Source: Phormidium sp. OSCR (GTDB lineage Bacteria; Cyanobacteriota; Cyanobacteriia; Cyanobacteriales; Geitlerinemataceae). From it: 34,998 bases of DNA. Where the stretch lies: NCBI GenBank assembly GCA_001314905.1, contig LJZT01000043.1, forward strand, positions 1 to 34,998. The letters are read 5' to 3'. Below the pieces are notes generated by a model. The model worked only from the letters and a program-made list of their open reading frames with translations, searched no databases and was not told the origin of the DNA. Below, piece by piece: positions 1 through 34,998 of this stretch (positions are counted from its first letter, which is position 1; each line of letters opens with the position of its first letter). Both the position numbers and the translations under genes were made by a program.

Positions 1-2
1 GG

Positions 3-77
3 ACGGGGTTTCGGGGCAAAAATGCTCTGGGGCTAGACAAACCTGATGAAGCAAGAATCCCCCGTTATAATCTTTGA
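3..77 (+). CDS. C-terminal end of an IS200/IS605-type TnpB (partial, cut by window edge)
   Basis: The frame open from the left edge reads ...GLDKPDEARIPRYNL and stops at 75-77. A short tail of this type (EARIP or KQESP-like), running into a GC-rich hairpin followed by GAGTGTCA, is what I recall of tnpB genes in cyanobacterial IS200/IS605-family elements, where the last codons overlap the right-end structure. TnpB is an RNA-guided nuclease of the RuvC type. Only about 24 residues lie in the window and none of the catalytic residues is visible, so the identification rests on the tail and the hairpin. Whether the gene is intact to the left cannot be told. Confidence 0.5.
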   Translation, partial: TGFRGKNALGLDKPDEARIPRYNL

Positions 78-97
78 TTTAACGGCGGGAGTGTCAA
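59..97 (+). mobile_element. Right-end hairpin of an IS200/IS605-like element
   Basis: CCGTTA at 62-67 pairs with TAACGG at 80-85. Inside it AATC (69-72) pairs with GATT (76-79) around a TTT loop, and outside it CCC (59-61) pairs with GGG (87-89) past one bulged C. The stem therefore has 13 pairs with two single-base bulges. It is followed by AGTGTCAA, the usual context of the right end in these elements. The same sequence would form the 3' end of the guide RNA made from the tnpB 3' end. The exact cleavage point is inferred to be close to position 96. Confidence 0.55.
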
Positions 98-402
98 ATC
101 CACCTGGTTTTACAGCGCGGGGGTTCTCGCGACATCAGCGAAAGGGACGAAGTCCAGCGATGGCCATCGGCCTGTACTATTGCCCCTTATCAACCGAGGA
201 AATCCTTTGCATGAGAGGGGTTCAATATATCTCCTCTTAGCAGACTGGCGCTCCCAAATCCCACGGCCCAAATTCAGGGGAACCGGGCCTGCCTTGACTC
301 ATTTTAGGGGCCGGCGAGTTCACCTATTTTCAGCAATTGGCTAAACTATAGAGAGAAATTCGCCAAGTTAAGCGGGAGAGTTGCCCCGATTCGCATACAT
401 CT
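98..402. other. Intergenic stretch between the IS end and the VOC gene
   Basis: No convincing gene. The reading frame from 46 to 240 begins inside the IS hairpin and has no recognisable content, so I treat it as chance. No clear paired promoter hexamers were found upstream of the gene at 403. Confidence 0.4.
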
Positions 403-978
403 ATGGTTGAACTTGTTTTGAGTGTACTGATTTCCCCGAGTCTGTTTGCTGCCCTACCGTTAATGGATACCCTGTTTTCGACTCAGGGCATTATGGTGAT
501 GTTGTTGGGGGCCTATGCCGTCGCCATGTGGATGTTTCTCACGAGCGCCCCGAAGGTGCATACAGTGATGGTTTCGGATCTGGCGATCGCCCAGCAGTTT
601 TATGAAGGTGAGCTACGACTCCCGGCGGCGGAAGTTCCCCTCCATTACTATTACAACTATGATCAAACCCTGGGTGCAGCAGCAGTTGATCCGCTTTATT
701 TGTCGGCAGACTTTGGTCCCTCGCGCCCGACTGCTGAACCCGAAGGGTTGTGGTATCAACTGAAAAAGAATGCCCAATTGCATGTCATCGCCGGGGCCAG
801 TCTAGGGCGACAGAATCGCCAACGTCATGTCTGTTTTGATCGTGACTGTCTCGAAGAAGTGCTGTTACAGGCCCAACGTCAGGGAGCGAAATATAAGATC
901 CGCAGTGAAAAACCCCTGAATTTCCTCTTAAAAGACCTTCAGGGGAATATCATCGAAATGGTGGAAGCCAAAGCCTAG
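403..978 (+). CDS. Glyoxalase/VOC-like protein with an N-terminal membrane segment
   Basis: 191 residues. Residues 1-47 are hydrophobic, with a probable membrane helix at about 28-47. From residue 50 the chain looks like one vicinal-oxygen-chelate module: KVHTVMVSDLAIAQQFYEGEL begins with a possible metal ligand His53, HVCFDRDCLEEVL carries His142, and the end (LKDLQGNIIEMVE) carries Glu185 at the place where glyoxalase-fold proteins have the last ligand. The YYYNYDQTLG segment follows the first strand. This suggests a membrane-anchored, single-domain member of the glyoxalase/dioxygenase superfamily. The substrate is not predictable. It converges on ribBA with a 16-nt gap. Confidence 0.7.
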   Translation: MVELVLSVLISPSLFAALPLMDTLFSTQGIMVMLLGAYAVAMWMFLTSAPKVHTVMVSDLAIAQQFYEGELRLPAAEVPLHYYYNYDQTLGAAAVDPLYLSADFGPSRPTAEPEGLWYQLKKNAQLHVIAGASLGRQNRQRHVCFDRDCLEEVLLQAQRQGAKYKIRSEKPLNFLLKDLQGNIIEMVEAKA

Positions 979-994
979 AGCGCATCTGACCGAG

Positions 995-2686
995 TTAGGT
1001 CAGGTGGTCTGGCTGCACGCGATAGATGTTCTGGGTGGCCCAGTCGGCGCAGATGGCTGAGGGAAATTCTCCGGGGGCCAGGTTGCGCCGGGCCAGTTTC
1101 CCTTTGAGGCTCGTCATGGGATCTTGGCCATTGGCGATGAGAAATTCAAGGGACGCGATCGCCTCCCAGGTGCTGAGGTGATCGAGGATCGACACTAAGG
1201 CTTTGACATAGGGATGATCGGGGTCATCGTACCAGTTGGGTTTAGCCAGATTGGCTTGATCAAAGCCGATATGGAAGGTCAACGCCGAGGGGCCAAACAG
1301 AGCCACGGTCACGGGCCGGGTTTCTTCTTGCAACAGGAGATGATGCTCTCGGGCCAGGTCTTGTAGGTCTTTGAGAAGCTGCGATCGCGCCTCACTGGTT
1401 AGGGATGGCTGCCGAAGTTGCAGAGCCACGGTGGCTAGATAGGTTTGCAGCAACAGATGACCGAGTTTTTTGGCTTTAGTGGCCAGATAGACGGAGTTAT
1501 AGTCGTTGGCTTCGATGAGGAGGGGGACGCGATCGACCACTTCGATACCATAGCCCCGCAGTCCGGCGATTTTACGAGGATTGTTGGTAATCAGGCGAAT
1601 TTGGCGCACGCCTAGGTCATTGAGCATTTGCGCCCCAACGCCGTAATTGCGCAAATCTGGGGGGAAGCCGAGGCGTTCGTTGGCTTCGACGGTATCGAGT
1701 CCCATGTCTTGCAAGGAATAGGCTTTGAGCTTGTTAATTAGCCCAATTCCCCGTCCTTCTTGGCGCAAATAGAGGACTACCCCTTCGCCCCGTTGTTCAA
1801 TGGTTTTGAGGGCGGCCTGGAGTTGGAGGCGACAGTCACAACGTAGGGACCCGAGGGCGTCGCCGGTGAGACATTCGGAATGGACGCGCACTAAGACAGG
1901 GCGATCGCCAAAACGGCTCGGATCGCCCTTGACAATGGCCAGATGCTCGGTGTTATCCATCTGGTTACGATAGGCATAGACCTGGAAGTTACCAAATTCC
2001 GACGGAAGGGCGGCGATGGTTTCTCGGGTGATAAAGCGCTCGTTTTGCAGGCGATAGCTAATCAGATCGGCGATACTGATTAGTTTTAGGCGATGAACTT
2101 TGGCGTATTCAATCAGTTCTGGGAGTCGCGCCATGGTTCCGTCGGGGTTCTGGATTTCACAGATGACGCCGGCGGGGTAACGTCCCGCGAGACGGGCTAA
2201 ATCGACTCCCGCTTCCGTATGACCGGCTCGTTTGAGGACTCCCCCTTTCTGGGCGCGTAGGGGAAAGATATGGCCAGGACGGCGCAGGTCTTTGGGTTGG
2301 GTGTTGGGGTCAACGGCGGCGCGAATAGTGCGGGCGCGATCTTCTGCCGAAATTCCCGTCGTGACGCCCAGTTCCGGGGCCGCATCGATACTGACGGTGA
2401 AGGCGGTTTGATTGGCTTCGGTGTTGCTGGTGACCATCAGCGGTAGATCGAGTTCATCTAACCGCTCTTTGGTCATGGCCAGACAGATTAGCCCTCGGGC
2501 TTCGACGGCCATGAAGTTGATCAGTTCGCCGGTGACGGCTTCGGCGGTACAGATGACATCTCCTTCGTTTTCACGATTTTCATCGTCGACGACGACGACA
2601 CACTTTCCGTCACGCAGGTCGGCGAGGGCGTCTTCGATACTGTCGAATTGAAAGGAGCGGTCGGCGTTGGCTTGAGACGATTCCAC
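995..2686 (-). CDS. ribBA: Bifunctional 3,4-dihydroxy-2-butanone-4-phosphate synthase / GTP cyclohydrolase II
   Basis: 563 residues. The N-terminal half is RibB, which makes 3,4-dihydroxy-2-butanone 4-phosphate from ribulose 5-phosphate: acidic metal-site motif [10 protein letters not shown] at 34-43 and the [11 protein letters not shown] motif at about 153-163. The second half is RibA, which opens GTP: the zinc site [14 protein letters not shown] at about 272-285, then [10 protein letters not shown] and the TNNPRKI phosphate-binding segment. Together they supply both precursors of riboflavin. Residues from about 415 to 563 form a C-terminal extension beyond the usual 400-residue fusion. It matches no domain I can name, but long RibBA proteins of this kind are familiar from cyanobacteria. 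It is transcribed away from the small membrane protein at 2840. Confidence 0.96.
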
Positions 2687-2839
2687 GGATGTTTTCGCTT
2701 GCTTTAACTAAATCGTTAACTTTCTTTAAGTCTTTTCAGATTGTAGCTCGAAATTGGGGTCTGCTGCGAGGGACTCTCCTGAAGTCTCTGTGAAAATGCG
2801 ATAAGCTCTCAGGTGTAGACCGCAGGACAGGAGAGAAAC

Positions 2840-2974
2840 ATGGAAGTTCCCGCTTGGATGGATTGGGTAGTGGTTGGCTTTGCGATCGCCATTTTGGTTG
2901 GCAGTGGCTTGGTGATGTCCAATGGAGCCATTAAAGCCGAAAAGGAACTCAATTCTAAAGGAAACAAGAAGTAA
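2840..2974 (+). CDS. 44-residue single-pass membrane protein, unrecognised
   Basis: An ATG is preceded six bases upstream by the strong ribosome site AGGAGA. The product starts MEVPAWMDWVVVGFAIAI, has one hydrophobic helix at about residues 8-27, and ends in a lysine-rich tail (KAEKELNSKGNKK), so the N-terminus should be lumenal or periplasmic and the tail cytosolic. The size and layout resemble the small subunits of photosynthetic and NDH-1 complexes, but I do not recognise it as any named one. It is divergent from ribBA, with 153 nt between the start codons. Confidence 0.65.
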   Translation: MEVPAWMDWVVVGFAIAILVGSGLVMSNGAIKAEKELNSKGNKK

Positions 2975-3213
2975 GGCCCCAATGACGTGACCAGGCCGAT
3001 TGACCGAATAGGGTGCATTCTCTGTGACGCAGACTTGTACCCTTTTTTGTTCGCTTTTTGTTCGCTATGTCATACAAAATAGGACATTGTAAATGCTTTA
3101 AAACCAGACTATAAAAGATTCTTTTATTTCGAGTACGTCACGTTTCTATAGTCTTTTCTGGGCTGATGTCAGCAACCGACCAATCAGGGGCGAGGGAAGG
3201 CGTTACCGGTGGA

Positions 3214-3237
3214 GGTCCTGGGCGATCGCCCAAGACC
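3214..3237. repeat. 24-nt palindrome centred on HIP1 (GCGATCGC)
   Basis: TGGGCGATCGCCCA (3219-3232) is perfectly symmetrical, and the flanking GGTC (3214-3217) and GACC (3234-3237) continue the symmetry with one mismatched pair. No T-run follows, so it is not an obvious terminator. Confidence 0.7.
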
Positions 3238-3312
3238 GAGGGCTTAATCGCTTCACGATCTTAAAGTTTAAAGATTTAGTGAAGTTGGTCAATAGCTTAC
3301 AACTTTACATGA

Positions 3313-3318
3313 TATAAT
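3313..3318 (+). promoter_or_regulatory. Candidate -10 element of the diguanylate cyclase gene
   Basis: A consensus TATAAT lies in an AT-rich stretch 123 nt before the first start codon. No matching TTGACA lies at 16-18 nt. The nearest similar hexamer (TTGGTC at 3285) is 22 nt away, so the promoter is only suggested. Confidence 0.3.
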
Positions 3319-3440
3319 GACCATCAAAACTGCCTGATAATATATTAGAGTTATATGACCTGACAACCGTTCTTTCCCAGGGTAGAGAGCGGATAAGTTA
3401 GAGAAATTTCACCCTTTCAGGACGACGAGACTCTAAGGAG

Positions 3441-6400
3441 GTGCAATCAATATCAGCTAACATGAACCTGTCAATTCCTAATCATCCTAGTGGTCAAACT
3501 CAACTACCATCATTGTCGTTCTGTGGAGACTCTTTTGACGCCCAAACACTTGCACTGTGGCAAAGGAATCTGGCGACCTCCATTTTAACCATTCGCGAGT
3601 CATTAGTACTCAGTGAACTGCTTCAGCGGGCGGTTGATGAAGTTTATGCGTTATTGCATCCTGATGCGGTTTTTGTGTCTCGTGGCGATCGCCCTCAATC
3701 GAGTCAGATTATCGCTGAAGCGAGTGCATCTCGTCAATGGTTAAGGCTACAGCGGTGTCTGGATACGCCAACCTTAGATCTCGATTGGTCTGGTCGTACT
3801 TCTGAACCCGAAGTATTGTTGTTAAACGATTACAGGACATTTAATCCTCCACCCTGCTGTCTTGCTCCTGGAAATCAGATCCCTAAGAATCTGGTTGTTT
3901 CCTTGATTGTAAATCAGGAATTTTGGGGACTTTTAATTGTCCAGCATTATGCTTCTTTTCGCCAATGGCAATTTTTTGAAGTAGAGGGACTTAAACTGAT
4001 TGGCTGTCATGTCAGCCAAGGGATTCAGCAGGCTCTTGAACTGGAAAAATATGTCGATATCAACAATCAGAAAAAATCAAAAACAAGCGATAAACAACGT
4101 CTTAGCCATTATCAACCATCAACTGAGGATCGCTCTGAAAGCTGGGAACGTCAACAGTGGCGTTTAGAAAAAGCTCAACGACAGCAAGAAAAAATCCAAA
4201 AAACCATTGAAGAGCAATCAGCAATTTTACGCAGTTTTTATAATTCCTGCCCATTATTGATGGGAGTGGAGGAATTAGTTGATGATGACATCAACATGAT
4301 TTCTTACAATCATGCGAGTCTGTCCGTTTTATTTGAAGAAATTAGCCCGATTTTAGGGCATTCATGTCAAACTGGAGTTGCCGATATTCGACCCTCCTCA
4401 GAGATTTTCCAACTTTGGTTAAGCCGCTATCGTCAAGCTGAAGCTGAACAGCGTCCAATTCAGTTTGAATATCAGTATCAGGCGGATGATAAAACCTATT
4501 GGTTTTTAGCGATTGTCTCATTTCTGGGTTTGTCGCCTCAGCAATATCCCCGATTTTCCTATGTAGTTGAAGATATCAGCGATCGCAAACAGTATGAACT
4601 CGAACTTAAGCAGCTCAAAGAACAGCTTGAGTTGGTCATTCAAGCCGCCTCAGAAGGCTTCTGGGAAATTGACTATCGCAGCAACAGGTTTTATTATTCT
4701 CCCCATTGGAAAGAAATGTTGGGGTATCAAGATCAAGAACTTGACAATTCTGAAAATACCTGGCGCGGGGTGATTGTTCCAGAGGAGTTAGAGGAGGTTT
4801 CAAAACTTTTAGAAGATTATAAAACTGGGAAAATTAATGAATTTATAAAAACAATTCGCTTTATCCATAAGGATGGTTCGATTCGCTATATGTATTGTCG
4901 GGCGATCGCCGTCAAAGAATCATCAGGTCAGGTGGTACGAATTGTTGGCAGTAACTTAGATATTACCAACCTGAAAGAAACAGAAATCGCTCTAAAAGAC
5001 AGCGAAAGAAACTATCGGGCAATTGTCGAAAATAGTGAAGAGGGAATTTGGGTTGTCAATCACAAAGGCGAGACAACCTTTGTCAATCCGAAATTACTGG
5101 AAATGCTCGGATATTCCGAAGATGAGATTTTACATCAATCCTTTCTCAACTTTATAGATGCTGAAAACCAAGAAATTGCCCAAGAACGTTTACAACAGCT
5201 TAATCAAGGGCGTTCTGAAATTCATCTCTCCAAATTCCGACGCAAAGATGGCTCAATCCTCTGGGCGCGAGTATCAGCAACAACCCATTATAACTCAGCA
5301 GGACATCCCTGTGGGTCTATTGGCTTACTCACAGATATGACGCAAATGATTGAATATCAAGAAGCCCTTGAAACCTCCCAGATGCAGTTAAGGGGTGTCT
5401 TAGATAGTTCTCTCGATGGAATGATGGCGTTTCGTTCTGTTCGCGATGAACAGGGTCGAATTATTGACTTTGAATGGCTCTTAAGTAACCAAGCCGCCTG
5501 TGACATGGTGCAACGCTCAAAAGAGGAGTTAATTGGTCGTCGATTACTCGTCGAAATGCCAGGAAATCGGGACGAAGGACTGTTTGATGACTATGTGCAA
5601 GTCGTTGAATCGGGGGCGACGTTGACTCGGCAATTTCGGTATAACCATGAAAGAATGGACCATTGGTTTGAAAACATTGCCGTGAAACTTGGTGATGGCT
5701 TTGTAGTCACCTTCCGTGATGTCACCACAGCCAAAACATCTGAACAACAACTGCAACAGCTCAATCGAGAGTTAGAAGAACGTCTGAAAGACTTAGAACG
5801 GCGGAATCAGGAAATGAAAATCCTGAATGAGGTGAGTGATTTTCTTCAGGCTTGTTTAACGGTTGAGGAAGCTTGTTTAGCCATTAGTAGTTTTGTTGAA
5901 CCTTTATTCCCAAACTGTTCTGGGGCAATTTTCATGGCAAACAACTCTCGTAATCAAGTGAGCCGTGTTGCGATATGGGGTCGTCAATTACAGTCAATCG
6001 ATCAGTTTACACCCCAAGATTGCTGGGCGTTACGACGCGGTGCAGTTCATCATGTTGATCAGAGCTTACAAGGGTTAAAATGCCATCATGTATATGGAAA
6101 TCTGCAAGAATTTTCAACCCTATGTGTCCCGATGATTGCTCAGGGAGAAACCTTGGGTTTACTTTACTTGAACAGTAATAATAAAGCCGAAATCTCGCTA
6201 ATTGAACAGCAATTGGCGCGAACAGTTGCCGAGCAAGTCTCAATGGCGATCGCCAACTTACAACTCCGAGAAACTCTACAACAGCAAAGTATCCGTGATC
6301 CGTTAACGGGTTTATTTAACCGACGCTATCTTGATGAGTTTTTTGACCAAGAAATCCAACGAGCCAGTCGTAACGATCATGGAATTGGCGTGATTATGTT

Positions 6401-6794
6401 AGACATTGACCATTTTAAACGGTTTAATGATACCTATGGTCATGATGCCGGAGATTTTGTGCTGCAACAGGTGGGGCAATTGCTGAGTCGTAGCGTTCGG
6501 GGTTCGGATATTGCCTGTCGCTATGGGGGCGAGGAAATGACCCTCTTATTACCCGAGTCATCCTTAGCCGCAACGGCTCGCCGAGCGGAGGAAGTCTGTC
6601 AGCGGATTCGGGAGCTGAAACTCAATTATAAGAGGGAAGTGTTGCCAAATGTTACCTTATCGTTGGGTGTGGCTTGTTTTCCCGAGCATGGTGTAACTCG
6701 GGCGAGTCTATTACGAGCCGCTGATGAGGCATTATACCGAGCGAAGAAGGGAGGACGAGATCAGGTTATTGTGAGTGAATCATGGGGAATTTAG
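3441..6794 (+). CDS. Multi-sensor diguanylate cyclase (GAF-PAS4-GAF-GGDEF)
   Basis: 1117 residues from a GTG. A GAF-like domain lies at about 55-200, a coiled coil at 234-262, four PAS domains at about 262-385, 395-512, 523-635 and 647-765 (the second and third end in the typical DITNLKETE/DMTQ-type linkers), a coiled coil at 765-800, a second GAF at 800-940 and a GGDEF domain at 948-1114. The active-site loop reads RYGGEEM, with the preceding DIDHFKRFNDTYGHDAGD metal-binding motif. RGSD, five residues before GGEEM, is the inhibitory I-site, so active c-di-GMP synthesis with product inhibition is expected. No membrane segment is seen, so it is probably cytosolic. The start is uncertain: TAAGGAGG directly abuts the GTG, and the first ATG is at 3462. 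Confidence 0.93.
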   Translation: MQSISANMNLSIPNHPSGQTQLPSLSFCGDSFDAQTLALWQRNLATSILTIRESLVLSELLQRAVDEVYALLHPDAVFVSRGDRPQSSQIIAEASASRQWLRLQRCLDTPTLDLDWSGRTSEPEVLLLNDYRTFNPPPCCLAPGNQIPKNLVVSLIVNQEFWGLLIVQHYASFRQWQFFEVEGLKLIGCHVSQGIQQALELEKYVDINNQKKSKTSDKQRLSHYQPSTEDRSESWERQQWRLEKAQRQQEKIQKTIEEQSAILRSFYNSCPLLMGVEELVDDDINMISYNHASLSVLFEEISPILGHSCQTGVADIRPSSEIFQLWLSRYRQAEAEQRPIQFEYQYQADDKTYWFLAIVSFLGLSPQQYPRFSYVVEDISDRKQYELELKQLKEQLELVIQAASEGFWEIDYRSNRFYYSPHWKEMLGYQDQELDNSENTWRGVIVPEELEEVSKLLEDYKTGKINEFIKTIRFIHKDGSIRYMYCRAIAVKESSGQVVRIVGSNLDITNLKETEIALKDSERNYRAIVENSEEGIWVVNHKGETTFVNPKLLEMLGYSEDEILHQSFLNFIDAENQEIAQERLQQLNQGRSEIHLSKFRRKDGSILWARVSATTHYNSAGHPCGSIGLLTDMTQMIEYQEALETSQMQLRGVLDSSLDGMMAFRSVRDEQGRIIDFEWLLSNQAACDMVQRSKEELIGRRLLVEMPGNRDEGLFDDYVQVVESGATLTRQFRYNHERMDHWFENIAVKLGDGFVVTFRDVTTAKTSEQQLQQLNRELEERLKDLERRNQEMKILNEVSDFLQACLTVEEACLAISSFVEPLFPNCSGAIFMANNSRNQVSRVAIWGRQLQSIDQFTPQDCWALRRGAVHHVDQSLQGLKCHHVYGNLQEFSTLCVPMIAQGETLGLLYLNSNNKAEISLIEQQLARTVAEQVSMAIANLQLRETLQQQSIRDPLTGLFNRRYLDEFFDQEIQRASRNDHGIGVIMLDIDHFKRFNDTYGHDAGDFVLQQVGQLLSRSVRGSDIACRYGGEEMTLLLPESSLAATARRAEEVCQRIRELKLNYKREVLPNVTLSLGVACFPEHGVTRASLLRAADEALYRAKKGGRDQVIVSESWGI

Positions 6795-6808
6795 ATATAG
6801 TTAAAATG

Positions 6809-6854
6809 GGGATTAAGATAGGGATTAAGATAGGGATTAAGATAGGGATTAAGA
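6809..6854. repeat. 12-bp tandem repeat, 3.8 copies
   Basis: The unit GGGATTAAGATA starts at 6809, 6821 and 6833 without mismatch, followed by ten more bases of a fourth unit. It sits between the convergent ends of the diguanylate cyclase gene and dcd. Confidence 0.9.
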
Positions 6855-6895
6855 GTAGGCGAGGGCATCCAGACGAGGATACCCCCAGGGGAGAT

Positions 6896-7477
6896 TTAAA
6901 CTCGGGCTAGGGTCACTCGTTCATCTTGATCTTGATATTTGCCTTGGCGATCGTGATAACTGACTGAACAGGGTTCCCCTTCGAGGAATAGCAATTGGAC
7001 AATGCCTTCGTTGGCGTAAAGACGACAATCAGCACTAGATGAATTGGAAAATTCTAGGGTTAAATGACCCTTCCAAGCCGCTTCAGCGGGGGTGAGATTG
7101 GCAATAATTCCGGCTCTAGCATAGGTGCTTTTGCCGATACAGATCACGGTGATGGTACTGGGAATATCTAAGCGTTCTAGGGCAACCCCTAAGCCGTAGG
7201 AATGAGCCGGGAGAATGAAATAGGAGCCATTGTCATCCTCACAGAGACGGGTGGGTTCTAAATTATCGGGGTTGAAGTTTTTAGGATCGACGACGGTTCC
7301 AGGAATGTGACGAAAAATCCGAAACTCCGCCGGAGAGAGGCGAATATCATAGCCAAAACTGCTTAAGCCGTAGGAAATCACCGGCAGATCTCCGACGCGG
7401 CGGACTTGTTGCGGCTCAAAGGGGGAAATCATCCCTTGTTCAGCCATTTGGGCGATCCAAGTGTCGTTTTTAATCAC
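6896..7477 (-). CDS. dcd: dCTP deaminase
   Basis: Converts dCTP to dUTP, the main bacterial route towards dTMP. The family core is clear: GKSTYARAGIIANLTPAEAAWKG followed by HLTLEFSNSS, with the catalytic Glu in TLEFSN and the nucleotide-binding serine/arginine pair in KSTYAR. The start chosen is the GTG at 7477, which gives MIKNDTWIAQMAEQGMISPF. This matches the usual N-terminus and gives 193 residues, the normal length. The frame stays open upstream to a TTG at 7519, which would add 14 proline-rich residues foreign to the family. Neither start has a strong ribosome site. Confidence 0.93.
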   Translation of the reverse strand: MIKNDTWIAQMAEQGMISPFEPQQVRRVGDLPVISYGLSSFGYDIRLSPAEFRIFRHIPGTVVDPKNFNPDNLEPTRLCEDDNGSYFILPAHSYGLGVALERLDIPSTITVICIGKSTYARAGIIANLTPAEAAWKGHLTLEFSNSSSADCRLYANEGIVQLLFLEGEPCSVSYHDRQGKYQDQDERVTLARV

Positions 7478-7734
7478 AATCGGTACAGGTGGAGTTAGAA
7501 GACAGGGGTTAGAGGACAATGGGTTGAATGTCAGCTTTTCACCCTACCCTATTTTGTGAGAGATTGGGCCGGGTTTGGCTGACGCTAATCTCACGAGTCA
7601 GGGTCTAAGGCTGATCGGGGCGATCGCCACCGGGCCGAGACCTCCTCTATACTGAGGAGGGGGAAATCGAGAGATGACATCATCCCCTACATTTTGTTCA
7701 TTTTGTTCATTGTTTCACTGAGGAGACGGGATTT

Positions 7735-8295
7735 GTGAGATTGGTCATTTTAGGAGGACCTGGTGCTGGAAAAGGAACCCAAGGACGGTTACTCTGTGAG
7801 AATCTAGGGATTCCCTGGATTGCCACAGGGGAGATTTTCCGTAAGGCCATCGCCGCTGACACCCCTCTGGGGATTAAAGCGAAACCCTATGTGGAACAGG
7901 GGGAGTTGGTTCCCGATGCGATCGCCATTGAGTTTATCCGCGATCGCCTCAATCAAGCCGACGCCGCCAATGGCTGGCTTCTCGATGGCTACCCTCGCAC
8001 CGCCTTCCAAGCCGAGGAGTTGGATTTTTTACTCCAGGATATGGGCCAACAGCTCGATTGGGCCATTTGGCTCGATGCACCAGTTGAAGTGTTGATGCAG
8101 CGGTCTTTGGAGCGATCGCGCGACGATGACGCTCCCCAGATTGTACGACGACGAATTGACCTATTTCACCAACGCACCATCCCCATTACCGGCTATTACA
8201 AACCCCAGGATAAGCTGCTGCGGATTGACTCCGATCGCCCCCGAGAGGTGGTCCAAGAAGACCTACTAGCCCAGTTAAACGCGCCCCAAGCCTAA
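7735..8295 (+). CDS. adk: Adenylate kinase
   Basis: 186 residues. Catalyses AMP + ATP to 2 ADP in the cytosol. The P-loop [10 protein letters not shown] is at 7-16, the AMP-binding region starts [16 protein letters not shown] at about 31-46, [13 protein letters not shown] holds the AMP-contacting region at about 84, and [15 protein letters not shown] covers the short lid and the catalytic arginines. It is the short-lid type without the zinc insertion, which is usual in cyanobacteria. The GTG start is supported by GAGGAG at 7720-7725, nine bases upstream. argS follows in the same direction after 80 nt, so co-transcription is possible. Confidence 0.97.
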
Positions 8296-8375
8296 CCTCA
8301 GACTCAACCTCACAGCCATTCACAAATCCTACAGCCTTCAGGTATCCTCGATCGCGCCCATCATCCATAGCATCC

Positions 8376-10130
8376 ATGTCTTCGATTCTCCATCAGCTTC
8401 AGCAGCAGTTCAGTACAGCCCTCGTCGCCGCCTTTGGTGACGATTACGCCAATACCGATCCTCTCCTGGCCGCCACCAATAACCCCAAGTTTGGCGATTA
8501 CCAGGCCAATCTGGCCATGTCTCTGGCTAAACCCTTGAAACAGAACCCTCGGGCCATCGCCAGCCAGATTGTCGAGGCCTTGGATGTCTCAGAGTTCTGT
8601 GACGCGCCCGAAATTGCTGGGCCGGGGTTTATTAACCTGCGACTGAAGCGGGAGTTTGTCGAAGGCCAATTGCAACAGATGCAAGGCAGCGATCGCCTGG
8701 GAATTGCCCCAACCCCTGACCCACAGAGAGTTGTGGTAGATTTCTCTAGCCCCAATATCGCCAAAGAGATGCACGTGGGCCATCTGCGATCGACCATTAT
8801 CGGCGATGCGATCGCCCGTGTCCTAGAATTTCAGGGTCACGATGTCCTACGTCTCAACCATGTGGGCGACTGGGGAACCCAATTTGGGATGTTAATTGCC
8901 TATCTGCGCGATGTCTATCCCGACGCCCTCAGCCAAGCGGATGCGTTGGACATTGGCGATTTGGTGAGTTTCTACAAAAAAGCCAAACTCCGCTTCGACG
9001 AAGATCCCCAATTTCAAGACAACGCCCGCCACAACGTCGTCAAACTGCAATCAGGAGATCCCGAAACCCGCCAAGCCTGGAAACTCCTGTGTGATCAATC
9101 TCGGCGAGAATTTCAGAAAATCTACGATCGCCTCGATGTTAACCTAAGCGAACGGGGCGAATCCTTCTATAACGACCAACTCCCCCAAGTCGTGCAAGAC
9201 TTAGACGACTGTGGCCTACTCGTTGAAGATCAAGGGGCAAAATGTGTCTTCCTAGAAGGCTACCAGAACAAAGATGGAAACCCTCAACCCCTAATTATCC
9301 AAAAATCCAACGGCGGCTATAATTACGCTACGACAGACCTGGCTGCCTTACGCTATCGCATTCGCGAAGACGGGGCCAAACGCATTATCTATGTCGTCGA
9401 TGCGGGCCAAGGGACTCACTTTGCCCAAGTGTTTCAAGTAGCCCAACGAGCCGGCTGGCTTCCAGAAGACGTTGAGGCGGTTCATGTTCCCTTTGGTTTA
9501 GTGCAGGGAGAAGATGGCAAGAAACTCAAAACCCGCGCTGGGGAGACAGTGCGCCTCAAGGATTTACTCGATGAAGCGGTGAATCGTTCCCGAGTGGATT
9601 TGCAACAACGGATTGAGGCCGAGGGGCGATCGGAAACTGCCGAGTTTATTGAACAAGTGGCGGAAGTGGTGGGGATGAGTTCGGTGAAATACGCCGATTT
9701 GAGTCAGAACCGCACCAGTAACTACATTTTTAGTTATGACAAAATGTTGTCGTTACAAGGCAACACTGCCCCCTATTTGCTCTATGCCTATGTCCGGGTT
9801 CAAGGCATTAGTCGCAAGGGAACCATTGACTTTGAAAATCTCGGAGAAATTCAGTTAAAACTCTCCGATGATGTGGAATTGACCCTGGCTAAACATTTAT
9901 TGAGTTTAGCAGAAATTCTCGATGACGTGGCTCAGGAGTTACTGCCCAATCGTCTCTGTCAGTATTTGTTTGAACTGAGTCAGAAATTCAATCAGTTTTA
10001 TGACAAATGCCCGGTGTTACAAGTGGAAGAACCGTTACGAACCTCTCGTTTAGTCTTGTGTGATTTGAGCGCGAGAACCCTTAAAACTGGGTTATCTCTG
10101 TTGGGGATTCAGGTCTTAGAACGGATGTAA
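8376..10130 (+). CDS. argS: Arginyl-tRNA synthetase
   Basis: 584 residues, the normal length. Charges tRNA-Arg. The N-terminal Add-1 domain covers about 1-110. The class I signature appears as [21 protein letters not shown] at about 124-144, where HVGH is the HIGH motif. [12 protein letters not shown] near 378-389 stands at the KMSKS position, degenerate as in many ArgRS enzymes. The C-terminal helical anticodon-binding domain ends in [10 protein letters not shown]. The ATG at 8376 fits the family start. Confidence 0.97.
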
Positions 10131-10162
10131 TCGAGGGTTTTTATCTCATTTTTCATCAAGTC

Positions 10163-10185
10163 GGGGCGAACCTTTGTGGTCGCCC
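10163..10185. repeat. Dispersed hairpin repeat, copy 1
   Basis: GGGCGA (10164-10169) and CC (10171-10172) pair with GG (10178-10179) and TCGCCC (10180-10185) around TTTGT. A second copy with the same stem and one altered loop base lies at 27220-27242, which shows that this is a repeated intergenic element rather than a gene-specific terminator. Confidence 0.6.
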
Positions 10186-10334
10186 TCCGCCAGCGTTGAT
10201 GTCTAGCAAGCCTATCAAAAAATGGTATTCTATAAAACCTAGAATCAAGTCCTGTTATCGTCTGGACTGAGTTCCTAACTCTATAAATCTTGATGAGGAA
10301 ACCACCGGTAAACCACTCGACTCACTAACCAAAA

Positions 10335-10360
10335 TGAGAATAGTTTTCATAATGAGAATT
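10335..10360. promoter_or_regulatory. Candidate Fur box
   Basis: TGAGAAT-A-GTTTTCA (10335-10349) fits the 7-1-7 Fur palindrome TGATAATnATTATCA at 11 of 14 positions. It runs on into TAATGAGAATT, giving overlapping GAGAAT-type hexamers. Such overlapping hexamers are typical of iron-regulated cyanobacterial promoters. No iron gene follows; the only downstream frame is the small ORF at 10421. Confidence 0.45.
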
Positions 10361-10420
10361 GCTGACTGGGAATATCTCGGTAGAACCACAGACAGAAGAC
10401 TTGGCAAAAGTTAAGGAACC

Positions 10421-10552
10421 ATGACAAAAGCTCCCGACTGTAAAATCTGGTTTGAGCAAGGGATGGGATGCCAAGAGCAGGAGAACTATGTTCAGGCTCT
10501 GAATAAGGCTGTCAGTGCGGTGAGTATCCCCATGCAGAGGGGACGGGAATGA
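10421..10552 (+). CDS. Possible 43-residue protein, TPR-like remnant
   Basis: ATG preceded by AAGGA three bases upstream. The product includes IWFEQGMGCQEQENYVQAL, which has the W-x2-G...Y-x2-AL spacing of the first helix pair of a tetratricopeptide repeat, and then stops. It could be a decayed start of a TPR gene or a real small protein under the Fur-like box 60 nt upstream. Confidence is low. Confidence 0.25.
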   Translation: MTKAPDCKIWFEQGMGCQEQENYVQALNKAVSAVSIPMQRGRE

Positions 10553-10665
10553 CCGTTGGGAGTCCCGGAATCACCGTGAAGAGTCTTCCCAGGAAAACCT
10601 GCTGCCCAAGTTTATGTTATATTTATTAATAGAATTTTCCGATAAACTGAATTCAGAGAGACACT

Positions 10666-10869
10666 ATGCAAGCAGAACAATATCCCTTTGCCCAAGAATT
10701 GATTACAGATGTTTCCGGTACAATTCGTAAGGTAATCTTGGATTTTAGTGATTATAAGCGACTGCTAGAAGTTATTGAAGAAGAGGGACTTTATCAAGCC
10801 ATGATGGAAGTCAAAAATGAAACTTCTTTGGACTTGGAAGCCGCCTTAGCTGAACTTGAGAAAGAATGA
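10666..10869 (+). CDS. Antitoxin of a type II toxin-antitoxin pair
   Basis: 67 residues. The first half (DVSGTIRKVILDFSDYKRLLEVIEE) looks like the strand-plus-helix DNA-binding and dimer part of Phd/YefM- or RelB-like antitoxins in cyanobacteria. The acidic C-terminus (SLDLEAALAELEKE) would wrap the toxin. The stop codon overlaps the toxin start as ATGA, the classic arrangement for translational coupling. It would neutralise the downstream RelE-like toxin and repress its own promoter. The family assignment is by layout and context. Confidence 0.75.
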   Translation: MQAEQYPFAQELITDVSGTIRKVILDFSDYKRLLEVIEEEGLYQAMMEVKNETSLDLEAALAELEKE

Positions 10870-11135
10870 AAACTGAGTATAAGCCTAGTTTTTTAAAAGA
10901 CTTGAAGGCTCTGAAAAGTACCCCCAGATTTGAAACAATAAAAGCGTTAGCATTTACAGAGATTCCTAATTTGTTAAAGCTTGAAGAAATTGGTAACTTA
11001 AAAAAGCTAAAAGGGGATGAAAATGCTTATCGAATTCGCCTCGGTGATTACCGAATAGGAATTTTCTTTGATGGCGAAACAGTTACCTTCGCTCGCGTGC
11101 TACATCGTAAAGATATCTATCGCTATTTTCCCTAG
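10866..11135 (+). CDS. RelE/ParE-family toxin
   Basis: 89 residues. The pattern is that of the RelE fold: KPSFLKDLKAL in the first helix, LKKLKGDENAYRIRLGDYRIGIFFD across the central strands, and RVLHRKDIYRYFP at the C-terminus, including the RxxHRxxIYR signature of ribosome-dependent mRNA interferases. Expected action is cleavage of mRNA in the ribosomal A site. It is translated with the antitoxin by a 4-nt overlap. The reading frame is intact, so the pair could be functional. Confidence 0.88.
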   Translation: MKTEYKPSFLKDLKALKSTPRFETIKALAFTEIPNLLKLEEIGNLKKLKGDENAYRIRLGDYRIGIFFDGETVTFARVLHRKDIYRYFP

Positions 11136-11302
11136 CTATTCTCGCGGGAGACAAAGGCTGTATGGATGGTATGAATGACAGATGGATTTGCGTGCAGGAA
11201 TGACCGTGCTTTGTATATAATCCGTAAATAAACCGACTTGATATTAACTGATTTTCGTTCCCAGGGTCTAGCTTACAATACACCCTATTTTCTGACGACC
11301 GA

Positions 11303-12213
11303 ATGAGGGTAAATCAAGTCCTTCTTAAAAGATATCTTTTTTGGCTCTTACCTCCGACGGTAGCCGCCATCTACGTCCTCAGTGAAACGCCATTATATTG
11401 GACTGATTTTGTGGTGTATCAGCACCGAACCACAGAACTCATTTTAGCCTTTCAAACCTCATTTTCGGCGGGAATAGAGCAGATTATAAACTCTCTCAAC
11501 GCCGATTATAATCTTCTTTATATCATTCCCCTACTGCCGCTTTTGCTGGTTTTGGGAACTGGACGGCTGGCCTATATCATCGCCCTAACCGTCGTCTATG
11601 GATTACCCTTTGTTGGCCGAATTGCACTCATAACTCGGCTCATTTGTCAAGACATCAAGCCCAAAAAATCCGTTCAAAGCGCCCTAGCCCTGGGGGCCTT
11701 GATGCCTCTGACCTGGATTCCCCTCTGGCGGGGATTTCCCGATAGCGTGGGGATGCTGTGCGTCGTCGCCGCCAGCGGGGTGTATCTCGGGAAACGGCGT
11801 TGCTGGAGGTTTGCGGCCATTGGCGGACTGTTGGCCCTGGCGGTGTTGTTTCGCCGTCACTTCGCCTATGGTGGTTTGGCCGTGGGGGGTGCGATCGCCT
11901 TGGTGGAGTTATGGGATAGACTGAACCCCATAGCCTGGGACTCCCCGGGCCAACTTAGCGCCGTCCTGGGACGTTATAGCCGCGATATGGCCATGATGGT
12001 TCTGGCGGGCCTGGGCCTACTTTGGGCCGTCGCCCCGAAACCACCCCCATCTCCCTACAACTCCTCAACGCCAACGGTGTCCCCATCACCTCCCCCCAGC
12101 CATTCCAGGACTCTCTCAGCCTCACCGCCGCCGAGGATGCGGCCTATCTGCGACTCAGCCTTAACGCCGCTGACCCAACTCCCGTCAATTTAAACAATCT
12201 CACAGTTCGTTGA
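11303..12213 (+). pseudogene. Multi-pass membrane protein gene broken by frameshift or internal deletion
   Basis: The frame from the ATG at 11303 gives about 240 residues with several hydrophobic helices (LFWLLPPTVAAIYVL, IIPLLPLLLVLGTG, YIIALTVVYGLPFV and others), resembling the N-terminal part of a GT-C or polyprenol-sugar-dependent glycosyltransferase-like protein. After VAPK the frame turns into an improbable proline/serine tail that stops at 12193. In the next frame, from about 12022 to 12213, the sequence reads TPISLQLLNANGVPITS...AAYLRLSLNAADPTPVNLNNLTVR, a natural-looking beta-rich C-terminus. The simplest reading is one gene with a frameshift, probably with loss of a central segment. 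The next gene is an intact GT39-like enzyme. Confidence 0.6.
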
Positions 12214-12446
12214 TAAGCCAACTCCGCGCCAGCGATGGCCTCGCGTGGTTCTCCTCTCGGACTATAGCAATCGAAGATTGCCTGATTGACACGCTAAGTT
12301 GGGAGAGAATCCCCTACCTGTTGCCATCCCCTCCACCGGAGGAGTAGGTTATGCCTGTTGCCTTCTTGTTTCCTGTTTTTTGTCCGATTCAGACCAACGT
12401 TTGCTATCTCAGGATTCATCTATTGTTACTCTGCTAATTCTTGCTG

Positions 12447-14078
12447 ATGAGACTTTTTGCCTGGTTCCTACTGGGACTCGTATTACGATGTATCGGTTTA
12501 GGAACTTTGCCCCCCTGGACTGATGAATCTGCCACGTTAGTGTTTAGTTTGGGAAATAGCTTTCTCGGGGTTCCCCTGAATCAGTTTATTTCCCCGGAGC
12601 AGTTACTCGAACCCCTACAACGCTCCCCAACAGCGGGATTGGGGGATGTTTGGCAGCATCTGATGAGCGAAAGTACCCATCCACCGCTCTATTTCTTGTT
12701 AAATCATCTCTGGCTGCAAGGGTTTCCCGAAGAGCAGCTTCTCTGGGCCAGTCGGGCGTTTTCGGCGTTGTGGGGCGCTCTGACGATTCCGGCGCTGTAT
12801 GGTTTGGCGAAACGCTCCTTCGCTTCGGAGACGGTGGCTCAGTTGGCGGCGGCGTTGATGGCGTTGTCTCCTTTGGGGATTTTCTTGGCCCAAGAAGCAC
12901 GCCACTATACGTTAGCTATTCTACTGGCGATCGCCTCGTTTTATGCCTTTAGTTTGGCCGTCGAAAGTCTCGTACAGACCCATTCCCCGGCCCGCCATTG
13001 GCTCTGGGGTTGGACATTTTTTTGGATTTTTGTCAATGGTTTGGGCATTGCGGTTCATTATTTTTTTGGTTTAGTTCCCCTCATTCAAGGGCTAGTTTTA
13101 GGCAAACATTGGTGTCAGGGACAGCTACAAGGACCGATTTCTCGCACCGCTAAACCCTGGCGAGGGGTGGGAGTGGCGGCGGTGGGAACGGCGATGACGG
13201 GACTGGTTTGGCTTCCGGTTTGGGGACGATTTGCGGACAGTGATTTAACGGATTGGGTGACGGATGGTGATTTGGGCATTTTTCCACCGCTGGGACGAAC
13301 CATTTTATGGTTGGTGTCGATGGTGTTGATGGCGCCTCTGGATGCCCTCGTTTTGCCACTTTGGTGGATTATCATAACCGGACTTTTCTTACTCTTTATT
13401 CTTGGCAAATTGTGGACTTTGCTGGATTTAGTTGCCCCGCACCATCCTCCCCAGTCCAGAGTTTGGCTGGAGGTCTTCATCGTGGGAATTTTGTTGTTTT
13501 TAGGAATTACCTATTTGACGGGCAATGATTTAACGCTAGCGCCGCGCTTCTTTTTTCCACTGTTACCTGTTGTTATTTTAATCCTTGCTTCTGGTTTAGA
13601 GTCAGCTTGGAATTGTCGGTCAAAACAACTCTATGGATTGGCTATAATTGCAGTTTTAGGAAGTTTGAGTGTGGTGACAAATTTTAGTTATTTGCAACAT
13701 CATCGCGGCGATCGCCTGGCGCAAGTTATTCGCCAAACCTCTGATGTGCCAGTAGTTCTAGCGACAACCCATAAGCATCATGGACAGACCGGGCGCTTGC
13801 AGGCGATCGCCTGGGACTTGGCAAACTACAACTTTTCTCAACCTCAATATTTTTTACTGGCACATCCCGAACCTCAAGCCTATCCTACTGATATTTTAGC
13901 ACAAGAACTGCAAAATCTATCCCCGCCATTTGATGTTTGGTATGTTAATTTTCATGCTCACAAATTAGGCGATCGTGGTGGACAATTTGACGCCAATGAA
14001 CCCATTGGAGAGCGAGTTCCACGCCGTCAACTTCCCAAAGTCAATGGCTACCGCTATGACCTCGTTCGTTATCGTTAA
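12447..14078 (+). CDS. GT39-type (GT-C fold) membrane glycosyltransferase
   Basis: 543 residues from the ATG at 12447; the frame is open six bases further to a TTG. The N-terminus shows the hallmark order of this family: a helix, then LPPWTDESAT (acidic pair in the first outer loop), HPPLYFLLNHLW, then FLAQEARHYTLA, followed by about nine further hydrophobic helices and a soluble C-terminal part. Such enzymes move a sugar from a polyprenyl phosphate to protein, lipid or polysaccharide on the outer face of the membrane. Acceptor and sugar are unknown. The histidine kinase gene follows after 17 nt, so the two may share a transcript. Confidence 0.82.
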   Translation: MRLFAWFLLGLVLRCIGLGTLPPWTDESATLVFSLGNSFLGVPLNQFISPEQLLEPLQRSPTAGLGDVWQHLMSESTHPPLYFLLNHLWLQGFPEEQLLWASRAFSALWGALTIPALYGLAKRSFASETVAQLAAALMALSPLGIFLAQEARHYTLAILLAIASFYAFSLAVESLVQTHSPARHWLWGWTFFWIFVNGLGIAVHYFFGLVPLIQGLVLGKHWCQGQLQGPISRTAKPWRGVGVAAVGTAMTGLVWLPVWGRFADSDLTDWVTDGDLGIFPPLGRTILWLVSMVLMAPLDALVLPLWWIIITGLFLLFILGKLWTLLDLVAPHHPPQSRVWLEVFIVGILLFLGITYLTGNDLTLAPRFFFPLLPVVILILASGLESAWNCRSKQLYGLAIIAVLGSLSVVTNFSYLQHHRGDRLAQVIRQTSDVPVVLATTHKHHGQTGRLQAIAWDLANYNFSQPQYFLLAHPEPQAYPTDILAQELQNLSPPFDVWYVNFHAHKLGDRGGQFDANEPIGERVPRRQLPKVNGYRYDLVRYR

Positions 14079-14095
14079 GTCCACCCTTAAGTCCT

Positions 14096-15982
14096 ATGTC
14101 AAACATCCGCCGATTTATCTGGAGACATCAGAATTTATTTCGCATTCTGCTCATCGCCGTCTTTTATAACCTCGTCGCCTTAATAGGAATGCAACTGGCG
14201 GTTCTCCCCGGAGATGTGGCCACCGTCTGGGTTCCGGCGGGATTTAGCCTCGCAGTTATCCTAATTTGGGGTTCCCAAGTCTGGCCGGGAATCCTCATCG
14301 GCGCTTTTAGCACCTATCCCATTCTTGGCCCCAGTCCCGTCAGTTTAGCCATTGGCGTTGTCACAGCCATAGGAAACACCCTCACGGCTCTAGTTGGCGC
14401 TCATTTAGTGCAACGTTTCACCCATAGTCGCTATCCCCTTGAACAGGTCAATCATGTATTTCTCTTTATCATTTGGGGAGGACTCATCAGTCAACTGATC
14501 AGTGCAACCTTTGGGGTAACAGCTCTACTGGTTGCGCAATGGATTAGCGCCTCAGAAGTTGGCGATGTGTTTCTAACCTGGTGGATAGCGAATTTTACTG
14601 GCGTTATTATCTATGCACCGTGTCTTTTAGTTTGGTTGACTCCAACAAAACAGCGAAATATCAAGGTAATCCAGAAATTTTTGAGACAAAATATCCTAGA
14701 AGTTATCTCTTGGCTTGTTTTATCGACTATTGTTATTAAATTTGCCTTTTTTGAACAGGCTACCATTGAATATCTGATGATACCATTATTGGTTTGGTCT
14801 GTCTTTCGCTTTCCCATCACCTGGACCACCTCAGCCGTGGTCATCACCACATCTCTTGCGGTGATTGGAACTGTGCAAGAACGCAGTATCTTTGTCCGAG
14901 ATGATTTCAATGCGTCCTTACTTTTTTTAGACTCGTTTATTGCCGTAATTTCAATTACAGTCTTGGTGTTAACCGCCGTTCTTCAAGAACGGACCAACGC
15001 CATTCTCGACCTAGAAAATGCCAAACACAATTTAGAAGATCGTGTCGTTGAGCGAACCCAGGAACTCTCGCAAGCGAACCAACAACTCGAACAGCAACAA
15101 CTCAATTTAAAACAGCAAGCCGACTCCTTAACTGAAGCATTAGCACAACTCCAACGCACCCAAGCTAAACTCATCCAAAATGAAACCATGACAGGGTTAG
15201 GTCAGCTTGTGGCGGGTGTGGCTCATGAAATCAACAATCCGATTGGGTTTATCCACAGTAATCTGACTCCAGCTCAAGAGTATTTTGAGGATATTCTAAA
15301 ATTGCTGTTACTCTATCAAGCCAAAACCCCAAAACCCGACCCTGAAATTTTAGAGTTCATGGAGGAGATTGACTTTGAGTTTCTGCAAGAGGATTTCCTC
15401 AAACTCATTACCTCGATGCGCTCTGGCTCAGAACGTATCCAACGAATTGTTCTCAGTTTACGAAATTTCTCTCGTTTAGATGAGGCGGAACTCAAGTTTG
15501 TCGATATTCACGATGGCTTAGATAGCAGTCTTTTGGTTTTGCAGCATCGCTTACGAGACACCGACGCTCCGTCAATTCAAGTTATCAAGAATTACAATAA
15601 GTTGCCGCAAGTTGAATGTTTTGCAATTTATATCAATCAAGTTTTTATGAATATCATCAATAATGCCATTGATGGGATTCGAGCCAGACAACAGACTGAA
15701 ACAACTTCGCCACAGGGACAAATTCACTTGGAAACTCGTCTGTTTGATAAATCGGTGATTCAAGTTATAATCCATGATAATGGAATTGGGATTAAACCCG
15801 AACATCAGACCAGAATTTTTGAGCCATTTTTTACAACCAAGGATGTGGGACAAGGAACGGGGTTGGGATTGTATAATAGCTATGAAACGATTGTCACCCA
15901 ACATGGGGGTAGTCTCGTCTGTAATTCAGTTCCAAATCAGGGAACTCGGTTTGAGATTACGTTACCCATTCGTAAACCGTAG
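14096..15982 (+). CDS. MASE1-domain sensor histidine kinase
   Basis: 628 residues. The first 295 are a MASE1 integral-membrane sensor with about eight helices (starting LIAVFYNLVALIGMQLAVLPG and VATVWVPAGFSLAVIL). A coiled coil covers about 300-360. The dimerisation/phosphoacceptor region carries GVAHEINNPIGF with the phosphorylated His at about 377. The ATPase domain has an N box (NIINNAIDGI), G1 (DNGIGI), F box (EPFFTTKD) and G2 (GQGTGLGLY). All catalytic motifs are present. No receiver domain or response regulator gene is adjacent, so it is an orphan kinase. The ligand is unknown. Confidence 0.93.
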   Translation: MSNIRRFIWRHQNLFRILLIAVFYNLVALIGMQLAVLPGDVATVWVPAGFSLAVILIWGSQVWPGILIGAFSTYPILGPSPVSLAIGVVTAIGNTLTALVGAHLVQRFTHSRYPLEQVNHVFLFIIWGGLISQLISATFGVTALLVAQWISASEVGDVFLTWWIANFTGVIIYAPCLLVWLTPTKQRNIKVIQKFLRQNILEVISWLVLSTIVIKFAFFEQATIEYLMIPLLVWSVFRFPITWTTSAVVITTSLAVIGTVQERSIFVRDDFNASLLFLDSFIAVISITVLVLTAVLQERTNAILDLENAKHNLEDRVVERTQELSQANQQLEQQQLNLKQQADSLTEALAQLQRTQAKLIQNETMTGLGQLVAGVAHEINNPIGFIHSNLTPAQEYFEDILKLLLLYQAKTPKPDPEILEFMEEIDFEFLQEDFLKLITSMRSGSERIQRIVLSLRNFSRLDEAELKFVDIHDGLDSSLLVLQHRLRDTDAPSIQVIKNYNKLPQVECFAIYINQVFMNIINNAIDGIRARQQTETTSPQGQIHLETRLFDKSVIQVIIHDNGIGIKPEHQTRIFEPFFTTKDVGQGTGLGLYNSYETIVTQHGGSLVCNSVPNQGTRFEITLPIRKP

Positions 15983-15992
15983 CCGCAAAAAT

Positions 15993-16051
15993 CCCCTCCT
16001 GGGAGGGGTTAGGGGTGGGTTCTCCTCGGTGGGAGGGGTTAGGGGTGGGTT
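15993..16051. repeat. Intergenic GC-rich repeat, two copies
   Basis: A 21-base G-rich unit at 16001-16021 recurs exactly at 16031-16051. The first copy is preceded by CCCCTC at 15993-15998, forming a 7-bp hairpin with GGAGGGG. Related sequence occurs at 19508-19536 and, inverted, near 27178-27320 and 28146-28190, so it is a dispersed family in this genome. Confidence 0.8.
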
Positions 16052-16065
16052 CCCCGACAATTGTG

Positions 16066-16091
16066 TTGCAACACTTGCAACACTTGCAACA
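16066..16091. repeat. 9-bp tandem repeat TTGCAACAC
   Basis: TTGCAACAC at 16066 and 16075, then TTGCAACA at 16084. The first copy is part of a 12-nt palindrome, GTGTTGCAACAC, at 16063-16074. It lies upstream of the pyrF promoter region. Confidence 0.85.
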
Positions 16092-16122
16092 AAATGAATC
16101 ACACGGTCTATCCTGAAGACCC

Positions 16123-16128
16123 CTATAA
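16123..16128 (+). promoter_or_regulatory. Candidate -10 element of pyrF
   Basis: A consensus TATAAT lies 34 nt before the pyrF ATG at 16163. No clear TTGACA lies at the normal distance. Confidence 0.4.
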
Positions 16129-16162
16129 TCTAGGATACCGTCGTCCAAAATCCTTCAAAACA

Positions 16163-16882
16163 ATGACAGATAACTCCATTTCTGAACGAATTATCGTCCC
16201 CTTGGATGTCCCCGACTTAGAAACAGCAATGTCTCAAATATCTCAATTGCCAAATGTGCAATTTTGGAAAGTGGGACTAGAACTGTTTATCAGTGCCGGC
16301 CCCCCCATTCTTGACCATCTCAAAGCGTACAATAAACGCATTTTCTTAGACCTAAAACTCCATGACATTCCTAATACCATGGCCGGGGCCTGTCGCTCAG
16401 CGGCTCGCTATGGCGTGGACCTGCTGACCCTCCACGCCAGTGCTGGCCGGCCCGCCCTAAAAGCCGCTCAGCGGGCGCTAGAAGAGGGTGCAGCCGCCGC
16501 TGGACAGCCCCTACCGAGGGCGATCGCCGTCACCCTCCTCACCAGCCTCAACGCCCGCGAACTAGCCTTTGACCTTCAGGTTCCCATCGAACTCCCCGAA
16601 TACGCCCTAAAAATGGCTCTGTTAGCCCAGGAGTCCGGGTTAGCGGGAGCCGTTTGCTCCCCCCAGGAAGCCCAGCAACTGCGACAAATCTGCGGTCATG
16701 AGTTCCTCCTTGTCTGCCCCGGTGTTCGTCCCTCCTGGGGGGTCTCAGGCGACCAACAACGGGTCATGACCCCCCAGCAGGCGTTGCAAGCGGGAGCCAA
16801 CTATCTTGTCATTGGTCGTCCCATTACCCAAGCCGACCATCCCGCCGCCGCCTTTGACCGCATTTGCGAGGATCTCAGTTAA
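16163..16882 (+). CDS. pyrF: Orotidine-5'-phosphate decarboxylase
   Basis: 239 residues. Last step of UMP synthesis. [14 protein letters not shown] opens the barrel, FWKVGLELF binds the phosphate-side ligand, [13 protein letters not shown] carries the catalytic D-K-x-x-D set, and [10 protein letters not shown] and YLVIGRPIT form the phosphate-binding end. The ATG at 16163 is chosen: the open frame runs back to 16061, but that extension ([14 protein letters not shown]) is only translated repeat sequence. Three in-frame stop codons end the gene within a small tandem repeat. Confidence 0.97.
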
Positions 16883-16909
16883 ACTCTCAGTTGAACTCTC
16901 AGTTAAACT
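16874..16909. repeat. 12-bp tandem repeat over the pyrF stop codon
   Basis: CTCAGTTAAACT, CTCAGTTGAACT and CTCAGTTAAACT follow each other exactly. Because the unit is 12 bases, each copy puts a stop codon (TAA, TGA, TAA) in the pyrF frame. Confidence 0.9.
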
Positions 16910-16917
16910 GAATCCAC

Positions 16918-17322
16918 CTAAGCCCCTGGTTTTTTGACGTTGTAATCCTCATGAGACAGCACCGACTGAGGAATAACGAACTCCCCATCATCTCGGCAAA
17001 TCATGCGATAATTACGAGTGATGGGGATACTAATAATTTGGCGATCGTGTCTCATGCGCTTACCATTAAAGTCTCGATAACTTTGCTGTTGGGCTAACGC
17101 CGATATAATATCCCGAGCCTTTAACACTACATATTGAGGGAGCGATCGCAAATCAATATCATCCTGCTCAAACGTGGCTTCCCAGGCTTTCTTTTCCAGT
17201 TGTTTCTGTTGCAGAGCTTGCCATTGCTTCTCCTGCTCACGTCGTTCCTGCTCACAGCGATGACAGGTTTTGCCATAGCCTTTATGTCCACAGGGAAACG
17301 TTTTTTTTCGTCGTTTAGCCAT
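16918..17322 (-). CDS. Small zinc-motif protein with RelE-like C-terminal part
   Basis: 134 residues. Residues 1-25 (KKTFPCGHKGYGKTCHRCEQ) form a compact metal site of the type C-x-H-x6-C-x2-C. A charged, glutamine-rich helix follows (about 24-50). The C-terminal 70 residues (ISIPITRNYRMICRDDGEFVIPQSVLSHEDYN) have a strand-rich pattern with R-x-Y-R-M, reminiscent of RelE/HigB toxins. I know similar hypothetical proteins in cyanobacteria, but not their function. No antitoxin-like frame adjoins it. It is convergent with pyrF. Confidence 0.6.
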   Translation of the reverse strand: MAKRRKKTFPCGHKGYGKTCHRCEQERREQEKQWQALQQKQLEKKAWEATFEQDDIDLRSLPQYVVLKARDIISALAQQQSYRDFNGKRMRHDRQIISIPITRNYRMICRDDGEFVIPQSVLSHEDYNVKKPGA

Positions 17323-17658
17323 AAACCTCTTTAACGGGACTCTCTAGTTGGACGCTACTCTGATAGCCATAAACAAGGACCAACAACCAACGGGGAAACG
17401 CTTATTCTCGTCTTAACCTGACCCGTTGTATCCATCCGATATCATCGAGCTACCGCTACCCATCCCCTTATCGCTTATCAATGTCATTTAGCATCATTTA
17501 GCCTCATTTAGCGACCATTCGTTGCACAACCCATACTCAATCAAAGTCTAAAAACAACTGAGTTGCGATTGAATTGCCCCATGACATTGCTTAAGCTGAT
17601 AGGCAGGATGCCGAGCAATTCCATTTTAAAGCAACGTGAACCTCGACCCATTCTTCCC
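17323..17658. other. Intergenic region with three 10-bp-spaced repeats
   Basis: No gene is seen apart from a possible N-terminal extension of the phosphatase (TTG 17563, ATG 17581). CATTTAGC occurs three times at 17485, 17495 and 17505, spaced by exactly ten bases. Confidence 0.5.
17485..17512. promoter_or_regulatory. Three direct repeats CATTTAGC at 10-bp period
   Basis: Identical octamers start at 17485, 17495 and 17505. A period of ten bases puts them on one face of the helix, as in iteron-like protein-binding sites. They lie about 70-175 nt before the possible starts of the histidine phosphatase. A binding role is inferred only. Confidence 0.4.
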
Positions 17659-18339
17659 ATGACCTCCAAGCCAAGTGTTAATCCCTCATCCGAGCGAATC
17701 ATCTGGATTGCTCGCCATGGCCATCGCTACGATTTCCAATATCCTGAATGGTTTGAAACCGCTTCCCGACGTTATGACCCTCCCCTCTCGCAACTGGGGT
17801 TACAACAGGCTCAAGAACTGGCCGAACGACTTGAGCGAGACGCAAAACCCGGACAATTGACCATTTTTAGCTCTCCCTTCCGCCGTTGCGTCACCACGGC
17901 TCACGCTGTCGCTGAACAACTCCGGGTTCCCCTCTATCTCGAAGCGGGAATCGGCGAATGGCTCAATCCTGACTGGATGACAGAAATGCCTGAAATCGCC
18001 TCTCCCCAAGAGTTACAGGCAGAATTTCCTCTCATTGACTTTAGCTATCGCTCCCACATCTATCCCCAATATCCTGAAACCCGTGAACAGGAGTGTTGGC
18101 GACGTTGCGGGGACACCGCTCGTCATCTGGTGGCTCAAACCTCGGGAGATGTTCTCTTCGTCGGTCATGGGGCCACTGTCGCCGGAATGACCCAAGGATT
18201 GCTGGCTGAACCTATCGAGATTCAGGCCCCCTGCTGTAGCTTAGTTCAGTTAAGCCAGACTGACGGCGGTTGGCGTCTCGACCTTAAGGGGGACACCAGT
18301 CATCTGAGGGAGAGTGAAACCCAAGTTCGCTTCAATTGA
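17659..18339 (+). CDS. Histidine phosphatase superfamily protein
   Basis: 226 residues from the ATG at 17659. IWIARHGHRYDF gives the RHG motif with the phosphorylated His at about 18. LGLQQAQELAERL and SSPFRRCVTTAHAVA carry the second phosphate-pocket arginine, and VLFVGHGATVAGM the second catalytic histidine. This is the phosphoglycerate-mutase-like phosphatase fold; the substrate is not predictable. The frame is open to 17563, but the extra residues are poor in features, so the ATG nearest the domain is preferred. There is no clear ribosome site at any of the candidates. Glucokinase follows 48 nt downstream. Confidence 0.85.
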   Translation: MTSKPSVNPSSERIIWIARHGHRYDFQYPEWFETASRRYDPPLSQLGLQQAQELAERLERDAKPGQLTIFSSPFRRCVTTAHAVAEQLRVPLYLEAGIGEWLNPDWMTEMPEIASPQELQAEFPLIDFSYRSHIYPQYPETREQECWRRCGDTARHLVAQTSGDVLFVGHGATVAGMTQGLLAEPIEIQAPCCSLVQLSQTDGGWRLDLKGDTSHLRESETQVRFN

Positions 18340-18387
18340 GCTGAGGGTTGGAGACAGATTTGAGCTTAAATTAGAAGGGAAACTCTA

Positions 18388-19422
18388 TTGAGTCAAGTCT
18401 GTATGAGCGTTGTCCTCGCCGGTGATATTGGCGGAACCAAAACCATTCTCCGATTAGTTAAAGTCACTCAAGACCAAGACTGTCCCCAATTGAAGTTGCT
18501 CCATGAGCAGAACTACCCCAGTCAGGACTATCCTGATTTAGTTCCCATTGTCAAAGCCTTCTTGCAAGAGGCGGATTACTCCGGCGGCGTGGCTCGGGCC
18601 TGTTTCGGGATTGCTGGCCCAGTGGTCAACAACAGTTCACAATTGACCAACCTCTCTTGGTCTTTAGAGGGAAACCGCCTCGCCGACGAGTTGACCATTG
18701 AGGCGGTCACTTTGATTAACGACTTCGCCGCGATTGGCTATGGGGTTCTCGGACTTCAGGCCGAGGATTTATATGTGCTTCAGGAGGCTGACCCCAGCCA
18801 AAAACAGCGAAGCGACGCTCCTTTGGCGGTTTTAGGGGCGGGAACGGGACTGGGGGAGTGTTTTCTCATCGGTCGGGGAAAACAGACCCATGTGGGCGCA
18901 ACAGAGGGCGGACATAGCGATTTTGCACCCCGTACCCCCCTGGAATTTGACCTCTTGGATTATCTTAAAACCAGTCAGTCTTTGAAACGAGTTTCGGTTG
19001 AACGAGTGGTTTCGGGCCAAGGGATTGTCTCAATTTACCAGTTTTTGTGCGATCGCCATTTCCAAACTCACCCCAACACCGGTAAAATGCTGGCTGCAGA
19101 AACTCCCGCCGCCGCCATTTCTAACGCCGCTCTCGATGAATCTGACGAGATTTCTCAGAAAACCATGGAGATGTTTGTGTCAGCGTATGGTGCGGAAGCG
19201 GGAAATTTAGCTCTCAAACTATTGCCCTATCGCGGTCTTTATATTGCCGGAGGTATTGCGGCGAAAATCTTGCCCCTTCTTCATCGCAATGATACCTTTA
19301 TGACGGCGTATTTGGATAAGGGACGAGTCAGTCCACTGCTCAAAGAGATGCCGGTTGAGGTGGTTTTAGAACCGAAAGTTGGTTTAATTGGCGCGGCAAT
19401 TTGTGCAGACCAGGATGTTTGA
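18388..19422 (+). CDS. glk: Glucokinase
   Basis: 344 residues. Phosphorylates glucose with ATP. VVLAGDIGGTKTILRLV is the phosphate-1 motif, LINDFAAIGYG the catalytic Asp region, LGAGTGLGE the phosphate-2 motif and EGGHSDFAP the sugar-binding segment of bacterial Glk. The C-terminus has YIAGGIAAKI (adenosine motif). The TTG at 18388 has a ribosome site (AGAAGGGA) at normal spacing; an ATG at 18403 would remove five residues and still keep the whole domain. Confidence 0.95.
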   Translation: MSQVCMSVVLAGDIGGTKTILRLVKVTQDQDCPQLKLLHEQNYPSQDYPDLVPIVKAFLQEADYSGGVARACFGIAGPVVNNSSQLTNLSWSLEGNRLADELTIEAVTLINDFAAIGYGVLGLQAEDLYVLQEADPSQKQRSDAPLAVLGAGTGLGECFLIGRGKQTHVGATEGGHSDFAPRTPLEFDLLDYLKTSQSLKRVSVERVVSGQGIVSIYQFLCDRHFQTHPNTGKMLAAETPAAAISNAALDESDEISQKTMEMFVSAYGAEAGNLALKLLPYRGLYIAGGIAAKILPLLHRNDTFMTAYLDKGRVSPLLKEMPVEVVLEPKVGLIGAAICADQDV

Positions 19423-19507
19423 TTTAGGGTCTTCAGGAGATGCTGTTTAATGGGTTACCTGGGCTATCTATTGCCTAGGCTATCTAATTGTGGGGGCGAA
19501 CGTCCGT

Positions 19508-19536
19508 CCCCTCCTGGGAGGGATTAGGGGTGGGTT
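19508..19536. repeat. Dispersed GC-rich repeat, single copy
   Basis: CCCTCC pairs with GGAGGG at 19509-19522 and is followed by the same G-rich run as at 16001, then by a T-run at 19541. Between the convergent glk and kinase genes it may also act as a terminator. Confidence 0.55.
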
Positions 19537-19606
19537 TAAGTTTTTTTCTAACTCTTATTATTGTCTTTATTTATTATTTAATACAACTCAAAAAACGCAG
19601 TTCTTC

Positions 19607-22021
19607 TTAATTTAAGCCTAAACAATTTGCCAAGCGATAATCGAGATCGGCACCCGTTTGACCGATTAAAAGTCGCTGGGGATACATCTGACGTAACTGT
19701 AGCTGTTGCTCTAAACTGAGGTCGAGTTGTCCTAAAATGTCTTGCTCTTGTTTATACTCCAATTGTTGCCGTAAGCCTTGTTCTCCTGAACTTTGCTCAG
19801 TCCAAAGTTGATCCAACAGTTGCACCTCCTCACAAGAAACTCGCCGATTCGCGAAGCGTTGCAGTTGTTGACGAGTCCAAGTATTCGCTCGTTGCCACTC
19901 GTCGCTCATCAGCCAAGTTTGCAATTGACGATAATTCGAGAGAGCTTGGCGGAGACGTTCGGGCCGTTCATCGCCGAAGCTGTTGAGTCGGCTGACATTG
20001 CCACTTAACTGATTCAGATGTGTTTGAGCTTCTTGAAAATCCCCATCATAGAGGGCGTCCCAGGCTTGTTGTAGGGACTCGCGGTTGGCTTTGTACTCAA
20101 GGCGATCGCGTAGAGTCCCCAGTCGAGACGTGAGGCGGCCCTGTTGACGCGCATCTTGGATCTTCTCAAGCCATTGTTCAGCTTGACTGAGGTTTTCCTG
20201 AGTGAGAGCCTGGTTGACGAGTTGCCCATAGGCGCGATCGCGCAGTTGTTGTCCCTGCTGCTGCCAATGGTCTGTGGTCAACTCCTGAGTCTGAGCGATC
20301 GCCGCTTCCGGGTCATCATTCCCGAGAGCCGTCTGAGCCGCCTCAAACCGCCGTTGATTCTCCTGCCACCCCTGTTGCCATTGACGAGCCAACTCCTGCC
20401 GTTGCGTGGGGCTGAGAGTGCCTTGAGGAACCCGGTTTAACACCGCCAGAGCAGTTTCGGGCTTACCCTGATTGTACGATTGTTGGGCTTCATCGAGGAG
20501 TCCTGAGGCAATTTGCTGATGTAGATGGGCGATGGTGTCTTGAGCTAAGGCAGGATCATCGAGTCGTCGTAATTGAGCCAAAGCACTGCTAAACTGACCT
20601 GAACTCACCAATTGTCGGGCTTTTCCGAGATGACAGCGATCGCCGAGAGACTGCACCCGCTCCCGCACAGACAAGGGAACCTGGCGTACCGCCTGTAAAC
20701 AGCGCTCATATTGCCCACTACCATACAGTTGAGCAATTTCTTGCACCTGCATCTGTCGGCCCTGTTCAATCTGCCAGTGTTGATAGCCGCCGTAGCCAAG
20801 AATTAAGGAGAGAGTCCCACCGATAATGACCTGCCAAGGACGAGAATTGCGGCGAAAGGGTTTTTTGGGCCGGGCGAAGCGGCGAGGTGGGGCCTGGTAG
20901 ATGGTGGGTTCAACCCGTCGGCGTGGTTTAGGCTTGGGTCGCGATCGCCGTTTCGGGACGGGTGGCACAATCGTATTCGGACCCGGAAAAGGATCGCGTC
21001 CGCCGAGTTTTTCAGTGCGATCGCACCAGGGACAACTGGCCAAATGACTCCCATAACGATGACGAGGGTTCCGCTGACAGGAGATGAGGGACTTTTCCGC
21101 TTGCGTCAGGGCCACAGCCCAGTCATCAGCCGTGGGACGGTACTCGGGACGCTGATGGCCCGTCTCGAAACAGCGTAAAAATAGGGACTGCAACTGGGGA
21201 TGTAGAGTCGTCAACGGCGGGGCAAAGGGTTTGGGCCGCACAGGAACCGAACGCTGGCCATAGGGATAGTAGCCGGCTAAAATGCGATCTTGAATTAAGG
21301 GCGGTTCACCGGATTTGAGATAGACTCCATCAAAGGGATGGGTTCCTTCCATTAACAGTTGGAAAATCAGAACCGCGACCCCAAAGGCATCTTGGGCGGG
21401 GGTGCGATCGCAGCGATCGAAGCGTTTGCCCTGCAACTCCGGGGGCGTAAACTCAGGTTTGCCCACGCCACAGCGGTAGACGACTCCAGAGCGGCGATCG
21501 CGAATCTGGAAGGAGTCGGTATCAATCAGAAACACCAACGCCGAAGGATTCACCAACATATTGGACTCATTGACATCACCAATGACATAGCCGCGATGAT
21601 GTAACGCCGACACCGCCACCGAGAGATTGCGGGCCACTCGATGCAGATGCGTATAGGTGAAAAACGGCAGTTTCTGACGACGACTGCGGGGCGTATAGAG
21701 ATCGTGTAGAGGATAGCCTTGGGGAACCCGTGGCATCATAAACCCCAGGACCTCACCCCGACTGTTGAGCAACAAGTCAACGGGAGCGGCAATGGCGGGA
21801 TTTTGAGGCGGATAGCGTAGACTCAGATGCAGCTTTGCTAAGCCGTCGGGGGTGAGTTTATTGGCATGGTACAGCTTGGCCACCCATTGGGGATGTTCGG
21901 CAATGGCATAAATACTCCCTTCTCCACCTCGTCCGAGTTCTTGACTGAGGCTGATCGGTTGTCCCGTGAGGGTATAGAGGTCAGAAATTCCGACGGGGGT
22001 AGAGGCGGGTTGTCTCATCAC
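19607..22021 (-). CDS. YegI-like membrane protein kinase with C-terminal helical repeats
   Basis: 804 residues. A kinase-like domain covers about 20-305: glycine loop GRGGEGSIY at 30-38, Lys49 in VAKLY, catalytic loop GDVNESNMLV (Asp149, Asn154; the usual HRD is replaced by IGD), metal motif DTD at 167-169 in place of DFG, and PPE at 193-195. A zinc-ribbon-like segment follows (C315, H321, C330, C333), then a basic Pro/Arg stretch (355-395), one membrane helix at about 397-413 and some 390 residues of Gln-rich helical repeats that may be TPR-like, on the far side of the membrane. This resembles atypical kinases of the YegI type. The target is unknown. Confidence 0.8.
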   Translation of the reverse strand: MMRQPASTPVGISDLYTLTGQPISLSQELGRGGEGSIYAIAEHPQWVAKLYHANKLTPDGLAKLHLSLRYPPQNPAIAAPVDLLLNSRGEVLGFMMPRVPQGYPLHDLYTPRSRRQKLPFFTYTHLHRVARNLSVAVSALHHRGYVIGDVNESNMLVNPSALVFLIDTDSFQIRDRRSGVVYRCGVGKPEFTPPELQGKRFDRCDRTPAQDAFGVAVLIFQLLMEGTHPFDGVYLKSGEPPLIQDRILAGYYPYGQRSVPVRPKPFAPPLTTLHPQLQSLFLRCFETGHQRPEYRPTADDWAVALTQAEKSLISCQRNPRHRYGSHLASCPWCDRTEKLGGRDPFPGPNTIVPPVPKRRSRPKPKPRRRVEPTIYQAPPRRFARPKKPFRRNSRPWQVIIGGTLSLILGYGGYQHWQIEQGRQMQVQEIAQLYGSGQYERCLQAVRQVPLSVRERVQSLGDRCHLGKARQLVSSGQFSSALAQLRRLDDPALAQDTIAHLHQQIASGLLDEAQQSYNQGKPETALAVLNRVPQGTLSPTQRQELARQWQQGWQENQRRFEAAQTALGNDDPEAAIAQTQELTTDHWQQQGQQLRDRAYGQLVNQALTQENLSQAEQWLEKIQDARQQGRLTSRLGTLRDRLEYKANRESLQQAWDALYDGDFQEAQTHLNQLSGNVSRLNSFGDERPERLRQALSNYRQLQTWLMSDEWQRANTWTRQQLQRFANRRVSCEEVQLLDQLWTEQSSGEQGLRQQLEYKQEQDILGQLDLSLEQQLQLRQMYPQRLLIGQTGADLDYRLANCLGLN

Positions 22022-22043
22022 GCTTACAGCTTAAGGTCCGGCA

Positions 22044-22994
22044 TTACGGTTGCAATACACCCATATTTAGCCCGACTAAAATCACAATCCCAAAGGCAAC
22101 TCGGTACCAAACAAAGAGCCAGGTACTCTGGGTTTTGAGATAGTTGATGAGCCAGGCAATGGCGAGATAGGAAAAGACTCCAGCCGAGAGGAGGCCAGCC
22201 GTTAGAGGCCACAGCCCCACGTCTTGAGTGGCATCGATCACATCGCCCATTTCGACGAGGCCGGCTAGGGTAATGGCCGGCAACCCCAAGAGGAAGGAAA
22301 AGCGGGCGGCGGTGGCTCGTTCTAAGCCTAAAAATAGCCCGGCGGTTATGGTTGAGCCAGATCGGGAGACGCCGGGAATCAGGGCTAAGGCTTGGGCGAA
22401 TCCCATCAGAATGCCATCGCGGCTGGTGAGTTGTTCAAAGTTGCGTTTGTGACGACAAAAGCGTTCGGCTAGGCCCAGCAATAGTCCCATAACAATCGAG
22501 ACGATCGCAATCACCACAGAACTGCGGGCTGTGACTTCATAAAACTCTCGGAAGCCAAATTTGATGACTAAGCCAATAATGGCAATGGGAAAGGTTCCCA
22601 CGATAATGCCCAGGGCAATTTTAAAGTCTTCGCTTTGGTAGTTGCGATCGCGAACTGCTCGCAAGCCACCACCAAAGACTTGAATTAAATCGGACCAAAA
22701 GTACCAAATTACGGCCACAATGCTACCGAGTTGAATCACGGCGGTGAAGGAGGCCCCCGGATCGCCCCAACCGAGAAACTCGGGTACCACTTTTAGGTGG
22801 GCGGAACTACTGATAGGGATAAATTCTGTCAGTCCTTGCACCATACCTAGGATAATCGCTTCTAAGACATTGGGTTGCCAGGTGACAAGGGTTGAAACAT
22901 TGTCGCTGGCCCCGAGTGGGCCGGAATCGGGGAGGGCGATCGCCAAACTGAGACTGGCGACACCGAGCATGAGTAGATATTGAAGTCTGGTCAT
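22044..22994 (-). CDS. uppP: Undecaprenyl-diphosphatase
   Basis: 316 residues. Removes one phosphate from undecaprenyl diphosphate to recycle the lipid carrier of peptidoglycan and polysaccharide synthesis. The two family motifs are intact: GMVQGLTEFIPISSSAHL at about 51-68 (catalytic Glu and serines) and PGVSRSGSTITAG at about 207-219. About eight hydrophobic helices are seen. The N-terminal 40 residues, with an extra hydrophobic stretch, precede the usual start. The kinase gene begins 22 nt downstream in the same direction, so the two may be co-transcribed. Confidence 0.96.
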   Translation of the reverse strand: MTRLQYLLMLGVASLSLAIALPDSGPLGASDNVSTLVTWQPNVLEAIILGMVQGLTEFIPISSSAHLKVVPEFLGWGDPGASFTAVIQLGSIVAVIWYFWSDLIQVFGGGLRAVRDRNYQSEDFKIALGIIVGTFPIAIIGLVIKFGFREFYEVTARSSVVIAIVSIVMGLLLGLAERFCRHKRNFEQLTSRDGILMGFAQALALIPGVSRSGSTITAGLFLGLERATAARFSFLLGLPAITLAGLVEMGDVIDATQDVGLWPLTAGLLSAGVFSYLAIAWLINYLKTQSTWLFVWYRVAFGIVILVGLNMGVLQP

Positions 22995-23180
22995 GTTGGC
23001 TTAGATCAGCAGAGCTTCCCTATCTTAGAAGACGGCCCCGACCGATGTGGGTTTCGCGATCGCCTCAACGGCTCTGAGGTCAGGGCTTTAATGCGATCGC
23101 AACCTTAGATTTTGGTGACAACTCTTTCAGTGTAACCGATGTTGATGTAAAAATCAACGTAAATCCTAACAACATCAATG

Positions 23181-23217
23181 GCCCTCTCAGGGGGATTGGT
23201 AATCCCTGAGACAGGGC
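23181..23217. promoter_or_regulatory. Stable hairpin in the STAS/recJ leader
   Basis: GCCCT, CTCAGGG and ATT on the 5' side pair with AAT, CCCTGAG and AGGGC on the 3' side around GGT, with small bulges. No T-run follows, so it may be an RNA structure or operator rather than a terminator. Confidence 0.4.
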
Positions 23218-23249
23218 AACTTTGCAAAGCTAAGCTAAAAGTTCTATGA

Positions 23250-23264
23250 AACTTTGACAAAGTT
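23250..23264. promoter_or_regulatory. Perfect 7-1-7 palindrome AACTTTG-A-CAAAGTT
   Basis: The two seven-base arms are exact. A related CTTTGCAAAG lies 30 bases before it (23220-23229). The spacing resembles a dimeric repressor site. The regulator is unknown. Confidence 0.4.
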
Positions 23265-23428
23265 ATCTAAAAATGCCGAGGACCGAACAAAAATCCACGG
23301 TAGGATGGATGCACCCGGTTTTCTGACGTCTTTAAATTTAGGCCTCATGCCGAGGAAACGAGATTCTTAACCCTTACGAACCTGTGTTCTGAACCTGATT
23401 GTCCAATCGAGGGAGTGCAAAACCGGCG

Positions 23429-24004
23429 ATGGCCATCGTCCTCCGACCCCACGGAAAACTCAACGCTCATGGTGCAGCCAAACTGAAACGGAAGTTAGGA
23501 CAACTTCTGACGACGGTTGCGGCTGGGCAAAAAACTTGGATTGTCGATCTCGGTGATATTCACCATATCGATCGCAATGGCCTCGCCTCACTCATCGAAC
23601 TGCGTCGTCAGGCGGAAGAGTCAAGCTGTGCCTTCTGGCTGCGGGATGTCTCAGAATCGGTGAGGATGACCTTAGATGCGGCTCATCTCGGTCAAAGCTT
23701 CGACATTTGTCCGGGACGTGCTGATTCCGTGAAAAAACACCACTATCGGGCATTTCGCTCCCGGCGGTGTACCTCACCCTCTCGGCGATCGCCTCACGAG
23801 TTTCGCCAGCCGCAGACCCCGTCCCTCGCCGACGATCCCTCCCTAGACTTAGCTGCTGTTGACTGCGAAGACAACATTTCCCAAATTCCTCAGGTCGCAG
23901 TCAACGAGGCGATAACCTCCCCGGTCATTTCAATCCCTCCCGTTTCTCCTCGACAGTCAAAGACAATAGTTAATGAGAGGCAGTGGACGACGTGGAGAGA
24001 GTAG
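23429..24004 (+). CDS. STAS-domain protein (anti-anti-sigma-like)
   Basis: 191 residues from the ATG at 23429, which follows the GAGGGAG ribosome site; an upstream TTG at 23399 would add ten residues. Residues 1-95 have the STAS pattern: VLRPHGKLNAHGAAKLKRKL, then WIVDLGDIHHIDRNGLASLIELRRQA, with Asp in the DLGDIHHID segment but no serine or threonine at the usual phosphorylation point (IDRNG instead of DSSG). The remainder is basic, then proline/serine-rich and probably disordered. The stop codon at 24002-24004 is directly followed by the recJ ATG. Confidence 0.7.
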   Translation: MAIVLRPHGKLNAHGAAKLKRKLGQLLTTVAAGQKTWIVDLGDIHHIDRNGLASLIELRRQAEESSCAFWLRDVSESVRMTLDAAHLGQSFDICPGRADSVKKHHYRAFRSRRCTSPSRRSPHEFRQPQTPSLADDPSLDLAAVDCEDNISQIPQVAVNEAITSPVISIPPVSPRQSKTIVNERQWTTWRE

Positions 24005-26197
24005 ATGGAGCGGTCACATCCCCCAGCCTTTTGGCACTGTAGCACCCCAAACTCGCCACCGGATGAGTTTGTACGAGCGGTGCAACGGTACGCCCCTACT
24101 GGGGGGAGACGCTTGGCAACGCTACTTTGGAATCGCAACCAACGAGACCTCTCGGACCTGCGGGGGTTCCTCGATGCGGACTACTACCAACCGACTCCTG
24201 CAACTGCATTTGGGGCAGAACTCCAGCAGGCGATCGCCCGTCTGCAACAGGCGATCGCCCACCAGGAACCGCTGGCCATCTGGGGCGATTTCGATGCGGA
24301 CGGAGTAACGGCCACCTCAGTTCTTTGGGAGGGACTGGGGCAATTTTTCCACCGTGGCCCAGACTCCCCACAATTGTCCTACTACATCCCCAACCGCCTC
24401 ACGGAATCTCATGGACTCAACCGGCCTGGAATTGAGCGGTTAGCGGCGGCGGGGATTCGCCTCATCGTCACCTGTGATACGGGAAGTACCAATCTCGACG
24501 AAATCCAATATGCGGCGGAGTTGGGGGTCGATATCATCGTCACCGATCACCATACTCTGTTACCGCAACGGCCGCCGGTGACGGCCCTGATTAACCCTCG
24601 CAATTTCCCTGCGGATCATCCTCTGTATCATCTGTCGGGGGTAGCCGTGGCCTATAAATTAGTTGAAGCCCTCTATGCCGCCCAACCCGAGATTCCTCAA
24701 CAGCCGTTAGAGAGTCTCTTGGACTTGGTGGCCATTGGTTTGATTGCAGATTTAGTGGAGTTGCGGGGAGATTGTCGTTATTTAGCCCAACGGGGATTAG
24801 TGCAACTGCGACGACAACTCGAAACGCCCACCCATCCAGGGGTGAAAGAACTATTGCTGGCCTGTAAACGCCACGGCGATCGCCCCACGGACATTTCCTT
24901 TGGCATTGGGCCACGCATCAACGCCGTTAGCCGCATTTACGGCGATGCCAGCTTTTGTGTAGAGTTGTTGACCTCTCGCGATGGCGATCGCAGCCGCCAG
25001 CTTGCCCAACAGGCCAACGACGCCAACGATCGCCGCAAAGAAGTGCAACAGCGAGTCCTGCAAAGCGTCCAACGCCAACTGCAACAGACCGATCTCTCCA
25101 CCACCAGTGTCATTGTCCTCAGCGATCCTCAATGGGATGTGGGGGTGTTAGGGTTAGTGGCCGGCCAAATCGCCAGCGACTGGGGTCGTCCCACTCTCTT
25201 ACTTTGCGAAGACCCCTTGGGCGACCCTCCCTTGGCCCGAGGATCGGCCCGATCGGTAGCCGGCCTGGATCTCTACGAATTAGTCAACAGTCAATCCCAT
25301 CTGCTGCATCGTTTTGGCGGTCATCCCTTTGCGGCGGGGTTAAGTCTTCCCCTAGAGAATTTGCCTCTGTTACGAGAAGCCCTCAATCAACAACTCTTGC
25401 AACGCCTCGGACGGGTTGGGGGGATACAACCGAGTCTCGACTATGACTTAGAGGTGACGGTTGCAGACCTCGGACAAGACTTATTTGCCGAGTTAAAATG
25501 CCTCGAACCCTGTGGAATGGGCAACCCCGTCCCTCGTTTATTGCTGCGACAATGCCAGTTTGAGGGGGCTTATCACCAGAAATTGCAAGTTAAGGGCCAC
25601 AAGTTACAATATCTGATTACCCATTTCCAATTGCAAGACGCCAGTTGCGATCGCGGCTTTCCGGGGACCTGGTGGGGTCATTATCAAGATGAACTTCCTG
25701 CTAATCCCTGCGATGTCATTGTTGAACTCGATGTCAACACGAACTCAAAGACCTCCTATAAGATCCCAAAATATCAAGTTCGTCTTATCGATGTCCGTCC
25801 CAGCGGCGAGTCGACCGCCTCGGAGATAGTCTTACCTGATTTTAGCCAACCCAGCGGCGACCCCATCTCTACAGAGGCCTTAGCCGAAACCAGTCAACAA
25901 ACCTGGTTAACCTTGATTGGAATTGCCAAATATCTCAGCCGAACCGGCGAACCCCGGCCGCGACGGGTGATTCAGGAGAAACTGGGGATTGGCGATCGCC
26001 CCCTAGAGATTGGCTTAAACCGCCTCGGTCATCTCGGCTTCTCGGTTCACTACCCCAGTCCCGAGGACATCGCGATTACGGCCATCTCCGGGGACTGGGG
26101 CGATCGCCATCTCGAATCCCTGGCCCAACCGTTCCTCGATGCGGTATGCGAGGAACAATTCCGCCAACGTCATCGCCAACAAGAACGGGCTACATGA
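24005..26197 (+). CDS. recJ: Single-strand-specific 5'-3' exonuclease RecJ
   Basis: 730 residues. DHH-family nuclease of recombination and mismatch repair. WGDFDADGVTATSVL (motif I) at about 93-107, TCDTGS (motif II), VTDHHTLLP (motif III, DHH) and LIADLVELRGD follow in order. RINAVSRIYG and the DHHA1 signature FGGHPFAAGLSLP complete the catalytic core, followed by an OB-like domain and a C-terminal cyanobacterial extension. The ATG starts immediately after the STAS stop codon with no gap, so translation is probably coupled. Confidence 0.95.
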   Translation: MERSHPPAFWHCSTPNSPPDEFVRAVQRYAPTGGRRLATLLWNRNQRDLSDLRGFLDADYYQPTPATAFGAELQQAIARLQQAIAHQEPLAIWGDFDADGVTATSVLWEGLGQFFHRGPDSPQLSYYIPNRLTESHGLNRPGIERLAAAGIRLIVTCDTGSTNLDEIQYAAELGVDIIVTDHHTLLPQRPPVTALINPRNFPADHPLYHLSGVAVAYKLVEALYAAQPEIPQQPLESLLDLVAIGLIADLVELRGDCRYLAQRGLVQLRRQLETPTHPGVKELLLACKRHGDRPTDISFGIGPRINAVSRIYGDASFCVELLTSRDGDRSRQLAQQANDANDRRKEVQQRVLQSVQRQLQQTDLSTTSVIVLSDPQWDVGVLGLVAGQIASDWGRPTLLLCEDPLGDPPLARGSARSVAGLDLYELVNSQSHLLHRFGGHPFAAGLSLPLENLPLLREALNQQLLQRLGRVGGIQPSLDYDLEVTVADLGQDLFAELKCLEPCGMGNPVPRLLLRQCQFEGAYHQKLQVKGHKLQYLITHFQLQDASCDRGFPGTWWGHYQDELPANPCDVIVELDVNTNSKTSYKIPKYQVRLIDVRPSGESTASEIVLPDFSQPSGDPISTEALAETSQQTWLTLIGIAKYLSRTGEPRPRRVIQEKLGIGDRPLEIGLNRLGHLGFSVHYPSPEDIAITAISGDWGDRHLESLAQPFLDAVCEEQFRQRHRQQERAT

Positions 26198-26205
26198 TTT
26201 TGGGA

Positions 26206-26493
26206 TTACATAATTTTGGGTACTTTGAAAAACGCATCTTCGCGATCGGGGGCTGACTCCAACAAATCCTCTCGATGCGGATAGGATTCTTGCTGATCCA
26301 CGCGAGTGATATTGCGCATATCAATGGCGTGGGCGGTGGGTTTTACGTTCTCCGTGTCTAATTCTTCTAACTGTTCAAAATAGTCCAAAATCCCAGTGAG
26401 TTGACCGGCAAACTGAGTTTCCTCTGCGTCTGTCAATTGCAAACGGGCCAGGTGGGCGACTTTTTTGACATCATCGCGATTGAATTGACTCAT
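26206..26493 (-). CDS. gatC: Asp/Glu-tRNA amidotransferase subunit GatC
   Basis: 95 residues. Small stabilising subunit of GatCAB, which makes Gln-tRNA-Gln from Glu-tRNA-Gln in cyanobacteria. [42 protein letters not shown] and the C-terminal [12 protein letters not shown] are the family pattern. The start at 26493 follows an AGGAAA ribosome site. A longer open frame to 26577 adds nothing recognisable. It converges on recJ with 8 nt between the genes and lies 73 nt after ycf3. Confidence 0.95.
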
Positions 26494-26566
26494 GGTAATT
26501 TCCTGGATTTTAAAATTAAGGTAAACTGTGTTCTTTGGGCAAATTCCTGTTAGATTGAACTGAGGG

Positions 26567-27085
26567 TTAGAAGCCATCTAACGAGGCGCGACCTGTGGTT
26601 TTCATCCAGTTTTGCGCTTCGATGTAGTTATTGGGTGCCAAGCGAACCGCTTGTTTCCAATAGTCAGCCGCCTTATCAAAAAAGGCTTCAGAGGCATCGA
26701 AATCCCCTTCTTCCTTGGCCCGTTCTCCTCGATATTGATAAATCACGGCGATGTTATTAAAAGCTTGGGGCATCCGAGGATTTAACTCTAGGGCTTCATG
26801 ATATTTCTCTAGCCCTTTGTCATGTTCGCCATTGCTCGTATAAATCAGCCCCATGTTATAGAGAATATAACTGCGATCGTTGGGGTCATCTTCGAGTTTT
26901 AAGGCTTCTTTGTAGTTGTCCATGGCCTCGGCATATTCACCATCGGCTTGAGCGGACATCCCATCACGATAGTAGGCAAAGGCTTCTTTTGCTGATTGTT
27001 TGGCGGGCAGAATTTTGAGGATGATATCTGCCATCACCGTAAAGGATTTATCGATGAAATTGTCGTTGCGTTGTGTGCGTGGCAT
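26567..27085 (-). CDS. ycf3: Photosystem I assembly protein Ycf3
   Basis: 172 residues, the normal length. TPR protein of the thylakoid surface needed to assemble PsaA/PsaB. It starts [20 protein letters not shown], as in other cyanobacteria and plastids. Three TPRs follow at about 35-68 ([21 protein letters not shown]), 72-105 ([20 protein letters not shown]) and 118-153. An array of heptamer repeats begins 11 nt before the start codon, leaving only a short spacer (CTTAAAAAACC) without a normal ribosome site. Confidence 0.97.
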
Positions 27086-27095
27086 GGTTTTTTAA

Positions 27096-27172
27096 GGGAA
27101 CAGGGAACAGGGAATAGGGAACAGGGAACAGGGAACAGGGAACAGGGAACAGGGAACAGGGAACAGGGAACA
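27096..27172. repeat. Heptamer array (GGGAACA), 11 units
   Basis: Eleven consecutive units of GGGAACA with one variant (GGGAATA at 27110). It lies directly upstream of ycf3 and reads as CCCTGTT on the ycf3 coding strand. This is an STRR-type repeat of filamentous cyanobacteria. Confidence 0.97.
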
Positions 27173-27373
27173 GGGATAACCCACCCCTGGCCCCTCCCAG
27201 GAGGGGAAGAAAAGACGTAGGGGCGTACCCTTGTGGTCGCCCGAGGCAAGAGGCATAACCCACCCCGCCCTCCGGGCACCCCTCCCACCGAGGGGAAGGC
27301 AAGAGGGGATAACCTACCCCGCCCTTGGGGGAATCCGTTTTTTAGCTTAATCGATCCGTTGTTGTTTGTGGGG
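27173..27373. repeat. Cluster of dispersed GC-rich repeats between ispD and ycf3
   Basis: Three copies of the AACC(C/T)ACCCC...CCTCCC(A/C)...GAGGGG type repeat (about 27178, 27258 and 27310) surround one copy of the hairpin repeat also seen at 10163 (27220-27242). Reading frames here only translate the repeats. Confidence 0.7.
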
Positions 27374-28066
27374 TTAAGATTGGCGATCGCGGTGGTTGAG
27401 GACGAAGCTGGCGATGGTGAGGTCGATGGGGGTGGTGACTTTTAGGTTGGTGTCTTCGCCGGGGACGATGTGAACCTTAAGCTGGCATTTCTCAAATAAT
27501 GCCGCATCGTCGGTGACTTGCCAACCCTCTCGCCGGCCGCGATCGTGGCAGGCTTTCAGGGTAGCCACCTCGAAGCCTTGGGGGGTTTGGGCGGCCCAGA
27601 GACGACGGCGATCGGGGGTATCCTGGATTTCTAGGTCGTCGTTGACGACTTTGATGGTATCTTTGACCGGAATCGCGGCGATGAGTCCAGGACAGGTCTG
27701 AACCTCTTTGGCACAGCGGTTAAAGAGATCCGGCGTCGCCAAACACCTGGCCCCATCATGGATGAGAACATGGCGGGCATCGTTGGGAAGGGCCTGTAAG
27801 CCGTTATAGACGGACTCCTGGCGGGTGTCTCCTCCCTGGATGAAGTGAACCGGTGTCCGCAGGGCCAGTTGACTGAGAATGTCCTTAAACTCGTCGCGAT
27901 CGCCGGGTTGACAAATTAAGCCAATCCAGGTGATGGCTTCGGCGGCTTCGGCGGCTTTGAGGGTCCAGGCGAGAATCGACTCGTTGAGTAGGGGGAGTAA
28001 GAGTTTATTGCGATCGCTGCCCATACGGCGACCAACGCCCGCCGCAGGGATGAGTAGATGGGTCAT
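27374..28066 (-). CDS. ispD: 2-C-methyl-D-erythritol 4-phosphate cytidylyltransferase
   Basis: 230 residues. Joins CTP and MEP in the non-mevalonate pathway to isoprenoids, hence to carotenoids and the phytol of chlorophyll. HLLIPAAGVGRRMGSDRNKLLLPL is the nucleotide-binding start, VLIHDGARCLATPDL the central motif, IPVKDTIKVV and QTPQGFEV the substrate loop, and VTDDAALFEK and PGEDTNLKVTTPIDL the C-terminal motifs. The start at 28066 fits the family. The open frame upstream to 28195 is a translation of repeats. Heptamers begin five bases from the start, so no normal ribosome site remains. Confidence 0.96.
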   Translation of the reverse strand: MTHLLIPAAGVGRRMGSDRNKLLLPLLNESILAWTLKAAEAAEAITWIGLICQPGDRDEFKDILSQLALRTPVHFIQGGDTRQESVYNGLQALPNDARHVLIHDGARCLATPDLFNRCAKEVQTCPGLIAAIPVKDTIKVVNDDLEIQDTPDRRRLWAAQTPQGFEVATLKACHDRGRREGWQVTDDAALFEKCQLKVHIVPGEDTNLKVTTPIDLTIASFVLNHRDRQS

Positions 28067-28070
28067 AGGA

Positions 28071-28098
28071 GGGAACAGGGAACAGGGAACAGGGAACA
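28071..28098. repeat. Heptamer array (GGGAACA), 4 units
   Basis: Four exact units just upstream of the ispD start codon. Confidence 0.95.
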
Positions 28099-28103
28099 GG
28101 GGA

Positions 28104-28145
28104 GGCAAGAGGCAAGAGGCAAGAGGCAAGAGGCAAGGGACAAGA
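28104..28145. repeat. Second heptamer array (GGCAAGA), 6 units
   Basis: GGCAAGA four times exactly and two variant units, directly behind the GGGAACA array. A dispersed GC-rich repeat then fills the rest of the gap to the ygfZ stop codon. Confidence 0.9.
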
Positions 28146-28199
28146 GGCATAACCCACCCCGCCCTCCGGGCACCCCTCCCAAGAGGGGATGGCAAGAGG
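28146..28199. repeat. Dispersed GC-rich repeat next to the ygfZ stop
   Basis: It matches the element at 27249-27302 (CATAACCCACCCCGCCCTCC...GCACCCCTCCC), so the two copies are close to identical over about 45 bases. Confidence 0.8.
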
Positions 28200-29279
28200 C
28201 TATTTCTCGGCGGTGGTGAGGTAGCCTCGGGAGAGGAAGGGAACCTCGATAACTGTCGCGTTGCTGGACCCGACCTGAACCGATAAGCCTGGGCCTCCGG
28301 CTTTGGTGCGAATATAGCCTAAGCCGAGATAGCCGTCGTCTGTGGCGACGATGCTGGTGAGAGTCCCCACTTTAGTCTCGTCCACCTGAATCGGGGTTCC
28401 GGGGGCGACAAACTCACTGAGGCGGAGTCCCCAGAGTTGCTGTTTGACCCCTTGATAGGTGTTGAGACGGGCGATGGTTTCTTGTCCGATGTAACAGCCT
28501 TTGTCGAAGGAAATATAGTCCCAAAGTCCGGCTTCGAGGGGATTATAGTCTAGGGTGAGTTCGGCATCGGGGGCGGGTCGTCCCTGTTGAATGCGTAGTT
28601 GCTGCCAAACGGTTTCTCCGAGGGGGGTTGCCCCAGTCTCGTGCAAGGCGGTCCAGATGCTGGCGGCTTGGTCTGCGTCACACAGAAGAGTATAGCCAGG
28701 GAGGTTGAGACCATTCCCGGCCCCGAGACGAATTTGGGGGGAATTGGGGAGATGGTCGAGGCTGAGGAGGCGATGTTGTCCGGGGGGGATGTCTGGCGAG
28801 AGACCGAGTTGTTGCAGCAGTTGAGGGCTGCTGTCACCGATGAGGCTAAAACAGGCTGTTTCTGAAGTGCGATCGCGCAACTCGACGTCATCGGCCGGGA
28901 AGATATAGCGGTCTAGGAGTTGGAAGAGGGTGTCGCGGCGACTAGGGGAAACTAAGAGAATCACCGCTTCTTCGGTGATGTAGGCAGTGGCGAGATCCAG
29001 GGTACGGGCTGTGTTGTTGACAAACACCGTTTCACAGAGGTCTCCCGGCTGCCGTTGGTTAAAGGCATTGGTACTTTGATTATGGACAAAGCGAAGGCGA
29101 TCGCCCCCAGTGAGTTCTAAGCGTCCCCAGGGGGTGCGATCGTACAAGGCCACCCCAGATTGGGCCGCCTGGAGGGCCTGGCCGTCATTGTTAAAACTCA
29201 CAGCCGCCATAACTCCTGGGGCAATGTCCTCGGCGATCGCCCCGGCGGCCCGTTGTATCTCCTGTAACTCCTGATTCAT
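28200..29279 (-). CDS. ygfZ: Folate-binding YgfZ/GcvT-related protein
   Basis: 359 residues. The family helps make or repair iron-sulfur proteins with a folate cofactor. The diagnostic motif KGCYIGQETIARL is present (about residue 260), with its conserved cysteine. The GcvT-like fold is also seen in LYDRTPWGRLELTGGDRLRFVHNQSTN near residues 45-72. Length is close to the family norm. The start ATG at 29279 leads into MNQELQEIQRAAGA. The following gene on this strand is ispD, separated only by repeats. Confidence 0.9.
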   Translation of the reverse strand: MNQELQEIQRAAGAIAEDIAPGVMAAVSFNNDGQALQAAQSGVALYDRTPWGRLELTGGDRLRFVHNQSTNAFNQRQPGDLCETVFVNNTARTLDLATAYITEEAVILLVSPSRRDTLFQLLDRYIFPADDVELRDRTSETACFSLIGDSSPQLLQQLGLSPDIPPGQHRLLSLDHLPNSPQIRLGAGNGLNLPGYTLLCDADQAASIWTALHETGATPLGETVWQQLRIQQGRPAPDAELTLDYNPLEAGLWDYISFDKGCYIGQETIARLNTYQGVKQQLWGLRLSEFVAPGTPIQVDETKVGTLTSIVATDDGYLGLGYIRTKAGGPGLSVQVGSSNATVIEVPFLSRGYLTTAEK

Positions 29280-29370
29280 AGTCGAGAGGATATGATGATG
29301 CAGATTGCTCTTTTCCCCAGGATACAGGGAAGCCAGGGACAGTTCCTAGCCTCTTGCCCCCTATTCACTA

Positions 29371-29496
29371 TTCCCTATTCCCTATTCCCTGTTCCCTGTT
29401 CCCTATTCCCTATTCCCTGTTCCCTGTTCCCTGTTCCCTGTTCCCTGTTCCCTGTTCCCTGTTCCCTGTTCCCTGTTCCCTGTTCCCTGTTCCCTA
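29371..29496. repeat. Heptamer array (TTCCCTG/TTCCCTA), 18 units
   Basis: Eighteen consecutive units, mostly TTCCCTG with several TTCCCTA, ending three bases before the stop codon of the GerMN-like gene. On the minus strand it reads as GGGAACA, so relative to the genes it is in the opposite orientation to the arrays at ycf3 and ispD. Confidence 0.97.
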
Positions 29497-29499
29497 TTT

Positions 29500-30102
29500 T
29501 CAAAACCGCAACGGTTGTCCCTGACTGGTGAACTCAACCCTGGCAATATCGAGTTCGGGGTTTTCTAGGAGTGTGCTGCGTAAACTCCCCAGGAGAGAGA
29601 ATTGTTCACACGTCGACAGAGAAGACCAACGGCGGGGTGCGTCGGGGGCGATGCGTAAATCCACATTCACAACCCCAGTCATATCGTCTCGTTGGACACG
29701 ATAGCCCGCTAGACGAAACTCCCCCTGAGCCCAATCTTTGAGAACATGACCGATCGCCCCTTCGGTGGGTTGTTCTCGCGAGACTTGTTCGGTTCGGGGG
29801 ATGAGGTTCTCGCAAAAGAGATCAGGACGATAGACGGTGACGGTGAGGCTTGGCTGATCGAGACTTGGGTCTTGGGGATTGGGATTGTCGGGTGTTAACT
29901 CCACGTCGTTAGAATTTACGTCGGCTTCTGATGTCGTCGCGGGCGGTTCGGGGGAACTCGGTTCTGTATCTGTAATTAGGGGTTGGCGACTGCGGGGGGA
30001 ACCAAACCGTCGTTGGGCTAGGGCCGAATCGGCCATGGCCAGGCTGGCGATCGCCCCGGTGAGGAACAACAGCAGATATGATTTGATACTGTTACTGCGC
30101 AT
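29500..30102 (-). CDS. Secreted GerMN-like protein
   Basis: 200 residues from the ATG at 30102. Residues 1-30 ([24 protein letters not shown]) are a clear Sec signal peptide with an Ala-x-Ala cut. A disordered acidic, Pro/Ser-rich linker follows to about residue 82. From [20 protein letters not shown] to the end the pattern fits a GerMN-type domain ([61 protein letters not shown]), a domain of spore and envelope proteins that also occurs in cyanobacteria. The product is probably periplasmic. The open frame upstream of the chosen start overlaps pyrB antisense and is rejected. Confidence 0.75.
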
Positions 30103-30115
30103 AGTTAAACCTTTA

Positions 30116-31117
30116 ATGACTGTCATAGCAACTCCTCCTTGGACTCGGCGACATATCCTGTCCTTAGAAGACTTCTCTGTTCCTGAATACGACACGGTGT
30201 TACGTACAGCCGCAAGTTTTCGGGAAGTCTTATCTCGACGGACGAAGAAAGTCCCGACGTTGCAGGGACGGGTGGTGACGAATTTATTTTTTGAGCCTTC
30301 GACTCGCACTCGCAGCAGCTTTGAGTTAGCAGCGAAACGACTCTCGGCCGATACCCTTAATTTTGCGCCGGGGAACTCCTCGTTAACGAAGGGAGAGACC
30401 ATTTTAGATACTGCCAAGACCTATCTAGCGATGGGGACGGATATGATGGTAATACGCCATCAACAGGCGGGGGTTCCGCAGATTATTGCCCGCGAGATGG
30501 AACGCCTCGGCACTCATGTGGGGGTCCTCAATGCGGGGGATGGCTTACATGAACATCCTTCTCAGGCCTTGTTGGATTTATTTACGATTTGTGCTCACTT
30601 AGATCGTGACAATCCGCGAACTGAGCTATTGCAGGGTAAGAAAATCGCCATTGTTGGAGATATCTTGCATTCTCGGGTGGCGCGATCGAACATTTGGAGT
30701 TTAACCACCAGTGGGGCCGAGGTTCACCTTGCGGCACCGCCGACTCTGCTTCCGAGGCTGTTTCTTGAGGCGATGGCAGGGAATCACCCGGAACGGTTGC
30801 ACCTCCACTGGGACTTAGATGAGGCCTTGGAGGGGGCGGATTTTGTGATGACGCTGCGGTTACAGCGAGAACGGATGACGGCCCATTTGTTGCCCAGTTT
30901 GCGCGAGTATCATCAGTCGTTTGGCATCACGCGCGATCGCCTCAACCAGTGTCAGCCTGAGGTGAAACTCCTACATCCCGGCCCGACGAATCGCGGTGTG
31001 GAACTCAGTTCTGAGGTGATGGACGACCCGGAGTTGAGTCTGATTCAGGCCCAAGTGACCAGTGGTGTGGCGGTTCGCATGGCCCTGTTGTATCTCATGG
31101 GTGGCAGTCATGGTTAG
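30116..31117 (+). CDS. pyrB: Aspartate carbamoyltransferase, catalytic chain
   Basis: 333 residues. First committed step of pyrimidine synthesis, carbamoyl phosphate + aspartate. [19 protein letters not shown] starts the domain, [19 protein letters not shown] is the carbamoyl-phosphate site, GMVIRH-like [10 protein letters not shown] and [12 protein letters not shown] follow, and [18 protein letters not shown] closes the active site. The ATG at 30116 is the first start that fits. It is 13 nt from the divergent start codon at 30102, so its promoter must lie within the coding part of that gene. No ribosome site is seen. Confidence 0.97.
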
Positions 31118-31154
31118 CCAGGCGGGGCAATTCCCAGAAACACGCCAACAGCAA

Positions 31155-31178
31155 AAGCGCCCCCCGCAGAAGGCGCTT
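31155..31178. terminator. Stem-loop terminator downstream of pyrB
   Basis: AAGCGCC (31155-31161) pairs with GGCGCTT (31172-31178) around a ten-base loop. On the minus strand the stem is followed by TT, on the plus strand by AGTTCT. Nearly the same sequence ends psbA (34718-34746). Confidence 0.55.
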
Positions 31179-31185
31179 AGTTCTC

Positions 31186-31372
31186 ATACGGAATCCGCAT
31201 ACCATAGCCCCTTCCTCGTGACTTGGCTCTGCCAAGTCATGCCCAACGGGAGGGCCTCCCGATTGCAGGCGGCAGAACCGCTCAGAGTCCGTGTCACGGC
31301 TTGAGCCATGACACGAGTAAAGAGGGAGACGGAGTCCGCATAAAGCGGAGTTTTCAAAACTAGATTCCGTAT
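31186..31372. mobile_element. Nested-hairpin element with inverted terminal repeats (MITE/REP-like)
   Basis: The outer arms ATACGGAATC (31186-31195) and GATTCCGTAT (31363-31372) are exact inverted repeats. Between them stand TGACTTGGC/GCCAAGTCA (31219-31239), CGGGAGG/CCTCCCG (31247-31261), GCGG/CCGC (31269-31281), CGTGTCA..GGC/GCC..TGACACG (31290-31315), TCCGC/GCGGA (31335-31349) and AGTTTT-C-AAAACT (31349-31361). A 14-base direct repeat (ACGGARTCCGCATA) lies near both ends (31188, 31329). No open frame of note crosses it. I infer a non-autonomous element or structured RNA. Confidence 0.6.
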
Positions 31373-31595
31373 TAGTGAACTAGAGGGACTCTCTTGAGGG
31401 GACAAAAATGCTGAAGTATAAGCAGAAATTCAAGAACTCATACCAAGCAAGGTTAATTGTTAAGTCGGGTCAATACTCGTATACAGTGTCTTGACAGTAC
31501 TGGTTTGCTGGTCTAGGGGACGACTAGGAAAACCTTAGATTGGTGATGTATGGGTTGCTCTTCCAATGGCTTAAAGTAGCTTAAAGCTGAAAAAC

Positions 31596-32642
31596 CTAAA
31601 CGCCATGACGTAAAACAGCTTGACGAATATCATTCTCAACTGCCAGGATTACATCCATAATTCCTGTTCCTTCAGCATTCTCAAGTAATGAGTATTGAAA
31701 CTCCTGAATATAGGCTTCCAGATTCTTTTTTAGGTCAGGCCGTGATTTAGCAACTGTATTCTTGTAATCCCAAACATCCCAAGCTAAAATTGCAATACCA
31801 AGAAGTGGGTTGACAACTGTGGCGATACTCTCAGCAGCAAGAATTGTCGAGCTTTTTGTCACTATTTTTAAACCTGCTTTAGCAGCCAGATTCGCGACCA
31901 CCTTGACAGTAATGACGCCACCCAATGCAACGGTGGCTTCCGTGAAAAGATTACCTGTTAAATCTGTTCCTGTCCAGTTATGCTCATTGGTTCCTGTATT
32001 ATAAATGATGTTAGAAATGTCACGAGTATGCCGCTCCCACTCAACAGAGGGAATTTGATATTGCGCCTGAACTCTGGAGAATTGGAAGCCAAGGCTGTTA
32101 GCATAAAGTGGACCAACTCGCTTAACGATGTTTAGTAAATCTTGCTGGACTTGATCGTCAAAAACAATCTCCATGAATTTCCTATTAAACTCGTCAGTCA
32201 TCCTGGCTTGTATAATTTCATCAGCGTTGAGGTATTTCTCCCGGTCAGACCTAAGAACATTTAGGAAATCAACCTTGTAACCCATCCAGGCAAAAGGAAC
32301 TCCAAGCTCTGTCGTTTTTGTATGCCAGAAACCGAAATGCCAGTCTAAAAACTTATCGATTTTTTTGTTGACTTTTCTCGACCAAGATTCAAGTTCATTG
32401 TGGGCATATTCCTCAGCTATGCTACTAGATGTCTCCAATGCGTTAACCAGAGCCTTGTCAACTTGAACCCATTCTTCTTGAGATAGTTGACGCTGAATTT
32501 CTGAGATTGCTGTCGCATCTTGCGCGGTTGATAAGGGAAAGGCTTCAGCGGCCTGTATCGTTAGTGGATTGATAGAAAGAAATAACCAAATAATCGCAAT
32601 AAAAAACGAAAACTTCCTTCGAGCTTTTGTGATGAGACACAT
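31596..32642 (-). CDS. Secreted protein, second member of a paralogous pair, unrecognised
   Basis: 348 residues. Residues 1-32 are a Sec-type signal peptide (basic start, hydrophobic FFIAIIWLFLSI, Ala-rich cut near IQAAEA). A helical region follows with EYAHNELESWSRK then FLDWHFGFWHTKTTEL at 98-112, a region around YQIPSVEWERH at 195-205, a hydrophobic alanine/valine-rich part at 235-288 that could enter a membrane, and AWDVWDYKNTVAK at 288-299 followed by NLEAYIQEFQYSLLENAEGTGIMDVI. The same landmarks occur in the same order in the 470-residue protein encoded 38 nt upstream. I do not recognise the family. The order of signal, helices and hydrophobic hairpin would suit a periplasmic or membrane-active protein. 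Confidence 0.75.
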   Translation of the reverse strand: MCLITKARRKFSFFIAIIWLFLSINPLTIQAAEAFPLSTAQDATAISEIQRQLSQEEWVQVDKALVNALETSSSIAEEYAHNELESWSRKVNKKIDKFLDWHFGFWHTKTTELGVPFAWMGYKVDFLNVLRSDREKYLNADEIIQARMTDEFNRKFMEIVFDDQVQQDLLNIVKRVGPLYANSLGFQFSRVQAQYQIPSVEWERHTRDISNIIYNTGTNEHNWTGTDLTGNLFTEATVALGGVITVKVVANLAAKAGLKIVTKSSTILAAESIATVVNPLLGIAILAWDVWDYKNTVAKSRPDLKKNLEAYIQEFQYSLLENAEGTGIMDVILAVENDIRQAVLRHGV

Positions 32643-32680
32643 AGTTCAAGAGTAGATATAGAGGTCATGAAGAGCTGATT

Positions 32681-34093
32681 TTAGTATCCTGAGTACTCGA
32701 GATTTTTAATAGCAATTAATGCCTCAAATAAACTTCTATCAATTCTGTCGATAATAGTCATGATGCCACTATCGGGATTGTCTAAGATTGAATATTCAAG
32801 CTCATTAATGTAGCTCACTAAATTTTGGCGAACAATGGGCTTTTCAACAGCGGCAGATCGATTGGTATCCCAAATGTCCCATAGAACAATTCCCGCACCG
32901 ACTGAAGCATCAAGAAGTGTTCCGCCAACCTTGCCTGCTACGGCTCCGGCTGTTTTACCAGCTACTTTAGCACCGACTTTTGCAGAAAGCTTTGTGACAA
33001 CCTTCGTTCCCACTGCTGGAATTGCTGATTTGACCACAGGCTTGAAAGCTAAGTATGCAGTGGCTGTTGAGACACGAGCTAGGGGAAAACTTATTATATT
33101 TCCCTCAATGTCAGGAATATTGACCGATGTATTTTCCAGGTACTCTTGCCATTGTGCTTTAGGAATACCTGCGTAGCGAGGAATCTCTGAAAAATCCTGC
33201 CTTAGAGACTGTAAATATTTTTTTGAGGTTTTGGTGGCAATTCGTTTTAACGTTAACTGCGAAATTGTAGGCCGTAAAACTCGCTTTGAAAATTCAACCT
33301 GAAAGTCTTCCGTAATTTGTTCAGCAATCTTTTCCTCTGGTGTCTGAGAATTAGGATCTAGCCATCTTTGAGTGTTTGCAGAAATTCCTGTCAAAAAAGC
33401 TTTATATTCAACAGACTTTTGGTTGAAATAACCGAAATACCAGTCCAAAAAACTATTGTCAACGGCTTCAATCAGGGTGTCCCCCCATTTATCTAATTCA
33501 GACTGAGCATATTCCTCCGCCTCTGCACGTGCCTCTTCAAGTTTGTCACGAATTTGATTTTCATAAGCCAACCAATCAATTTGAGACGATGACTGGGTAT
33601 TCTTGTCAGAACTCTGAGACAGGGAGGGCTGCGATGACCTCGCCGAGGAGTCTAAGTCTGGAGCAAAGGCTTGAGCAATGAATAGCTGACCGATTAAGGG
33701 AATTAAAACGACAACGACGACAATTGCCCAGATAATTGTAGAAAATTTGGGTAACTTGAACTTTCCTGCTCCAGAAAGCTCTGGACTCTGTGGACTCTCT
33801 TGGGTGCTGACGTTAGAACCGTTTTGGGCAGAAGATTGTAGCGTTTCTGGCTCTATATTCTGGTCGGGTTTTAGCCGGTAAAGAGCTGTCTCAGGACTTC
33901 CCTCACTCTGAGAGTCTGAGGGGACTGTGATGAGAACGTTATCTTCGAGCAGTTGTTGGAGAATCGGCTCCAAAACCTCGGGACTTTGTTCTAGATGAGA
34001 TGCAAGTTCAGATAAATTTTTCGGGGATTCTGTCTCAAGAAATTCGAGGACTAGGCACTTGAGTTGGTCAGGCGACTTTTGTGAGGAACTCAT
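32681..34093 (-). CDS. Membrane-anchored protein with N-terminal winged-helix-like domain, unrecognised
   Basis: 470 residues. Residues 8-75 (LKCLVLEFLETESPKNLSELASHL and EVLEPILQQLLEDNVLITV) look like a winged helix-turn-helix. A polar linker leads to one membrane helix at about 118-142. Beyond it lies the module shared with the downstream gene: EYAQSELDKWGDTL, FLDWYFGYFNQKSVEY (215-230), EDFQVEFSKRVLRP, YAGIPKAQWQEYLE, a glycine/alanine zipper at 361-402 (AKVGAKVAGKTAGAVAGKVG) and LWDIWDTNRS (404-413) with GIMTIIDRID. A DNA-binding head on the inside and a sensor or effector outside would follow the logic of ToxR/CadC-type regulators. The function is unknown. Confidence 0.75.
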   Translation of the reverse strand: MSSSQKSPDQLKCLVLEFLETESPKNLSELASHLEQSPEVLEPILQQLLEDNVLITVPSDSQSEGSPETALYRLKPDQNIEPETLQSSAQNGSNVSTQESPQSPELSGAGKFKLPKFSTIIWAIVVVVVLIPLIGQLFIAQAFAPDLDSSARSSQPSLSQSSDKNTQSSSQIDWLAYENQIRDKLEEARAEAEEYAQSELDKWGDTLIEAVDNSFLDWYFGYFNQKSVEYKAFLTGISANTQRWLDPNSQTPEEKIAEQITEDFQVEFSKRVLRPTISQLTLKRIATKTSKKYLQSLRQDFSEIPRYAGIPKAQWQEYLENTSVNIPDIEGNIISFPLARVSTATAYLAFKPVVKSAIPAVGTKVVTKLSAKVGAKVAGKTAGAVAGKVGGTLLDASVGAGIVLWDIWDTNRSAAVEKPIVRQNLVSYINELEYSILDNPDSGIMTIIDRIDRSLFEALIAIKNLEYSGY

Positions 34094-34264
34094 GATTTAG
34101 GGGACGAATGCCAAATGGCTAAATCTTGAAGTGAAAGCGTCCGGGCCTGCCCGCTGGCGTTACGTACGTTGAGCTGACCTAAGGCTAGAGCGAAGGCGGC
34201 ATGCGTGATTTTAAGATTAGGTGGTTAGATACTGAATCATCGTAGCTTCACCCTTATTTCGTTG
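34094..34264. other. Leader of the two-gene operon
   Basis: Contains a possible minus-strand promoter at 34239-34268 and GC-rich palindromes such as CGGGCCTGCCCG near 34143. No gene is seen, and no ribosome site precedes the ATG at 34093. Confidence 0.4.
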
Positions 34265-34268
34265 TCAA
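34239..34268 (-). promoter_or_regulatory. Candidate promoter of the two-gene operon
   Basis: On the minus strand TTGACA (34268-34263), an 18-base spacer, then TACGAT (34244-34239). The -35 is perfect and the -10 agrees at four of six bases. It lies about 145 nt before the first gene of the pair and overlaps the stop of the toxin remnant. Confidence 0.4.
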
Positions 34269-34423
34269 GGCAATTTTCTTACGAAAGCTTCACGGCTTAG
34301 GTTGGGAAATCGGCTCTTCCGACCCTGGTATGTAGAGCAAATGACTGAAATTCCTATCTGGTAAAGGATATAAGCAATTTTATTGACCGTTGCATGAGTT
34401 TTAATGATTCGAGTCTCAGGCAT
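34265..34423 (-). pseudogene. Probable remnant of the toxin partner of the UPF0175 antitoxin
   Basis: A 52-codon frame whose ATG overlaps the antitoxin stop as ATGCCTGA, the position where the PIN-like DUF3368 toxin normally starts. It begins MPETRII, similar to toxins of that type as I recall them (MPEx-[VI]-[VI]), but the following aspartate-containing PIN motif is missing and the frame ends after 52 residues instead of about 150. It is probably a deletion or decayed toxin. Confidence 0.35.
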
Positions 34424-34670
34424 TATTTAGATCGGACTGTAGTTCTCTCTCATCTAAATCGATCATGGGTACACCATAATCCGCCAACTTTAAGAGAAAT
34501 GTGGTCCGCTCTACCCCCAATAACATAGCAGCCATTCCTGAGGAAAGTTGTTTCAGTTCAAATAACTTGACCGCCATGGCCCATTTAGCCGCTTGTTCAA
34601 ATTGCTCTTGGCTCTGACCTAACGCATCAGGAAAGGTCTCAGGATAGTTAATGGTCAATTGTCGAGTCAT
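34416..34670 (-). CDS. UPF0175-family antitoxin
   Basis: 84 residues. The family pattern is clear: LTINYPETFPDALGQSQEQFEQAAKWAMAVKLFELKQLSSGMAAMLLG followed by ERTTFLLKLADYGVPMIDLDEREL. A helix-turn-helix-like centre (SSGMAAMLLGVERTTFLLKL) binds DNA, and the C-terminus contacts the toxin. It is usually paired with a PIN-domain DUF3368 toxin encoded immediately downstream. Here only a short frame follows, so the antitoxin appears to be an orphan. Confidence 0.85.
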   Translation of the reverse strand: MTRQLTINYPETFPDALGQSQEQFEQAAKWAMAVKLFELKQLSSGMAAMLLGVERTTFLLKLADYGVPMIDLDERELQSDLNNA

Positions 34671-34717
34671 GGTTGAACGGCCTCAATCGAATCTCATCCT
34701 ATATCCTAGCCCCCAAC

Positions 34718-34746
34718 GCCAAAAGCGGCCCCCGCAGGAGGCGCTT
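34718..34746 (-). terminator. psbA terminator
   Basis: On the minus strand CTTAAGCGCC is followed after TCCTGCGG by GGGGCCGCTTTT, giving an AAGCG(C/G)C stem with a loop and a short T-run 27 nt after the psbA stop codon. The sequence is nearly identical to the stem-loop at 31155-31178. Confidence 0.65.
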
Positions 34747-34772
34747 AAGTTCCTAGCTAGAGAGAGAGGGGT

Positions 34773-34998
<226 letters not shown>

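Follow-up and report, generated by a model that had tools for sequence, protein, structure and literature searches.

The three heptamer arrays found in the window (the whole stretch of 34,998 nt that was analysed) are probably three copies of a dispersed, directional family of intergenic heptamers, made up mostly of neutral or selfish spacers, without a dedicated role in the control of ycf3, ispD or ygfZ. Several related heptamers are located at gene ends in three genomes of the same genus, with their G-rich strand running 5' to 3' away from the nearer start or stop codon. The spacers that bear arrays change far faster than array-free spacers, both by gain and loss of units and by replacement of one heptamer by another with the same polarity. 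A story of photosynthesis control at one locus thus becomes that of a genome-wide repeat.

Heptamer arrays in the window and in the genome

The first-pass annotation of this DNA had described three GGGAACA-type arrays of 11, 4 and 18 units, and these exact counts, which include only uninterrupted GGGAACA/GGGAATA units, were recovered (Table 1). The distances from the arrays to the flanking codons were also correct within a few bases (92 nt had been given for the ygfZ gap of 89 nt, and 3 nt for the 5 nt that separate array 3 from the GerMN-like stop codon), as was the reading of the first two arrays as CCCTGTT and of the third as GGGAACA on the coding strand, all four genes being on the minus strand. 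Five exact period-7 runs of at least 21 nt were present in the window, against none in 200 first-order Markov resamples. Palindrome-like dispersed repeats are also present in the window spacers. The Pfam scan of the GerMN-like frame gave zero families, and a known Rfam RNA in the spacers was ruled out by a scan of the whole window at gathering scores, with zero matches.

Table 1. Coordinates of the heptamer arrays, neighbouring genes and other repeats (TRF, Tandem Repeats Finder).
Feature	Position	Strand	Context and evidence
Array 1: 11 units, CCCTGTT/CCCTATT on the coding strand	27096..27172	-	10 nt 5' of ycf3; TRF span 27095-27176 (11.7 units)
Array 2: 4 units, CCCTGTT on the coding strand	28071..28098	-	4 nt 5' of ispD; TRF span 28070-28101 (4.6 units)
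GAGGCAA heptamer array abutting array 2: about 7 units, GCCTCTT on the coding strand	28102..28149	-	Found with TRF
Array 3: 18 units, GGGAACA/GGGAATA on the coding strand	29369..29494	-	5 nt past the GerMN-like stop, 89 nt before ygfZ; TRF span 29359-29495 (19.6 units)
Other dispersed repeats: TAACCCACCCC-type elements and one GTAGGGGCG...GGTCGCCC element	27174..27336	.	ispD-ycf3 spacer
GTAGGGGCG...GGTCGCCC element	27217-27242		ispD-ycf3 spacer; 23 exact genome matches
ycf3, TPR protein	26567..27085	-	Start codon at 27085 (gap 10 nt); Pfam TPR families; named ycf3 in the first-pass annotation
ispD	27374..28066	-	Start codon at 28066 (gap 4 nt); Pfam IspD 5e-81
ygfZ-like folate-binding protein	28200..29279	-	Start codon at 29279 (gap 89 nt); Pfam GCV_T 9.7e-27; named ygfZ in the first-pass annotation
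GerMN-like gene	29500..30102	-	Stop codon 29500-29502 (gap 5 nt); named in the first-pass annotation

The cyanobacterial genome from which the window comes (G000; 4.69 Mb, 187 contigs) contained 496 matches (237 + 259) to three consecutive GGGAACA units, and the reversed control gave 0. The same query was matched 33 to 533 times in each of six relatives of the same genus, including G005 (533 matches versus 7 for the reversed control), and it was matched in 20 of the 59 genomes searched when the own genome is counted. Arrays and genes were mapped together in a non-random sample of 674,998 bp (14% of the own genome, window included, contigs C1 of 5.6 kb and C40 of 2.5 kb left out). Genes were predicted by a purpose-written caller (549 genes, 85% coding) that was benchmarked, starts included, within the window only; it replaced a simpler first caller that missed atypical genes and is excluded from the counts. 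At the stricter threshold, 63 arrays of period 7 were found in this sample, compared with 1 of period 6, 0 of period 8, 3 of period 9 and 13 of period 12, and the 23 arrays of period 14 were expected because 14 is a multiple of 7.

At the looser threshold, 76 period-7 arrays were found in the own genome sample, 71 of them intergenic, and 61 and 13 arrays were found in the samples of two relatives (G005 and G001). Arrays inside called genes (5, 2 and 1 in G000, G005 and G001), and further arrays with no gene on both sides or no richer strand (2, 1 and 0), were dropped from the analysis of placement. Read on the G-rich strand, most units are variants of a common motif (GGGAACA, GGCAAGA, GGCAAAA, GGGAATA and others, also GGCAGTA). 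Four units was the commonest array length in all three samples, although in the own genome by a narrow margin (16 arrays versus 15 with three units). Copy numbers of the longest arrays are uncertain in these draft assemblies because several contigs start or end in or near arrays.

Strand polarity at gene ends

The analysis of placement on the 14% sample confirmed that the arrays are far from randomly located relative to gene ends. For 56 of the 69 usable arrays of the own genome, the gene end 5' of the array on the G-rich strand was closer than the one 3' of it (p 1.7e-7), which corresponds to 37 spacers against 6, with 3 ties, when each spacer is counted, and to 52 of 65 arrays when the window, whose three arrays obey the rule, is excluded. 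The same polarity was observed in G001 (11/12, p 0.006) and G005 (42/58, p 0.0009), although in the latter significance arose with the looser threshold and more sequence, a first smaller sample at the stricter threshold having given a non-significant 14/21 (p 0.19). Between divergent genes the rule was followed by 16/18 arrays in G000, 8/8 in G005 and 3/4 in G001, and between codirectional genes by 26/32, 19/32 (a weak excess) and 8/8, respectively. Arrays between convergent genes, of which G001 had none, followed it in 14/19 cases in G000 and 15/18 in G005.

When the three genomes were pooled, 45 of 84 arrays with the C-rich strand in the sense orientation were located within 50 nt before a start codon, compared with 1 of 48 G-rich-sense arrays (Fisher 1.5e-10). 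After stop codons, G-rich-sense arrays were located within 20 nt in 30 of 55 cases and C-rich-sense arrays in 9 of 91 (Fisher 5.8e-9); both pooled values are too optimistic, as arrays within one spacer are non-independent. G-sense arrays are almost absent just before starts, which is most simply explained by selection against purine-rich leaders and shows that the arrays have some effect. As stops and pairs of convergent genes obey the matching rule, so that one geometric rule fits both gene ends, a direction built into the repeat module itself is suggested in addition.

The excess of C-sense arrays before starts could also be explained if pyrimidine-rich heptamers were translational leader elements that keep starts lacking a Shine-Dalgarno (SD) sequence open, for example for ribosomal protein S1. 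An SD core (GGAG, GAGG or AGGA at -18 to -4) was missing from 257 of 340 array-free leaders in the own genome sample, as such a role would favour. The same geometry is found, however, in 29 of 37 arrays between convergent genes (G000 and G005), where there is no leader, and pyrimidines are hardly enriched in array-free leaders (C+T 0.51 in G000), so that this explanation is considered unlikely.

The first-pass annotation had noted that no usual ribosome site is left in the ycf3 and ispD leaders, but this is not an effect of the arrays. Of the 340 array-free leaders in the own genome sample, 83 have an SD core (a control interval at a greater distance upstream gave 34), as do 8 of the 42 leaders in array-bearing spacers. 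In the relatives compared, the ycf3 and ispD leaders have pyrimidine-rich 3' tracts and lack an SD core next to short and long arrays alike, and therefore the arrays removed no ribosome site. Leaders without such a site are frequent in this genus.

Turnover of array-bearing spacers

The gene order of the window is kept in four relatives of the same genus, and in a fifth (G006) it is kept up to the ispD start, where the contig ends; ygfZ was the only one of these genes recognised in 15 kb of G008, which belongs to a different genus, and no close ygfZ match was found in G004. The window arrays are not conserved in the corresponding spacers of the five relatives, which contain different units in different numbers, and array length varies among species. 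The gerMN-ygfZ spacer, with 18 GGGAACA/GGGAATA units in the own genome, has four GGGAACA units in G006 and GGCAGTA-type units after the stop codon in G001 and G005. In G003 a few CCCTGTT/CCCTATT units are present at the opposite end of this spacer, before ygfZ, and the array site is thus not always kept. The ygfZ-ispD spacer reads GCCTCTT and then CCCTGTT units in the own genome, and this order is reversed in G006. In the ispD-ycf3 spacer, the place of the 11 CCCTGTT/CCCTATT units of the own genome is taken by GCCTACT units in G001 and by about four mixed units in both G003 and G005, and G002 has next to nothing there.

A conserved control function is not supported by these data, since relatives carry another heptamer or, in the ycf3 leader of G002, almost none, yet Ycf3 is 96.5% identical. 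Slippage, which had been considered for the arrays, explains gain and loss of units but not heptamer replacement. The ygfZ-ispD spacers of G003 and G005 (189/196 nt) are exactly one CCCTGTT unit and two substitutions apart, the kind of difference left by slippage.

The rate of change was determined over a block with conserved synteny between G005 and G001 (92.6% identity across 125 kb of long alignments), in which spacers of 60-900 nt were compared. Among G005 spacers, a usable G001 anchor was lacking for 3 of the 15 with arrays and for 27 of the 81 without, and on the G001 side for 4 of 11 array spacers. All 12 comparable array spacers differed by at least 7 nt, versus 18 of 54 array-free spacers (Fisher 1.8e-5) and 15 of the 41 array-free spacers of at least 120 nt. 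Median column identity was 0.57 in array spacers and 0.88 in array-free ones. One third of the array-free spacers also changed by 7 nt or more between these two genomes.

According to our own reading of the alignments, six of the 12 anchored array spacers carry another heptamer in G001, wholly or partly, two carry the same heptamer in a different number of copies and four have no G001 array. Arrays were present on both sides in eight of the 12 (seven at a stricter cut), and polarity agreed in all eight, one of which has an extra, opposite array in G005 without counterpart. In one case the difference in heptamer stops a few bases short of the start codon and the first codons are unchanged. Different heptamers with kept polarity at this level of divergence (genomes about 93% identical) are an addition to what the consulted text reports for the repeats described below.

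Under the neutral or selfish reading that we prefer, replication slippage would lengthen and shorten the arrays, and they may be swapped by template switching or by gene conversion between copies at different sites, which is invoked because slippage cannot explain one heptamer replacing another; conversion itself was not directly observed. The arrays would persist because there is little constraint here on the spacer, even very close (a few bases) to the start codon, with the exception of purine-rich sense tracts immediately 5' of the start codon, which would be eliminated.

It is also conceivable, although quite unlikely, that the arrays belong, as arms, to a mobile or templated module with a direction of its own, composed of a border (GGGGAAGA), the heptamer array and a TAACCCACC-type element, with dedicated copying from gene ends inward in which the heptamer is exchangeable and the site and polarity are kept. 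The TAACCCACC-type element was located within 40 nt of the array more often on the 3' than on the 5' side of the G-rich strand (18 versus 9 of 76 arrays in G000, 11 versus 1 of 61 in G005) and near none of the 13 G001 arrays at this distance. AGAAGG was found in the 5' flank of 17/70, 31/59 and 6/12 arrays of G000, G005 and G001, and in the 3' flank of 8, 11 and 5, respectively; as a common array border it is suggestive only, because neighbouring arrays contribute some of this flank signal. REP-like elements moved by Y1 transposases were also considered, the own genome having 5 Y1_Tnp matches together with the 23 exact GTAGGGGCG-type matches.

Proposed expression control and known heptamer repeats

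The first-pass annotation had proposed that, if copy number varies by slippage, expression of the photosystem I assembly factor and of isoprenoid synthesis could vary between cells. In such a case slippage in the leader arrays would alter the translation or transcription of ycf3, ispD and ygfZ. Arrays 1 and 2 are indeed close to two start codons (10 and 4 nt), species differ in array length with one clean one-unit change, and the number of heptamers in the promoter region of hmw1A alters expression, so that an effect of this sort is conceivable in principle (PMC8262952). A special tie to photosynthesis or housekeeping genes did not hold, since the window arrays are only 4 of the 76 arrays of the 14% sample and the others precede genes of many kinds. 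In this sample, 18 genes are preceded by a C-sense array at no more than 50 nt from their start; one of them, cut by the end of a stretch, was unscanned, and the 17 submitted to Pfam were ycf3, ispD and 15 others (two of these scanned minus their last part). Pfam families were obtained for 14 of the 15 further genes: ribosomal L15, amino acid kinase, NAD synthase, cytidylyltransferase-like protein, AAA_33, SMC, phosphoribosyl-ATP pyrophosphohydrolase, Mpo1-like, HIT, FAD oxidoreductase, Mur ligase, AstE/AspA, DXP reductoisomerase and protein kinase. These neighbouring genes do not look like a surface or contingency gene set. Together with the different or missing heptamers of the relatives, and with the opinion of Rehm et al., who in the text consulted deemed phase variation unlikely for their own repeats, many neighbours being general metabolism genes (PMC4692102), this makes variable expression through slippage an improbable role for the arrays. 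Slippage control of photosystem I or isoprenoid synthesis is unsupported.

The arrays might also be placed where they are as G-quadruplex elements, the G-rich strand or its RNA folding and acting on transcription or translation. A quadruplex was predicted for GGGAACA and GGGAATA (four GGGAACA units as RNA, -8.4 kcal/mol), four units is the commonest length in each sample, and evidence for similar heptamers was given by Rehm et al. (PMC4692102). This is nevertheless highly improbable, and quadruplex capacity as the common cause of placement was ruled out: 102 of the 139 usable arrays do not have four GGG tracts and keep the polarity (80/102 versus 29/37 in capable arrays), so that capacity does not set placement, and GGCAAGA-type units, not predicted to form quadruplexes, replace GGGAACA-type units at orthologous sites. 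Triplex motifs were also considered (PMC4666352).

The closest known repeats, as far as described in the consulted parts of the source, are the G-rich heptamers reported by Rehm et al. in 2015, GGGAATC in Xanthomonas and GGGGA(C/T)T in Nostoc PCC 7120, which vary in length and sequence between two Xanthomonas species, have neighbour genes of all classes, and were tied to quadruplex formation, phase variation being thought unlikely (PMC4692102). Both share a period of 7, a G-rich strand, dispersal on both strands and a mostly intergenic location; arrays that are antisense 0-50 nt before starts and sense after stops; four units as the commonest length; and sites mostly shared, with variable length and sequence and no gene-class bias (PMC4692102). 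The units found here are GGGAACA, GGCAAGA and GGCAGTA, unlike theirs, and most arrays are quadruplex-incapable, whereas heptamer replacement with kept polarity is absent from their account as consulted (PMC4692102). The arrays are therefore of the same kind as the Rehm-type G-rich heptamers, and a different repeat. That the polarity rule holds in arrays without G-quadruplex potential is a further addition, and any origin model for cyanobacterial heptamer repeats must cover both this quadruplex-free strand rule and heptamer replacement at about 7% divergence.

Other heptamer systems resemble the arrays in part. The intergenic TAACTGA arrays described by MacGregor in 2015 are located mostly just before starts in one Beggiatoaceae genome, differ between Cyanothece PCC 8801 and 8802 mostly by indels in 7-nt steps, and were proposed, in the portion of the text consulted, as binding sites of a post-transcriptional regulator, with ribosomal protein S1 as one named candidate (PMC4679880). 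Unlike the arrays studied here, they have a G-poor heptamer and an orientation that varies by species (PMC4679880), and the TAACTGA unit was absent among the units listed for the sampled genomes. The hmw1A gene of Haemophilus influenzae also has a heptamer array in its promoter or leader region, but there, according to the part of the source consulted, an expression effect was demonstrated at two adhesin loci (PMC8262952), whereas the present arrays are located at many sites of all kinds. In the open-access literature searched, judged by title and start of abstract, no paper on GGGAACA arrays in cyanobacteria was found, and the one paper listed for GGGAACAGGG in connection with cyanobacteria was on broiler chickens.

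The short tandemly repeated repetitive sequences (STRRs) are multi-copy tandem heptanucleotides of filamentous cyanobacteria, reportedly described as such by Mazel et al. in 1990. The Phormidium and Geitlerinema relatives of this genome are presumably filamentous. The arrays found here are multi-copy tandem heptanucleotides too and share this defining feature with STRRs. The tracts described here may serve as strain markers, and short-read assemblies are untrustworthy in them. STRRs have been used for strain fingerprinting (PMC5088731), three tandem heptanucleotides in Calothrix PCC 7601 are mentioned by Rehm et al. (PMC4692102), and one STRR precedes hoxW of Nostoc (PMC2670836).

Possible local recombination and the ispD start codon

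The alignment of two same-genus relatives (G003 and G005) has revealed 95.4% identity in the ygfZ-ispD stretch (L073 6828-8264 versus L074 10405-11850, the sequences compared for these genomes), whereas the remaining long alignments of the same region showed 88.6-90.1% identity, a difference in sequence that suggests local recombination at this stretch. In the window, the ispD frame is free of stop codons upstream (28067-28195), across the four-unit heptamer array and as far as a TTG codon at 28195, and therefore automatic annotation may set the ispD start too far upstream.

Heptamer arrays and contig ends

Heptamer arrays were located at about 40 nt or less from the ends of five contigs of the own genome (C2, C6, C16, C18 and C28) and of several contigs of another same-genus relative (G006). 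Therefore, these arrays seem to break short-read assemblies, in which the longest ones may be under-represented.

Other repeated elements

The REP-like element had 23 exact matches in the genome, where 5 matches to Y1_Tnp transposases were also found. Among the period-12 arrays of the own-genome sample (674,998 bp, 14%), 6 of 13 were intergenic. The one in the window is immediately 3' of a stop codon (frame end at 6794).

Other repeats of the window
Feature	Position	Sequence	Copies
Period-12 array	6801-6859	TTAAGATAGGGA (unit)	about 4.8
REP-like element	27217-27242	GTAGGGGCG...GGTCGCCC
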